Source of the DNA: Sulfurimonas sp.
Lineage (GTDB): Bacteria; Campylobacterota; Campylobacteria; Campylobacterales; Sulfurimonadaceae
Assembly (NCBI RefSeq): GCF_029027585.1
Contig: NZ_CP093397.1
Coordinates: 2,531,405-2,595,404 of the forward strand
Reading direction: 5' to 3'
DNA length: 64,000 nucleotides
Position 1 is the stretch's first letter; every line of letters begins with the position of its first letter. The translations under genes and the position numbers were made by a program. Positions 1-64,000 of this stretch are shown piece by piece. Below the pieces are notes generated by a model. That model was not told the origin of the DNA, searched no databases, and was given only the letters and a program-made list of their open reading frames with translations.

Positions 1-2
1 AA

Positions 3-2945
3 AAATCTAATCAAAATCAAACTAAAATCGACTTTGCAAAAGCAAACAAACTATTTAAAGGTATTATGCTTTTTGATAATTGGTTTGAAAAAATAGAGAT
101 AAATAGAATACACTTTAATGAAATCGAAGCTTCTTTTAAATACCTAGATGGTGAAGATGGTTATCTAAATGCTTCATCTAAAGATTTTTTACTTAAAAGT
201 TCACTTTTTTTTGAATCTGGTTTTTTTAATGCAAAAATAGATGAATTTAAAGACCTCAAAAGAAAGATTAAAATAGATGGAAATATAATTTTTAAAGGAC
301 ATGGAAATAGCGAATTAATCTCGAATCTAAATATTAATATAAATGAGGATATAAACCTAAAACTTTACTCACTAGCAAATAAAAAGCAACTTTTTTATAA
401 ACTAGACTCTAAAAAAAGTATTAAAAACATTACTCACACAATAGAGATGCTCGATATACCAAAAGAAGTCAAATACTGGGTTTACGATGCAATAAAAATG
501 TCAAAAGCAGAACTACAATATGCTTATGGATGGTTAAACTATGATGATCTCAAAAATGCTTTAAAAAACCTGCGTATAGGCGCTAGTGTGCATGACTTAG
601 CATATACTTATAACCCTACCCTAGAGCCTATTTTATCAAAGGTTACAGAACTTGAGTTTAAAAATGGTATTTTATTTATAAGACCAAGAAAAGCATATCA
701 ATATGGTTTTTACTTAAATAAAAGCTGGTTAAAAATTGACTTTACTAAAAAAGAGGAACTTTTAACTATTCATTTATTGTTTAACGCAAGTCTAAACAAA
801 GACCTTTTGCTTCTACTTAAAACTTATAAGATAGACTTACCTTTTTTACAAAATAAAGGTACTGTTGATACAGATTTAAAAATTACGGTAGGACTAAGAA
901 ATATTGATGTTGCAGCGAAAGGAAGTTTTTATACAAAAAAAGCAAACTTTCACTACTTAGGACTAGATATAGATATATTTGATGCCCGTATATTTTTAAA
1001 TAACTACGATGTAACTATTAAAAAAATGTATTCGAAGTATCAAGATATTGCCACTGCAAATGTTGATGTTAATTTTAATGCAAGTAAAAAAGAGGGAACT
1101 ATAAACTTTGATGTCTTGGATATAAACTTTAAAGACATTGGATTAAAACTTAAAAAAAGCAAGAAACCGCTTAAGATTATCTATACTATTTCAGGCAAAC
1201 AAGATACCATAAATATAAAAAAATCAAAATGGGACTATAAGAACAAGACAATCGAACTAGACAAAGCTGTACTTCCCTTTGACTTAAATACACTAGTAGC
1301 AACGATACCTACAACTTATGTAAAAACTGGCACCTTGGCTTCTGCTTATGCTTCTGGTACTTTTTCTCTTAACCCAAGTAGAGCAAGTCTAGATATAGAT
1401 CTATTGAGTTTTGCTTTAGCTGATATTACAATGAAACAATCGAGTGCCTTACTAAAAGTACAATACGATAAAAAAATAAAAATAAAAATAAAAGAAAATA
1501 TAAGATTTGATGCGAATGGTCTTAACTATTTACTCAAAGATGCGCAAATAGAAATAAATGATACCAATTTCAATATCATAGATGCCTTATTAGAGGTCGA
1601 TAATCTAGCAAGCACGCATCTAAGTGCTAACTTCTCTTTTACAAAAGAAAAAGGAACTATTGATTTAAAAAAATTTAAATTTAAAAATAAAGATTTAGGA
1701 GAGATATTTTCTTCAAATAAGATAATTAAACTAGAGCTTAGTTCAAATAAAACTAAAACTAAAATTATCTCAAAAAAGTTTGATATGAATTTTACTCTTA
1801 AAGAAAATAGATGGAACCTAAAGTTCAACTCTATCTCTAACTTAGCAAAAAACTCTAAGCTTTTACAAGAATACAACATAAGTAATGGTAGCTTTTCCAT
1901 CAGTAAAAAGATAAATCAAAAAAACATTCAATTTCTTGCTACAACTAAATATCCATATAAACTTCTCGTTTTAAAAAATAAACTAATAGAAAACTATACG
2001 ATTAAAGGTGAAATTGACAATAAAACAAAAGATATTTCTTTAAATATAAACAAAGTTTTAAATGTAAAAATAAGTAAAAATATTCAGATTGAAGCCAAAA
2101 AAATAGGAATAAATATAAATGAAGTTGTGAGGTACTTTGATAACAAAAAAGAAAGTTCAAAAGAATCTAAGAATATTACCTTTAGTGCGCAAGATAGCTA
2201 TATTTACATCTCTAAAGATAGGCGTGCTATCTCTGATGATATCGAACTACAATACTTTAACAATGTTGTTAATGCACAATTAAGACATAAAAATGCACAT
2301 GCTGGTTTTGAGCTAAAAGATAAGAAATTTTATCTATTTGGAGAAAATTTCAATGATAAATTTATGGAGAATTTATTTGCTTTATCAAAATTTAAAGATG
2401 GAACGCTATCTTTTTCCATGTCAGGCTCAACACAAGAATACGATGGTCTTTTGTACATCAAAGAAACAACGATACTTGATTATAAAATTTTAAACAATAT
2501 TCTTGCTTTTGTAAACACTATACCCTCTCTAGTAACATTTTCTCTTCCTGGATACAGTAAAAAAGGCTTAGAAGTAAAAAGTGCTTACATAAATTTTCAC
2601 TCTAAAGATGATATTTTAGATATTAAACATATAGCTCTTGATTCTAAAGAAATAGATATTGTAGGAAATGGAAAAGCAAGTTTTAAATACGACACTATAA
2701 ATGTAAACTTAAATTTAAAAACAGACTTAGGAAGTGGTATTTCAAAAATACCTGTAGTTGGATTTATACTTTTAGATGGAGATACTATATCTACATCAAT
2801 GAATATTGAGGGTAAATTAAGTGATCCAACTATAAAAAGTCTTATTGCTCAAGATATTGTTATTGCTCCATTAAACATATTAATTAGAGCTCTAACATTT
2901 CCTTTTCATCTCTTTAATAGCAAAGATGACAATAAAACCAACTAA
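3..2945 (+). CDS. AsmA/DUF3971-like envelope protein, 5' end outside the window
   Basis: The reading frame is open from the first bases of the window, with no stop before the internal ATG at 66, so the true start lies upstream and at least 980 residues are visible. The protein is a long, repetitive, beta-rich, Lys/Asp/Asn-rich chain. Its C-terminal stretch (PVVGFILLDGDTIST, then a GKLSDPTI motif) resembles the end of AsmA-like/YhdP-type proteins. These families span the periplasm and are implicated in lipid traffic between the membranes. The N-terminal membrane anchor expected for the family would lie outside the window. The exact family is inferred from general pattern, not from a decisive motif. 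It converges with the LolC/E-like gene 6 bp away. Confidence 0.7.
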   Translation, partial: KSNQNQTKIDFAKANKLFKGIMLFDNWFEKIEINRIHFNEIEASFKYLDGEDGYLNASSKDFLLKSSLFFESGFFNAKIDEFKDLKRKIKIDGNIIFKGHGNSELISNLNININEDINLKLYSLANKKQLFYKLDSKKSIKNITHTIEMLDIPKEVKYWVYDAIKMSKAELQYAYGWLNYDDLKNALKNLRIGASVHDLAYTYNPTLEPILSKVTELEFKNGILFIRPRKAYQYGFYLNKSWLKIDFTKKEELLTIHLLFNASLNKDLLLLLKTYKIDLPFLQNKGTVDTDLKITVGLRNIDVAAKGSFYTKKANFHYLGLDIDIFDARIFLNNYDVTIKKMYSKYQDIATANVDVNFNASKKEGTINFDVLDINFKDIGLKLKKSKKPLKIIYTISGKQDTINIKKSKWDYKNKTIELDKAVLPFDLNTLVATIPTTYVKTGTLASAYASGTFSLNPSRASLDIDLLSFALADITMKQSSALLKVQYDKKIKIKIKENIRFDANGLNYLLKDAQIEINDTNFNIIDALLEVDNLASTHLSANFSFTKEKGTIDLKKFKFKNKDLGEIFSSNKIIKLELSSNKTKTKIISKKFDMNFTLKENRWNLKFNSISNLAKNSKLLQEYNISNGSFSISKKINQKNIQFLATTKYPYKLLVLKNKLIENYTIKGEIDNKTKDISLNINKVLNVKISKNIQIEAKKIGININEVVRYFDNKKESSKESKNITFSAQDSYIYISKDRRAISDDIELQYFNNVVNAQLRHKNAHAGFELKDKKFYLFGENFNDKFMENLFALSKFKDGTLSFSMSGSTQEYDGLLYIKETTILDYKILNNILAFVNTIPSLVTFSLPGYSKKGLEVKSAYINFHSKDDILDIKHIALDSKEIDIVGNGKASFKYDTINVNLNLKTDLGSGISKIPVVGFILLDGDTISTSMNIEGKLSDPTIKSLIAQDIVIAPLNILIRALTFPFHLFNSKDDNKTN

Positions 2946-2951
2946 ATAGTT

Positions 2952-4154
2952 TTACTCATTTCTTAAAACAGTTAAAATATCAACCTCACTTGCTTTTTTT
3001 GCTGGATAAAATGATGAGGCAATTACAATAACAAATGCTCCACTAACTATAAGAAAAAAATCTTTTAAACTCAAATCTAAAGGAAGCGTGGTCGTCGGAT
3101 AAACATCTTTTGGCAAAGATATAATATCAAAACTACTTAAAATCCATAAGCCTCCCATACCAAAAATAACTCCTGAAAATATTCCCGCTATTCCTATCGC
3201 AATACCAAGGTATAAAAATACCTTTTTTATCTCACTTGTAGTTGCGCCTAAAGATAAAAGAAGAGCTATTTCACTTCGTCTATTCATAACCGTCATAAGT
3301 AAAGATGAGATTATATTTATAGATGCTATAAGTATAATAAGCATTAAAACTATAAATAAAGATGCTTTTTCTAACTCTAATGCCGCAAAAAAATTAAGAT
3401 TATCTTCCCACCAACCTTTAATGCTAACGCTCATTGGTAAAACTTCTTTGATTCTTAAAATATCATCATGAGGATTCTCTGAAAATATATGTATTCCATC
3501 AAACTGATTAGATGGTAGATGCAACATCGCTTGCATAGATGCGAGCGATGTATAGCTGTAGGCTTTGTCATAAGCGCTTAATCCAGAGTCAAAAACACCT
3601 TTAACCTTAAATCGCTTTATCTTTGGTGTAATAGATAGTCCACCTGGCTCTACAGTAGTAAAAATATACATCAATCTATCATCTGTAAATATATTAAATT
3701 CTTCTTTTAAACTTTTACCAATAAGCACATCAAATTTTGAATAATTACTATTTTTAATTGCTTTTGCTAAAATACTATTTACTTTAGCTTCATCTTTAAA
3801 GTTTACTCCAAAGATGTAGCCACCTTCTAGTTTTGTTCCACTTCTTGCCATTACAGCTGACTGAACATAAGGACTAAATTTTAAATCTGGAAATTTTAAT
3901 TCTAAATCAAGTAAAAGATTTTCATTTACTGCGCCATAAAATTTTGGAATTACAGTAAGAGGATAGTTCATGATGGTTAGTTTTTTTCTAAATTCTTTAT
4001 CGAAACCATTCATTAGCGCCATAGCAATCAAAAGAACCATTACTCCAAGAGTAATTCCCATAAATGCTAAAAGTGCTGATAAAAAGATAAATGGCTGATC
4101 TTTGTCAAAGCGTAAAAAACGCTTGACAAGATAGGGGACTATTGATTTACTCAA
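2952..4154 (-). CDS. LolC/LolE-like lipoprotein-releasing ABC transporter permease
   Basis: This is a 401-residue FtsX-superfamily permease. TM1 lies near the N terminus ([19 protein letters not shown]), followed by a large periplasmic MacB-like domain of about 220 residues and three C-terminal helices. The cytoplasmic motif [14 protein letters not shown] is typical of LolC/E. I place the start at a TTG at 4154 because homologues begin about ten residues before the motif [11 protein letters not shown], and an AGGTG ribosome site lies ten bases upstream. A longer reading frame reaching 4307 would run through secA. The start overlaps the secA stop by 8 bp, so the two genes are probably translationally coupled. 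No LolD ATPase is present nearby. Confidence 0.88.
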
Positions 4155-6726
4155 GAAGCAAAAGCACCTTTTTTGGTCCACTTTTACCACAACATTGTTT
4201 GTATTTTTTTCCACTTCCGCAAGGGCAAGGTTCATTTCTTGATACTTTTTTAACGCTGACTTTTTCATTGTCTTTTGATTTATGGTTAAGTTCTCTTGCG
4301 GCTTCATCTAGTTTTCTTTGTAGCTCTAACTGCTGAGCAACCTCGGCCGCTTCATCTTCTGGAGATTCCATTCTAAACTGAATAATTTGAAGAGTTTTAA
4401 TAGTATTAAATTTAATATCTTTTATAAGTTCTGTAAAAAGATTATAACTCTCTTTTTTATACTCAACAAGAGGGTCTTTTTGGTTGTATGCACGAAGTCT
4501 AATACCTGTTTTCATAGTATCCATGGAGTACAGATGCTCTCTCCACGCATTATCTAACTCTTTTAAATACAACTCTCTTGCTATTTCATGCTGTATATGT
4601 TCTTCTAAAACACTCATTTTATCATTGTATGATTTTTTAATCTCAGTTGTGATTTTTTCTTGAAGTTCTTCAAAATCTAAAGATTCATAATCTTGTAAAC
4701 TTAGATCAAGATTTATCTCTTCTTTTACAACTTCAAGTAATTTTTTAAGGTTAAAGTCTTCTCTTGCTCCACCATCAAAAATATCACAATTATTTAAAAT
4801 ATTGTCAACATACTCAACTCTAACTTCATCAATCTTCTCAATTATATCAAAGTCCGAATCTAGAAGCTGATTTCTAAATTTATATACGATTTTTCTTTGT
4901 TCATTTGCAACATCATCATATTCAACAATCTGTTTTCTACCCTCATAGTGCATGTTTTCAACTTTTTTCTGAGCTTTTTCAACTGCACGAGTAACCATTT
5001 TAGACTCTATAAACTCTCCATCTTCAACACCAAGTCGCTCCATTATAGACTTAATTTTATCACTTCCAAAAATACGCAAGAGGTTGTCTTCTAAAGATAA
5101 GTAAAATTGTGTAGTTCCTGCATTACCTTGTCGTCCACTACGACCACGAAGTTGATTGTCAATACGGCGATTTTCATGTCGTTCTGTACCTACTATATAT
5201 AAACCACCAAGCTCTTCTACTTCAGCATTTACTTTGATATCAACACCACGCCCTGCCATGTTAGTTGCAATAGTTACAGCACCTTTAACACCAGCATTTT
5301 TAATAATTTCACCCTCTTGTTCGTGATTTTTAGCATTTAACACAGTATGGGCAATTTTTTCTTTCTTTAAAACATCATGTAAATCTTCTGATTTTTCTAT
5401 AGACGCAGTACCAATTAGTATTGGTTGACCTGTTTTAGATAATTTTTTTATAATCTCTATAACAGCATTAAATTTTTCTTTTTCTGTTTTGTAGATTAAA
5501 TCGTTTAAGTCTTCTCTTGTTATTGGTATATTTGTAGGAATAGAAACAACATCTAATGAATAAATTTGAGCAAACTCAGCAGCTTCTGTTTCTGCTGTTC
5601 CTGTCATTCCAGCTAGTTTATCATACATTCTAAAGTAATTTTGGAATGTAATATCTGCTAGAGTTTGGGTTTCTTCTTTAATCTCAACTTTTTCTTTTGC
5701 TTCTAGTGCTTGATGAAGTCCTTCACTAAAACGACGACCTTCACTAAGTCTTCCTGTAAATTCATCAACGATTACAACTTCACCGCTATTAACTACATAA
5801 TCAACATCTTTTTCAAACAAGTAGTTTGCTTTAAGTGCTTGATCAAGAGCATGAGGTAAAGAAGCATTTTCAACACTATAAAGGTTTTCAACCCCAAAAA
5901 GTTCTTCAGCCTTAGTGATTCCATCTTCTGTAATAAGAACTACCTTGTCTTTTTCATCAACCGTAAAATGCTCATCTTTTGTTAACTTTAGAGCTATACC
6001 ATTAGCATCTGCATAATCTTGCATCGTTCTGTTTGTTGGTCCAGATATTATAAGTGGCGTTCTTGCTTCATCAATTAAAATACTATCGACTTCATCAACT
6101 ATAACAAAATTATGATATTTTTGAGCCATTTGCTCTGCTGAATAGCTCATGTTATCTCTTAGATAATCAAATCCGAACTCATTATTTGTTCCATATGTTA
6201 TATCACAACAATATGCTTGTATCTTTTCTTCTGGGGTTGCATTACTTTCAAGAACTGTTCCAACAGAAAATCCTAAGAAGGTATAGAGTACACCCATTTC
6301 TATGGCATCTCTAGATGCTAGATAATCATTTACTGTCACTAAATGAACACCTTTAGCACTTAAAGCATTTAAAACAATAGCTAGTGTCGCAACAAGTGTT
6401 TTACCCTCACCTGTTTTCATTTCAGCTATTCTACCTTCATGTAAAACCATTCCACCAATCAGCTGAACATCAAAGTGCCTCATCTCTAAAACTCTTTTAC
6501 TTACTTCTCTTGTTATTGCAAAAGAGTCCTCAAGTACATCATTTAAAGTTTTCTCTTCATTTTTAACAGCATCTCTTATCTCATCAAATGCTTTTTTTAA
6601 TTCATCATCACTTAAAGCTTCATATTGAGCTTCCAATGCATTTATATTTTTTACTCTTTTTGAATATTTTTTTAACTCTCGATCATTTGAAGTACCAAAA
6701 ATTTTACCCATTAATGCTTGTAGCAT
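4147..6726 (-). CDS. secA: Preprotein translocase ATPase SecA
   Basis: SecA drives preproteins through SecYEG using ATP. The 859-residue protein has the Walker A region [10 protein letters not shown], the [15 protein letters not shown] motor motif, the [10 protein letters not shown] and [22 protein letters not shown] helicase motifs, and a C-terminal zinc finger [13 protein letters not shown] used for SecB or ribosome contact. Two ATGs are close together at the start. AAGG lies only one base from the first (6732) but seven bases from the second (6726), so I choose 6726. It is divergent from lolA across an 87-94 bp promoter region and overlaps the permease gene downstream. Confidence 0.98.
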
Positions 6727-6819
6727 TCGCATACCTTATTATTAAAATTACTTTTATTTTAGCATAGTAATAATTACAATTTGCATAAATTTGATATAAT
6801 TTCTAAAACAAGGAATTTT

Positions 6820-7335
6820 ATGAAATATATTTTAACGCTACTTCTATCTTCAAGTCTTAGTTTTGCATCTATAGATGCACTAAAATCTTTTGAAGCAAAC
6901 TTTACTCAAACCATAACAGATGATAAAAAAAAGTCTTTAGTTTATGAAGGTCATATTGTAGCATCTGCCCCGCAAAATGCTCTTTGGAACTACTATAAGC
7001 CAATAAAAAAAGATGTTTATATCAATAGGTTTAGAGTTGTAATAGTTGAACCTGAAATAGAGCAAGTTATTATAAGAAATATAGAGTCTGATTTTGATTT
7101 TTTTAGAATGATAAAAAGTGCAAAAAAGATAAATGAAAATACTTATGAGGCAAAATATAGAGAATCAAGATTTATCATTACTATAAACAAAGATATTATT
7201 GAATCTATCTCATATATTGATGAATTTGAAAATAATGTTAAAATAATTTTTAGTAATCAGGAGCAAAATAAAAAAATTGATAAAAAAATATTTATTCCAA
7301 AATATCCTTTAGACTTTGATGTTATAAGAGATTAA
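6820..7335 (+). CDS. lolA: Outer-membrane lipoprotein carrier LolA
   Basis: This is a periplasmic chaperone that takes lipoproteins released by the LolCDE complex to the outer membrane. The mature chain shows the LolA pattern: FEANFTQTI near the N terminus and an ALWNYYKP segment (the family's W-x-Y-x-x-P). The start is the ATG at 6820, which follows AAGGA and gives a clean signal peptide (MKYILTLLLSSSLSFA). A 13-residue upstream extension in the same frame lacks signal-peptide character. The length of 171 residues is normal. Its neighbours secA and the LolE-like permease are its functional partners. A folded terminator follows directly. Confidence 0.92.
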   Translation: MKYILTLLLSSSLSFASIDALKSFEANFTQTITDDKKKSLVYEGHIVASAPQNALWNYYKPIKKDVYINRFRVVIVEPEIEQVIIRNIESDFDFFRMIKSAKKINENTYEAKYRESRFIITINKDIIESISYIDEFENNVKIIFSNQEQNKKIDKKIFIPKYPLDFDVIRD

Positions 7336-7408
7336 AAAAAAAGGGCATACCCCACTTAACGCTTTAGCGACGGGGGCATCGGCATTTAGTGCCAGAAGCC
7401 CTTTTTTT
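7334..7408. terminator. Branched bidirectional terminator-like palindrome between lolA and acnB
   Basis: The outer stem is an A-run plus GGGC at 7336-7346 pairing with GCCC plus a T-run at 7398-7408 (11 bp). Two inner hairpins lie inside: CCCC...GGGG enclosing CGCTTTAGCG (about 7350-7376), and GGCATTTAGTGCC (7381-7393). The T-run on each strand makes it usable as a terminator for both convergent genes. Branching is unusual for a simple intrinsic terminator, so it may derive from a short dispersed palindromic repeat. Confidence 0.75.
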
Positions 7409-9974
7409 ATTTAATCATTGCAGATAGTTCTTCTTTACTGATTTTATTAAAGTTAAGATATTTATAAATCTCATCAGTCATTTCTGGTTTGATTTTATCT
7501 TTAACTATTTCAAGATACTCAGAAGCTGAAGGTAATTCACCTTTAAGAGCTACAACAGCTGCAAGTTCAGCAGACCCAAGATAAACTTGAGAACCTTTAC
7601 CTAGTCTGTTATCAAAGTTTCTTGTTGAAGTTGAGAATACATAAGCATTAACAGCAACTGAAGCTTGGTTACCCATACATAAAGAACAACCTGGGATTTC
7701 TGTTCTAGCCCCAGCCATACCAAATACAGAGTAATAACCCTCTTCTTGAAGAGTTTTCTCATCCATTTTTGTTGGAGGACAAATCCAAAGCTTGTTTGCA
7801 ACTGCACCCTCACCTTTAAGAATTTCACCAGCAGCACGGAAAAGACCGATATTTGTCATGCAAGAACCAACAAATACTTCATCAATTTTTGTATGCATAC
7901 CCTGCGCATGAATTTCACTTAATGATTTAACATCATCTGGATCATTTGGACAAGCTAAAATTGGCTCAGTAATCTTATCCATATCTATTTCAATAATTGC
8001 TGCATACTCTGCATCTGCGTCAGCTTTTAAAAGCTCAGGATTAGCAATCCATGCTTTCATTTTATCAGCTCTTCTTTGTAGAGTTGCAGCGTCTTGATAA
8101 CCTTGAGAAATCAACTCTTCTATTAGTACTATATTTGATTCTAAGTACTCAATAATTGGCTCTTTATTAAGACTAACAGCACAAGCAGCAGCTGAACGCT
8201 CTGCTGATGCATCTGAAAGCTCAAATGCTTGTTCAACTTTTAAATCTGGAAGACCTTCAATCTCTAAAACACGACCAGCAAAGATATTTTTCTTGCCAGC
8301 TTTAGCGACAGTTAATAAGCCATCTTTAATTGCTTGATGAGGAATAGCATTTACCATATCACGAAGAGTGATACCTGGTTGCAAACTACCTTTAAATCTA
8401 ACAAGAACAGACTCTGGCATAGTAAGTGGCATCATACCAGTTACACCAGCAAATGCTACAAGACCAGAACCAGCTGGAAAAGATATACCAATTGGGAAAC
8501 GAGTATGTGAATCTCCACCCGTACCTACTGTATCTGGCATACAAAGTCTATTTAACCAAGAGTGAATTACTCCATCACCTGGACGAAGTATAAAACCTTT
8601 TCTTTCAGTCCAAAATTTTGGAAGAGTATGTTGAAGATTTATATCTGCTGGCTTTGGATAAGCAGCAGTATGACAGAATGATTGCATAACCATATCTGCG
8701 CCAAAATTCAGAGCAGCAAGTTCTTTTACTTCATCTCTAGTCATTGGACCTGTTGTATCTTGAGAACCTACAGTTGTAGCAATTGGCTCACAGTAAACAT
8801 TTGGTTTTATACCTTCAACACCACAAGCACGACCAACCATTTTTTGTGCCAATGTGAAGCCTTTTCCATTATCAGCAGGTTGAGCAGGAGTCATAAATAA
8901 ATCTCCAGCATCTAAGCCCAATGCTTCTCTAGCTTTTGCAGTAAGACCTTTACCGATAATAAGTGGAATACGACCACCTGCTCTCATCTCATCAGGAAGA
9001 GTATTTGGAGCAAGTTCATAAGTAGAAACTACTTTTCCATCTTTCTCAATTGTACCGTCAAATGGTTTAACTGTGATAACATCACCTGTATTTAGTTCTG
9101 AAGTTGGTGCTTGAATAGGGATACATCCTGAATCTTCTGCAGTATTGAAGAAGATTGGAGCAATAATATCACCAATAACGATACCACCTGTTCTTTTATT
9201 TGGAATACCTTTAATATCAACACCCATATGCCATTGAACAGAGTTAATACCAGATTTACGAGAAGAACCAGTACCAACAACATCACCAACATATGCTAAT
9301 GGGTAACCTTTTTCTTTTAGTTTTTCTATCATTTGCAGTGGATTTTCCATTCTGCTAACTAAAAATGCTTTTGCGTGAACAGGAATATCTGCTCTTGTAA
9401 AAGCTTCAGATGCTGGAGATAAATCATCAGTATTTGTTTCACCTGGAATCTTATATACTGTTACTGTAATCTCTTTAGACATTGCAGGTTTGTTTGTGAA
9501 CCATTCGCCATTTGCCCAAGATTCAATAACCTCTTTAGCCTTAGCATTTCCAGAATCCATAAGTGCTTTTACATCATTAAATACATCATATACTAGGATT
9601 GTGTTTTTAAGTTGTTCAGCAGCACTGTTTGCAACATCAGCATCAAGTTTAAGTGCTTCAACTAATGGAGTAACATTAAATCCACCAAGCATAAGACCTA
9701 AAATCTCACATGCTTTTACAGCATTTATAGCATCACAAGCAACATTTCCTTGTACTACATCATTTAAAAATGCAGCTTTTACATAAGCAGCATCATCAAC
9801 ACCAGCAGGAATTTTATCTTGGAAAATATCCATTAAATAATCTTGCTCCGCAATAGGTGAAGCTTTTAATAATTCAACAAGTTCAGCTGTTTGTTCAGCA
9901 GTTAGAGCTAATGGAGGAACACCCTCGTCTTCTCTTTGTGCCGTATGTACTTTATAGTCTTCAATAAACGCCAT
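7407..9974 (-). CDS. acnB: Aconitate hydratase B (bifunctional 2-methylisocitrate dehydratase)
   Basis: AcnB interconverts citrate and isocitrate in the TCA cycle (oxidative or reductive direction). The 855-residue protein has the N-terminal helical AcnB domain, then the swivel domain placed before the catalytic core as is specific to AcnB (motifs [16 protein letters not shown] and [14 protein letters not shown]), then the Fe-S core. The cluster cysteines are visible in [10 protein letters not shown] and [11 protein letters not shown]. The length is typical. The gene stands alone with about 140 bp of upstream non-coding sequence. Its stop codon abuts the branched terminator shared with lolA. 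Confidence 0.97.
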
Positions 9975-10114
9975 AATAATCCTTATTTTATTAAATTTAT
10001 AAGAAGGATTATATCTAAAAAAATTATATAGAAATGATTAGTGTTACTTATTGTAGCTTTATTTTTTGATGTGTTAAGAATTGTAACATAAACAAAAATA
10101 AATAGTAAAGAATA

Positions 10115-12254
10115 TTAAAGAATTTCTCGAACACCTTTTGTGTTAGTTGAAGATAAAACACCTTCACTCTCAAGCTGCTCTATTATCCTTGCTGAACGGT
10201 TATAACCTATTTGTAGTTTTCTTTGAAGATACGAAATAGATGTTTTTCTGTCTGTAATTATCACATATTTTGCTTCGTCATATAACGAATCTAACTCTGC
10301 ATATGATTCTCTTTTTGATTCATTTGCATCTAAGTCTTCTTCAACTAAAAAACTTTTATCGTAGTTAGGCTCTCTTTGAGATTTTATAAACTCTACTATT
10401 TTTTCTATCTCATCTTCCGTACTCCACGGAGCATGAAGACGAACTAACCCAGTTGATCCTGGTGGAGTAAATAACATATCTCCACGACCGAGTAAAGATT
10501 CAGCACCCATCTGATCTAGTATAATTTTAGAATCAACTTTTTGCCCTACTCTATATGATATTCTTGAAGGTAAATTTGCTTTTATTAGTCCTGTTACAAC
10601 ATCGACAGATGGTCTTTGTGTAGCAACTATTAAATGTATTCCAGATGCTCTCGCCATTTGAGCGAGTCTAGCTATGGAGTGTTCAACTTCTTTCCCACTT
10701 GTCATCATCAAATCCGCTAACTCATCAATGACAACAACGATGTATGGGAAGTTTTCTCCTCCTTCCCGCTTCACTTTTTCATTATAGTTTTCTATATTTT
10801 TTGTTCTTGTTTCAGCCATTAGTTCATAGCGTCTTTCCATCTCATTAACCATATTATTTAAAGCGACTATTGCTTGTTTTGGTTTCGTTATAACTGGGGT
10901 AAGAAGATGTGGAATATCATTATATATAGAAAATTCAAGCATCTTAGGATCAATCATCAAAAGTCTAAGCTGATCTGGAGAATTTTTATATAAAAGTGAA
11001 AGGATCATAGCATTTATACCAACACTTTTTCCACTTCCTGTTGTCCCCGCAATAAGAAGATGAGGAAGTTTTTTAAGGTCTGTTATGAAAGGTTTACCAA
11101 CTATATCTTTTCCAAGTGCGATAGTAAGAGGAGAAGATGAGTCTTTAAAAAGTTTAGAATCAAGTAGTTCTCTAAGATATATAGTATCAACAGTGTCATT
11201 TGGTATCTCAATACCTACAACATCTTTACCTGGGATTGGTGCCTGAATACGGATAGTTTCAGCTGAGAGAGCCATGGCTAAATCATCTTGAAGGTTTAAG
11301 ATTTTACTAACTTTTACATTTGCAGCAGGTTTAAACTCAAAGGTAGAAACAACAGGACCAGCATAAGTTCTAACAACATCCCCATCTATCTTAAAATGAG
11401 CAAGTTTTTCTATCAAGTATCGTATTTTGTCATCAAGTTCACTCTCGTCAATATTATGTTTTGTAGTATCTGCTTTTTGCAAAAAGTCCACAGAAGGAAG
11501 GTTGAAGTTTTTAGGTTTTTCCACCTTTCCTTTTTCTATATTTTCAAGCAATTTAGTATTTTCTTCCAACTCATCAACTATTAAAGCATTTTTTTGCTCT
11601 TTAACTTTTTTAGCGATGTCTAGTATGGTATTTGTATTTTTATCTTCTTCTTGTGTTTGTTTTTCTTCTTGCTCTTGAACTTGTACAACTTCTTTATGAT
11701 TATCTTTTCGCAAATAAGCTGGTTCATCATACTCGCTATTTAAGCTTTTTTCTTCTGGGGTAGTTTTATTTTCATATATAAAATCATCAAGTTTTTTTTC
11801 TTTTTTTAAATTTTTTAACTATTACAAGAGCAACTTCTTTCATGCTTTTATCTGCAAAGATAAGAATAGATACAGCACTTATAATAAACCAAAAAACCCA
11901 AAGCCCAAAAAGACCTATATATGGAGATAAAAAATCTGTAAAATTTGCACCAATCATTCCTCTAAATCCATTTTCTACAAGCATAGACTGTGATAAAAGA
12001 AAAGAAAAGAGTAGTAAGAAAGAAGCAATGGTAACTTCAAATTTACGAAGATTAAATGAAGAGTTTTTATATAAGTAATACAAAGGAATTAGAAATAAAA
12101 ATAGATATATATAAGAAATGTATCCAAAATATAGATGATTATAGTTTGAGAAAACAGCACCATAACTTCCTATAAGACCACTTTGACCAAAAATAGTAGC
12201 AAAACTTAAGTAGATTAAAATTCCAAATGTAGCAATAAATAGAGCTTCTTTCAA
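10115..12254 (-). CDS. ftsK: DNA translocase FtsK, with a frameshift near 11790-11816
   Basis: FtsK is a septal DNA pump for chromosome segregation. The N-terminal part (12254 to about 11800) encodes four membrane helices. The C-terminal part (to 10115) encodes the motor with Walker A GTTGSGKSVG, Walker B VVVIDELADLM and a winged-helix gamma domain ending ...YNRSARIIEQLESEGV. The two parts lie in different frames. In the A-rich stretch (runs of 6, 7 and 8 A on the coding strand, 11792-11816) one base too many is present. Removing one joins VKKF/KNLKKEKKLDDFIYENK and gives a normal protein of about 710 residues. The shift could be a sequencing indel, a real mutation, or a site rescued by transcriptional slippage. 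The essential role of the gene favours the first or last. Confidence 0.88.
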
Positions 12255-12378
12255 GTTAATTTGCCTTTAAAAATATAAATAATTGTTTGAATAGTTGAAG
12301 TATAGCCAAAAATTTTATAAATAATTGACTAAACTAAGTTTTGACACCCTACTAACTGTCATTAACATACTCTCATAA

Positions 12379-14444
12379 TTAATTGATAATTTTTTTTAGC
12401 TCTAAAGTAGACTCCGCTAAATCTATATCTACAACCTGTGAACGCAGAGTCATTGTGCTTATTTCTATAAGCTTTGTTCTCGCTAGTGAAGAAGAAAGGG
12501 CATTTGACTGTGAGCCTACCATAGCGTGAGATCTACTGATATGATTTTGTAAATCATCTATCATGGTTATTGCATTTTCTATACCTATATTTCTTTGCTT
12601 ACCACTTGAAGCATCTGGGTAAGTTTTATGATCTTCAACTGCTCTAATCATTTCATTTAGTTGTTTAAAAAAGTCTGTTTTTGGATCACGAATAGTTAAA
12701 GCATTATTTGAATTGAAAGTTCCTACAGATGATACTGTACCAGAAAAATCATCACTATTTGAATCATAAAGAGATAACTTGGCTTGTGTACTTGTTGAAC
12801 CTAATTCTTTAAAATTAATTTTTCCATCATAACTTAAAAATGTACCTCCTTTTGTATTAGCATTTTCAACTGCTGCGTCATACTGAGCTGCTGTACCAGC
12901 TGGAGAAGCTGTTGGAAGATTATTTGTAACTACCATATTTACAACATCCATTAACTGTTTATATGTTAACTCTCCTGCTGGAGTTCCAGTTCTGACACTT
13001 GCCACATTAAATATATCATAAGTATTTCCACCAACACTAAAAGTTGAACCAGAATCTGAAAGGTTGATATCTACATCATAGTTTGAGCCATTAATATCAA
13101 CACCCGTAAGCTTTAATACTTTTCCATCTAAGCCACTTGCATAAGTTCCATCAGTATTATATGTAATACCAGAAAAAACTTCATGTAATTTTGTTGAATC
13201 ACTAGCAAAAGCATTTGTACCTTTAATTATTTGAGATACATTTGAAGATAATTTAGAACCTTCTTTACTAAATTGTGTTCTGTCATGAAGCAAACCTTCA
13301 ATATTTGTTGCCACTGGATTTGAACCAGTGCTAGCAGATGTGAAACCTGACTTAATAAATTCTTTTACATACAAGCCTGGGGTACCACCAGTACTCAGAG
13401 TATTCATAATATTTTTAAAATTAGCTTCACCAGAATCCAAATCATCTATATCTGTAACATTTGCAGCATCTGCGCCAGTTGTATCAAAGTCAACCGCCCC
13501 AACCATATGAAAGTCAAGTCTACTAGAACCTTTAATTTTATCTTCCACTACAATTTGACCAGAAGAATTTAGTGACACATTAACAACCTTTAAATTTGCA
13601 GTATTTCCATATGCTTGACCTATTCTGCTTAACAACTCATCAACAGTATCTGTATCTTTCATAGATATTTTGCTTTTAAAAGAAGTACCATTACTGGTAG
13701 TTCCTCTTAAATAAAAATGATGCTTTTCCGTTATAGAATCTATGTTAGCATCTGTATCTCCATAAAATCACGAATAGTATCCTTGCTAGCCAGTGGCGAA
13801 GAAATAGTTTTGTTATCAGTTCCTGTCGCAAAATCATACTTTTTAGATACATTACTTTGCTCTACATTTGTTGTTATCTTTCTTTTGGTTAATACTTCTT
13901 CTCCAAAAAACAGCTGACCTCCAGAAATATTGTATTTTTGCTTAGTTCTTGAACCTAAAAAAGAGTTTAAAGAACCACTGTTACCATTGTATGTTCCATC
14001 TGGTGAAATAGGTTTTATATCAACTGCTGTTCCAGAAAAAAGATATTGTCCATTTATAGATGTATTTGATAAATTTTTAAAATGCTCTTCAATTACTCGA
14101 AGTTCATTTGCAATAGCATCTAACGATGTATCACTATGCGTGCCATTTGCTGCACTAACCAAAAGCTTCCTCATCCTAGTCATAGTTTTAGTAAACTCAT
14201 TTAGAATAACATCTGTTTGATTTGAAACCTTATAACCGCTTTGAGTACTTTTTTTAACTTGTCCTAAGCTTGATAGTTCATTATCTAAAATCATTGTTTC
14301 TGCAAATGTTCTTACATCATCTTTTGCATACTGAATTTTCAGTCCAGATGCTATTTGTCTGTTTACATTAAAAAGTTTGTCACTCAATTTTGAGTTGTTG
14401 GGTCCATATAAATTATCATAATACATACTTGATGTGATTCGCAT
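12379..14444 (-). CDS. flgL: Flagellar hook-associated protein FlgL, with a frameshift near 13760
   Basis: FlgL forms the hook-filament junction. The N-terminal D0/D1 region starts MRITSSMYYDNLYG and has the flagellin-like helix LNVNRQIASGLKIQYAKDD. The C-terminal D0 helix ends SSLARTKLIEISTMTLRSQ..., as in flagellins. The large middle domain is Ser/Thr/Gly-rich and surface-exposed. The two halves are in different frames. Restoring one G in the GG at about 13760 reads RDFMGDTDANIDSITEKHHF and gives about 688 residues, long as is usual in this phylum. GGAGG precedes the ATG at 14444. A sigma-54 promoter lies about 46 bp upstream. Confidence 0.9.
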
Positions 14445-14489
14445 AACGCACCTCCATTTGTGCTAAATAATTACTACTTTATATCTTCT

Positions 14490-14505
14490 AGCAAAATAAG
14501 TTCCA
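14490..14505 (-). promoter_or_regulatory. Sigma-54 (RpoN) promoter of flgL
   Basis: On the minus strand the site reads TGGAAC-TTATT-TTGCT, matching the -24/-12 consensus TGGCAC-N5-TTGC(A/T) with correct spacing. It lies 46 bp before the flgL ATG. Class II hook-filament genes in Campylobacterota are known to use RpoN, and rpoN itself is at 36291-37559. Confidence 0.85.
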
Positions 14506-14586
14506 TTCTACAAGTAATAAACTATATGCTTGAATATCGGCTAAAAGTTATTTACTTTTAAGTAATAAATTAATATCATTCCTTAG

Positions 14587-14630
14587 GCCAGAGTGGTGGA
14601 ATGGTATATACGGCGGATTCAAAAGTCCGT
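14587..14630 (+). pseudogene. 5' half of a split tRNA-Leu (attL side of the island)
   Basis: The sequence starts GCCAGAGTGGTGGAATGG and runs through acceptor 5' strand, D-arm and anticodon loop (TTCAAAA, anticodon CAA), then departs from tRNA sequence at about 14625. The missing anticodon 3' strand, variable arm, T-arm and acceptor strand (CTCTGGT-ACCA) are found 4.1 kb away at 18701-18755. The two halves together would fold into a normal tRNA-Leu with a GCGGA/TCCGC anticodon stem and an AGGGG/CCCCT T-stem. Confidence 0.8.
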
Positions 14631-14745
14631 GCCCCCAAGTTTCAATAAAATCATATATTTTAAAAGCCCTATATTACGACTTTCCAACTTTTAAACCTAT
14701 CAAATTTTACTCTCAAAACTTCCATTTTATTGTCATTCTGTAAAC

Positions 14746-14799
14746 TTATTGCACAAATCCTGCACACCTAGCGCTACTCTTTTTATCGCTATTGCACAC
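14746..14799 (+). repeat. Left cluster of TTATTGCACA-like repeats
   Basis: Three same-orientation copies: TTATTGCACA at 14746-14755, TCCTGCACA at 14758-14766 and CTATTGCACA at 14789-14798. The same word occurs twice at the other end of the island (18641-18661). The arrangement resembles integrase arm-type binding sites, an inference from position and repetition. Confidence 0.55.
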
Positions 14800-14893
14800 T
14801 TTTTTCAGTAATTTTCAGCATAGATTTTACAATATGTCGTATTTATTTAATTTTTACGACATAGATATTTCATGTATTGTAATAAATGCTATT

Positions 14894-15964
14894 TTACGAC
14901 ATACCTTTTTGGAGCAATTCAAATAATTTTATATTGACAAAATATTTACTATTTTTAATTTTCACACTCTTAAGTATTCCTATTTTTTCAATAGCTTTTA
15001 AATGTCTACTAGCAGTATCTCTATGTAAGTAAAGAGTATTTACTAACATATCAATCTTGGTATATGGGTGAATAAAAAGTACTTCTAATAAATCTTTGGA
15101 ATATATTTTAGGCAATTCTATTCTTAACTTCTCTTTTGTACTATCCATAAGCTCTTTAATATCATTGATAAGTTGAATTTGCCCTAGTGCAATATACTCA
15201 ACACCGTCAAGCATATATAAGATCCACTCATGCCAAGCGTCTTTGGTTCTCACCTCTTGTAAAAGTCTATAGTAGTCAGCTTTATGTTTTATAATATAAC
15301 TACTCAAATATAAAATAGGAAGATCCAAAAGGTCATTTAAAATAAGGTATAAAATGTTGATAATCCTACCTGTTCTACCATTACCGTCATAAAATGGGTG
15401 AATAGATTCAAACTGATAATGAATAACTGCCATTTTTATAAGAGGATCCACGTCGTCTTCAGTATTCATATACTGTTCAAGATTATCAAGAAGTATTCTA
15501 ATTGTCGCTTCGTCTTGAGGTGGAGTATGAATCACTTCACCAGTTGCTTGGTTTTTGAGAACTGTTCCAGCTTGTTTTCGTATACCAGCGACATTGCCCT
15601 CAAGCTCTTCTTGAATATCAACGATATGACGAGTTAGAAGCAGAGAATGCTCACGAACCAAGTCAAAACCCTTAAGCAATGCCCTACTGTAACTTTGTAC
15701 CTCTTTTGTAGCATGAGAAATACTTGACATATCTAAACCTGATTGAAAAAGCTCGTCATGAGTCGTAATGATATTTTCAATCTCTGAACTATCTTTTGCT
15801 TCTTGTAAAATCAATGAGTTTATTAAAATCGCTTGATTAGGAATAATTTTAGCCACACCATTAAGTTTTGCAAGCGCTTTATTCGCTTTGATAGATTTTT
15901 TAAGAATAGCTTTTGTTTCAATGTCAATCTCTAATGGTAAGTTATTTGGTATAAATTCTTGCAT
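14894..15964 (-). CDS. Fic family protein adenylyltransferase (SoFic-like)
   Basis: Fic enzymes usually transfer AMP from ATP to a target protein. The 356-residue chain has a Fic N-terminal helical region with the inhibitory motif (S/T)xxxE(G/N) at residues 59-64 (SSEIEN). The complete active-site loop HPFYDGNGRTGR is at 189-200, and a C-terminal winged-helix region (about 280-350) contains YLHRDTASRHLKAIEKIG. This order is that of SoFic-type proteins. All catalytic residues are present, so it should be active and autoinhibited. It is the last gene of the operon, 3 bp after the CD-NTase stop. The link to the CBASS genes is inferred from this spacing; a stand-alone Fic is possible. Confidence 0.9.
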   Translation of the reverse strand: MQEFIPNNLPLEIDIETKAILKKSIKANKALAKLNGVAKIIPNQAILINSLILQEAKDSSEIENIITTHDELFQSGLDMSSISHATKEVQSYSRALLKGFDLVREHSLLLTRHIVDIQEELEGNVAGIRKQAGTVLKNQATGEVIHTPPQDEATIRILLDNLEQYMNTEDDVDPLIKMAVIHYQFESIHPFYDGNGRTGRIINILYLILNDLLDLPILYLSSYIIKHKADYYRLLQEVRTKDAWHEWILYMLDGVEYIALGQIQLINDIKELMDSTKEKLRIELPKIYSKDLLEVLFIHPYTKIDMLVNTLYLHRDTASRHLKAIEKIGILKSVKIKNSKYFVNIKLFELLQKGMS

Positions 15965-15967
15965 TAT

Positions 15968-17293
15968 TTATCCTATTTCTATAGGTACGTCAATCCTATC
16001 CGTAGCTATCAATATCCTGTCTTTTATAAGATAACATTCAACATAATGTCTTCCCTTATACTTAGTGGGTTCTATATGACTTTTCTTGCCTTTAAAAATG
16101 GAGCCTCTTAGTTTATTAGCCTTTTTAGCTTCATTACCTTCATTCTTCACTTTCCAATAGATTTCATATCCAATAGTAATATCTGAATCCAAACTCTCAA
16201 TAAAAAATTCTAGTTTTTTCTCTGCTCTTAAAATAGGAACCATATTTAGAAGCATATCTCTAATTCCATTTTGTCCTTTAACCATACAGTTAATTTTTAA
16301 TTTATAGTCTAAAGATACTGAATCCACTATGTCTGTTATAAACTCTTCTTCAGACGAATAGTTCTCATTGCTTGCTTCAAGCTTAGTACTTCTAGTAAAC
16401 TCAGGAAATTTACTCCCAAATACAGACTTCCATTTTTTGATACTTTTTTTCTTATCTTCTTCATTATAAGCGTCGTTAGTTTTTTCTGTATATGAAAAAA
16501 TTATTTTTCTGAAATTAAGATATTGTTCTTGAGTCCAATTTCTCATAAAATTTTCTTCTGGCATTTTTGGATTATGTATATTTGGCATAAAATAATTCGC
16601 TTGTAAAAAATCATTTAGCCTATTTATAATCAATTTAAAAGAGGTAGGTAGATTTATATATTTTTCTGCTGAATCAGTTTGATAAACTTGATTAGCTAAC
16701 ATTGTATTTAAGAGTATAGATTTTGCAGTAAAAGTTTGTTTAATATCTCTAATATATTTAAAAAGTCTTATCACTTTACGTAACTGATAATTACTATCTT
16801 GATTTTTAGAGATTAACCAATTTATGTATTCAATTGGGTTTGTTTTTTCAAACATATTATCATATTTATTTATGATATAAAAATGACCTTTTCTCTTAAC
16901 AATTGGGACAATATCAACATGGAAGTTACCTACATAATTCAAAGTGATACAACGAGTGTTTTTTATAACTATATCTTTATACCTATCAGTAGTCTTAAAT
17001 ATATTAAAAAGCTCGTTTATATACATTTTAGGATTATATTCCCATGCTTCAGAAGGTTCTAAGTGAAGTAAAATATCTGCGTCAAACTCTTTATTCGCTT
17101 TTGGTGGCTTTATAATAGTCTTATGTTTATATGATCCTTGTGAAAACATATCTATATACATATCTTTAAAAGAATCACTATTTTGTATGAATGTTTGAAT
17201 AGTTGTTCTTTTTTGATTTAAAATTTTAATCCTAGCTGGATTAAGATTCACTTCGTCATTCATAAATTGAGTAAAAAAACCTACCTGTTGCAT
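15968..17293 (-). CDS. CD-NTase (cGAS/DncV-like nucleotidyltransferase) with AGS-C-like sensor domain
   Basis: These enzymes make a cyclic di- or tri-nucleotide alarm signal upon phage infection. The 441-residue protein shows the nucleotidyltransferase motif GSYKHKT at residues 53-59, the metal-binding pair DAD at 71-73 and the third aspartate at 127 (HVDIVPIV). A helical mid-section follows. The C-terminal 90 residues, with IGYEIYWKVKNEG and later GRHYVECYLIKDRILIATD, match the pattern of the AGS-C (adenylyl/guanylyl and SMODS C-terminal) sensor domain. The gene starts one base after the patatin gene and is followed by Fic after 3 bp. Product chemistry cannot be told from sequence alone. Confidence 0.9.
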   Translation of the reverse strand: MQQVGFFTQFMNDEVNLNPARIKILNQKRTTIQTFIQNSDSFKDMYIDMFSQGSYKHKTIIKPPKANKEFDADILLHLEPSEAWEYNPKMYINELFNIFKTTDRYKDIVIKNTRCITLNYVGNFHVDIVPIVKRKGHFYIINKYDNMFEKTNPIEYINWLISKNQDSNYQLRKVIRLFKYIRDIKQTFTAKSILLNTMLANQVYQTDSAEKYINLPTSFKLIINRLNDFLQANYFMPNIHNPKMPEENFMRNWTQEQYLNFRKIIFSYTEKTNDAYNEEDKKKSIKKWKSVFGSKFPEFTRSTKLEASNENYSSEEEFITDIVDSVSLDYKLKINCMVKGQNGIRDMLLNMVPILRAEKKLEFFIESLDSDITIGYEIYWKVKNEGNEAKKANKLRGSIFKGKKSHIEPTKYKGRHYVECYLIKDRILIATDRIDVPIEIG

Positions 17294-17294
17294 A

Positions 17295-18239
17295 CTAAAC
17301 CTTTATCCCCAATAGCTTTAAAATATTATCACTGTTATGAGTAAAGTCTTTAGCCGCTTTAGCTTCAAGCTGAGATATTATTTTAACACTGTCTAATGAC
17401 AAATCAGTATCTGATTCAAAATTTATTCTTAAATAGTTATCTGCTGGTAACATAAAGTTTACAGTATTATGAACATTAATTGACTGTAAATTCAAAATTG
17501 TATCAATCAGTTTACTACTATTCCATTTCCTTAGAAATCCCCAACTATCACTATCTGAATGCTTAATATCATAATACTTATGTCCTATACCTGTGCCAAT
17601 AGAAAGAAGCTTAGTGTTATCCAAGGTGATTTTTTCAATATTACCTGTTTTTTTGATTTTTCCCATGCCTTCAGTTAATGCAACCAAAGAAGGATTGTTT
17701 GCCCACAAACCACCGTCTGCTAACAAGTAGTTTTCCATTCTATTAGGATTAAAATATAAAGGTGCAGAACAAGAAGATAAAACTGCGTCTTGAATTTTTC
17801 TATCTTTATCACATTTAAATTCACTTATGTAATATGACTTTATTATATGAACGTCTCCATTAGATATATCAGTTGTAGGGATTAAGAGCCTTGTTTTAAT
17901 TGAAGGATCTGACAATGTTTTATTTTGAAACTTTTCTTCTAACAATTTTTTTAAATGATCGCTTCTATAGCGACTTTTAAATAATCCCATAAATCCTAGT
18001 TTACGAAAGTTAAATATTTGGGAGCCTTCATTTTTATATAAATCTATAACTTCACTCAATGGAATATCTATAGCAAGTGCAGACGCAAGTATTGAGCCTG
18101 TACTTGTACCAGCTATTAAATCAAAATGCTCATGAATTTTAATTTCAAATTTATCTTCTATTTCTTTTAAAATTAGAGCAGAATAAATTCCTCTTATTCC
18201 TCCCCCGTCAATAGATAAAATTCTAAAATTATGGCTCAA
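17295..18239 (-). CDS. capV: Patatin-like phospholipase, CapV-type CBASS effector
   Basis: This 314-residue patatin-fold hydrolase has the oxyanion loop DGGGIRGIYS at residues 11-20, nucleophile elbow GTSTGS at 44-49 (Ser46) and the dyad aspartate in DGG at 175-177. CapV enzymes degrade membrane phospholipids when bound by the cyclic nucleotide made by the neighbouring CD-NTase, which kills the infected cell. Its place as first gene directly before the cyclase (one-base gap) supports that role. All catalytic residues are present. About 190 bp of non-coding DNA with the operon promoter lies upstream, before the tRNA-Leu. Confidence 0.9.
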   Translation of the reverse strand: MSHNFRILSIDGGGIRGIYSALILKEIEDKFEIKIHEHFDLIAGTSTGSILASALAIDIPLSEVIDLYKNEGSQIFNFRKLGFMGLFKSRYRSDHLKKLLEEKFQNKTLSDPSIKTRLLIPTTDISNGDVHIIKSYYISEFKCDKDRKIQDAVLSSCSAPLYFNPNRMENYLLADGGLWANNPSLVALTEGMGKIKKTGNIEKITLDNTKLLSIGTGIGHKYYDIKHSDSDSWGFLRKWNSSKLIDTILNLQSINVHNTVNFMLPADNYLRINFESDTDLSLDSVKIISQLEAKAAKDFTHNSDNILKLLGIKV

Positions 18240-18430
18240 TATTCTTTCCTTATATCTTGTTAAATTTTTCTAAGGTGCAAGTATTGTTAGGAAAAATACT
18301 TAACTTATAAAATCTATTTCTTACTTATTAATGTATTATACCTTTAAATTTTTAACACAGAAAAATATATTCATTTATGAATATATTTAGGTATCTTTTG
18401 GCATACTTCCATTTCAAGTTTTCAACATAC

Positions 18431-18517
18431 GCCGCTATGGAGAAATTGGTAAACTCAGCAGATTCAAAATCTGCCGCCTTTACGGGCTTCTCGGTTCAAG
18501 TCCGAGTAGCGGTACCA
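18431..18517 (+). tRNA. tRNA-Leu (CAA), complete, carried by the island
   Basis: The 87-nt gene starts GCCGCTATGGAGAAATTGG and ends GTACCA with CCA encoded. Acceptor GCCGCTA pairs with TAGCGGT, anticodon stem GCAGA pairs with TCTGC around loop TTCAAAA (anticodon CAA), the variable arm is long as in class II tRNAs, and T-stem CTCGG pairs with CCGAG. It lies inside the island, close to its right end, and differs clearly in sequence from the split host tRNA-Leu. Confidence 0.93.
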
Positions 18518-18640
18518 TCTCGTAAACTTCAAAAATAAATTCCAAGTAAATAAATCTTAATGTATAATTTCGTATTACAGCAAAAGACACTACCATTTGT
18601 CGGTACACCGCAACTAGGTTTTAAGTTTGGTTTCAACCAC

Positions 18641-18661
18641 TTATTGCACAGTTATTGCACA
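18641..18661 (+). repeat. Right pair of TTATTGCACA repeats
   Basis: Two perfect direct copies, 18641-18650 and 18652-18661, have their starts 11 bp apart (about one helical turn). They match the copies near the left end of the island and lie about 40 bp inside the right tRNA junction, as arm-type integrase sites would. Confidence 0.6.
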
Positions 18662-18700
18662 GAGGCTCTTTAAACCTCTTGTTTTAGGGGTTGAGTTCAG

Positions 18701-18755
18701 GATTTAAAATCCGCTGCCTCACGGCTTAGGGGTTCAAATCCCCTCTCTGGTACCA
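18701..18755 (+). pseudogene. 3' half of the split tRNA-Leu (attR side)
   Basis: From GATTTAAAATCCGCTGCC this runs through variable arm (GCC-TCAC-GGC), T-arm (AGGGG-TTCAAAT-CCCCT) and acceptor strand CTCTGGTACCA. The sequence before it (18661-18700) does not fold as acceptor plus D-arm. The acceptor strand pairs with GCCAGAG at 14587, not with anything next to it, so it is the displaced 3' part of that gene. Confidence 0.75.
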
Positions 18756-18808
18756 CTTATTGTTATAGTAATATTTTTAAATATAAAAAAGTGGGGAACC
18801 TTAACTAA

Positions 18809-19678
18809 ATGTTAACCAAATTTATTTTTTTTATTTTACTAACTTCTCAAATATATGCAAATCATGCTCTAAAAAGCACCTATTACATAAATTCAAACGA
18901 AATATACTTATCTACCTTAATTGAAAATAGTTCTAAAAATGTGATTTTATATAACATTCCTTCAAGCAGGCACACAAAAAAAGTAAGTTCCAAAGAATTA
19001 TTAAATAGATTAAAAAAACATGGATATACAGATATTACATTAAAGAGTAAATATGTTAAATTTATTATTAAAAGTCCCATCGACACTTCAAAAATTGCTT
19101 CATTTATAAAAAATCATTATTTAAACAAGTATGAAATCATAAATATCACAAAAGTAGAAATTCTTCCTAGAAGTTATTTAGCATCGCTACCTGACGAGTA
19201 TAGTATCTACATACAGTCAAAAAGTCATCTCTCTAAAAGTGATTTAGTTAGTATAAAAACACCAAAAAATAAAAAAATATTTTTTAATTACAATATTTAT
19301 GCAAAACTTCCAGTTTACTTTTCAAAAGAAAAAATAAAAAAAAATACTGAACTATCAGGTATAAATATCACAAAAAAGAGTATAATATTAGATAAATTTA
19401 TGGCAAAGCCTTTACAAAACTTACAGCCACACACTTTTGAAAGTAAATACAATATAAAAAATAATAAAATTATAACTTTTAAAGATATACAAAAATTAAG
19501 CTTAGTAAAGAAAAACTCTTTCGTAAACATAAGCCTAAATAAAAATAATATGTCAATTAGCTTTAACGCCTTAGCCTTAGATAATGGGAAGTTAAATAGT
19601 ATTATAAGAGTTCAAAAGTCAAATGGAAAAAGAATAAAAGTTATAGTAACAGGTAGAAATCAAGCGGAGATTAGATGA
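18809..19678 (+). CDS. flgA: Flagellar P-ring assembly chaperone FlgA
   Basis: This periplasmic chaperone assists FlgI in building the P-ring. The 289-residue protein has a short signal peptide (ends near SQIYA), a divergent N-terminal half, and a C-terminal SAF-like region with the family pattern KKNSFVNISLNKNNMSISFNALALDNG and the ending IRVQKSNGKRIKVIVTGRNQAEI, which is characteristic of FlgA. The start codon follows GTGGGGAA. The gene overlaps ubiX by 4 bp and heads a plus-strand operon that starts just after the island. Confidence 0.85.
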   Translation: MLTKFIFFILLTSQIYANHALKSTYYINSNEIYLSTLIENSSKNVILYNIPSSRHTKKVSSKELLNRLKKHGYTDITLKSKYVKFIIKSPIDTSKIASFIKNHYLNKYEIINITKVEILPRSYLASLPDEYSIYIQSKSHLSKSDLVSIKTPKNKKIFFNYNIYAKLPVYFSKEKIKKNTELSGINITKKSIILDKFMAKPLQNLQPHTFESKYNIKNNKIITFKDIQKLSLVKKNSFVNISLNKNNMSISFNALALDNGKLNSIIRVQKSNGKRIKVIVTGRNQAEIR

Positions 19679-20196
19679 GAAAAGTTGTTATTGCAATTAG
19701 TGGAGCGAGTGGAGTAAACTTAGGTTTAAAAGCTTTAGAACTGCTTCCAAAAGACCTTGATAAACATTTCATAATGACAAAAAATTCAAATATTGTTTTA
19801 GAAAAAGAAAACAATATTATAGTACACGACAATGAAAATATCTCAGCAAGCGTAGCATCTGGGTCTTTTGGCGTAGATGCTATGCTAATTGCACCATGTA
19901 GCATGAATACCCTTGCAAAAATTGCTTGTGGAATTTCTGATAATCTTGTAACAAGATGTGCAAGTGTAATGATAAAAGAACAAAAAACACTCATTTTAGC
20001 TCCAAGAGAGATGCCGTTTTCTGCTATTGCTTTAGAAAATATGCAAAAACTAGCACAATTAGGAGTCATCATAGCTCCTCCTGTTATGGCATACTACTCG
20101 GAACAACAAACATTAGATGAAATGGAAAATTTCATTATTGGTAAATGGTTTGACCTTCTTGGAATACAAAATAATTTATATAAACGATGGGAATAA
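19675..20196 (+). CDS. ubiX: UbiX-family flavin prenyltransferase
   Basis: UbiX makes prenylated FMN, the cofactor of UbiD-type decarboxylases. The 173-residue protein has the flavin-binding start VVIAISGASGVNLGLKAL, the APCSMNTLAKIACGISDNL motif and the LAPREMPFSAIALENM motif. It is slightly shorter than the usual 185-190 residues. The ATG overlaps the flgA stop (ATGA) and coaD starts 1 bp after its end, so all three are probably cotranscribed. Confidence 0.92.
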   Translation: MRKVVIAISGASGVNLGLKALELLPKDLDKHFIMTKNSNIVLEKENNIIVHDNENISASVASGSFGVDAMLIAPCSMNTLAKIACGISDNLVTRCASVMIKEQKTLILAPREMPFSAIALENMQKLAQLGVIIAPPVMAYYSEQQTLDEMENFIIGKWFDLLGIQNNLYKRWE

Positions 20197-20197
20197 A

Positions 20198-20695
20198 ATG
20201 AAAACTCATAAAATCGCTCTATATCCTGGGACTTTTGACCCAATAACTAATGGTCACTTTGACATAATAGAAAGAGCTCTAAAGCTTTTTGATGAAGTTA
20301 TTATTGCTGTTGCAATATCAGTAGATAAAAAACCTATGTTTACGCTCAATGAACGCATAGAAATGACGAAGGAAGCCATAAAAGGGCTTGAAAATATAAG
20401 TGTTGTTGGTTTTGATAATCTAACTGTTGAGTTAGCAAAAGAGCGTGGGGCAACTATTCTTATTCGCGGATTAAGAGCAATAAGTGATTTTGAGTTTGAA
20501 CTACAACTTGGTTATCTTAACAACTCTTTAGATGATTCTATTGAAACTGTTTATCTTATGCCAAAACTTAAACATGCTTTTATAAGTTCATCAAGTGTAC
20601 GAAACCTTTTAAAATTCAATGCTAAAACAGAGCACCTCCTTCCAAAAAAGGTACAAGAAATCATAGGGAGTATGAACTCATGTACATTGCGATAG
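20198..20695 (+). CDS. coaD: Phosphopantetheine adenylyltransferase
   Basis: CoaD catalyses the penultimate step of coenzyme A synthesis. The 165-residue protein has YPGTFDPITNGHFDII (nucleotidyltransferase HxGH-type motif), the RGLRAISDFEFELQLGYLN segment and FISSSSVRNLL. I start at ATG 20198, where homologues begin. The frame is open further upstream, but that part overlaps ubiX and has no CoaD similarity. It overlaps tmk by 16 bp. Confidence 0.95.
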   Translation: MKTHKIALYPGTFDPITNGHFDIIERALKLFDEVIIAVAISVDKKPMFTLNERIEMTKEAIKGLENISVVGFDNLTVELAKERGATILIRGLRAISDFEFELQLGYLNNSLDDSIETVYLMPKLKHAFISSSSVRNLLKFNAKTEHLLPKKVQEIIGSMNSCTLR

Positions 20696-21264
20696 AGGGC
20701 ATCGATACATCTGGCAAAAGTACGCAAATACAGATGCTACGCAAACATTTTCCAGATGCTATAATCACCAAAGAACCAGGTGGCACAGAAATTGGCGAAA
20801 AAATTAGAGATATAGTTTTAAGTGCAAAAGCCAAAAGTAAAAAAGCAGAATTTTTACTTTTTTTAGCAGATAGAGCAGAACATATACAAGAAGTTGTTGA
20901 GCCAAATCTAGATAAAGTTATCATATCAGACAGAAGTGTTGTTAGTGGTGTTGCTTATGCTTTGATTCAAGATGAGATAAGCCAAACTGCGATATTGCAT
21001 CTAAATAGATTTGCAACTAATGGCATCTATCCTCAAAAAGTTTTTCTTTTAAAGCTTACCAAAGAAGAGCTAGAGTTTAGACTTTCACAAAAAGAGCTAG
21101 ATGGAATAGAACTTAGAGGTTCGGAGTATCTATTAGAGATTCAAAATTCCATCATAGAGGCTGCAAAGCTCCTAAAACTGGACTTAATAACAATAGATGC
21201 AACAAAAAGTATAGAAGATATAACAAAAATAATACTAGACAACATGAAGGAAATGGATGATTAA
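20680..21264 (+). CDS. tmk: Thymidylate kinase
   Basis: This enzyme converts dTMP to dTDP. The 194-residue protein has P-loop EGIDTSGKST at residues 5-14, the DR motif in ISDRSVVSGVAYAL and a LID region. It overlaps coaD upstream and hisS downstream by 8 bp, so translation is coupled through the three genes. Confidence 0.95.
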   Translation: MYIAIEGIDTSGKSTQIQMLRKHFPDAIITKEPGGTEIGEKIRDIVLSAKAKSKKAEFLLFLADRAEHIQEVVEPNLDKVIISDRSVVSGVAYALIQDEISQTAILHLNRFATNGIYPQKVFLLKLTKEELEFRLSQKELDGIELRGSEYLLEIQNSIIEAAKLLKLDLITIDATKSIEDITKIILDNMKEMDD

Positions 21265-22471
21265 ATCACTAAGAGGAATGAATGATATTTTAAGTGAAGA
21301 CTATCAAAGATTTACTTACTTCATAGACACAGCAACTAAGATAGCACAAAACTATGGTTACCACTTTATAGAAACACCTCTTCTTGAAGAAACAGCACTT
21401 TTTAAGCGTTCAGTTGGAGAAAGTAGTGATATCGTTGGAAAAGAGATGTATCAGTTTATAGACAAAGGTAAGAATGATGTTTGTCTTCGTCCAGAAGGAA
21501 CAGCTGGAGTAGTTCGTGCATTTATACAAAAAAAGCTTGATAAAGCTGGTGGCACTCATAGATTTTTTTATCACGGACCTATGTTTCGCTATGAGCGACC
21601 TCAAAAAGGAAGACTTAGAGAGTTTCATCAGTTTGGTGTTGAGAGTTTTGGAGTAGATAGTGTTTATGAAGATGCTACTATGATAATGATGGTTGCGGAC
21701 ATCTTACAAACTCTTGGGATTGGGTACAAACTTCAACTAAACTCCTTAGGCGATAACAACTGTATGCCTCAATATCGTGAATCTCTAATCTCATTTTTAG
21801 ACTTACACGAAAATAATATATGCGAAGACTGTAAAAGAAGAAAAAATACAAATCCTATAAGAGTTCTTGATTGTAAAAATGAAAATTGTCAAAACTTATA
21901 TAAAGATGCTCCAAAGCTTTTAAATAATCTTTGTGAAGGTTGTGAAGATGATTTTAGTGCTCTTAAGAAAATCTTACAAGATAATGACATAGAGTATGAA
22001 ATAGATACAAACTTAGTAAGAGGGCTTGATTACTATTCTAAAACAGCTTTTGAGTTTGTGAGTGATAACATAGGAAGTCAAAGTGCAATCGCAGGTGGTG
22101 GACGATACGACAGACTTGTTGAGTTTTTAGATGGTCGCCCTACTCCTGCTGTTGGTTTTGCTATGGGGATAGAAAGGTTAATGGAACTCATCGTTATGCC
22201 TGATACTTTTAGAGAAGGTTATTATATTGGCGCGATGGATGTAGAAGCTGTTGATTTGGTTGTAAGACTTGCTCAAAGTAAAAGAAAAACAGTTAAAACT
22301 ACTATTGACTACAAAGCTAAGAACTTACAAAAGCATTTAAAAGCAGCAGACAAAGCAAATGCAAGATTTTGCTGTATAATAGGTTCAAATGAATTAAAAG
22401 ACAATACTATTTGGATGAAAAATTTAGAAGATAAAACAGAAAAGACAATTAATATAGGGGATTTTAAATGA
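21257..22471 (+). CDS. hisS: Histidyl-tRNA synthetase
   Basis: This is a class II synthetase of 404 residues. Motif 1 is in the N-terminal RGMNDILSEDYQRF region. Motif 2 is FRYERPQKGRLREFHQFGVE. The histidine-A motif is LVRGLDYYSKTAFEF. Motif 3 is AVGFAMGIERLMEL. The C-terminal anticodon-binding domain is somewhat short. It contains an extra Cys-rich segment (CEDCKRRKN... CEGCEDD, about residues 190-235), as seen in relatives. The stop overlaps the next gene by 4 bp. Confidence 0.96.
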   Translation: MIKSLRGMNDILSEDYQRFTYFIDTATKIAQNYGYHFIETPLLEETALFKRSVGESSDIVGKEMYQFIDKGKNDVCLRPEGTAGVVRAFIQKKLDKAGGTHRFFYHGPMFRYERPQKGRLREFHQFGVESFGVDSVYEDATMIMMVADILQTLGIGYKLQLNSLGDNNCMPQYRESLISFLDLHENNICEDCKRRKNTNPIRVLDCKNENCQNLYKDAPKLLNNLCEGCEDDFSALKKILQDNDIEYEIDTNLVRGLDYYSKTAFEFVSDNIGSQSAIAGGGRYDRLVEFLDGRPTPAVGFAMGIERLMELIVMPDTFREGYYIGAMDVEAVDLVVRLAQSKRKTVKTTIDYKAKNLQKHLKAADKANARFCCIIGSNELKDNTIWMKNLEDKTEKTINIGDFK

Positions 22472-24197
22472 TAGATACACTACATGCCGTATGGTCAATT
22501 TTTATTGACTTCATTGAGTTTTTCTTGCTGGTTGGTTTAATAGGTTTAGTTATGCTTTATGTATATGACAAACATGTTCAAAGAAGACATGCCTTGCTTA
22601 TTAATTATCCTGTAATTGGACGAATGAGGTACTTTTTTGAAACACTAAGAGAGCCACTTAGACAATATTTTGCAGAAGAAACTTTTTATGATTCTAAAGA
22701 TAAAGTTGATTGGGTATATACAGCTGCAAAAGACAAACCAAACTATAAATCATTTTCAGTAACTCAGCCATTTTCTGGTTCAAGATTTATCATAAAACAT
22801 TCAACAAATGTACTAAATGATGATGAAGTAAGCAATGAAACATCAGTTACTTTTGGTGAAAATAGAGAGTTTCCTTTTGTTTCTCATACGCCTATCATCC
22901 GTTCTGCTATGAGCGATGGAGCACTAAGTCCAGAGGCTGTTCGAGCTTTTTCTATCGCTGGGGCTAACTCAAACCTAACTATAAACACAGGAGAAGGTTC
23001 ACTTACTTCAAACCATCTCTTTACTCATCAACCAGATATAAAAAATGCAAAATACTTAGAAGTTGTACAAAGTACACCAAAAGCTGAGTTTGTTTTTAAA
23101 CTTGGAGAATTCTTTTTCAATCGAGCGCGAGCTTTAAAGTGGTATAGAACTGCCTTATTAAATAAAAGAACTCAAAACACTTATATCTATGCTACAAATT
23201 CACATGCTTTATTTCGTGTAAACTGGAAAGCACCTATTGAAGATTTTCCAAAAGAAGTTCCAAGCGATATTCCAAATATGATTTTTCAAATGAGTTCAGG
23301 ACTTTTTGGAGTTAGAGATGAAACAGGTAAATTTAATGATTTAAAATACCAAAAAGTTATGAAATTTTGTCGTATGACTGAAATAAAAATTGCTCAAGGG
23401 GCAAAACAGACTGGGGGGAAACTTGCTGCTGCAAAAGTTACTGCTGATATTGCTTATTATAGAGGTGTTGAAGAAGGTAAAAATGTTTTTCTCCAAATAG
23501 ATTTCCTTTTGCAGATACAACAAAGCATCTTCTTGATTTTGTCCATAGATTACAAAAACTATCAGGGAAGCCCGTTGGTTTTAAAATAGTTATTTCAGAT
23601 GCTAATGCAGTTGAAGATTTAGTTAAAGAAATTGCAGCAAGAAAAGCACAAGGCAAAAATACACCAGACTTCATATCAGTAGATAGCGGAGAAGGTGGAA
23701 GTGCAACTGCACCACTAGAACTTATGGAATCGGTTGGATTAACTACCAATAATGCTCTTTATTTACTAGATACAATGCTTAAAAAACATAATATTCGTAG
23801 AGATTTAAAAATCATAGCTAGTGGTAAAATATTGACTCCTGATGATGCAATCATAACACTTGCAATGGGAGCAGATGCCATAGGAATTGCTAGAGGTTTT
23901 ATGATGAGTGGTGGCTGTATTCGTGCTCAAATGTGTTCTGGATTTGGTTCTCATGTTTGCCCTGTTGGAATGGCGACTCAAGATGAGAAAAAGAGAGCCT
24001 CTTATTTAGTTGTTAAAGAAGGTAAAGAGATTGGTAATTACCATACAAACCTAATAAAAGGGATGAAAGTTGTATGTGCTGTCATGGGTGTTGAAAAAAT
24101 GTGTGATTTAAGTAAGTCGAACTTAACTTTTAAAAATCAAAACGGAGAAATTTATTTTGATATAGATAAATATTTTCATCATAAACTTCATATATAA
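22468..24197 (+). CDS. FMN-binding glutamate synthase-family protein, with a frameshift at 23486-23490
   Basis: This GltB-type FMN domain stands alone without an amidotransferase domain. One membrane helix (about residues 14-32) is followed by the FMN/glutamate synthase core. The C-terminal part has FISVDSGEGGSATAPLELMESVG, IIASGKILTPDDAI and the cysteine cluster CIRAQMCSGFGSHVCPVGMA of the 3Fe-4S site. The halves lie in different frames. Adding one T to the T5 run at 23486-23490 reads GKNVFSPNRFPFADTTKHLL and gives about 576 residues. Its substrate is not known from sequence. It starts within the hisS stop. Confidence 0.87.
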
Positions 24198-24205
24198 GGT
24201 CTTGT

Positions 24206-26035
24206 TTGGAAAATTTTGGGTTAGATGTATGGTCAAATAAAAACTATATAATTGAAAATTCTGAGATAAAACTAAATTACAAAAGTATGCCTTCTATACT
24301 TGAAATAATTAAAAAGATTCGTTCAAATGATGTAAGAGGACCTATCTTACTTAGGTTTCCTCACTTAATAAAAAAACAAATAAAAAATTTATATTCATAT
24401 TTTCACAAAGCAATAAAAGAAAATAATTATCAAGGTAGCTTTAATGCTGTCTTCCCTCTAAAAGTAAATCAATTCCCATGGGCCGTAGATGCCATAACTA
24501 AACAAGGTGCTGAGTTTAACTATGGACTCGAAGCAGGCAGTAAAGCAGAATTAGTTTTAGCCATGAGTCAATCAAAACTAAAGTCAAACATAACTGTAAA
24601 TGGTTTTAAAGATAAAGAGATGATTACCCTTGGTTTTATCGCTGCACAAAGTGGACACAATATAACTATAACTATTGAAGGTTTAGGTGAACTAAAAACC
24701 ATTTTAGAAGTAGCAAGAGAATCTTCTTTGCGTGTACCAAATATAGGTATAAGAGTTAAACTTCACTCTAGCGGAAGTGGCATCTGGGCAAAAAGTGGCG
24801 GAATGGACTCTAAGTTTGGTTTAACATCAACAGAAATTATAAAAGCTATTTCTTTGCTAAAAGAGTCAAATTTATTAAACTATTTTACAATGCTTCATTT
24901 TCATATTGGCTCACAAATGACAGATATAGCACCACTTAAAAAAGCACTAAGAGAAGCGGGGAATATTTATGCTGAACTTAAAAAAATGGGTGCTTCATCT
25001 CTTTGCAGTATAAATATTGGTGGTGGTTTAGCTGTAGAATACGACCAACATACACACACTAAATCTCACAATTACTCAATAGAAGAATTTTCAAGTAGTG
25101 TAGTTTTTTTACTTAAAGAGATTATGAATGTAAAAAATGTAGCCCATCCAAATATTTTTACAGAATCTGGAAGATATATTGCTGCATCTCATTGTGTTTT
25201 AGTAGCACCTGTGCTAGAGTTATTTACTCAAGATTATCAAGAAAGCCTTTTAAATTTAAAAGAAAAAAATCCTCCGCTTATAGAAGAGTTAGAAGATTTA
25301 AACAAATCATTAAACAATAAAAATGCAATAGAGTATCTTCACGATGCGCTTGATCATATGGAATCACTATTTACTCTTTTTGATTTAGGTTACATAGACC
25401 TACAAGACCGCTCTAATGCAGAGATACTTGTTCACAATATCATTAAAAAAGCTCTATATCTAACTCATACTCATAATAATGATGAGCTAAAACAACTACA
25501 AGTAAAACTTCAAGAAAGATACCTTGTTAATGTTTCTATTTTCCAAAGCCTACCTGATTACTGGGGTTTGAAACAACATTTTCCTATTATGCCTATCCAC
25601 CATTTAAACTCAACTCCAAGAAGAGCAGCCTCCTTATGGGATATAACATGTGATAGTGATGGAGAAATTTGTTTTGATCCTCAAAAACCTCTATATCTTC
25701 ACGACATAAACTTAAATGAAGAAGATTATTTTTTAGCTTTTTTTAATGTTGGAGCTTATCAAGAAACTCTAGGAATGAATCATAATCTTTTTACGCATCC
25801 AAGTGAATACACAATAAAGATAGATGACGAGGGTTATAAAATACAAAATAGTTTTGAATCAAAAAATATTTTGCAAATCTTAAAATCAATCGGGTACAAC
25901 GAAAATAATATTTTACAAAAACTTAAACAAGACTTGTTATCAAGTAATTTTATCACAGAAAAAGAAAAAAATGATACACTTGCAAAACTAGAAACTTTCG
26001 TGGAACAAAACGGTTACTTACGAACAACAAATTAA
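24206..26035 (+). CDS. speA: Biosynthetic arginine decarboxylase
   Basis: SpeA is a PLP enzyme of fold type III that converts arginine to agmatine for polyamine synthesis. The 609-residue protein has the PLP lysine motif FPLKVNQ (about residue 87), the glycine loop INIGGGLAVEYD, the ESGRYIAA motif and the C-terminal WDITCDSDG (catalytic cysteine). The start is a TTG at 24206 behind AAGG. The length is close to the family norm of about 630. Confidence 0.95.
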   Translation: MENFGLDVWSNKNYIIENSEIKLNYKSMPSILEIIKKIRSNDVRGPILLRFPHLIKKQIKNLYSYFHKAIKENNYQGSFNAVFPLKVNQFPWAVDAITKQGAEFNYGLEAGSKAELVLAMSQSKLKSNITVNGFKDKEMITLGFIAAQSGHNITITIEGLGELKTILEVARESSLRVPNIGIRVKLHSSGSGIWAKSGGMDSKFGLTSTEIIKAISLLKESNLLNYFTMLHFHIGSQMTDIAPLKKALREAGNIYAELKKMGASSLCSINIGGGLAVEYDQHTHTKSHNYSIEEFSSSVVFLLKEIMNVKNVAHPNIFTESGRYIAASHCVLVAPVLELFTQDYQESLLNLKEKNPPLIEELEDLNKSLNNKNAIEYLHDALDHMESLFTLFDLGYIDLQDRSNAEILVHNIIKKALYLTHTHNNDELKQLQVKLQERYLVNVSIFQSLPDYWGLKQHFPIMPIHHLNSTPRRAASLWDITCDSDGEICFDPQKPLYLHDINLNEEDYFLAFFNVGAYQETLGMNHNLFTHPSEYTIKIDDEGYKIQNSFESKNILQILKSIGYNENNILQKLKQDLLSSNFITEKEKNDTLAKLETFVEQNGYLRTTN

Positions 26036-26055
26036 TAACTTTTAGGATACTTAAC

Positions 26056-26757
26056 TTGGGACTTTACGCTGATATAAGAGAAGACTTTTCAAACGCTTAC
26101 AAAAATGACCCTGCTTTAAACTCAAAAATAGATTTTCTTTTTAACTACCCTGGTGTTTGGGCTATTGCGTGGTATAGAGTTGCACACAAACTTTATAATT
26201 CTGGCTTTACAAAAATCGCAAGAATTCTTATGGGTTTAACTCAAATATTTACACATATTGATATTCATCCTGCAGCACGCATTGGTAAAAGAGTTTTTAT
26301 TGATCATGGTACAGGTGTTGTGATTGGTGAAACAACTATTATAGAAGATGATGTATTAATATATCAAGGAGTGACATTAGGTGGAGTATCTCTTGACTTA
26401 GGCAAAAGACATCCTACTATTAGACAAGGTGCTGTTTTAGGTGCTGGAGCTAAAATACTTGGTAATATCATCATAGGAGAATATGCTAAAATCGGTGCAA
26501 ACTCTGTTGTTGTAAAAGAAGTACCAAATAATGCTACTGCTATTGGAATTCCTGCTCATGTTATAGAAAAAGGTAGATGCAACGACCCTTTTATGCACAA
26601 TATGCTTCCTGATATAAATAAAGAGATGTTTGAGTATTTACTCAAAAGGGTTGCTATTCTTGAACATGTTTTAGTAAAAGACAATACCGATGTGTTAGAA
26701 AAAGATTTAGAGTTAGAATATATCTACGAATCTTTTATTAAAGCCATGAAAAGTTAA
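26056..26757 (+). CDS. cysE: Serine O-acetyltransferase
   Basis: CysE acetylates serine as the first step of cysteine synthesis. The 233-residue protein has the N-terminal helical domain and left-handed beta-helix hexapeptide repeats, including IDIHPAARIGKRVFIDHGTGVVIGE and the catalytic histidines. The start is TTG (26056) with an AGGA site upstream. It lies 20 bp behind speA, in the same operon. Confidence 0.94.
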   Translation: MGLYADIREDFSNAYKNDPALNSKIDFLFNYPGVWAIAWYRVAHKLYNSGFTKIARILMGLTQIFTHIDIHPAARIGKRVFIDHGTGVVIGETTIIEDDVLIYQGVTLGGVSLDLGKRHPTIRQGAVLGAGAKILGNIIIGEYAKIGANSVVVKEVPNNATAIGIPAHVIEKGRCNDPFMHNMLPDINKEMFEYLLKRVAILEHVLVKDNTDVLEKDLELEYIYESFIKAMKS

Positions 26758-26778
26758 ACTATTTTTTAGTATAATGCG

Positions 26779-27070
26779 GTTGAATCCTCTGCACAATTAC
26801 ATATTCTCAGAGAGTTTTTAAAAGGTAAGATTGTGCATAACTTTTTTTGTACCCAAGGGCATTTCCTTCGGGCAGTTTTAGCCTTAGCTAAGACGATGAA
26901 AAATTATGTGCAAGATTGCTTTTAAAAAACCCTCCCTTTGGGCACAACAAAAGATAAACTCTTACTTCGTTGAAGCCACTTGAAGCTACACATAGCTCCT
27001 GCGTAACTTCGCCTTGTAATAGTCCATCTTTTGTTCTGCTGAGAACATGTAATTGTGCAGAGGGTTCAAC
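26779..27070. repeat. 292-bp long palindromic folded element before aspC
   Basis: Outer arms of 32 bases (26779-26810 and 27039-27070) are inverted repeats with 30 identities. One of the two differences still pairs as G-U. Inside, at least two further arms pair: TTGTGCATAA (about 26832) with TTATGTGCAA (about 26902), flanked by complementary U/A-rich parts, and AACAAAAGAT (about 26946) with ATCTTTTGTT (about 27026). Small hairpins such as TTAGC-CTTA-GCTAA and AGCTA-CACA-TAGCT lie inside. No coding frame fits. The right arm ends 22 bp before the aspC ATG. It could be a MITE-like non-autonomous element, a structured leader, or a small RNA. It contains the word TACCCAAGGGCA, also seen in the IS remnant at 60 kb. 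Confidence 0.75.
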
Positions 27071-27092
27071 TATTAAAACAATGGAGATTTAC

Positions 27093-28262
27093 ATGCTAAC
27101 TAATCGCGTAAACATACTATCTGAATCAATCACGATTGCTATTACAACACTTGCTGGGGAGTTAAAAGCTCAAGGTAAAGATATTCTTAGTTTTTCTGCT
27201 GGTGAGCCTGATTTTGGAACGCCACAAGTAATTAAAGATGCTGCTATCGCTGCAATTAATGCTGACTTTACAAAATACACAGCTGTTGATGGAATCATTG
27301 AACTAAGAGAAGCTATTGCCAATAAGCTAAAAAGAGATAATGGTTTAACTTATGCTCCTAATCAAATTATAGTTAACAATGGTGCTAAACACTCTTTATT
27401 TAACCTTTTTTCTGCAACAATTGAAGATGGTGCCGAAGTTATCATTCCTGCTCCTTACTGGGTTACATATCCTGAATTAGTAAATTATTGTGGTGGTAAA
27501 GTTATTGAAATTCATACACATGATTATGATTCATTTAAAATAACACCTGAGCAACTTAAAAATGCTATCACTCCTAAAACAAAGATGCTAATTCTAACTA
27601 CACCATCTAACCCAACTGGTTCCATATACACAAAAGATGAACTTACAGAACTTGGAAAAGTTTTAGAAGGTACAGATATTATAGTTGCAAGTGATGAGAT
27701 GTATGAAAAACTAACTTATGAAGGTGAGTTTACTTCTGTAGCATCTGTAAGTGAAGATATGTTTAAAAGAACTGTAACTATCAATGGTCTAAGTAAATCA
27801 GTTGCAATGACTGGATGGAGATTTGGTTATATGGCAGCATATGACACAGATCTTATCAAAGCAACTAAGAAACTACAATCTCAAAGTACATCAAACATCA
27901 ACTCTATCACTCAAAAAGCAGCTATCGCTGGTTTAGATGGAAGTGCAGATGCTGATATAGCAATGATGAGAGAAGAATTCATCAAAAGAAGAGATGAGGC
28001 AATGAAACTTATTAATGAAATAGATGGACTAAGTGTTGTAAAACCAGATGGTGCATTTTACCTATTTGTAAATATTAAAGATGTTTCTTCTGATTCTCTT
28101 TCATTTGCAAAAGATTTACTTGATAAAAAATTGGTTGCTGTTGTTCCAGGTGTTGCTTTTGGTAGTGATGGTTACTTTAGAATGAGTTTTGCGACCGATA
28201 TAAATACTATTCGCACAGGTATTGCTAGAATAGCAGAATTTGTCAAAGAGTTAAAAGTATAA
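27093..28262 (+). CDS. aspC: Class I aminotransferase (aspartate aminotransferase type)
   Basis: This PLP-dependent transaminase of 389 residues belongs to fold type I. Visible motifs are FSAGEPDFGTP near the N terminus, TTPSNPTGS, the lysine Schiff-base site NGLSKSVAMTGWRFGY (about residue 235) and the C-terminal FRMSFAT (substrate arginine). I choose ATG 27093 because it has GGAG upstream and matches homologue starts. The frame is open back to 26970, but that stretch lies inside the palindromic element. Substrate preference (aspartate) is inferred from family similarity. Confidence 0.92.
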   Translation: MLTNRVNILSESITIAITTLAGELKAQGKDILSFSAGEPDFGTPQVIKDAAIAAINADFTKYTAVDGIIELREAIANKLKRDNGLTYAPNQIIVNNGAKHSLFNLFSATIEDGAEVIIPAPYWVTYPELVNYCGGKVIEIHTHDYDSFKITPEQLKNAITPKTKMLILTTPSNPTGSIYTKDELTELGKVLEGTDIIVASDEMYEKLTYEGEFTSVASVSEDMFKRTVTINGLSKSVAMTGWRFGYMAAYDTDLIKATKKLQSQSTSNINSITQKAAIAGLDGSADADIAMMREEFIKRRDEAMKLINEIDGLSVVKPDGAFYLFVNIKDVSSDSLSFAKDLLDKKLVAVVPGVAFGSDGYFRMSFATDINTIRTGIARIAEFVKELKV

Positions 28263-28266
28263 AAAT

Positions 28267-28292
28267 TTAAAGTAGGTTTTAACCTACTTTAA
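28267..28292. terminator. Bidirectional hairpin between aspC and a convergent small gene
   Basis: A perfect 10-bp stem TTAAAGTAGG (28267-28276) pairs with CCTACTTTAA (28283-28292) around a six-base loop. A-rich sequence precedes it on the plus strand. It overlaps the last codons of the small minus-strand gene. Confidence 0.65.
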
Positions 28293-28487
28293 AGCTGTAA
28301 GAGCTTCGATAACTTCATCTAAGTTATCAAGTGGAATATGAACTTTCCACTCAGGAGCATCTGCCTTTCCAGATAAAGAAATTCCTATACTAGCAACTGT
28401 ATGACTATCTTTACCATATGGTTCTTCTAGTTTAGTAACTGATATAATACCTTTTTTAGTTCCGCTTAATGCAATTGTTTTTGACAT
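28284..28487 (-). CDS. Small conserved-looking protein of unknown function (67 aa)
   Basis: I do not recognise the family. The protein is soluble, begins MSKTIALSGTKKGIISVTKLEE and ends in an acidic helix (LDNLDEVIEALTALK). No membrane segment or metal motif is visible. AAGGA sits seven bases before the ATG, and codon use is like its neighbours, so it is probably a real gene. It lies 25 bp upstream of, and in the same direction as, lpxD in reverse order (lpxD ends at 28513), so it is probably the last gene of the ilvB-ilvN-lpxD operon. Confidence 0.7.
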   Translation of the reverse strand: MSKTIALSGTKKGIISVTKLEEPYGKDSHTVASIGISLSGKADAPEWKVHIPLDNLDEVIEALTALK

Positions 28488-28512
28488 AATAATTCCTTAG
28501 TTTAATTTATTC

Positions 28513-29463
28513 CTATTTCAATAGTCTAGCTATTTTAACCTGAAGTTTTAGCCATAACTTATGCTCCATCAAAGGAAAGCCAGAAAAAGTTAAGCCACTT
28601 TTAGTAATATTTTTAGTTATTCCACTTCTTGCTGCAAAAGTAGAAAATGGTGCTATTTCTAAATGACCTGCAAATGCAGACTGCCCACCAACAACAACAT
28701 TTCGCCCAAGTTTCGTTGAACCAGCACTTCCTGATTGAGCAACAAACACACTGTATTCGCCTATCTCGCAGTTGTGTCCAATCTGAACAAGATTATCAAT
28801 GCGAACACCTTTTTTAATAAGCGTAGAACCAAAAACAGCCCTATCAACACTTACATTACTACCAATCTCAACATCATCTTCTATAATAACATTTCCATTT
28901 TGATATATTTTTTTATGTTCACCTTGAGCATTTGTAGCAAAACCAAAACCATCAGCACCAATAGCAGTGTTAGAATGGATAATACAATCACTCCCAATAT
29001 GGCAATCTCTATAAACAGTTACATTAGGATAGATGATTGTATTATCACCTACAACAGCCTCACAACCAACATAAACATGAGCCAAAATCGTACAATTATT
29101 ACCAATCTTAGCACCTTTTGCGATTTCGGCTTTAGAAGATATTTTACTACCATCACCTATCAAAGCATCTAGGAGTTTTTCATCCTCAACAGGTGGTGCA
29201 AAGTACTTTGAAAGAATTGCCATTGACCAGTATGAATTTTCAACTACCAAGGCTATACAAGCCTCTGGAACATACTCAACTAAAGAGTCTGGAACTATAA
29301 CAGCTCCAGCTTTTGTAGTTTGAATATCTTTAACATATTTTGAGTTTGCTACAAAAGAAACTTCATCAGCTTTTGCATCTTTTAAAGCGTTCATTCCATT
29401 TATATTTATATCTTTAAAATTCACTTTACACTCTAATATAGAAGCAATAGCACTTAGTTTCAT
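28513..29463 (-). CDS. lpxD: UDP-3-O-acylglucosamine N-acyltransferase
   Basis: LpxD adds the second acyl chain in lipid A synthesis. The 316-residue protein has the N-terminal uridine-binding domain and a long left-handed beta-helix with hexapeptide repeats (AKIGNNCTILAHVYVGCEAVVG), then the catalytic region GADGFGFA and IGHNCEIG. The length is slightly below the usual 320-340. It follows ilvN with a 2-bp gap, an order common in Campylobacterota. Confidence 0.95.
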   Translation of the reverse strand: MKLSAIASILECKVNFKDININGMNALKDAKADEVSFVANSKYVKDIQTTKAGAVIVPDSLVEYVPEACIALVVENSYWSMAILSKYFAPPVEDEKLLDALIGDGSKISSKAEIAKGAKIGNNCTILAHVYVGCEAVVGDNTIIYPNVTVYRDCHIGSDCIIHSNTAIGADGFGFATNAQGEHKKIYQNGNVIIEDDVEIGSNVSVDRAVFGSTLIKKGVRIDNLVQIGHNCEIGEYSVFVAQSGSAGSTKLGRNVVVGGQSAFAGHLEIAPFSTFAARSGITKNITKSGLTFSGFPLMEHKLWLKLQVKIARLLK

Positions 29464-29465
29464 AT

Positions 29466-29939
29466 CTATCTCTCTAGTGCAACAGCACCACTAACAACAA
29501 TCTCTTTTGGATTGTATCTTTTAATGATTCTTAAAAAGTTTTCTATTCTTTTTGGTTCATCTGCAACCATAGCAATAATAACATTTTCTCCAACATTAAC
29601 AATTTTTCCATTGTATGCTTCACATAGAGTGTTTATATCTGTAATATTTTCACTTATTGGAAATTTTATCAATGCCATCTCTTTTTCCACTAAATCAGCA
29701 TGTTCATAAACTCTCAAAACTGGAACAAGTTTGTGTAGTTGTTTTGTAATTTGTTCTATAACACGAACAGATCCAGAAGTCACAATAGTTAACCTTGAGT
29801 ATTTACTATCAGGAATAGGAGCAACAGTTAAAGATGTGATATTGTATCCACGACCAGAAAAAAGGTCTGTTATACGAGATAAAACACTCGCCTCATTAAT
29901 AACAATAACCGATATAACTCTTCTTTCATTATCAGCCAT
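29466..29939 (-). CDS. ilvN: Acetolactate synthase small (regulatory) subunit
   Basis: This 157-residue protein carries an N-terminal ACT domain (ISVIVINEASVLSRITDLFSGRGYNI) that binds valine and a C-terminal ALS small-subunit domain ending VVSGAVALER. It activates IlvB and confers feedback control. Its start overlaps the ilvB stop by one base. Confidence 0.95.
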   Translation of the reverse strand: MADNERRVISVIVINEASVLSRITDLFSGRGYNITSLTVAPIPDSKYSRLTIVTSGSVRVIEQITKQLHKLVPVLRVYEHADLVEKEMALIKFPISENITDINTLCEAYNGKIVNVGENVIIAMVADEPKRIENFLRIIKRYNPKEIVVSGAVALER

Positions 29940-31633
29940 TATTTCTCCTTTTTCTCTAGTAGCATCATATTAAACAGGCTTCCACCTGCTGGTACCATTG
30001 GCATAACATTTTCCATTCTATGAACAATAACCTCTATAAAAGTAACAATATTTTTTTCTATTGCATCTTTTAGGGCTGCATCAAACTCTTCTTTTGTATG
30101 AACTCTATAACCAAGTCCACCAAAAGCTTCTGATAATTTTACAAAATCTGGTTGAACACTTAAGTCTGTTTCACTATGTCGTTTATCATAAAAAAGTGTT
30201 TGCCATTGACGAACCATTCCAAGAAAGTTATTATTTAATATAATATTGATTACTGGTAATTTCTGCTCAACCGCTGTCATTAATTCTTGACAGTTCATAA
30301 GAATTGAACCATCTCCCGTAAAGTTTATACTAACTTTATCTGGAGATGCTGCCTTAACACCCATAGCTGCAGGAAAACCAAAACCCATAGTTCCAAGTCC
30401 ACCAGAACTTATAAACTGACGAGGACGAGTAAATGGATAAAATTGACCTGTCCACATCTGATGCTGTCCAACATCTGTTGAAATATTTGCATCATCACCT
30501 AGAAGTTGACCAACACGCTCGATAACCCATTGAGGCTTAAGACGATCACTATCTTCATGATAAGTTAATGGATGAAGCTGTGCAAAATTCTCAACTGTTT
30601 CTCTCCAAGGTTGATATTTATCAGAATTTATTTTAGAAATCAACTCTAACATATCAACAACAACATTTTTAACATCACCAACTATTGGGTAATCTGCGTT
30701 TATTAGTTTTGATATAGATGCTGGATCAATATCTACATGAATAACTCCAGCATTTTTAGCAAATTCTGATAATTTACCAGTTACACGGTCATCAAATCTT
30801 GCGCCAAGAGCAATAACTAAATCTGTTTCACTCATCGCCATATTTGAAGCATATGAACCATGCATTCCTAACATTCCGATAAGTAAATCATCATCATAAG
30901 AAAGAACACCTCTCGCCATAAATGTTTCAACAGCAGGGATTCCAGTTTTATGAATAAAGTCTCTTACTTCATAAGCTGCATTTGCATTAATAATTCCACC
31001 ACCAAGATAAAAAAGAGGACGCTTTGCTTTAGCAATAGCTTCAATAGCTTTTTTAATTTGACGAGGATTACCTTTAGTATGAGGTTTATATGTCTCTAAT
31101 TGAAGTTGGACATCGTAATCAAACTCGGCTATTTGAGCCGTTACATCTTTTGGAATATCCACATGCACAGGACCAGGACGACCAGAACGTGCTATATAAA
31201 ATGCTTCTTTTAAAATACGTGCTAAATCAGCTGCATCTGTTACAAGGTAATTATGCTTTGTACAAGGACGTGAGATTCCAACCGCATCTATTTCTTGAAA
31301 ACCATCAGTACCGATTAAACTCATTGGAACCTGTCCAGAAATTACAACCAAAGGGATAGAATCCATGTATGCGTCTGCTAAACCTGTTACTGCATTTGTA
31401 AAACCAGGTCCTGATGTAATCATAGCAACACCAACTTTACCACTAGCTTTTGCATAACCTTCAGCCGCGTGAATAGATGCTTGTTCATGTCTATTTAAAA
31501 TATGAACAAAGCCATCTTGTTTATAAATTTCATCATAGACATTCATTATCGCTCCACCCGGATAACCAAAAACTGTGTTTACTCCCTCTGCGATTAAAGC
31601 TTCAATGACCATCTGTGCACCAGAAATTTGCAT
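29939..31633 (-). CDS. ilvB: Acetolactate synthase large (catalytic) subunit
   Basis: This TPP enzyme performs the first common step of branched-chain amino acid synthesis. The 564-residue protein shows the catalytic glutamate motif NRHEQASIHAAEGYAKASGKV, the FAD-binding middle domain, and the TPP motif GDGSILMNCQELMTA...NIILNN. It is the first gene of the ilvB-ilvN-lpxD set. About 100 bp of non-coding DNA lies upstream, and no leader-peptide attenuator is visible. Confidence 0.96.
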   Translation of the reverse strand: MQISGAQMVIEALIAEGVNTVFGYPGGAIMNVYDEIYKQDGFVHILNRHEQASIHAAEGYAKASGKVGVAMITSGPGFTNAVTGLADAYMDSIPLVVISGQVPMSLIGTDGFQEIDAVGISRPCTKHNYLVTDAADLARILKEAFYIARSGRPGPVHVDIPKDVTAQIAEFDYDVQLQLETYKPHTKGNPRQIKKAIEAIAKAKRPLFYLGGGIINANAAYEVRDFIHKTGIPAVETFMARGVLSYDDDLLIGMLGMHGSYASNMAMSETDLVIALGARFDDRVTGKLSEFAKNAGVIHVDIDPASISKLINADYPIVGDVKNVVVDMLELISKINSDKYQPWRETVENFAQLHPLTYHEDSDRLKPQWVIERVGQLLGDDANISTDVGQHQMWTGQFYPFTRPRQFISSGGLGTMGFGFPAAMGVKAASPDKVSINFTGDGSILMNCQELMTAVEQKLPVINIILNNNFLGMVRQWQTLFYDKRHSETDLSVQPDFVKLSEAFGGLGYRVHTKEEFDAALKDAIEKNIVTFIEVIVHRMENVMPMVPAGGSLFNMMLLEKKEK

Positions 31634-31733
31634 ATAAGTCTCCTATAAAAAATGTAATTTTAAAAATTGGATGATTATACTTAAGTAGAGCTATATTTTA
31701 GGTTAAAAGTGAATGTAACTTGTAGACTAAATC

Positions 31734-33860
31734 CTAATCTAAGATAGAATCAACAACCATGGAAGGTCTCCACATACTTAAATCACCCTTTACAAGGAGC
31801 TCAAGGTTTAATTTTGAAGATGGGAATTTAGATTTAAAAATTTCATAAAAAGAGAGAATTTGATCTTCTAAACCAAAGTTTAAAATATAATTTTTAATAC
31901 CATTTTCTATATCAGCTTGTTCTTTTTTTGCCTTTATAGCAAGTTCGAGTTGAATCATATAACTCCATCCAAAAACACTTCCTAAAGACATGTATTTTGA
32001 ACTAATTGTCATATATCTCTCGAGTGCTTTTTCTATACCTTTTATATCTCCTTCAACTGCACAAATATTAGCAATACTCAAGTCTTTACTCCATTGTTCA
32101 TGTAAAATTTGTCCATCTTCAGTCTCTTGAAGGTCATCGGAATGGTCTAACATATTGTAAGCAGCAGGAATATCTTCATCTTTGAGTGCTTTAAAGAATT
32201 TTTGTTTTGATTCTATATCTATCATCAAATCTTTAACCTCTACACTAAAATCAGGGAAATCTGTTAATATTCTAAGCATTTTAATTGCGGCATGTGTATT
32301 TCCAGCATTAATAAATTCTTGAGATTTAATATAGAGAGTATCTCCATAATTCATAATCGTCATATACTCTGGAAATTCTTTTAAAAAAGGATGAAGTTTT
32401 ATATATTCAAAGGCAATTTTAAAATCTTTTTGACCAAGGGCTACTCGAAACCTTTTATATACTTCACCTTGTGAAAGTAACTCTTGCATCAGTTTAGTTT
32501 TATCACTAATGCCTCTATACGGAGCAAGTATTTCTCTTGCTTTTTCTGTTCCTTTAGGATCCATTGCATACTTTTGTGCAAGGGAAAATGCTTTTTTCCA
32601 TCTCTCTTCTAAGGATTTATAGATTTCTGAATCTTTATACATAGGATGATTATTTACTAAGCTATATGCTAAAACTATCTTACCATTTTTTGCAAGGTTC
32701 ACAAACTTATCATACTCTTCATATTCGCTCAGTACTTGTTGAATAATTCTATTTTTCTCAGGTATGTCTTTTAAACAAGTTAAATAATTTCATCGCCGTT
32801 TTCTTATCACTTTTTTGCAGATATACGATAGCTTTTTTAAGTGTATTATCCCAAAGATTCGATACTAATTGATAAATTTTTGTATATGCTAAAAGTGGAT
32901 TAACTTCTACATATGAATGAATACTAGCATATTTTTTTTCTTTTAGTAAGCTTTTTAAACGATCTTCACCTTCGTAAATGTTGTAGTACAATAAACGACC
33001 ATCTTCACATGAAACTATGAGATATTTTGTTTCTTCATCAAAAATAAGAGAAGTTATACTTGATTTTAACTTTATATACATTCGTGAAAGTTGCTTATAT
33101 GTTTTTAAATCATACACTATAATATATCCAAGTGCTGTACCCAAGAAGAGAAATTGATCATTGTCTGCAGTTACTACCTGTGTAACATCATCATGGATTC
33201 CCTCTAATCTTTCAATAACCTTTGCAGTATAGATATTCCAAATTATTCCTGTTGAATTTTTATCTACACTAAAAAGTTTATTTTGACCAATAAATGCCAT
33301 TTTCATAATAGGAGCAGCATGTGCTTTGAGCTTATGTTTTGGGGTCATCATAGAGAGCTGAAAAATAGATATTCTTTTATCGTATGAACAAGTTGCAACC
33401 CAATTTCCATTTGAGCTAAAAACTATATCATTAACAGTATCTACATGGACAGGAAGCGTAAAAGCAAGTTTACCACTCTTGATATCTATAACAAAGGTTT
33501 TCCCATCATCACCACAAGAAAACATATATTTATTTCCCTTGTCAATCCCAACACAAGAGACTTCACCATGATGTCTATCTACTTTTGTTATCGCTTTTTT
33601 GTTATAGCGTTATACAATCTAGATTCTTTACAATCAGAGCTTAAAGTTGCAAATACAGCTCCATCAGAAGAAAAGGCTACAACATTAGTTTTGTATCGTA
33701 GATGTTTGATATTTGCCTTAAAACCATTGAGTAATTCTAAGCTGTCTTTATCTAAAAATCTAATAGTTGTTTTTGCATCTACTACAAGTAAACTTCCATT
33801 ATCAAGAATTTTTGTAAGAACGATTGGCTCATTAAAATCTTTACTTTTTACTACATCCAT
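31734..33860 (-). CDS. WD40-repeat protein with helical C-terminal half, two frameshifts (33595-33600 and 32769-32772)
   Basis: Reading across two shifts gives one protein of about 705 residues. The N-terminal 360 residues form beta-propeller repeats such as VVAFSSDGAVFATLSSD, DIVFSSNGNWVATCSYDKRISIF and DDVTQVVTADNDQFLFLGTALGY. The rest is helical and TPR-like. The first shift lacks one A in the run at 33595-33600 (restored: LYNAITKKAITKVDRHHGEVS). The second has one base too many at 32769-32772 (restored: LFKDIPEKNRIIQQVLSEYEEY). It follows ilvA by 3 bp. No signal peptide is visible. Its role is unknown, and a scaffold function is only a guess from the fold. Confidence 0.75.
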
Positions 33861-33863
33861 GTT

Positions 33864-35065
33864 TTAGTCCCTTAAGTATCCCTCATTTTTCAATACTTTT
33901 CGTATTTCTTCTTGATGTTCATCACCTTTTGTTTCCATGTGTACGGTAACATTTGCATCACCATAATCAAGAGAGATAGAAGTTCTATCATAGGCAATAT
34001 GAACAATATTAGCATTTAATTCTTGTAATATTTCCGTAAATCTATGGAGTGAACCTGGTTTATCAATAAGTGTTACTGTTACATTCATTTTTCTACCAGA
34101 TTTTAAAAGACCTTTTTCGATAATAACAGAAAGCAATGTAACATCCATGTTTCCACCACTTAAAACTACTGCTACTTTTTTACCCTTTAATGATTCAAGT
34201 TTCTTATGAAGCAAGGCTGCAATTCCAACTGCTCCAGCACCCTCTACAACAAGTTTTTGCTTCTCTAGTAAAAATAAAATAGCAGATGCTATTTCTTCAT
34301 CATCGACACTTATAAATCTATCTACATTTTCTAACATATGTGCTAAAGTAATTTCAGATGTATCACGAACAGCGATACCATCTGCAATTGTTCTGACACT
34401 TGTAGAATCAACTGCATATTTTAAGTCAAATGAATTTTTAAAGCTGGTGCACCACTTGCGCCTACTCCAATTATTTCGATATTTGGATTCAATGCTTTTA
34501 ATGCTATTGCCATACCAGATATGAGACCACCGCCACCAACAGGAATTACAACAGCATCTAAATCATTACATTCATTCAAGATATCAAGAGCAACTGTACC
34601 TTGACCTGCGATAACCTCTTCATCTTCAAATGGATGTATAAAGGTTAATGCATTTTCTTTTCCATACTCCACAGCGTATGCGTATGCTTCATCATAATTA
34701 GCTCCAGCTAAAATAACCTCTGCACCAAAGTACTTTACCCCATTTACTTTTGTAAGAGGAGTAGATTCTGGCATAATAATAACCGCTCTGATACTAAACT
34801 TAGAAGCAGAAAGTGCAACACCTTGTGCATGATTTCCTGCACTCGCTGCTACAACACCACAAGTACGTTGCGCATCACTTAGGGATGCTATTTTATTATA
34901 TGCACCTCGAATTTTAAAGGCACCAGTAACTTGAAGGTTCTCTTTTTTTAAATAGACTTCAGAGCCAGAAAGTTCACTTAAATAAGGTGCATAGGAAAAA
35001 GGAGTTTTAACAACTATATCTGCTATCCTCTTTTGTGCTTGATATATTTTTTCTAAGTTTAACAA
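33864..35065 (-). CDS. ilvA: Threonine ammonia-lyase (dehydratase), with a frameshift at 34435-34439
   Basis: This PLP enzyme deaminates threonine to 2-oxobutanoate, feeding isoleucine synthesis. The N-terminal part has the PLP lysine motif GAFKIRGAYNK and VIPVGGGGLISG. The C-terminal part has EGAGAVGIAALL and an ACT-like regulatory domain (VTLIDKPGSLHRFTEILQEL). One A is missing in the run at 34435-34439. With it the sequence reads ALKNSFDLKYAVDSTS and the protein is about 401 residues, normal for the short catabolic/biosynthetic form with an ACT domain. Confidence 0.92.
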
Positions 35066-35073
35066 GCCCTATC

Positions 35074-35499
35074 CTACTCTATTTTGTAACTCAATTTTGG
35101 ACAATGGTTTTGAACTACCTTCATCCCTGCATCTTTAGCTTTTTGAGCTGCTTCATTATTCACTAAACCTAATTGACCCCAAAAAACTTTTACATCCCCA
35201 CGCTCAATACAGGCATCTACAATCGCATCAAAAGCCTTTGGTTTTCTAAAAATATCTACCATATCAACATTAAAAGGTATTTCGGCTAATGAACGAAAAA
35301 CTTTTTCACCTAAAATAGTGTCACCTTTTGGATAAATAGGAACTATTTTAAAACCTTGTGCTTGAAGGTATTTAGCAACTCTATGACTAGCTTTTGACTC
35401 ATCAGGAGAAAGCCCCAATATAGCAATAGTTTTAGTTTTATCAAAAATTTCTTTTATTTCTTGTTTATTTGAAGTTACTGATGCGAATTCACATTCCAT
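35074..35499 (-). CDS. CoA-binding domain protein (YccU type)
   Basis: This small Rossmann-fold protein of 141 residues matches the CoA_binding_2 family: TIAILGLSPDESKASHRVAKYLQAQGFKIVPIYP, then GEKVFRSLAEIP and VQNHCPKLSY. It resembles the CoA-binding domain of succinyl-CoA synthetase, but members have no established reaction. It is 8 bp upstream of ilvA in the same direction. Confidence 0.88.
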   Translation of the reverse strand: MECEFASVTSNKQEIKEIFDKTKTIAILGLSPDESKASHRVAKYLQAQGFKIVPIYPKGDTILGEKVFRSLAEIPFNVDMVDIFRKPKAFDAIVDACIERGDVKVFWGQLGLVNNEAAQKAKDAGMKVVQNHCPKLSYKIE

Positions 35500-35557
35500 T
35501 TAGTTATCCTTATCAAAAATTATTTGTTATGGATTATATCAATTATTTTCTTTGATA

Positions 35558-36296
35558 TTATAAAATTTTCTCTTGTCCTATACGATAAAGTGCAAAATCA
35601 TACTTTAGAGGGTCATCTTTATCAAATATTTTAAGGGTTTGTGTTAGTTCTATAGCAGATTGAAGATCATAAGTTTTTCTCTTAAGAAGTCCTAGTTTTA
35701 GAGAAACATTAAAGGTATGCGTATCTAATGGCATGATTAAATCGGCTTTATTTATGTTTTTCCATAAACCCATATCGATGTTATCTTTTCTAACCATCCA
35801 TCTAAGAAACATCATCCATCTTTTTAATGCCCCTGCCCCTTTTGTTTTTCTACTAACTTTACCTATTAAAAATTATAACCTTGGGAAGTATGCGGATATA
35901 GAGAGTAAAGCTTTTCTATAAGAGCGTGAATACCTTCTATAACACTTTTGTTTTTATTATAGGTGTTTTTAAAAATCTCTTCTAAAGAACTTTCTTTATT
36001 TAAGCGTTTTAAAACAATAAAAAGTGCTATAACATCTTTTGATTTTTGAAATCTATAGTAATGATTTTCTAAGGCTTTTTCTATCTCTTCATCACTTTTA
36101 CTCAAAAGAGAGAAATCAAGAGAATCTAAAAACTTAACTATTTGTTTCACATTTCCATAAGCGAATAAGGCACAAATTAAAGAGATTGTAGAGTCTTTGT
36201 ATCTATGTGCAACTAAAATAGGGTCTAAGTTATCTTTTGATACTTCACCGATTGTATTTCGTTTTTTTACTTCTAAATCAAGTCTTTGTTTTAATG
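35558..36296 (-). CDS. TIGR02757 family protein, with a frameshift at 35868-35872
   Basis: This is a protein of about 245 residues that I match by pattern to the TIGR02757/DUF2400 family (PLDTHTFNVSLKLGLLKRKTYDL). Its function is unknown. One T (coding strand) is missing in the A5 run at 35868-35872. Restoring it joins SQGYNF to LIGKVSRKTKGAGALKRW. The frame is open back to about 36300. No ATG or GTG is clear at its 5' end; GAGG sits near an ATT at about 36296, so the start is uncertain (a GTG at 36150 would be too short). It overlaps the end of rpoN. Confidence 0.7.
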
Positions 36297-37559
36297 CAGA
36301 TGATATAATTTTTTCCTCTCACTAGAACCAGCTATATTTAACTGTTTTCTGTATTTTGCAATAGTTCGTCTCACCATTTTTACTTTAAACTTGTCTTGTA
36401 TAAGGTCTAATAGTTTCATATCACTAAGTGGTTTTTCACGACTTTCTTTCTTAACTATACCTACTAAAAACTCTTTTATAGCAGCGTTACTTACATCATC
36501 ATCTATTGCGGTTGTAAAAAACTCTTTCATCGCAAGGACACCTCTATCACAAGCTATATACTTGTTAGCAATAGCGCGTGAAATAGTGGACGGGTTATGA
36601 CCAAACTCATCAGCTAAAGTTTTTAAAGTTAGTGGCATAATCTGACCACCTGTAAAAAACTCATATTGATACTCAATTATCATAAGTCCAACTTTATAAA
36701 GTGTCGCACGCCTCATATCTAGAGCATCTACTAAACTTTTTGCTTCTTTTATTTTTTGAGTTATAAATTCATGTTTTACTGCATAATTTGTATCTATATT
36801 TATAGTCGGGTAATAAGCATCGTTTAGTTTTATCTCTATTGAGTTTTCATCATTAAAAAATATCATCAAATCTGGTACAACTTGAGCAGATTCTTCTTGA
36901 TACTCTATAGACGGAGGGTTTTTAAAAGTACCTAAAACACGCATAACTTCACTAAAATGCTTTTGACTTGAATAATTATGAATCTCTTGCATATCTTTTA
37001 TAACTTCAACACATAAAGGGTAAGCTTCATCGCTAATATCTGCACTATCCAACTGAAATAAGAACGACTCTGATAAATCTTTTGCTCCGATACCAACTGG
37101 CTCAACATGTGCAAACCTTAAACGAATTTTTTCAAAATCTTCAACACTCATATTATTTAAAGAGCAAAAATTCTCAGTATCACCTTCATAGTAACCATTT
37201 TCATCTAAATTGGCTACAACAAAGTAGGCAATTTCTTGAGATTTAGGTGTGGGAAAAAGAGGTTTTCCTATCTGCTCATCTAAAACTTCGTAAAGTGACT
37301 TTTTTTGTATTGTCAAGGCTTCTATCTGTTCTGTTCTTGAGTTACTTACATGTCCGCTTATAATTTTTTTAGGTATCTTTTTCTCAAATTCTTCTTCATA
37401 ACCAGACTCAACTTCTATAACTGGATTTGACTCAACAAAAGGAGCCATAGCCTCACCTAAATCACCTAAACTTGAGTGTAAAATAGGCAACCAATTTCGT
37501 AAAGTATTGGAAAGCTTATGCTTTGTTTCAACGCTTTGAGTTTGCCTTAGTGCCGCCAT
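36291..37559 (-). CDS. rpoN: RNA polymerase sigma-54 factor
   Basis: RpoN directs transcription of flagellar hook and middle genes in this phylum. The 422-residue protein has the core-binding region with LPILHSSLGDLGEAMAPFVESNP, a DNA-binding helix-turn-helix (LADEFGHNPSTISRAIANK) and the RpoN box near the C terminus (RRTIAKYRKQLNIAGSSERKK). The first region I part is Gln-poor and short. It is preceded by lptB with a 15-bp gap, an order conserved in relatives. The window also holds a matching -24/-12 promoter before flgL. Confidence 0.95.
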   Translation of the reverse strand: MAALRQTQSVETKHKLSNTLRNWLPILHSSLGDLGEAMAPFVESNPVIEVESGYEEEFEKKIPKKIISGHVSNSRTEQIEALTIQKKSLYEVLDEQIGKPLFPTPKSQEIAYFVVANLDENGYYEGDTENFCSLNNMSVEDFEKIRLRFAHVEPVGIGAKDLSESFLFQLDSADISDEAYPLCVEVIKDMQEIHNYSSQKHFSEVMRVLGTFKNPPSIEYQEESAQVVPDLMIFFNDENSIEIKLNDAYYPTINIDTNYAVKHEFITQKIKEAKSLVDALDMRRATLYKVGLMIIEYQYEFFTGGQIMPLTLKTLADEFGHNPSTISRAIANKYIACDRGVLAMKEFFTTAIDDDVSNAAIKEFLVGIVKKESREKPLSDMKLLDLIQDKFKVKMVRRTIAKYRKQLNIAGSSERKKLYHLH

Positions 37560-37574
37560 AATATATTAAGCCTC

Positions 37575-38297
37575 TTAAAGCTTAAACTCCTCCCCTAGGT
37601 AATGTTTACGAACATCTGCATTTTGTCCTATTTCATCACTTGTTCCAGATGCCAATAATTCACCTGCTTTAATTACATACGCTCTATCACAAACAGCTAA
37701 AGTTTCACGAACATTATGGTCAGTTATTAATACCCCGATTCCATAAGAAACAAGTTGTTTTATAACTTTTTGTATATCCATAACTGCTATTGGGTCAACC
37801 CCTGCAAAAGGTTCATCAAGAAGTAAAAATTTTGGCTTATTTACTAAGGCCCTTGCTATCTCTACACGCCTTCTTTCTCCACCACTAAGGCTAATCCCTT
37901 TGCGATAGCGAATTGGTTCTATATTAAACATATCAAGAAGTTCTAAAATTCTTTTTTCTTGTTCTGCTTTATCTTTTATATTTACCTGAGCAGCAACCAT
38001 TAAGTTATCTTCAACACTCAAATCTTTAAAGATAGACGCTTCTTGAGGTAAATAACCGATACCTTTAATCGCTCTTTGATGAAGTGGCATATTTGACAAG
38101 TTTTCTCCATCAAAAAAAACTTCACCACTAGTAGCTTCAACAAGTCCACAAATCATGTAGAATGTTGTTGTCTTCCCAGCTCCATTTGGTCCAAGAAGTC
38201 CAACAACTTCACCACTCTTTACATCAAGACTCATACCTTTTACAATCTCTAAATCTTTTATTTTTTTTACTAACTTGACTGCTTTAAGCGTGTGCAT
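37575..38297 (-). CDS. lptB: LPS export ABC transporter ATP-binding protein
   Basis: LptB powers LPS extraction by LptFG. The 240-residue protein has Walker [14 protein letters not shown], signature [15 protein letters not shown], Walker [14 protein letters not shown] and the H-loop TDHNVRETL typical of LptB. It overlaps tsaE by 14 bp upstream. The lptFGC genes are not in the window. Confidence 0.96.
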
Positions 38298-38703
38298 AAT
38301 CTACCTTATAATTTCTACTATTATTTTCATTTTTTGTTATTGTAATTGTTAGATTATTCATACCAGCAGAATTTAGAATTTCTACCAATTTTTCATCACC
38401 CCACTCTACAAAATGAAGTCCATCTTTATCTAACTCTTCAAGCATTCCTAGTGATATAAAATGCTCTAGTCCATGATTGTAAATATCATAGTGAAAAACT
38501 TTATCCCCATAACATTGCTGAAGTGAAAATGTTGGAGAAGTCACATCTTCACTAATGCCTAGATGCAAAGCAAAAGCTTTTGTTAAAGTTGTCTTTCCAG
38601 ATGCTAAATCACCTCGTAAAACAACTACTCCATTTTTAAATTTATCACTAATTTCTTCAACTATTTTGTGAAGTTGGTCTAAATTTAATTGATAATTTAT
38701 CAT
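38284..38703 (-). CDS. tsaE: tRNA threonylcarbamoyladenosine synthesis ATPase
   Basis: TsaE works with TsaD/TsaB in making t6A at position 37 of ANN-reading tRNAs. The 139-residue protein has P-loop [26 protein letters not shown] and HFVEWGDE. The frame is open further upstream to 38844, but that part runs through trpD and is Cys/Arg-rich shadow sequence, so I choose ATG 38703, which overlaps the trpD stop by 4 bp. Confidence 0.93.
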
Positions 38704-39686
38704 AATTTGTTTGAAATATCTATGATTTGTTTCAATTTCTCTTTGGCTTTTCCTGTTTTTATCATTTTTTGTGCAATTTCGAGTCCATCTTGAATATCTC
38801 TTGCATATCCATCTATCATAAATGCAGCTGCGGCATTTAAACATACTATATCTCTTTGTGCATCTGTCGCTTTTGAATTAAAAATATTGTGCAAAATTTC
38901 AGCATTAAAAGTTGCATCTCCACCAACTATTGCTTTGAGTGGAACTAATCTTATTCCATACTCCTGAGGGTCTATTTCAAACTCATGAATTCTTCCTTCA
39001 CAAAGTCTAGATGCATAAGTAATATCACTAATGCTTATCTCATCCATTCCCTCTCTTGAACTCACAACCATAATTGAAGTTGAACCATTTATCTTTAGAG
39101 CTTCATTCATTTTTGACACAAAGCTTTTATTAAAAACACCCAGAAGTGATTTTTTAACACCTGCTGGATTTGTTAAAGGTCCTAAGATATTAAATATTGT
39201 TTTATCTTTTATACTTTTTCTAATAGGCATTATAAATCTCATAGCAGGATGATGATTTTGTGCGAACATAAATGTAAAACCTGATTCTTCTAAAAGTTTC
39301 GCACTATTTTTTAAACACAGGTCTAGCCTAACTCCTAGTTTTTCAAACATATCAGCACTACCAGACTTTGAAGTCACAGAACGACTTCCATGTTTTGCAA
39401 CATAAACTCCAGCAGATGCTACTAAGATAGAAACAGTTGAAGAGATATTAAAAGAACCAATTTTATCTCCGCCTGTTCCAACAATATCCATAGATTTAAG
39501 GCGAAGTTCTTCACTTATAGGTAATGGTATTGCATTTTCTCGCATAACACTAGCAGCTGCAGCTATTGCTTCTACACTTGTGTTTGCATCTAGTGTCATT
39601 CCTACCAACAACTCTTTCATTTGTATTTTGGACATTTCTTGATTAAAAAGCGCGTTAAATTGTTTTCTTACTTCATCATAAGTCAT
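38700..39686 (-). CDS. trpD: Anthranilate phosphoribosyltransferase
   Basis: TrpD joins anthranilate and PRPP in tryptophan synthesis. The 328-residue protein has GTGGDKIGSFNISS, VAKHGSRSVTSKSGSADMFEKLG and the MRFIMPIRKS segment. It is isolated from other trp genes and sits between the S4 gene (4-bp overlap) and tsaE. Confidence 0.95.
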   Translation of the reverse strand: MTYDEVRKQFNALFNQEMSKIQMKELLVGMTLDANTSVEAIAAAASVMRENAIPLPISEELRLKSMDIVGTGGDKIGSFNISSTVSILVASAGVYVAKHGSRSVTSKSGSADMFEKLGVRLDLCLKNSAKLLEESGFTFMFAQNHHPAMRFIMPIRKSIKDKTIFNILGPLTNPAGVKKSLLGVFNKSFVSKMNEALKINGSTSIMVVSSREGMDEISISDITYASRLCEGRIHEFEIDPQEYGIRLVPLKAIVGGDATFNAEILHNIFNSKATDAQRDIVCLNAAAAFMIDGYARDIQDGLEIAQKMIKTGKAKEKLKQIIDISNKL

Positions 39687-39931
39687 GGTACATCCTTTAT
39701 ATATTCACCTTGAAGTGATTTTGGAGTAGATTTTGTTGTAGGTATTTTTAAAACTTCATATTTTTTTGTTTCATTTAAATAGTTTATGCTCACAATATTT
39801 CCAACTTCAACATTTTTACTAGCCTTAACAACTTTATCGTTTATCAAAACAACCTTATTGCTTATCATATCCTGAGCCACTGAGCGTCTTTTTGTTATAT
39901 TTACTGAATTTAAAAATTTATCTATTCTCAT
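39683..39931 (-). CDS. S4-domain RNA-binding protein
   Basis: This 82-residue protein starts MRIDKFLNSVNITKRRSVAQDM, the canonical S4 RNA-binding fold, followed by a beta segment (VEVGNIVSINYLNETKKYEVL). It resembles Hsp15/RlbA-type ribosome-associated proteins. It is the first gene of the long minus-strand string down to the WD40 gene. Confidence 0.88.
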   Translation of the reverse strand: MRIDKFLNSVNITKRRSVAQDMISNKVVLINDKVVKASKNVEVGNIVSINYLNETKKYEVLKIPTTKSTPKSLQGEYIKDVP

Positions 39932-40063
39932 TATTTATTCTTTTTTACTGTATTGTAGAGTATTAAAACTAAAAAGAATCTAAGAGTTGGAACAATTTTT
40001 GCATATATAAGCGTTAATTTTATATATTTAGTAAACTTTAACATTTATGTTATATAATTGTGC

Positions 40064-40650
40064 ATGATTATTAACACTAAATTAAAAGAGATAAAACTAG
40101 ACCCTATTAAATCTTTAATCAGTCGTGCAGATTTAAAAAGAACTATCAGATATACAAATCATTACTTTAGAAAAGTCATTGGATGCTCACAAACAACTTT
40201 GATTGGAATGTCGGATAAAAAAATCTTACATCCAGATATGCCACAAGTTATATATGAACTAATGTGGGACCGTATAAAAAATGATGAAGAGATGCTTTGT
40301 GTTATAAAATATACAACAAAAAATGGAGATTATTACTGGGCAACTACTCTTTTTAAAACAAAATACCACCCGATAAGCAAAGAGTTTAACGGCTACTTAG
40401 CACTAAGTCATGCTGTATCAAAATATGCAATCAATCATATTGAACCTTATATGAAGAACTGCTAACCTTAGAAAAACAAAAAGGTCTTATAGCTTCACAA
40501 GCACATCTTATAAACTTTCTCATAAAAGAAGATAAAACTTATGATGAATATATCGAAAAATTAACCCAGCAAAAAGAATCTTTTATGGCTAAACTAAAAG
40601 ATATAAAACATCTGCTTCCATCTACAATATCAAAAATAAAAAAATATTAA
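40064..40650 (+). CDS. PAS-domain sensor-type protein, with a frameshift near 40455
   Basis: The N-terminal PAS domain (residues about 20-110) shows YTNHYFRKVIGCSQTTLIG, ILHPDMPQVIYELMW and KNGDYYWATTLFKT, close to Aer-like redox PAS domains. After about 130 residues the frame breaks at AAGAACTGC (about 40455). One added base continues as ELLTLEKQKGLIASQAHLINFL for a total of about 195 residues. No methyl-accepting or kinase domain follows, so it is a stand-alone PAS protein, possibly an adaptor for taxis. The start ATG at 40064 is preferred to an upstream TTG. Confidence 0.75.
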
Positions 40651-40652
40651 TA

Positions 40653-42428
40653 TTATGAAGCAAATCCACTGCTAAAATTGTCTTTTTTTACAACTATTTG
40701 TTTTTGTTTTTCTTTTCGTTTTGTGTCTTTTTCTACAAATATCTTTTTACGAGTTTTTGGATCTAACTCTGTGTAGTACATAACTGCCGAGTATGTACCA
40801 GGAGTTGGTGTAAAAACTTGAGCTTGTTCAGGATTCATCTTTAACTCATCAGTAGTAAAGCGTTTTAACTCATGCATATCTTTTTCTTCACAGCCAGGAT
40901 GAGCGGCAATAAGATAGTAAGTTAAAAATTGATTTTTACCCTCTTCTTTGTTTAGTTTGTCATACATCTTTTTAAAATCAACTAGCGTTTCTTTTCCAGG
41001 TTTACCCATAAGTTCTAAAACATGCTGTTGTGTATGTTCAGGAGCAACTTTCATTTGTCCAGATATATGGTGCTGAACCATCTCTTTTAGGTAAGAATAG
41101 CCATGTTTTTTATCTGCTGTTATCAAATCATATCTAACTCCAGATGCTACAAAAGCTTTTCTTACACCCTCAACTTCTCTAACCTTTCTAAGCAAGTTTA
41201 TATTTCTACCATGGTCAACATGCATAACCTTACAAAGTCTGTCAGCATCTACACATCGGATATCATCACAAGTACCTTTTTTTAGCTTTTTACCGCATTC
41301 ATAACCGTACATATTCGCCGTAGGTCCACCAACATCACTTATGATTCCCTTATAGTCTTTGTAGTTGTTAAAATGCTTAGCTTCCTCAAGTATATTACCT
41401 TCTGTTCTAGTTCTAATCGTTCTACCTTGATGAACACCAATAGCACAAAAATTACACTCTCCCCAGCATCCATGATGAGTCATGATAGAAAATTTTATGG
41501 TTTCTAAACATTTAACCTTACCCATCTTTGCATAATATGGGTGAAGTTCTCTTGTAAATGGTAAGTTAGAATTTGCATCCATCTCTTGCTCATTTAGATA
41601 ATCACAAGGTGAATTTTGAATAAGAAAACGAGTATCAACAGCCTGACAAAGACCTGAGGCAGAGATAGGGTCATTGTTGTCATAAAAATCATCAAAGAGG
41701 TCTATATATTTTTCTTTTTCTTCTAAACATTCAGCATGAGATGGAAGTTGAATATACTCATGTTTAGGCTCTTTTGAGATATAACAAATGCCTCGTATAT
41801 CTGTATAGTCCTCACCTAAAGAAATCGCACGAGTTAGTTCTTCTAAAGCTATTTCACCCATACCATAAATCAAAATATCAGCTTTTGAATCAAATAAAAT
41901 AGGTTTTTTAAGTTTATTCGACCAATAATCATAGTGAGTTACTCGTCTAAGAGAAGCTTCAATCCCACCAAGAACTAAAGGAACAGTATCTTTAAAATAT
42001 CTTCTAATTAAGTTACAGTAAACACTTAAAGCTCTATCTGGTCGCCTATCATTTTTTCCACCAGGGGTATAATCATCCGAATTTCTAAACTTTTTTGTCG
42101 CAGTATAGTTAGAAACCATACTATCAACACTTCCTCCACTTACGCCCCAAAAAAGCTTAGGTTCGCCAAGTCTCATAATATCATTAGCACTTTTTATATC
42201 GGGCTGACCTATCATACCAACCTTGTAACCAAGTCGCTCTAACATACGCCCAACCATAGCAACACCAATAAATGGACTATCTATGTAAGCATCTCCACTA
42301 ACAAGAATTACATCACAATAATCCCAACCTCTAGCATCCATCTCTACTCTAGTTGTTGGTAAAAAATCTTTCTCTTTAAAAACAATTGTATCGCGTTTTA
42401 CTTGTTTAGTTTTACTTCTTCTACTCAA
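40653..42428 (-). CDS. ygiQ: YgiQ family radical SAM protein
   Basis: This 591-residue protein has an N-terminal B12-like region (DVILVSGDAYIDSPFIGVAM), and the radical-SAM cluster motif HHGCWGECNFCAIG (CxxxCxxC). Later it has the conserved VAPEHTQQHVLELMGKP and YYLIAAHPGCEEKDM. The family is conserved, but its substrate is not established. It converges with the PAS gene and is divergent from the acyl-CoA synthetase gene. Confidence 0.94.
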   Translation of the reverse strand: MSRRSKTKQVKRDTIVFKEKDFLPTTRVEMDARGWDYCDVILVSGDAYIDSPFIGVAMVGRMLERLGYKVGMIGQPDIKSANDIMRLGEPKLFWGVSGGSVDSMVSNYTATKKFRNSDDYTPGGKNDRRPDRALSVYCNLIRRYFKDTVPLVLGGIEASLRRVTHYDYWSNKLKKPILFDSKADILIYGMGEIALEELTRAISLGEDYTDIRGICYISKEPKHEYIQLPSHAECLEEKEKYIDLFDDFYDNNDPISASGLCQAVDTRFLIQNSPCDYLNEQEMDANSNLPFTRELHPYYAKMGKVKCLETIKFSIMTHHGCWGECNFCAIGVHQGRTIRTRTEGNILEEAKHFNNYKDYKGIISDVGGPTANMYGYECGKKLKKGTCDDIRCVDADRLCKVMHVDHGRNINLLRKVREVEGVRKAFVASGVRYDLITADKKHGYSYLKEMVQHHISGQMKVAPEHTQQHVLELMGKPGKETLVDFKKMYDKLNKEEGKNQFLTYYLIAAHPGCEEKDMHELKRFTTDELKMNPEQAQVFTPTPGTYSAVMYYTELDPKTRKKIFVEKDTKRKEKQKQIVVKKDNFSSGFAS

Positions 42429-42484
42429 TATTTAACCTTTATGTGTATAATATTACAAGATACTTCCAAAATAAGAGATTAGAT

Positions 42485-44152
42485 ATGAATTACCCTTATA
42501 AAAATTTAGAAAACTTTACACTAAGTGCTGTATTAGATAGAACTATAGAACTGTATTCAAGTTCAGATGCATTTGGAAATGTAGGTGAAGACGCTTTTAA
42601 ATACTCTGAGTTTGATAAAAGAGTAAAAGAAACTATAACTCTACTTCGTGAAAACGGTATCTCCAAAGGGGATAAAGTTGTTCTTCTTAGTGAAAATATG
42701 CCAAATTGGGCAATTGCTTATTTTGCTGTTACATATTTTGGAGGAGTTATAGTTCCTATATTGCCAGATTTTCATCCCTCAGATATACATCACATCATAA
42801 AGCATTCAGAAGCAAAAGCCATCTTTGTATCAGATAAATTTTTAGCAACTATTGAAGAAGCTAATGAGCCTACTTTAAAATTTGCTATTAGTTTAGAAAA
42901 ATTAAATCTCATAGAAGAGTTAAGTAACCAAAGTTATATTTCTCAAATAAAACAAAAAATATCATCTCATAAACTTTCAAAACCAGATGAAAATGATATG
43001 GCATCACTTATCTATACCTCGGGAACAACAGGACATTCAAAAGGAGTAATGCTCTCACATAAAAACCTTGTCACAAATGCCCTCTCATCTTTTTGTAAAG
43101 TTAGCATTGCAAAAAATGATGTTTTTCTCTCTATCTTGCCAATGGCTCACACTTTAGAGTGTACAGTTGGTCTTTTAGTACCGCTTCTTCATGGAGCAAG
43201 TGTTTTTTATATAAACAAAGCACCAACACCTAGTGTTCTTTTAAAAGCTTTTGCTACTATAAAACCAACAATGATGGTAAGTGTTCCATTAATTATTGAA
43301 AAAATTTATAAAAATAAAATTTTATCAAAATTCAATAGTTCATTTATCTTGAAAAATTTATATAAAATCCCATTTTTTAGAAAAAAACTAAACAAAGTTG
43401 CTGGTAAAAAACTTTTAGAAACTTTTGGCGGAAGAATAAGATTTTTTGGTATAGGTGGAGCGTCTCTTTCTCCTGTTGTTGAGCAATTTTTAATAGAAGC
43501 AGAATTTCCATATATTATAGGTTATGGTCTTACTGAAACTTCTCCTCTGATTGCAGGTGGTTCAGTCCTTGATGGAAAAATAAAGGTACGCTCAACAGGA
43601 ACAACTTTTTATGGAGTAGATATTAAGATAAAAGACCCAAATCCAGATACAAAAACTGGAGAAATCATAGTTAAATCACCTAGTGTGATGCTGGGTTACT
43701 ATAAAGATGAAGAAAAAACAAAAGAAGTCATGGATGGAGAGTGGTTTTTAACGGGCGATTTAGGGCACCTTGATGATGAAGGTTTTTTATTTATAAGTGG
43801 AAGAAGTAAAAATGTAATCATAGGTTCAGGTGGAGAAAACATCTACCCAGAACAAGTAGAAGCTACAATAAATCAAAATGAAGCCGTTTTGGATTCTTTA
43901 GTTATGGAGCAAGACTCTAAACTTATAGCTAGAGTACATCTTGATTATGAACTTATAGACACTTTATTTAAAGCAGATAAACAAACAGATGAAAAAGTAA
44001 AAAAAGATATAGGAAAATTTTTAGAGGAGATGCGAGTTGATGTAAATTCAAAAATATCATCTTTTTCAAGAATAAGTAAATTTGTAGAGCAAATAGAACC
44101 TTTTGTTAAAACACCAACGAAAAAAATAAAAAGATATTTATATATACAATAG
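42485..44152 (+). CDS. AMP-dependent acyl-CoA synthetase (long-chain type)
   Basis: This ANL-superfamily adenylating enzyme of about 555 residues has the P-loop-like motif SLIYTSGTTGHSKGVMLSH, YGLTETSPLIAGG, and the hinge/second-half motifs WFLTGDLGHLDDEGF and GRSKNVIIGSGGENIYPEQVE. It activates a fatty acid, or possibly another carboxylate, with ATP and CoA. I start at ATG 42485; a 14-residue extension from 42443 overlaps the divergent promoter region. Substrate is inferred only from family. Confidence 0.9.
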   Translation: MNYPYKNLENFTLSAVLDRTIELYSSSDAFGNVGEDAFKYSEFDKRVKETITLLRENGISKGDKVVLLSENMPNWAIAYFAVTYFGGVIVPILPDFHPSDIHHIIKHSEAKAIFVSDKFLATIEEANEPTLKFAISLEKLNLIEELSNQSYISQIKQKISSHKLSKPDENDMASLIYTSGTTGHSKGVMLSHKNLVTNALSSFCKVSIAKNDVFLSILPMAHTLECTVGLLVPLLHGASVFYINKAPTPSVLLKAFATIKPTMMVSVPLIIEKIYKNKILSKFNSSFILKNLYKIPFFRKKLNKVAGKKLLETFGGRIRFFGIGGASLSPVVEQFLIEAEFPYIIGYGLTETSPLIAGGSVLDGKIKVRSTGTTFYGVDIKIKDPNPDTKTGEIIVKSPSVMLGYYKDEEKTKEVMDGEWFLTGDLGHLDDEGFLFISGRSKNVIIGSGGENIYPEQVEATINQNEAVLDSLVMEQDSKLIARVHLDYELIDTLFKADKQTDEKVKKDIGKFLEEMRVDVNSKISSFSRISKFVEQIEPFVKTPTKKIKRYLYIQ

Positions 44153-44160
44153 GAGAAGTC

Positions 44161-44685
44161 ATGTTTAAAAAAGCGATTAAAACACTTATACTTTTTGTTT
44201 CAGGAGTAATTATTTTACTTATACTTGCTTACGGTGTATCACAATCTGATTTTTCCAAAATCAAAAAATATGACGAAATAGATAGTAGCAATCCCAGAGC
44301 GAGAATGAATACACATTCTGATTTAAAAGATCAAATTGCAAAAGAAAGACGCTATTCAATCAAACCAAAAATTAAAAATGGAAATATGGCTAGTTTAGGA
44401 GATTTTACTATGAATATCTCTGGAGGTAAAATACTTACAACTAACATATCTATAAAATATAAAAATAATAACTCAAATAATTTTTTAAATATGAAAAGTG
44501 TTGAAAAAGAGATTATTAAAAAATCAGCTGTTTTAAGAGATAGCGTAATTAATGTTATTTCTCATAGCCGCAATGCCAGTGTTGCTAACAGAAGAATGAA
44601 AAAGAAAATGATTGAAAATATGAATAACTATCTCTCTGATGGAGAGATAGAAGATTTATATTTTAATAAATTTATTATAAATTAA
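44161..44685 (+). CDS. Membrane-anchored protein of unknown function (174 aa)
   Basis: I do not recognise the family. It has an N-terminal membrane helix (residues about 7-26, ending GVSQSDF), then a hydrophilic, Asn/Lys-rich region with a beta-like segment (GDFTMNISGGKILTTNISIKYKNNN) and a C-terminal helix. The pattern (a helix, then a domain with 'ISIKYK...MKSVEKEIIKKSAVLRDSVINVIS') is reminiscent of FliL-like proteins, but I cannot confirm this. GGAG lies 9 bp behind the acyl-CoA synthetase stop, so they may be cotranscribed. Confidence 0.7.
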   Translation: MFKKAIKTLILFVSGVIILLILAYGVSQSDFSKIKKYDEIDSSNPRARMNTHSDLKDQIAKERRYSIKPKIKNGNMASLGDFTMNISGGKILTTNISIKYKNNNSNNFLNMKSVEKEIIKKSAVLRDSVINVISHSRNASVANRRMKKKMIENMNNYLSDGEIEDLYFNKFIIN

Positions 44686-45598
44686 AATTGAGGTTGTAAA
44701 AATGGTATCACTTGTTTTTTACGACTTAAAACACCCTCTAACCATACCTGAGAGTTTTCTAGCTTAATTTTAAATGCAGACTCTATTTTACTCTCATCAT
44801 CACTAACCACTAGAAGTTGAGAGCCTTCTTTCATGATATCTGTTAAAAGAAGTATTACACTATGAAGTCCACCTTCTTCTTTTAGTTTTTTCATATCATC
44901 AAAAAGGTCATCTTTGATTTTATCAAAAACACTTAAATCAACAACTTCAAGTTGCCCTACTCCTAGTCTTGAACTTCCATATCAAACTCTTTATAATCAC
45001 GAGTAGTAAGTTCTCTCGGAGTCGCTCCACCTACGGCAGATTTAACTATAAACATCTCCATTCCAAGTGCTTTATAGTCTTGTATTTCAGCGATTTTTGC
45101 TAATTCTTTAACAATTTTCATATCTACTTTTGTACAAGTAGGTGATTTGAAAATTACTGTATCACTCAAAATTGCACATAGCATCATCCCTGCAATATTT
45201 TTTGGGATTTTAACTCCATAATAATCATATGCTTCTTTTATAACTGTGTTTGAACAACCAATAGGTCTAATCCAACATTCTAGTGGCGAAGAAGTTGTTA
45301 AATCACCTAATTTGTGATGATCATAGATGCCAAGAATCGTAGCTTCTTTGATGTCTTTTGGAGCTTGTGCCAAGTCTGAAAAATCAACTATATATACTTC
45401 TTCACCCGCATAAGATGTTTTAAGCTGAGGGATATCTGCTCCAAACTTATTTAAAATAAATTCAGTTTCAGGAGAAATATTACCTTGACGAGTAGCAATA
45501 CAATCTTCGCCTAATTGATTTTTAAGATAAGCAAGAGAGATAGCTCCTACAATAGAATCTGAATCTGGGTTTGTATGACCGAAAACATATATTGACAT
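44682..45598 (-). CDS. ppaC: Manganese-dependent inorganic pyrophosphatase, with a frameshift at 44972-44973
   Basis: This DHH-family (family II) pyrophosphatase hydrolyses PPi. The N-terminal part has GHTNPDSDSI, IVDFSD and the DHH motif in YDHHKLGD. The C-terminal DHHA2 part ends SRKKQVIPFLQPQF, with the family's substrate-binding RKKQ. One base is missing in GAAGTTCAAG. Restoring a T reads DMEVSRLGVGQLEVVDLSVF and yields about 305 residues, the normal length. This shift is not in a long homopolymer. The gene converges with the 174-aa membrane protein gene. Confidence 0.92.
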
Positions 45599-45629
45599 AT
45601 TTATAACCTTATAATTTTTTGTAATTATA

Positions 45630-47381
45630 CTATTTTTTTATCATTAACTCATATTTTTTTATTTTTTCTTTATAATCAATTAACATATCATTAATTGAAT
45701 CTATTTCAAATAATTCTACTTTGCTTAAAAGCAACTCACTATAAACTATCATATCTTTTAGTTTATGTTTTATTGATAATTCTAAAAGTTCTGTTGCAAA
45801 GATTTTTATAGTGTTTAAGTCATTTGTACTAAGCGCTTCTTTATATATATCTTGCAGACCTAATTTTTGAACATGTAAAAATATTTTTAATTGTATTAGA
45901 TTTATTTTGTCTAGATGCTCATGTTTATTTTCAACTTTTAAGCCACCATCTTCATCTAATATAACACTTTGTGAGTTTAGTATTTTTAAAACAACTCTAA
46001 ATAGTTCAACTTTTATAAGTGGTTTTTTTAAATGTCCTATCGGTCTAACTCCACCAACTTGAAATACAATATCTTTAAGTCTTATATCAGTTAAGGTTAC
46101 AACAGGTGCAGAGGTAACCTTTTTCATAACTTTTGATACCGCCCCCTCATCATTACTAAGCATATTAACATCTATAAGTATTAAATCTACTTTTTGTTTT
46201 TTTAAAATTTCTATGGCACTTCTTGCATTGTTAAAAGCTAAAACAGTGGTTTTTGTATCTTTGAAACTCTCTTTTGTTAAATCACGATCTAGCTCAGAGT
46301 CACAAATGACAAGTATTGTTGCCCCTTGTGGTTTTATAAGAGAAAAATCTATACTTGTCTCATCAATTCCTTCTTTTGAGTTAAAAAGAACAATTTCAAC
46401 ATTTTTAATAGTTAAAGTAAAAGTAGAACCAACTGAAATTTTACTCTTAACACTCAAAGAACCATTCATTATTTTAGATAGTTTTCTATTAATGGAAAGC
46501 CCTAATCCTGTTCCTTGATACTCAATATCATCACAATTTTCTTTTGTTTCAAATATTTCAAATATTTTATTTTGATTTTTATACGCTATCCCGATGCCGC
46601 TATCTTCAATGGATATTGATAAATCAACTACATTATTTGTTTCGTCTACATTATCAATACTCACTATTACTTTTACAAAACCATTGTGAGTAAATTTTAT
46701 AGCATTTGAGAGTAAATTATTTAAAATTTCTCCTACTCTCAATGGATCTATCATCAAAGATATAGGCACATTATCATCTATTTCAAGAGTTAATTCTAAG
46801 GCTTTTTTATTTGCTTTACTTTTAAAATTTTCTATACTATTTAAAAAAAAGTTTTTTACATCAACAGCACTTTCAGTAATCTCAAAAGTTCCAGATTCTA
46901 TTTTTGAAAGTTCTATAATATCTGTCAATAGCGTTAAAAGTTTCTTTCCTGAATGAAGAATATTATTTGCAAAACTATTAAGTCTTTTATCTTTTAAGTC
47001 TTTTTCTAAAAGCTCTGCAAAAACTAAGATAGAATTCATAGGAGTTCTTACTTCATGTCTTACATTTGCTAAAAATTCAGACTTTATCATACTCGCATTT
47101 TTTGCTATGTTTTTTGTATCTTGAACAACTTGATGTAGTTCTTGAATCTCTTTTTCAAGAAATTCTCTTTTTTGAATTTCCGAACTTATATAACCTGTAT
47201 CTTTTTGCTCAAGAACTTCTTTTATATCTGATTGTTCATTTTTTAAAAGGTTTATATCTTCTTTTAATTTTTCTACTAGTTGTATATTTTCTTTTTGCTT
47301 ATTTTTATAAAAAAATAAAAATATTATGAGTATAAAAACTGCCTCTAGTACATATATATAAATATTATTATCAAAATTCAT
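45630..47381 (-). CDS. Hybrid sensor histidine kinase
   Basis: This 583-residue protein has one N-terminal membrane helix (about 8-25), a coiled coil (30-95), then HisKA with the phospho-acceptor in SEFLANVRHEVRTPMN (His109). The HATPase follows with NLLSNAIKFTHNG and GIGIAYKNQ / GTGLGLSIN. A receiver-like domain (about 355-465) has LILIDVNML as its acceptor region. A helical C-terminal part is HPt-like in length but without an obvious histidine motif. There is no periplasmic sensor domain. The start overlaps the stop of the response-regulator gene (TAATG), so they are coupled. Confidence 0.9.
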   Translation of the reverse strand: MNFDNNIYIYVLEAVFILIIFLFFYKNKQKENIQLVEKLKEDINLLKNEQSDIKEVLEQKDTGYISSEIQKREFLEKEIQELHQVVQDTKNIAKNASMIKSEFLANVRHEVRTPMNSILVFAELLEKDLKDKRLNSFANNILHSGKKLLTLLTDIIELSKIESGTFEITESAVDVKNFFLNSIENFKSKANKKALELTLEIDDNVPISLMIDPLRVGEILNNLLSNAIKFTHNGFVKVIVSIDNVDETNNVVDLSISIEDSGIGIAYKNQNKIFEIFETKENCDDIEYQGTGLGLSINRKLSKIMNGSLSVKSKISVGSTFTLTIKNVEIVLFNSKEGIDETSIDFSLIKPQGATILVICDSELDRDLTKESFKDTKTTVLAFNNARSAIEILKKQKVDLILIDVNMLSNDEGAVSKVMKKVTSAPVVTLTDIRLKDIVFQVGGVRPIGHLKKPLIKVELFRVVLKILNSQSVILDEDGGLKVENKHEHLDKINLIQLKIFLHVQKLGLQDIYKEALSTNDLNTIKIFATELLELSIKHKLKDMIVYSELLLSKVELFEIDSINDMLIDYKEKIKKYELMIKK

Positions 47382-48454
47382 TAATCTTCTTTAAAATGCT
47401 CAATAATTTTTCTAAAATCTTTTAAATTATCTCTAAAACATACTATAAGTTTAGGGTCAAATTTCGTTCCGCTTAACTCTATGATATGATTTGCCGCTTT
47501 CTCAAAACTCCAAGCTTCTTTATATGCTCTTTTATGCGTTAGAGCATCTAAAACATCTGCTATAGCTACAATTCTTCCATAAATATGAATATCATCTCCA
47601 AATAAGCCATTTGGATAACCACTTCCATCATAGTTTTCATGATGTTGATAGGCAATTATACTACCTGCTTTTATAAGTTTTGTATTTGACTTTGCAAGAA
47701 TTTTGTAAGCGTGAGCAGAATGCTCTTTCATAATTTTAAATTCATCATCATCAAGCTTACCAGGTTTATGAAGAATTTTTCCATCTATAAGAATCTTACC
47801 TATGTCATGAAGTGGAGTTGCTAAAAAGATAATCTTTATCTCATCTTTATTGAGAGTACCTTCTAGTTGAGCTAATCGCTTCGCTATATGCGCTACACGC
47901 TTTACATGACTAGCAGTTTCAGAACTACCCGTTTCCATAATGTCTGAAAGAATATATATAATCTCTTTTTGAGCAAGTTCTAAGTCTGTAAAATGCTTTT
48001 CTTTGTTGTCTTGCATTTTATTAAAAAGAGTAATGTTGTTAGCTTTTAACTGTTGTTTTGCTCTATATAATTCTAAATGATTTTTTACTCTTGATTTTAA
48101 CTCAATAGCATGAAATGGTTTTGTGACATAATCAACTGCTCCAAGAGTAAAACCTTTTTCAATAGACTCTATGTCAACCTTTGCTGTAACAAATATAATG
48201 GGAATATCTTTTAAAGATGTTGTTTTTTTCACAATCTCACACACTTCAAAACCATCAATTCCTGGCATCATAATATCTAATAGTATTAAGTCAAACTTTT
48301 TAGTTTTTAGAACTTCCAAAGCTTGTTCTCCATTCAAAGCAAAAGAGAAATTATACTCATCTTGCTGAAGAATATTTATAGCAACTTTTATATTCTCACT
48401 CACATCATCAACTATTAAAATATTATATTCTACTTGATTTTTTTTCATATTCAA
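47381..48454 (-). CDS. Two-component response regulator with HD-GYP c-di-GMP phosphodiesterase domain
   Basis: This 357-residue protein has a REC domain with phospho-acceptor Asp60 (LILLDIMMPG) and Lys in TKPF, followed by an HD-GYP domain with the HD pair at 216-217 (PLHDIGK) and the signature HHENYDGSGYPNGL at 271-284. The glycine-tyrosine-proline motif is intact, so it should degrade cyclic di-GMP. It is coupled to the hybrid kinase gene downstream, its probable partner. Confidence 0.93.
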   Translation of the reverse strand: MNMKKNQVEYNILIVDDVSENIKVAINILQQDEYNFSFALNGEQALEVLKTKKFDLILLDIMMPGIDGFEVCEIVKKTTSLKDIPIIFVTAKVDIESIEKGFTLGAVDYVTKPFHAIELKSRVKNHLELYRAKQQLKANNITLFNKMQDNKEKHFTDLELAQKEIIYILSDIMETGSSETASHVKRVAHIAKRLAQLEGTLNKDEIKIIFLATPLHDIGKILIDGKILHKPGKLDDDEFKIMKEHSAHAYKILAKSNTKLIKAGSIIAYQHHENYDGSGYPNGLFGDDIHIYGRIVAIADVLDALTHKRAYKEAWSFEKAANHIIELSGTKFDPKLIVCFRDNLKDFRKIIEHFKED

Positions 48455-48488
48455 AACATTATAACCAAAATAAGCACAAATAATAATA

Positions 48489-49121
48489 TTAGTTAATAAA
48501 CTCTACCACCTCTTCAAAAGGTAATCTTAATTGAGTAGATTGTTCATTAATTCTGTATCCAAACGGAATTAACATTGATAATCTATATTTACTTTTATCT
48601 ATATTTAAAATCTCTTCAACTTGATTTTTATCAAAACCTTCAATAGGACAAGAATCTACACTTATTACAGCCGCAGCACTCATCATATTTGCACCAGCAA
48701 ATGCAGTCTGTTTAGCTGTCCATGCGTATATATTGTCATCACTACTTAAAGTATCTGTCAAATGGTCTGCATATAATTTTAGATAAAAATCTAACTTCTC
48801 TTGTGGCATATCGCGTCTAGCAAATCTTTTTTCAGGAATTCCAGATTCAGGTTTTACAGACTCTATACCTGCTAAAACAACCACTAAATGAGAGCAGGAA
48901 GTAATCTGAACTTGATCCCAACAAGCAGGTCTTAGTTTAGCTTTTAAATCTTCGTTAGTTATAACTAAAAATTTCCAAGCTTCCATACCAAAAGAAGAAG
49001 GAGATTTTACCCCTGCTTCTAAAATAGACTTCATATCTTCATCAGATATTTTTTTATTTTCATCAAAAATCTTACAAGCATGTCTAAAATCCATAGCTTC
49101 TTTAAATGTTTTTGTTTTCAT
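48489..49121 (-). CDS. NAD(P)H-dependent nitroreductase/oxidoreductase
   Basis: This nitroreductase-fold flavoprotein of 210 residues has FRHACKIFDENKKISDEDMKSILEAGVKSPSSFGMEAWKF as two typical N-terminal parts. The later region AGANMMSAAAVISVDSCPIEGFD is the FMN phosphate loop region, and MLIPFGYRI follows. It resembles NfsB. The natural substrate is unknown. It overlaps the 3' end of uvrA by 20 bp. Confidence 0.9.
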   Translation of the reverse strand: MKTKTFKEAMDFRHACKIFDENKKISDEDMKSILEAGVKSPSSFGMEAWKFLVITNEDLKAKLRPACWDQVQITSCSHLVVVLAGIESVKPESGIPEKRFARRDMPQEKLDFYLKLYADHLTDTLSSDDNIYAWTAKQTAFAGANMMSAAAVISVDSCPIEGFDKNQVEEILNIDKSKYRLSMLIPFGYRINEQSTQLRLPFEEVVEFIN

Positions 49122-51939
49122 GTAGTGCCAATTCCTTTTTCAAATATTCACCAGTATAACTACCAGTTTTAGTATGTGTAGATGCTAACTCTTCAGGTGA
49201 ACCCTCAGCGATAATAAGACCACCGCCACTTCCACCTTCTGGACCCATATCTATAACCCAGTCAGCATTTTTAATCATATCTAAATTATGCTCAATTATC
49301 AGTACACTATTTCCAAGTTCTACAAAGTGATGAAGAACTTTTGTCAGCCTATCTACATCTGCAAAATGCAATCCTGTTGTAGGTTCATCTAAGATATATA
49401 GAGTTTTTCCTGTATCTTTACGGCTCAACTCTTTACCTAGTTTAATTCTTTGAGCCTCTCCACCTGAAAGTGTTACAGCATTTTGACCAAGAGTTATGTA
49501 ACCAAGACCAACATCCACAAGTGTTTGCATCTTTATATTTATCTTAGGTATTGCTTTAAAAAACTCATAAGCCTCATCAACACTCATAGCTAAAACATCA
49601 GCTATAGTTTTTCCTTTATAGTTTACTTCTAAAGTTTGTTGGTTATATCTTTTTCCATGACAAGTGTCACACTTAACCATAATATCTGGCAAAAAGTGCA
49701 TCTCTATTTTAATCTCACCTTCACCTTGACACTTTTCGCATCGTCCACCTTTTACATTAAAGCTAAATCTTGAAGTAGTGTAACCTCTTATTTGAGCTTC
49801 TTTTGTCTGGCTAAAAAGATTTCTAATCTCATCCATAACACCTGTATAAGTTGCTGGATTACTTCGAGGTGTCCTACCTATTGGACTTTGATCAAGATAA
49901 ATCACCTTATCAACCTGATCTAGTCCTGTTATTTCAACACCTGCAACTTTATTTACTTTTCTTGCATGATTTAGTAACTCTCTTGCAGTTGGCAAAAGAG
50001 TTTGAAGCATAAGAGAACTTTTTCCACTTCCACTAACTCCAGTTATACAAACAAAGTTATTTAACGGAATTTTTACACTTAAATTTTCTATATTGTTAAT
50101 TGTTACATTTTTAATCTCTATATATTTTTCTTGTTTTCGTCTATAAAAATACTCTATTTGTTTTCTTCCATAAAGATAATCAGCCGTCAAAGTTTTAGCT
50201 TTTTTAAGCTTATCAAGAGTTCCAGCAAAAACAACCTCACCACCAAATCTACCAGCACCTGGACCAATATCGACAATAAAATCAGCATTTTCTATAGTTT
50301 CTTTATCGTGCTCAACAACTATTACACTATTACCCTTTTCTTGAAGGTTTCTAAGCGTACGAATAAGTTTTTTTGTATCTCTTTCGTGAAGTCCTATACT
50401 TGGCTCATCTAAAACATATAAAACGCCTGTTAAACCACTACCAATCTGTGAAGCAATACGGATTCTTTGAGCCTCTCCACCACTAATGGTTCTAGCATCT
50501 CGACCTAAAGTAATATACCCAAGACCAACATCAAACAAAAAGTAAAGTCTTTCTCGTATCTCGTTTAATATCGGTTGTGCTACTTGAGTATTTTGATCAT
50601 CAAGATATTTAAAGTTATCTTCGTTTGCAAACCATTCATAAGTTTTCTCTATTGGCATCTCTAAAAGTTCTGATATACCTTTTTGTCCTACTCTAACTGC
50701 TAAAGATTCTAGTTTTAATCTATTAGAATTACAAATACTACAAACCTTTTCGCTCATATAATCTGCTAACTCTTTTTCATCTTTAAACATGTCATATGCT
50801 ATACGAACAATTCCGGGGAAAATTCTTTTTACCTTATGGTTTTTCCAAAGAAATGTAACTTCTTCTGGATTACCATGCAAAATAGCCTTTTTTTGATGCT
50901 CCTCAAGCTCTGAATATGCAATTGTTATATCTATATCATTATGAGCGCAAAAACCTTTTAAAAATGTAAAATAATAACCTTTGTTGAAGCCATATACTAT
51001 TTTAACTCCACCTTTTTCTATTGGCAAGTCTATATCTATAATTTTTTCATAATCAAGTGCATAACGAAGACCAAGTCCATCACACTCAGTACAAGCACCT
51101 TTAGGAGAGTTAAAAGAAAAAGAAAGAGGTTCTAGCGGGTCAAAGCTTATCTTACAGTCAAAACAAGCATTATGCTCACTATAATGAATACTAGACACTT
51201 TCATATCCATCTCTTTGTGATTTAATATATCTATCTCAAGTTCACCGTAACTCTCTTTTAAAGCCTTTTCAACATCAGATGCTATGCGTTCTTTATTTTC
51301 TGCTTTTACAACAACTCTATCTACAACAACTTTAATAGTATGCTTTTTAGTTTTACTTAACTCTATCTCTTCATCAAGTCTAACCATCACTCCATCTATC
51401 ATAGCTCTTACATAACCCTTGTGAACAAGAGATTCTAACAAGTCTGCAAAAGAGCCTTTCTTTTCTCTCACTAGAGGAGCTAAAAGAACAAGTTTTGAAC
51501 CCTCTGGTAGCTTAGCAACTTCACCTATAATGTCAGATGCGGACATTTGAGAAATAACTTTTTTACATCTATGACAATGCTGAACACCAACTCTAGCATA
51601 CAAAAGTCTAAAATAATCATATATTTCTGTAATAGTCCCAACTGTTGAGCGAGGATTTTTAGAAGTTGTTTTTTGGTCTATCGCGATAGCAGGAGTCAGT
51701 CCTTCTATCTTATCTACATCAGGTTTTCCAACTCTATCTAAAAATTGTCTTGCATAAGAAGATAAAGACTCCATATATCGTCTCTGCCCTTCAGCATACA
51801 AAGTATCAAAAGCTAAAGTAGATTTACCACTTCCACTAATTCCAGTCATTACAACTAATTCATTTTTAGGAATAGATAAATTTATATTTTTTAAATTATT
51901 TTCTCTAGCACCTGTAATTTTTATAACATCTTTTTTCAC
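49102..51939 (-). CDS. uvrA: Excinuclease ABC subunit A
   Basis: UvrA recognises DNA damage in nucleotide excision repair. The 945-residue protein has two ABC modules: Walker A GISGSGKSTLAFDTLYAEG near the start and GVSGSGKSSLMLQTLL in the second half. Both signature motifs (SGGEAQRIRIASQ and SGGEAQRIKLGKEL) are present. Zinc-finger cysteines lie in CFDCKI...CTECDGLG and CEKCQGEGEI...CDTCHG. The length is normal. Confidence 0.97.
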   Translation of the reverse strand: MKKDVIKITGARENNLKNINLSIPKNELVVMTGISGSGKSTLAFDTLYAEGQRRYMESLSSYARQFLDRVGKPDVDKIEGLTPAIAIDQKTTSKNPRSTVGTITEIYDYFRLLYARVGVQHCHRCKKVISQMSASDIIGEVAKLPEGSKLVLLAPLVREKKGSFADLLESLVHKGYVRAMIDGVMVRLDEEIELSKTKKHTIKVVVDRVVVKAENKERIASDVEKALKESYGELEIDILNHKEMDMKVSSIHYSEHNACFDCKISFDPLEPLSFSFNSPKGACTECDGLGLRYALDYEKIIDIDLPIEKGGVKIVYGFNKGYYFTFLKGFCAHNDIDITIAYSELEEHQKKAILHGNPEEVTFLWKNHKVKRIFPGIVRIAYDMFKDEKELADYMSEKVCSICNSNRLKLESLAVRVGQKGISELLEMPIEKTYEWFANEDNFKYLDDQNTQVAQPILNEIRERLYFLFDVGLGYITLGRDARTISGGEAQRIRIASQIGSGLTGVLYVLDEPSIGLHERDTKKLIRTLRNLQEKGNSVIVVEHDKETIENADFIVDIGPGAGRFGGEVVFAGTLDKLKKAKTLTADYLYGRKQIEYFYRRKQEKYIEIKNVTINNIENLSVKIPLNNFVCITGVSGSGKSSLMLQTLLPTARELLNHARKVNKVAGVEITGLDQVDKVIYLDQSPIGRTPRSNPATYTGVMDEIRNLFSQTKEAQIRGYTTSRFSFNVKGGRCEKCQGEGEIKIEMHFLPDIMVKCDTCHGKRYNQQTLEVNYKGKTIADVLAMSVDEAYEFFKAIPKINIKMQTLVDVGLGYITLGQNAVTLSGGEAQRIKLGKELSRKDTGKTLYILDEPTTGLHFADVDRLTKVLHHFVELGNSVLIIEHNLDMIKNADWVIDMGPEGGSGGGLIIAEGSPEELASTHTKTGSYTGEYLKKELALHENKNI

Positions 51940-51949
51940 TTATAACCTT

Positions 51950-52683
51950 TTAAAAAAATATTCTTACTATTAAATATAAAACTACTAACAAATAAAAAGC
52001 TACTAAAAGCTTTTTTTGTAAAATGGCATCTACACTATCTTTAAAATATACGCCAACATAAACACCAAACATTGATGCTAAACCAATTATAATACCACTG
52101 TGAAAATCCACATGACCACTTAATGAATGAGAAATTAGTCCTGAAACAGATGAAAAAACCACAAAAAATAGACCTGCTGATATAGCTTTTTTAAGTGGAA
52201 CATGTAAAAATCCAACCAAAATAGGAACTAAAATTATACTTCCACCAACTCCGATACTCATACTCATCGCACCTAAAAGTAAACCAATTATAAAAAGTAA
52301 ACTTCTATTTCCTTCTTTTTGTGTTAAAACTTCTTTTGGAGTAAAGAATAATCTTGCAAGTGCAAATGTAGCAAAAAGTAAAATATTATTTCTAATGTAT
52401 TTGATGAAAATATTGAAACAATAGTTCCACTAAATAAAGCACCTATAAAACCACCAATTCCAACAGTGGTTATCATGGCTACATCAAGCGTTCCTTTTTT
52501 GTTGTTTAAGTAACTTCCATAAACTGAACTAAAAACCATTTGCACAACTGTAATGCCTATGGCTACTTTTGTTTCATAACCTAGCATTAAAAGGAGAGGC
52601 ACAAGGATAGTTCCTCCACCGATTCCAAAAAAACCAGAAATCACTCCAACAATAGCACCAAGAAATAGCAACTCTAGCATCAA
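51950..52683 (-). CDS. TauE/SafE (TSUP) family membrane transporter, with a frameshift at 52373-52377
   Basis: This protein of about 244 residues has eight predicted helices and two repeated family motifs: FFGIGGGTILVPLLLMLGY in the N-terminal half and GVGGSIILVPILVGF in the C-terminal half. Family members export sulfite, sulfoacetate or related anions, but the substrate here is unknown. One T is missing from the run at 52373-52377. Restored, it reads FYFFATFALARLFFTPKEVLTQ. It lies 10 bp downstream in the order of the minus-strand run from uvrA. Confidence 0.88.
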
Positions 52684-52822
52684 AATTCCACTTAAACTTT
52701 TTTGAAATTATACCCGCATAAGACTTTAGGATACTTTTACAAAACTTGGTTTAATTTTAATTTGAGATTCAATCAAGTATAATGAAAATAATTTATGGTT
52801 TGCAACTTAAAAAAGGTAAAAA

Positions 52823-53245
52823 ATGTTAACAACAATAATTCAAGCCTCAGAAAACTTTTGTATTCATCAAATTCGTGAATCTCACACTGTCAGTGAAGGT
52901 ATAACTAAAAAGAGAACACTTATTGCTTATATAGATATAGAAGAAGAAAATAGTAAAAAGCATAGGGTATATCTAGCATCTGATATTAATTTTATGCAAA
53001 GAATATCGAAAGTTTTTTTAGAAGAAGATGATAGTGATGAGGAAACTTTGATAGATATGGCACTTGAAACAGCTAACTTAATTGTCGGAAGTGCAAAAGT
53101 TATTGCTGAAGAAGAACAAAAAAATCCTTACACAATCCAAACTCCACATTTTTTAAAAATTGACAGCTTTGATTTTACTTATGATGATTCGAGAGTTATA
53201 AAAATTGAAAATGATGAAATGATTATTGCGATAAAGGAATTATAG
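52823..53245 (+). CDS. CheX/CheC-like chemotaxis protein
   Basis: This 140-residue protein has the CheX-type alternating alpha/beta pattern. The segment LIDMALETANLIVGSAKVIAEEE includes the helix that, in CheX/CheC phosphatases, carries the catalytic Glu-x-x-Asn (here ETAN). This is consistent with CheY-P phosphatase activity, but I infer it from pattern only. It overlaps the FliN gene by one base (TAGTG). About 140 bp of upstream DNA separate it from the divergent TauE gene. Confidence 0.7.
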   Translation: MLTTIIQASENFCIHQIRESHTVSEGITKKRTLIAYIDIEEENSKKHRVYLASDINFMQRISKVFLEEDDSDEETLIDMALETANLIVGSAKVIAEEEQKNPYTIQTPHFLKIDSFDFTYDDSRVIKIENDEMIIAIKEL

Positions 53246-53580
53246 TGGCAAAAATAAGAAAATATGAACCTCAAAAAGTTCCCTACGATGAAAAAAAAGA
53301 ATTAGCTTGGATGAACTACTCTGGTCTTTTAGATATGGAAGTAGAATTTGTTGCAGATTTAGGTGAAACACAAGCGACAATTGCAGATATTTTAAAATAT
53401 GAGAAAGGCTCGATTATTGACTTAAAGAAACCAGCAGGAGAAAGTGTTGAGTCTTATGTAAATGGTCGTATTTTAGGTAAAGGTGAGGTTATGGTTTATG
53501 AAAAAAATCTTGCAATTCGTATAAATGAAATATTAGATTCTAGTGCTGTTTTATATCATCTTGCAAAAGAGCGTTTATGA
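53245..53580 (+). CDS. fliN: FliN-type flagellar motor switch protein
   Basis: The C-ring switch protein FliN is recognised by the SpoA domain: LLDMEVEFVADLGETQATIADILKYEKGSIIDLKK and VNGRILGKGEVMVYEKNLAIRINEIL. The 111-residue length is normal for FliN, shorter than FliY. The start is GTG at 53245, overlapping the CheX-like gene. It overlaps the next gene by 4 bp (ATGA). A flagellar operon is likely. Confidence 0.92.
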   Translation: MAKIRKYEPQKVPYDEKKELAWMNYSGLLDMEVEFVADLGETQATIADILKYEKGSIIDLKKPAGESVESYVNGRILGKGEVMVYEKNLAIRINEILDSSAVLYHLAKERL

Positions 53581-54455
53581 TTAAACTCTTACTTATATTT
53601 TTACTTCCTTTAGTTCTTAATGCCTCAAAAATTTTAAGTTACAATATTTATGACAGAACAGATAGAGCAGATGTTATGATAACTTTTGATACACCTTATG
53701 AAGGTATCATAAAACAAAGTATTACAGAGTCAAAAATTATCATAAAACTACAAGATGCTGAGATTGAAACTTCAAAACTAAAAAAACTCTCTTCACAATT
53801 TTTATACACACTTAGTATAACTCCTATGGCTGGATACACACAAATAACAGCATCTGTACCAAATACAGTAAAACTCATAGCATCTAAAACCTCAGATGCT
53901 TATGGACTAAGACTTAGATTTACCACTAAAGCATCTATAAAAAAAGCAACAACAAAAGAACAAGCAGCATCTACTGCAAATTTCTTATCAACTCTGCCAA
54001 CAAAAAAGAATTTAGAGATTAACAGTTCTTACTATCTTGTGATTGGTATACTTATACTTGGAATAATTATTTTACTATTTATAAAGAAAAAAGCAACTGC
54101 AAAAAAAGTTAAGCCAGATACAAATAAATGGTTGTTTAAAGATAATGAAGAAATTTCATCAACGCAAACCCCACAAACTGATAATGTATCGATTAGATTT
54201 CAAAAAAATATAGATAATACAAATAGTGTTGTAATGCTTGACTTTGCAGACCAAAGTTATCTGCTATTGATGGGAAATAGCAATATTTTACTTGATAAGT
54301 TTACAGATAACAAACCTGTAACGCAAGAGGACTTTGAGTCTATACTTCAAAGCAGACATAAAGAACTTGATAATTTTTTATCTCTAGATGAAAAAGCGAA
54401 AGAGCCACTTCAAGCATACAAAGAAAAAGCTGCTTCTATCTCTTACGAGGTTTAA
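53577..54455 (+). CDS. FliO-like or unknown membrane protein in the fliN operon
   Basis: This 292-residue protein has a signal-like N terminus (MIKLLLIFLLPLVLNA), an extracytoplasmic beta-rich region of about 120 residues, one membrane helix (YYLVIGILILGIIILLFI, about residues 152-170) and a cytoplasmic C terminus with a beta-rich part (VVMLDFADQSYLLLMGNSNILLD). That arrangement, with a one-helix anchor and a FliO-like beta domain next to fliN, suggests FliO or an epsilonproteobacterial FliO homologue. I cannot confirm this without a search. Its end overlaps the convergent 382-aa gene by 4 bp. Confidence 0.6.
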   Translation: MIKLLLIFLLPLVLNASKILSYNIYDRTDRADVMITFDTPYEGIIKQSITESKIIIKLQDAEIETSKLKKLSSQFLYTLSITPMAGYTQITASVPNTVKLIASKTSDAYGLRLRFTTKASIKKATTKEQAASTANFLSTLPTKKNLEINSSYYLVIGILILGIIILLFIKKKATAKKVKPDTNKWLFKDNEEISSTQTPQTDNVSIRFQKNIDNTNSVVMLDFADQSYLLLMGNSNILLDKFTDNKPVTQEDFESILQSRHKELDNFLSLDEKAKEPLQAYKEKAASISYEV

Positions 54456-55600
54456 GAAGTTTTACTTTTTTCTCGTAGGTGTCGCTCTTTTAGAAGCTTT
54501 TTAATCACTTTGATATTTTGCATATTTAACTCATAACTATCATCCATCATTTTATTTATATGAAAAACTTCAGTTACGGTGATTCCATAAGGGTCTTTTT
54601 TCTCTTTAGACAATACATCTTTGTCAAAAGAGTAAAGATGTAAGTGTTTACGAGTTTTTTGTATATAGTAGGTTAAAACTATCTCATCACTATACTTTTT
54701 CTCAACTGCAACTACAACTCTTTGCTTTTCATCATAATCATCTTCTTGGAGTTTTAGCAAAGACTTAGCGCTTTGTATACTTAAATATCCGATATAAAAT
54801 TTATTGTATAAATCATGGTATCTTTGAGTTGCATCTTGCATCAAGAAGTTAATGTCTAAAATATGCTTTTTATGTGCTCGTATTGTTCTAGTAATCCAGC
54901 TCATTGTATTGTAGTATCTAAATGGATATATTTTCAAATTGTGCGTTTCTATCATTTTTGTAGATTTTAATTTTTGAATTGGCTCTAGTTTTTTAGAATT
55001 TTTATCTCTTATGTACTCTAGTACCTTTTTTGCAGAAAACTCTTTTGTAAACCATACTTTACAAAATGATGGAAACTGTTTTGTCCCTGTTGCACCTTCA
55101 TTTAAAATGATTAAAGCTTTTATCTCGTAATCTGGGAAGATGATCTCCAAAAGTGCTCTTTTCTTTCTTAATCGTTTTCTTAGTTTTAGAACTGATTTAA
55201 CTAGAGTCATCTCTACAAAATACAACTCCTTATCTTTTGTTACAAACATTGCGTCAAATTCACTAATTTCTCTACTTTTTGTTCTGTAAACTATCTGCTG
55301 TTTTTCACTTATAGAAAGAGTGTTTGCGTATGCTTTTTGCTTGTTTTGATGAAAACCTTTTAAGATAAACTTATCTATACTTTGATTATCTACAGCATAT
55401 CTTAAAAGCTTTTCATATATAAAATTCTCATAAACTTCACCTTCAAAAGAGCGGTATGAACTTAAAAAAAGAGTATCTTCTTCATCTATACCTTTTTTAA
55501 TTAAAGAGAGTAGATGCTTAGTATTGTAATCATAGTGAAAAATATTATCAGCTATATCACTGTCATTTAAAGTTTTGATTGATTTTGAAATTTCTAGCAT
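54452..55600 (-). CDS. Unknown protein (382 aa) with a possible nuclease-like core
   Basis: I do not recognise the family. The chain is soluble and rich in Lys/Arg. In the middle the segment KSREISEFDAMFVTKDKELYFVEMTLVKS shows E...FDAMFV...YFVEMT, similar to the D-x(n)-ExK-type core of restriction-endonuclease-like folds, but the last position is Thr, not Lys. A basic patch (LRKRLRKKRALLEII) follows. It lies directly downstream of dus in the same direction (10-bp gap). Its role is unknown. Confidence 0.6.
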   Translation of the reverse strand: MLEISKSIKTLNDSDIADNIFHYDYNTKHLLSLIKKGIDEEDTLFLSSYRSFEGEVYENFIYEKLLRYAVDNQSIDKFILKGFHQNKQKAYANTLSISEKQQIVYRTKSREISEFDAMFVTKDKELYFVEMTLVKSVLKLRKRLRKKRALLEIIFPDYEIKALIILNEGATGTKQFPSFCKVWFTKEFSAKKVLEYIRDKNSKKLEPIQKLKSTKMIETHNLKIYPFRYYNTMSWITRTIRAHKKHILDINFLMQDATQRYHDLYNKFYIGYLSIQSAKSLLKLQEDDYDEKQRVVVAVEKKYSDEIVLTYYIQKTRKHLHLYSFDKDVLSKEKKDPYGITVTEVFHINKMMDDSYELNMQNIKVIKKLLKERHLREKSKTS

Positions 55601-55610
55601 TTTTTATCCA

Positions 55611-56564
55611 TTATGATACCAACTCATTATTTTGAAAAAAATCATCTATTACACCTCTATATTCTTCTATATCTGAGATAGTATTGACACTATTTCTAAG
55701 AACAGAAGCACCCTGATAACCTTTTGAGTAAGTGTGAGTATGTTTTCTAAACATTGCTACACCATGAGAACCATAAAACTCTATCATCTTGTCAAAGTGT
55801 TCCATTATGATTTCATGCTTTAAAGTGCTATCTATATCTTTTACGCCCTCTCTTAGCTGATGAAAGATCCAAGGAGCACCAACAGCACCTCTACCTATCA
55901 TAACACCATCACAACCCGTATGCTCTAAGACCCACTGAGCTTTCTCGTATGAGTCTATATCTCCATTTGCTATAACAGGTATAGAGATGGACTCTTTTAT
56001 CTCTTTTATTGCATCATAATCAACAGCGGCTTTAAATTTTCCAGCGCGAGTTCTACCATGAACTGCTAAAAAATCAGCTCCGCTATCTTCTACCATTTTT
56101 GCTATTTCTATATGATTTTTTTTCTCAAAACCAAGTCTGATTTTTACACTTGTTAAAGATTTGTTTGAAGTATCTTTTATAGTTTTTATAATTTCACCCA
56201 TTAAAGGAAGGTTTAGTAAAAGTGAACTGCCACTTCCATGTCCTACAACTTTAGGAACAGGACAACCACAATTTAGGTCTATAATATCAATACCATCTTG
56301 CTCATTTAAAATTTCTACTGCTTTTTTTACTATCTGCGCATCAGCACCAGCAATTTGAACTGAGTAAGGGTCTTCTATGGGGGATTTCTGCAACATGTGC
56401 ATAGTTTTTTGGGATCCATGAGCAAGAGCATTAGAACTGAGCATCTCACTCACAGTCAAATCTGCTCCAAATTTTTTCACAACACTTCTAAAAGGTAAAT
56501 CTGTGAACCCAGCAAGAGGTGCTAGGACATAGATTGGTTTATCAAAAGAGAGTTTATCTAGCAT
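55611..56564 (-). CDS. dus: tRNA-dihydrouridine synthase
   Basis: This FMN enzyme reduces uridine in tRNA D-loops. The 317-residue protein has LAPLAGFTDLPFRSVVKKFGADL, the catalytic cysteine loop DLNCGCPVPKVVGHGSGSSLL (Cys in CGCP), GRTRAGKFKAAVDYDAIK and VIANGDI...GCDGVMIGRGA. Whether it is DusA, B or C cannot be told. Overlap of one base with the upstream gene suggests coupling. Confidence 0.95.
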   Translation of the reverse strand: MLDKLSFDKPIYVLAPLAGFTDLPFRSVVKKFGADLTVSEMLSSNALAHGSQKTMHMLQKSPIEDPYSVQIAGADAQIVKKAVEILNEQDGIDIIDLNCGCPVPKVVGHGSGSSLLLNLPLMGEIIKTIKDTSNKSLTSVKIRLGFEKKNHIEIAKMVEDSGADFLAVHGRTRAGKFKAAVDYDAIKEIKESISIPVIANGDIDSYEKAQWVLEHTGCDGVMIGRGAVGAPWIFHQLREGVKDIDSTLKHEIIMEHFDKMIEFYGSHGVAMFRKHTHTYSKGYQGASVLRNSVNTISDIEEYRGVIDDFFQNNELVS

Positions 56565-57580
56565 TAAATAAACTGATTAATGCTATAGTTTTTACCATAT
56601 TCTTTTAAATCACTATAAGCTTTAAATCTTAAATACTCATCACTTTGTGAATTTCTTAATATCTCATTTCCAAGAGAAAGCATCTCTAAGTCAAAAAGAG
56701 TATACAGTCTAGCTTCTAGCGCTAACTCATTACTTTCACCCAAAGCTTCAAAAAGTTTCATTCTATCTTCAGGAAGCATACCAACTGCTAGAACCGATGA
56801 GATTTTTATAAAATCTTTAGCATCTAAATCTAGTGTGTTTAAAAGTGACATAATAGCTTCATTAGAGATATTTAAAGAATGCTCACCACTATTTACTCTT
56901 TGTAGTACAGTATATATAGTTTCTTTGTCTAAAAATTCTTTGTGTGTTTCTATTGTACTAAGAGCACAACCTTTGATATATTCGCTATAAACTTCTTTTA
57001 GTAAAACTTTAGAGTATTTTTCTTCATTTTGTAAAATACTCTGGGCAGTGATATCACCTTTTGCATATCTATTTCTTTCATTTTTAATTACTAAAGGATT
57101 TTCTATGTCAAGTGCATATTTTTTCAAATCAACAACTTCACCAGCATTTATTTTTTCTAGCGAAGTTATAACTGAATCAAGCTTTTTATTTTGGGTAGTT
57201 GCTCTTAATTCGTCAGTTGGAGATAAAGTAGTATGATCTATAATATTTCCAAGTAGCGTATATCTTGGAGTTTTATAAAGATGCTTTCTATCATCTTTGC
57301 CAAGGTATGCATCTGCAATATCATCTATAAGATTTCCAAAGTCTTTGTCATACTTTCTAAGTCTTAAAGTTTCAATCATTGCATAAAACATCATATGAAG
57401 AACACTTGCTACATAGAAAAGTAAAAGAGCTGTTGCTATCCAAAATGCAATCGGCATAGTTGGTAAAACAATTCCATATACTTCAAGTCCTATAGTTTCT
57501 TGAGTTACATATGAAAAAACATATGCTACTATCAAGCCTATCAATAAAAATGACGCTATTGTATATCTTTTAATTTGCAT
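56564..57580 (-). CDS. Unknown membrane protein (338 aa)
   Basis: I do not recognise the family. Two N-terminal helices (about 7-27 and 42-64) are followed by a cytoplasmic, mostly helical region of about 270 residues without visible motifs. It sits between dksA and dus (13-bp gap to dksA, one-base overlap with dus), a conserved-looking operon position. Confidence 0.65.
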   Translation of the reverse strand: MQIKRYTIASFLLIGLIVAYVFSYVTQETIGLEVYGIVLPTMPIAFWIATALLLFYVASVLHMMFYAMIETLRLRKYDKDFGNLIDDIADAYLGKDDRKHLYKTPRYTLLGNIIDHTTLSPTDELRATTQNKKLDSVITSLEKINAGEVVDLKKYALDIENPLVIKNERNRYAKGDITAQSILQNEEKYSKVLLKEVYSEYIKGCALSTIETHKEFLDKETIYTVLQRVNSGEHSLNISNEAIMSLLNTLDLDAKDFIKISSVLAVGMLPEDRMKLFEALGESNELALEARLYTLFDLEMLSLGNEILRNSQSDEYLRFKAYSDLKEYGKNYSINQFI

Positions 57581-57593
57581 ATCTATCCTTTAA

Positions 57594-57944
57594 TTAATTT
57601 GATTTTTCTACTATTTCTCTACAATCAATGCAGTATATCGCATGAGGTTTTACTTTTAAACGCTGAAAACCTATAGGGTCTTCACACATTTCACAAACAC
57701 CATACTCCCCCGAAGTAATTTTTCCTAGTGTTACTTGAATCTCTGCTAATTCTTTTGCTTGTTGAGAAACTATTGCGCTCTCCACCAAAGAATTATTATT
57801 AACAGCGGCATGATCACCTTCATCATTTAACTCTAAAGCATTAAGCTGACTAAGCTCATCATTTACACCTAAAATATTTTTTTCTATCTGTACTGTTCTA
57901 CTTTCTAAAATTTCTTTGAAGTAGCTTAACTCACTTGCTTGCAC
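57594..57944 (-). CDS. dksA: DksA/TraR-type zinc-finger transcription factor
   Basis: This 116-residue protein has the coiled-coil-forming N-terminal region and the C4 zinc finger CEMCEDPIGFQRLKVKPHAIYCIDC. Family members bind the RNA polymerase secondary channel and modulate the response to ppGpp. It lies 9 bp behind rlmH in the same operon. Confidence 0.93.
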   Translation of the reverse strand: MQASELSYFKEILESRTVQIEKNILGVNDELSQLNALELNDEGDHAAVNNNSLVESAIVSQQAKELAEIQVTLGKITSGEYGVCEMCEDPIGFQRLKVKPHAIYCIDCREIVEKSN

Positions 57945-57953
57945 TAAGTATCC

Positions 57954-58412
57954 TTATTTATGATATGGGTGGTTACTCAATATAGAAAAACCCCTATAAA
58001 TTTGTTCTAACAAAACTGCTTTTGCTATTTTATGGCTCATTGTAATATTTCCTAAACTTATAACAGCATTACTATTTTTTAAAAAATCTTCCTCAAGTCC
58101 ATAAGCTCCACCTATGAAAAATTTAATGGACATTTTATCATTTAATAGCTTACTAAATTCAAAACTATCGATTAATTTTCCTTTTGGGTGCAAACTTATA
58201 CAAAAACCTTTACTTTTATATGGTTCAAAAGCTTTTGTATAAGCCTGTTTTGAGGCACTTGGTGAAATAGTGTGTGATTTTGCAACATCTTTTGAAAATA
58301 TTTCAATATCTTGCACTTTTGCAAAGCGACTTATCATTTTTGTAAGTTCTTTATATAAAGGGTTGTAAGTTGAACGCTCTTTTTTAGCAATACTTATAAT
58401 ATCTATGTTCAT
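57954..58412 (-). CDS. rlmH: 23S rRNA (pseudouridine-1915-N3) methyltransferase
   Basis: This SPOUT methyltransferase of 152 residues acts on helix 69 of the large ribosomal subunit. Its C-terminal trefoil-knot motifs are [24 protein letters not shown] and [19 protein letters not shown], the latter being the family hallmark ending. It overlaps the thiE end by 4 bp. Confidence 0.95.
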
Positions 58413-58971
58413 TTAATTAAACCGCTGCCTATTACATTATAGGTAATATTATCAAAATTGTCATTTAACTCAACCCCACCAATAGCTCCAACCAAATGTT
58501 TTGACTTTAAAGCAATAGCATCTATACTCTTTCCAAGTACACCGCTTATATCTTTTTTTGTTGTAGTATCTCTATATGCACCTAAACCTATATAGTTTAA
58601 GTCCATCTCATTAGCTTGGAGAACTTCTTTTTCATTATGAGTAGAGATGCCAAGAAGTTTTTCACTTCCTATAACTTTTCTAACAATTTTTACTGCTTTA
58701 AAAATATCGGCATCTATACTTTTTAAATCTTCTTGTCCAAGATGCACTCCATCACAGAAATCTATAAGTTCATAAACATCATTGACAATTAAAAAACCAT
58801 CATAATTTTTTCGTATTGTATAAGTTGCTGCTTTATGAAAGGTATATCGATATTTTTATTTCGGTATTGAATTAAAACTGCATTATACTCTTTTGCGATA
58901 TTTATAAACTCACTTAGAGAGAGTTTATGCCTATTTAGTAAGTCTTCATCACAAAGTGCATAAAGTTGCAT
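58409..58971 (-). CDS. thiE: Thiamine phosphate synthase, with a frameshift at 58806-58811
   Basis: ThiE joins the pyrimidine and thiazole moieties of thiamine. The N-terminal part has [16 protein letters not shown] and IQYRNKN. The second frame has [25 protein letters not shown] and [14 protein letters not shown], the TMP synthase motifs. One A is missing in the T6 run on the plus strand. Restoring it reads [20 protein letters not shown] and gives about 187 residues. It starts on the accD stop (one-base overlap). Confidence 0.88.
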
Positions 58972-59817
58972 TAAGCAGCTTTAAGAAGGGTAAGAAGGTC
59001 TGAGAGTGTCTTTTTAAGATCGTTTCTATTTACAATCATATCAATAGCACCTTTTTCAAGTAAAAACTCTGCTCTTTGAAACCCATCTGGAAGAGCCTCT
59101 CCGATAGTTTGCTCGATTACTCTTTGTCCAGCAAAACCTACAAGTGCTCCTGGTTCTGCGATGATAATATCTCCAAGTGTAGCAAAAGAAGCACTTACTC
59201 CACCCATAGTTGGGTCAGTTAAAACAGAGATATAAGGAAGGTTGTTTTTTGCTAACTTTGCAAGTGCTGCTGATGTTTTACTCATTTGTAAAAGAGAAAA
59301 TGTACTCTCTTGCATTCTTGCTCCACCGCTCGCACTAAAGATAATCAAACCTTGCTTATTTTCTATCGCTCTATGAACTGCTCTTACAATTTTTTCACCT
59401 TCAACAGAGCCAAGAGAACCACCCATAAAAGAAAAGTCAAAAATCACAACTTGAACATCAACACCATTGATTTTCATCTCACCACTAACAACTGATGATT
59501 TTCTACCAGTCTTAGCTTCACCCTCTTCTATCCGCTTTTTGTAAGATTTTTTTATCTACAAAATTGAGTGGATCAACTGGTGCTAAATTTGAGTCAAATT
59601 CTTCAAAACTATCTTCATCTGCTAATAGTTCTAAACGCTCTTTTACGCCAATACGAATATGATAATCACATTTAGGGCAAACATAGTTTTGGTTTTCTAC
59701 TTCTTTATAGTACATTAATGATTGGCAAGATTTACACTTTACCCAGTGAGTAGATGAATCAGTATTTGTTATTTGTTTTTTGTCAGAGTTAAAAGAAAAG
59801 ATGCTAAGTAAATTCAA
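58971..59817 (-). CDS. accD: Acetyl-CoA carboxylase carboxyltransferase beta subunit, with a frameshift at 59547-59553
   Basis: AccD is half of the carboxyltransferase that makes malonyl-CoA for fatty acid synthesis. The N-terminal zinc finger [23 protein letters not shown] is complete. The C-terminal part has [36 protein letters not shown] and [18 protein letters not shown]. The T7 run has one base too many. With six, the sequence reads [19 protein letters not shown] and the protein is about 282 residues, the usual length. As accD is essential, a sequencing error is likely. It is the first gene of the accD-thiE-rlmH-dksA run. Confidence 0.93.
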
Positions 59818-60134
59818 AAAATATCCTTTAATTAAATAAAATCAACGCGATTATATCAAATTTATACTTTTTCATTGCTTCAATACTCGATTATTTTCTA
59901 AATTTGTTTCCAAATTTTTATTAGTATTTAAGGCTTAATGAAAAATACGGGGGTCTAAATAATCATTTTTTCTTATAACTGACTAGATAGTCATCAACCA
60001 TTTTCAACTTCAAACTTTTAGTAAATCCATTATGTATTTTAAGTAGCTTTTTCATCGGAGAAAATGCTCTACCATCTATAGCATTTGTAGTGTTGTGAAT
60101 CTTAATATTTTTCTCATTCTTGTAAGTAAAAAGA

Positions 60135-60157
60135 GCGCGAAACCTGCCCTTGGGGTA
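60135..60157 (-). repeat. Short GC-rich palindromic insert 1 in the transposase relic
   Basis: The 23-mer GCGCGAAACCTGCCCTTGGGGTA lies inside the 3' part of the transposase reading frame and breaks the sequence between TNLP and FTYKNEKN. It is 20/23 identical to the copy at 60596-60618. Confidence 0.6.
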
Positions 60158-60385
60158 GAAGGTAAATTTGTTCTAAAACTTTTATAAGCTGATACAAGTT
60201 TTTGATGAGTTAATGATTCTTTTAAGGTATCAGGATTTATAGTCTCTTCTGCCAAGAAACCTTATATCCAATATCTAAAAGTCTTTGAAGAAGTTGTTTA
60301 TAGTCTTTTGTCAGTTCACTCTGAACATGCTTCCATAGGAGAACTTCAGTTGATAAAATATCTTTGAATACAAGTGTACCAAGTT

Positions 60386-60404
60386 TGTACCCTCAAGGGG
60401 CATC
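60386..60404 (+). repeat. Short GC-rich palindromic insert 2 in the transposase relic
   Basis: TGTACCCTCAAGGGGCATC, in the opposite orientation to copies 1 and 4, lies between GKKKD and LGTLVFKD, which are normally nearly adjacent in this type of transposase. Confidence 0.5.
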
Positions 60405-60493
60405 TCATCTTTTTTCTTACCATAAAATGTAGCATCACAAACAATAACTACTGGTCGAGGATTATGAATTTTTTCGATAGGTTCATATTTGCT

Positions 60494-60510
60494 TATGCCC
60501 TTGCGGTACA
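60494..60510 (-). repeat. Short palindromic insert 3 in the transposase relic
   Basis: TATGCCCTTGCGGTACA is bounded on both sides by AAGCAAATAT on the minus strand, which looks like a 10-bp target duplication. It interrupts the transposase frame before KYEPIEKIHNP. Confidence 0.5.
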
Positions 60511-60595
60511 AATATTTGCTTTCTTATCCATGGGATGCTATGCTTATAATCTTTTGCTAAATGTATTAAGATTTGTCTTCTGTAAATATACTTTT

Positions 60596-60618
60596 GCGCG
60601 TAGCCTGCCCTTGGGGTA
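60596..60618 (-). repeat. Short GC-rich palindromic insert 4 in the transposase relic
   Basis: GCGCGTAGCCTGCCCTTGGGGTA lies directly after the transposase start (ATGGCT). It is nearly identical to the copy at 60135. Confidence 0.6.
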
Positions 60619-60782
60619 CAGCCATTTATAAATTAACCTTTGTTTAGTACCAATATAGCATACTTTTAAGTACTTTTTAGACCCCCGTATTTTTCATTAA
60701 GTCACATTTAATAAGATATCCTCATACTATTTGGAATCAACTTGACAAATAGGTAATTATTTCCTATAATTATAATATATTT

Positions 60783-60929
60783 AATACTAAAAAACAAGCG
60801 AAATACGAGATATTTGAATATATAGAATTCCATTACAATAGAACTAGGTCACATAGTTATTTAGGTAATTTATCTCCTTCAAGGTTTGAGGAGATTAATT
60901 TAATGTTACAAAATGAAATAGCTGCTTAG
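60783..60929 (+). pseudogene. IS3-family transposase OrfB, 3' remnant
   Basis: An in-frame stretch of 48 codons reads NTKKQAKYEIFEYIEFHYNR, then TRSHSYLGNLSPSRFEEINL. This is the standard end of IS3-family OrfB, just after the DDE glutamate. No start or catalytic residues remain. It belongs to a different IS3 element than the intact one at 61643-62982. Confidence 0.8.
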
Positions 60930-60943
60930 AGATAAGTCAAAAA

Positions 60944-61171
60944 GTGTATGAATTTAAGTTACCACTCCAGTTTATGGGAGTGATGACTGCAATACGATAT
61001 GATAAAAACTTTAAAGTATTTTATGACAGATTAAAAGCCAATGGAAAACACACGACACAAGCTCAAATAGCTGTGATGAGAAAGATAATATTAGTGGCTC
61101 ATTCTCTATATAAAAATAATCAACAGTATATTAAGAATTTTAAAAATACTGAGGTTAAAAGTATGGACTAG
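60944..61171 (+). pseudogene. IS110-family transposase, C-terminal remnant
   Basis: This 75-codon frame has AIRYDKNFKVFYDRLKANGK, then QIAVMRKIILVAHSLYKNN, which is the C-terminal signature of IS110/IS1111 transposases (transposase_20 domain). The N-terminal DEDD catalytic domain is absent. It starts 15 bp after the IS3 remnant. Confidence 0.75.
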
Positions 61172-61327
61172 TATTATTGGTTTTTTTGTTACTTTTGGTA
61201 TCATTGTTATGTTTTTTTAAGGTGGCGACTGACCCTTAGCTTCTGTCCCCGGATTTCTCTGGGATTTCTCTGGATTTCTGAGATGGCTTTTTGAGATGAG
61301 AAGCCTCCCTTTAATTGATTTTATTTA
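61172..61327. other. Non-coding stretch with mobile-element-like words
   Basis: No gene is visible. It holds GTGGCGACTGA (61222-61232) and CTGTCCCCGGATTT (61243-61256), both of which recur at 63679-63711 in swapped order. Repeated GGATTTCTCTG units follow. Confidence 0.4.
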
Positions 61328-61609
61328 TTATTTCATTTTTTGTTTTAATCTATATATAAAATATATACTAAAAAAAACTATTAATATGTCAAATATATTT
61401 TGAGAATTTATAAACACTAGAAATATATTTATCAATAAAACTATAGTTAAAAAAATAATAGATACAAGGTTTGTAGTATTAGAGATAAATTTTATAGATA
61501 TAAGATATGCCCAAAAAATACTGATAGTACTAAAAACACTAATTCCATACAGAGTGGCTGTATTGTTATCTACTTCAAACCAAAAAAAACCTATTGAAGA
61601 AATCAACAT
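61328..61609 (-). CDS. Small membrane protein, possible immunity protein, 5' part cut by an IS
   Basis: This 93-residue protein (from ATG 61609) has three or four hydrophobic helices and a basic tail (YRLKQKMK). The frame stays open upstream to the IS3 end at 61643 and appears to continue on the other side of the IS (LYTLFSAYKY) right after the Rhs toxin stop. Its position directly 3' of a toxin tip is that of an immunity gene. I do not recognise the family, so this role is an inference. Confidence 0.5.
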   Translation of the reverse strand: MLISSIGFFWFEVDNNTATLYGISVFSTISIFWAYLISIKFISNTTNLVSIIFLTIVLLINIFLVFINSQNIFDILIVFFSIYFIYRLKQKMK

Positions 61610-61642
61610 GTATATAACAATAAATAAAATAGCACTTGTATA

Positions 61643-62982
61643 ATGAACCCCTAAAACTGAACCAGTAAAATTTGTTTTCTTATTTCAAAAATGATAAAAT
61701 TGAAATAGAGAATATAGGAATTAAATATGAATGCAAAAAGAAAAAGTTATAGTGCAAATTTTAAAGCAAAAGTAGTACTGGAAGTTTTAGAGGGTGAAAA
61801 AACTGTTAATGAAATAGCTAGTGGATATGAAGTCCTACCTCTAAGTTTAAGAAATTGGAAAAAACAGTTTCTTGAGAATATGTCATTAGCATTTGATAAA
61901 AGTACTGTTGTAAAAGAATACAAAGATGAAATTGATACTCTTAAATATGAAAAAGATGCAATTGCAAAAAAACTTGGAGAGACAATTGTTGAGAAGGATT
62001 TTCTTGTGGAAAAGCTAAAAAGCTTGGCCTCATCTAAAGAGAGAAAAACTCTACTTGATGCTAAGCATAAATTATCACAGAATAAGCAGTGTCAATTGCT
62101 ACAGGTAAGTAAGTCGAGTTTGTACTATACTCCAACTAAACCGTTTAGTAGAGGTAAAGACTTGAAAATATTAGATGCTATAAATAATATATATTCAGAC
62201 TTTCCATCATATGGAAGTAGAAGAATTCATGCTCAACTTTTAAGAGATGGGTATAGCATAGGGAAAAAGTTCGTTAAGAAAGCTATGAAGTATATGGGTA
62301 TAGAAGCCTTGTATCCTAAGCCTAAGACCACTACAGCAAACAAAGAACATTATAAGTATCCATATCTCCTAAAAGATTTTAGAGATTATGCTGGACGTGT
62401 TGTAATTGAAAAAACTAATCAAGTCTGGAGTACAGATATTACTTATATCAAACTGGAAAAAGGCTTTGTATATTTAGCCGCAATAATAGATTGGCATAGT
62501 AAAAAAATACTCTCATGGAAACTTTCTAACACAATGGATATTTCCTTAGTTAAAAGTGTGTTAAATGAAGCACTCGCATTTTATCCTAAACCAGAGATAT
62601 TTAACACAGACCAGGGAAGTCAATATACTTCAAAAGTTCATGTTGATATTCTCAAAAAACACAACATTAAAATTTCAATGGATGGAAAAGGTAGAGCTAC
62701 TGATAATATTTGCATCGAAAGATTCTGGCGAAGTATTAAGTATGAAGAAATTTATCTGAATGAATATAAGAATATAAAATCTCTCAATCGAGCAATAAAA
62801 ATATATATGAACTCTTACAACAAAAAAAGATTACATTCGGCGATTGGATATAAAACTCCAAATGAAGTTTATTATAAAGCTGTCAATAATTTAGATCCTA
62901 AAGGAGCAAAACTGTTACCACTGGTATCGTAAAGAGGTAAAATAAGAAAACTTGTTTTACTGGTCTTGAAAAAGGGAACCAT
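61643..62982 (+). mobile_element. Intact IS3-family insertion sequence with TATA target duplication
   Basis: This 1340-bp element has imperfect terminal inverted repeats of about 40 bp. The left end starts ATGAACCCC and includes CCAGTAAAA and GTTTTCTTATTT; the right end on the reverse strand starts ATGGTTCCC and includes CCAGTAAAA and GTTTTCTTATTT. The flanks are TATA on both sides (61639-61642, 62983-62986). Since TATA is self-complementary, its length as a target duplication is uncertain. It carries a single transposase gene. Confidence 0.85.
61727..62932 (+). CDS. IS3-family transposase, single-frame OrfA-OrfB fusion
   Basis: This 401-residue protein has an N-terminal helix-turn-helix (RKSYSANFKAKVVLEVLEGEKTVNEIA), a coiled-coil region (60-100), the HTH_21 part (YGSRRIHAQLLRDGY) and the rve integrase core with Asp237 (WSTDITYI), Asp295 (NTDQGSQYTS) and Glu331 (ERFWRSIKYE). 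Most IS3 elements need a -1 frameshift between orfA and orfB; here both are in one open frame. All catalytic residues are present, so it may be active. Confidence 0.93.
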   Translation: MNAKRKSYSANFKAKVVLEVLEGEKTVNEIASGYEVLPLSLRNWKKQFLENMSLAFDKSTVVKEYKDEIDTLKYEKDAIAKKLGETIVEKDFLVEKLKSLASSKERKTLLDAKHKLSQNKQCQLLQVSKSSLYYTPTKPFSRGKDLKILDAINNIYSDFPSYGSRRIHAQLLRDGYSIGKKFVKKAMKYMGIEALYPKPKTTTANKEHYKYPYLLKDFRDYAGRVVIEKTNQVWSTDITYIKLEKGFVYLAAIIDWHSKKILSWKLSNTMDISLVKSVLNEALAFYPKPEIFNTDQGSQYTSKVHVDILKKHNIKISMDGKGRATDNICIERFWRSIKYEEIYLNEYKNIKSLNRAIKIYMNSYNKKRLHSAIGYKTPNEVYYKAVNNLDPKGAKLLPLVS

Positions 62983-63017
62983 TATACTTGTATGCACTAA
63001 AAAGTGTATATAATTCA

Positions 63018-63648
63018 TTATTTTACTCCTCCCTGAGCATTATTATGTGCAGAAGTTCCAAATCTATCAACAGCAAAATAATAAGCACTTGCTTGATTTA
63101 AACACATTTGCTTTAATCCAGGGTCTTTTATATTTTTACATTGCCATTTCATATGATCTAAAAAATTATTATCACATTGACTTTTTTTGGAATTTGGAAA
63201 ACTATAACATTCATCGTGTCGTTGACAAGATTCTTCAAAACTCCAATTTCCAAAATATCCATTTGGAAATCTTTGCCCTCCATTCGCACCACAACTACTA
63301 CAAGGGAAAGTAAAATCTCCGGCATTAGACATATCACCCCAAAACAACCCACTAGGATCAATAAACCCAACCGGATTATTCAGTACATACCCATAAAGAT
63401 TAGCATCTCCACCCTCGAAGTCTATCGGGTCTTTAGCAGTCCACTTTCCTGTTTGTGGGTCGTACTCTCTATATCCAAAGTGAACTAAGTTTGTGTCTTG
63501 GTCTTGTAGTCCACCTGCGAAACCAAACGGTACTTTTAGGTTTTGGTTTGTGTCTTGAATGTATCATAAGTTACTTCTTTTACTATTTGGTGTTGTTGGT
63601 TACTTACTGCTCTTAGACTTCCTACTTGGTCGTAGTGTAGGTAGAAAG
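63018..63648 (-). pseudogene. Rhs C-terminal module with phospholipase A2-like toxin tip (5' truncated)
   Basis: From 63648 leftwards the Rhs core motifs appear: FYLHYDQVGSLRAVS, then after a small deletion/frameshift near 63566 VPFGFAGGLQDQDTNLVHFG, YREYDPQTGKWTAKDPIDF and YGYVLNNPVGFIDPSGLFWG, which is the RHS-associated core ending. The variable tip follows: CSSCGANGGQRFPNG, SCQRHDECYSFPNSKKSQCD, FLDHMKWQC and a C-terminal AYYFAVDRFG. The CQRHDECY motif with paired cysteines and the A-x-YYFAV helix match prokaryotic phospholipase A2. The Rhs shell is missing on the 5' side, so this is a displaced or orphan C-terminal module. Confidence 0.8.
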
Positions 63649-63718
63649 TGGATATTCAACACTCGGGGTGTAATTTACTGTCCCCGGATTTTTATAAGAA
63701 GTGGCAACTGAATGTAAT

Positions 63719-64000
63719 TTAATTATTAATATCTGAACTAATAATAAAATTAGCATCTTCTAAAACTACATATTCATCTAAATCTACATAATCATGCGAT
63801 TCTTCAAAAGATATATGTAAAAATTGTACTATTATTTCTCTCCATAACTTTTTATCCAAATCAATGATAATAGTTTTATCTTCTTTTTTGTTCAATATCT
63901 TCTTATCCTTATTTGAATAAAGTTCTATTTGCATATCATCTTCTATTGAAATATAGTTAAACTCATTAAGTAATATATTTTGACCATTAGATACACCTAA
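63719..64000 (-). CDS. Unknown acidic protein, 5' end outside the window
   Basis: The frame is open to the right edge of the window and ends at 63719; about 93 residues are visible. It is rich in Asp/Glu/Ile with KLWREIIVQFLHISFEESHD and a C-terminal YVVLEDANFIISSDINN. No domain is recognised. Its small, acidic nature and place next to an Rhs tip suggest an immunity protein of another Rhs variant, an inference only. Confidence 0.5.
   Translation of the reverse strand, partial: LGVSNGQNILLNEFNYISIEDDMQIELYSNKDKKILNKKEDKTIIIDLDKKLWREIIVQFLHISFEESHDYVDLDEYVVLEDANFIISSDINN

Follow-up and report, generated by a model that had tools for sequence, protein, structure and literature searches.

The long palindrome in front of aspC

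Directly upstream of the aspartate aminotransferase gene aspC, the 64-kb stretch of Sulfurimonas DNA analysed here (in the following, the window) contains a palindrome of 292 bp. An earlier note on this DNA left it open whether it is a MITE-like repeat, a cis-acting leader or a small RNA. What, then, is this palindrome, and how did it come to lie in front of aspC? A scan of the window for inverted repeats with arms of at least 22 nt lying within 400 nt of each other gave 14 cases, the strongest being the palindrome at 26779-27070. Its outer arms (26779-26810 and 27039-27070, 32 nt each, spacer 228 nt) match at 30 of 32 positions and are thus 94% complementary. Recomputing the match reproduced exactly the limits and the number of identities given in the note, and the right arm ends, as stated there, 22 nt upstream of the aspC start codon (ATG at 27093). 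The further nested arms that had been postulated are present at 26942-26965/27016-27039 and are 83% complementary. Folded as RNA, the palindrome reaches -115.9 kcal/mol on the plus strand (z -10.6) and -126.0 kcal/mol on the minus strand (z -12.0); on either strand, none of 200 dinucleotide shuffles folded as well. One correction concerns the outer arms: read on the plus strand, their two mismatches are one T.G and one A.C, so the arms are not wobble-preserving on the mRNA-sense strand.

The palindrome is very probably a non-autonomous MITE-like transposable element, which, in this Sulfurimonas lineage, entered the aspC leader downstream of the -10 box and upstream of the ribosome-binding site. 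The window copy has terminal inverted repeats, an empty site in a relative and no internal transposase, and its family has dispersed copies. The parts of the element and its surroundings are as follows.

26770..26775, plus strand: -10 box TATAAT of aspC, conserved upstream of aspC in relatives
26779..26810, plus strand: left outer arm (terminal inverted repeat), from the inverted-repeat search
26811..26932, plus strand: core hairpin 1, of a variant that lacks the AAGGC loop; limits approximate, as read from the MFE fold; best AGACT-class match 79% over 126 nt
26852..26875, plus strand: extra small hairpin within hairpin 1, common to L032 and L033; approximate limits from the alignment
26934..26942, plus strand: central CCC-TTT-GGG mini-hairpin linking both core hairpins, from the sequence
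26938..27039, minus strand: core hairpin 2, match to covariance model R1 (92.5 bits, E 1.8e-20)
26966..26973, minus strand: side 2 of the conserved internal loop, CAACGAAG; no variation in the AAC and AG columns (32/32 hairpins)
27011..27016, minus strand: conserved internal loop, side 1, CAAGGC; AAGGC columns invariant in 32/32 hairpins
27039..27070, plus strand: right outer arm (terminal inverted repeat), from the inverted-repeat search
27083..27086, plus strand: ribosome-binding site GGAG of aspC, outside the element; from the sequence, conserved in the empty-site relative
27093..28262, plus strand: aspC, aspartate aminotransferase, 389 aa (PF00155)

The gene upstream of the element is cysE (TIGR01172). 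No open reading frame of at least 60 aa, and hence no internal transposase, lies within 26779-27070; the reading frame listed from 26970 extends aspC in the upstream direction. The element measures 292 bp rather than about 266 bp because of the extra small hairpin at 26852..26875. Hairpin 2 is the only match to model R1 inside the window and was itself one of the 32 hairpins used in building that model. An Rfam scan of the window matched only a tRNA and gave nothing for the element.

Insertion between promoter and ribosome-binding site

The nearest named aspC loci belong to metagenome-assembled genomes of Sulfurimonas. The nearest relative with an aspC gene (locus L060, genome G058; aspC 94% identical) has an empty site. 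Its upstream region reads ...TTTTTTAGTATAAT-ATCTC-TATTAAAATAATGGAGATTTACATG, whereas the window reads ...TTTTTTAGTATAAT-GCG-[292 bp]-TATTAAAACAATGGAGATTTACATG; at the junctions, TATAAT-ATCTC-TATTAAAA is opposed to TATAAT-GCG-element-TATTAAAA. Judged from this comparison, the palindrome is an insertion, flanked directly by the -10 box on its upstream side and by the ribosome-binding site on its downstream side. The element was absent from all 37 aspC upstream regions examined (130 nt each; 37 of 80 loci). No target duplication is readable at the window copy (flanks GCG and TAT), because 3-5 junction bases differ. As promoter and ribosome-binding site of aspC are intact, transcription probably runs through the element, which would then form a self-folded insert in the 5'UTR and leave the ribosome-binding site and the start site free; the insertion is presumably tolerated at aspC. 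At another Sulfurimonas aspC locus (L088), the -10 box is closely preceded by a fragment of another palindromic repeat, whose last letters are ...CTAAGTTATGAAAGAAGGCT.

A family with a covarying core

The note had proposed searching the genome and its relatives for copies and for covariation; both were found, so that neither of the two outcomes named there as refuting it occurred. A blastn search with the window element detected copies in the same genome; of 99 relatives, 34 had copies as well, and nearly all of these belong to the genus. The matches cover the interior and not the arms; the arm type of the window element was not found by blastn elsewhere in the 99 genomes. Covariance model R1 was built from an alignment (A1) of 32 hairpins, in which 92.8% of the cells are paired and 34 of 37 pairs show changes on both sides. 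The covariation score of A1 is 0.833, compared with 0.248 for shuffled alignments and at most 0.172 for slid structures; covariation in the core is strong. The two sides of the internal loop, AAGGC opposite AAC plus AG, are the same in all 32 hairpins.

With R1, six hairpins in four elements were identified in the own genome, and matches occurred in 50 of 85 genomes of the genus and in 27 of 249 sampled genomes of the phylum, the latter from 14 of 55 genera. In many elements, two convergent R1 hairpins meet at a CCCnnnGGG motif and are enclosed by outer arms. Classified elements of at least 255 bp are 256-292 bp long, with class medians of 261-269 bp. Near-identical multi-copy sets (about 94-98%) exist in genomes G133, G335 and G062. 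For four additional loci from the family of G178, Rfam gave no match. A plasmid search with three elements and a phage search with the window element returned nothing useful, the one hit being a weak Virgibacillus match (E 0.8). Reduced forms also occur, namely arms-only elements (L216, L217) and one-hairpin elements (L194 and L219, 158 bp), which are apparently clean losses of both or one of the core hairpins.

Outer ends, target-site duplications and insertion sequences

The outer arms differ completely between the classes of the family. Identical flanking duplications of 4 bp were found in 10 of 16 GGGCACCTCTAAAAAC elements, duplications of 3 bp in 19 of 29 AGACTTC elements (ANT, i.e. ATT or AAT, and one ACT), and the 3-bp duplication TAA in all five TACCA elements. 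In the AAGT class, 29 of 31 elements have T..A flanks fitting TA|AGT...ACT|TA, and among the 12 ACCGC elements, nine agree with a comparable TA pattern; since TA is its own complement, these flanks are consistent with a duplication and do not prove it. The automatic end classification left 56 elements as 'other', as limits or patterns failed.

Judged by their ends, insertion sequences corresponding to two classes were found. Genome G125 contains an 896-bp insertion sequence of the IS5 family (L377), which has AGACTTCTTGCATAACC at its ends and is bounded by an ATT duplication; equal ends as well as the ATT duplication occur in the AGACT class. Unlike the elements of the family, L377 carries a transposase gene, which is split (the best model, NF033581, is below its cut-off, DDE_Tnp_4 and DDE_Tnp_1 are above theirs), and only the outer 16-17 bp are common to both. 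For the AAGT class, genome G107 holds IS630-family insertion sequences (L370, L373, L375; 1126-1182 bp; NF033545, PF13358/DDE_3), whose ends TAAGTACCTATCCAAAaATAAAACCAATTAA differ by one base over 31 from the ends TAAGTACCTATCCAAAgATAAAACCAATTAA of element L240 in the same genome. The class of L240 is TA-flanked; in the insertion sequences, the place of the hairpin core is taken by the transposase (NF033545, DDE_3).

Among the matches listed, no partner was found for the GGGC, TACC, ACCGC and CTGACC classes, and none carries the window element's own ends; the partner L377 came only from the wider search of 85 genomes of the genus, and further pairs may exist beyond these matches. Searches for terminal inverted repeat patterns, covering 11 genomes for the GGGC class and nine for the AGACT class, yielded no pair at insertion-sequence length; they gave pairs belonging to elements, single-hairpin forms, arms-only forms and solo ends. 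Two candidates were discarded. A 1.8-kb segment (L378, G124 C35) has ordinary genes between two AGACT ends and a different palindromic interior, and is not an insertion sequence; in the other case, L213 of the own genome, a solo GGGC end adjoins the remains of a different insertion sequence. In a transposase search of 10 genomes, PF01609 was found in five and PF13358 in three. Neither domain had a match in G133, G105, G062 and G335, all rich in copies.

Two observations concern other sequences with such ends. In the own genome, locus L214 (about 145016-145116) has AGACTTC-type ends around a different palindromic interior (TTAGATTACTTCGTC...), as is similarly the case in L378 and L381; ends of this type thus carry other cargo, too. 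Next to GGGCACCTCTAA-type ends in G107 stand other palindromic elements, whose hairpins are GGAACCGGTACTTCAGTGCCGGCTG-like (L223, L224, L230, L231).

One core on unrelated ends

The clearest case of a common core on different ends is the pair L203 (GGGC ends, G105) and L306 (AGACT ends, G099), which are 89.8% identical over 196 nt in blastn, whereas the outer ~16 bp are unrelated. L203 has no identical flanking duplication. As it takes part in all of the best 15 of 21 long cross-class pairs, the strongest case for core exchange rests on one GGGC element. Shorter cross-class core matches in blastn connect nearly all classes. For hairpin 2 of the window element, the GGGC class gives the closest match (78% over 145 nt); hairpin 1 is near the AGACT class, as listed above. 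Because the two cores of the pair L203/L306, about 90% identical, stand between unrelated ends, the core seems, on these alignments, to change carriers.

MITEs are usually regarded as deletion derivatives bound to one transposase. For the present family we consider a wider proposal, which is about as likely to be true as not. A phylum-wide selfish DNA core, consisting of two inverted hairpins with an invariant loop, would repeatedly swap the outer ~16 bp at both ends for those of different transposase families (IS5-type with a 3-bp duplication, IS630-type with TA, and a 4-bp type); its fold would be tolerated when transcribed, and it would be a source of 16S rRNA intervening sequences. If this is true, the core would be a mobile passenger independent of any single carrier, with a built-in structure under selection. 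A search of the open literature with weak terms found no core occurring across several end classes with different duplication lengths, and a limited search found no MITE reports for these genera; within the available text of one report, Sulfurimonas gotlandica appears in a REP table only (PMC12306157).

Insertion context and copies in 16S rRNA genes

Family copies lie before unrelated genes, and the -10 box in front of the window copy has counterparts at other sites. The context test comprised 140 oriented sites (108 loci, 141 elements; three 16S copies excluded), compared with random points in the 100 nt before a gene. A perfect TATAAT was found 0-20 nt before the insertion point at 27 of 140 sites versus 13.0 expected (reached by 1 of 5000 random sets), and with one mismatch allowed at 66 of 140 versus 44.2 expected (0 of 5000); these values are subject to crude ORF starts, related copies and AT-rich targets, and -10 motifs pointing away from the element are likewise enriched in its vicinity. 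The family offers a natural test of why some inserts between promoter and gene are tolerated.

The window copy stands before aspC and not in an rRNA gene. In genome G178, all three R1 matches belong to an element inside a 16S rRNA gene, near helix 10; the insert has about 270 nt and is located at model position about 205. The copies are:

L205, 1634-1903: element in 16S rRNA gene of G178, R1 match
L329, 968-1237: element in 16S rRNA gene of G178, R1 match
L330, 968-1237: element in 16S rRNA gene of G178, R1 match

Structured 16S inserts in helix 10 are described for Campylobacter sputorum and others in the available part of PMC12453555, and by that description the G178 copy resembles these intervening sequences in its structure and its 16S location. 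For the 16S rRNA intervening sequences of Campylobacterota, the family offers a candidate origin.

Strand bias of the core hairpins

The suggestion of selection on RNA structure was assessed by comparing G.T with A.C oppositions. Read in the AAGGC orientation, alignment A1 has 45 G.T versus 16 A.C in the outer stem and, with fixed G.U excluded, 58 versus 9 in the inner stems. For 65 deduplicated hairpins the counts are 94 versus 29 (outer stem) and 133 versus 23 (inner); the alignment used here (A2) follows a fit to the model and favours G.U, and its inner count includes fixed G.U (36 of 133). In 43 two-hairpin elements, the G.T bias is found on each hairpin's own strand despite their mutual inversion; each hairpin therefore appears to be selected for folding on one given strand, be it as RNA or as single-stranded DNA. 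In the outer arms of 65 elements, no clear bias was seen on the sense strand of one adjacent gene (49 GT versus 38 AC). A strand-specific wobble bias is thus present in the core hairpins, each on its own strand, and is not clear in the outer arms. A small RNA as the specific function of the palindrome is not supported, as the antisense fold beats the sense fold and the outer arms show no clear bias.

Any role of the core hairpins is a matter of inference, and roles as RNA and as single-stranded DNA are about equally likely; each would add to the MITE reading. Tentatively, the core may be selected as RNA, that is, as a small structured RNA or an RNase III substrate; the hairpins would be one-stranded in action, and an inverted pair would offer the right orientation whichever the direction of transcription. 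The excess of G.T on the AAGGC strand in both inverted hairpins of the 43 elements, the more frequent insertion after a -10 box than by random placement, and the copy within the 16S rRNA genes of G178 point this way. The lack of a clear bias in the outer arms and the G.U-leaning fit of A2 weaken the case, and G.T is favoured over A.C in hairpins of single-stranded DNA as well, so that the bias is no proof of RNA. Somewhat unlikely, in our view, is an action of the hairpins as single-stranded DNA in the manner of REP/RAYT or IS200/IS605 systems, e.g. in transposition or replication. The strand-specific folding bias of each hairpin, the fixed geometry and the conserved internal loop are consistent with it, whereas the target duplications and the matching IS5/IS630 ends point to DDE chemistry at the outer ends.

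Alternative explanations and known systems

With respect to aspC itself, we regard it as very unlikely that the palindrome is a cis-acting RNA leader, riboswitch-like or attenuator, regulating this gene. Its predicted 5'UTR position right after the -10 box, the very stable fold and the covarying core would suit such a leader. However, the element is missing from the aspC upstream regions of all 37 loci examined (of 80), copies occur before unrelated genes and in 16S rRNA, Rfam gives no match, the antisense strand is more stable than the sense strand, and the ribosome-binding site lies outside the element. The leader function considered in the earlier note is consequently not upheld; the window copy is an ordinary family member with no evidence of regulating aspC. 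A palindrome born by chance or slippage, whose paired arms are kept by template-switch correction, is extremely improbable. Such correction can yield covariation without function, but it would have removed the mismatched internal loops, which are conserved in 32/32 hairpins, and the dispersed homologous copies and the empty site contradict this origin.

The possibility of a MITE-like repeat, by comparison, agrees with the dispersed copies, the empty site in the nearest relative, the target-site duplications of sister classes and the insertion sequences with matching ends. According to this MITE reading, a DDE transposase acting in trans would recognise the outer arms as terminal inverted repeats. 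The arms would enclose the conserved core, composed of two convergent hairpins and the CCCnnnGGG mini-hairpin. Throughout Campylobacterota, related cores would travel with several mutually unrelated sets of ends; for at least two of these sets, autonomous insertion sequences (IS5 and IS630 families) have matching ends. Several points speak against this reading: no duplication is readable at the window copy, its arm type was not found elsewhere in the 99 genomes, four classes gave no partner among the matches listed, and PF01609 and PF13358 had no match in the four copy-rich genomes named above. In addition, the conserved loops and the strand-specific wobble bias exceed the needs of a passive MITE.

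Bacterial MITEs are already known. As far as the accessible text of a review goes, Correia/NEMIS, RUP and ERIC are likewise short, mostly intergenic elements with terminal inverted repeats, a target duplication and a long transcribed stem-loop; RUP has ends in common with IS630-Spn1, and for NEMIS an RNase III-type processing was proposed (PMC2229807). In contrast to these elements, the reviewed lengths of which are about 100-200 bp, the present family measures about 265 bp, and its core consists of two hairpins in convergent orientation with an internal loop that is conserved. It also carries one core on several IS-type ends; in the same text, no such sharing is described for MITEs (PMC2229807). 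The CIR elements of Caulobacter and Brucella, by their description there, resemble the family in having two stem-loop arms and a linker, but enclosing terminal arms are not part of that description, and their motif is different (PMC2229807).

Elsewhere in the window, a glutamate-synthase-like reading frame at 22468-24197 is split over two frames (22468-23589 and 23724-24197), for which a frameshift, a pseudogene or a sequencing error may account.
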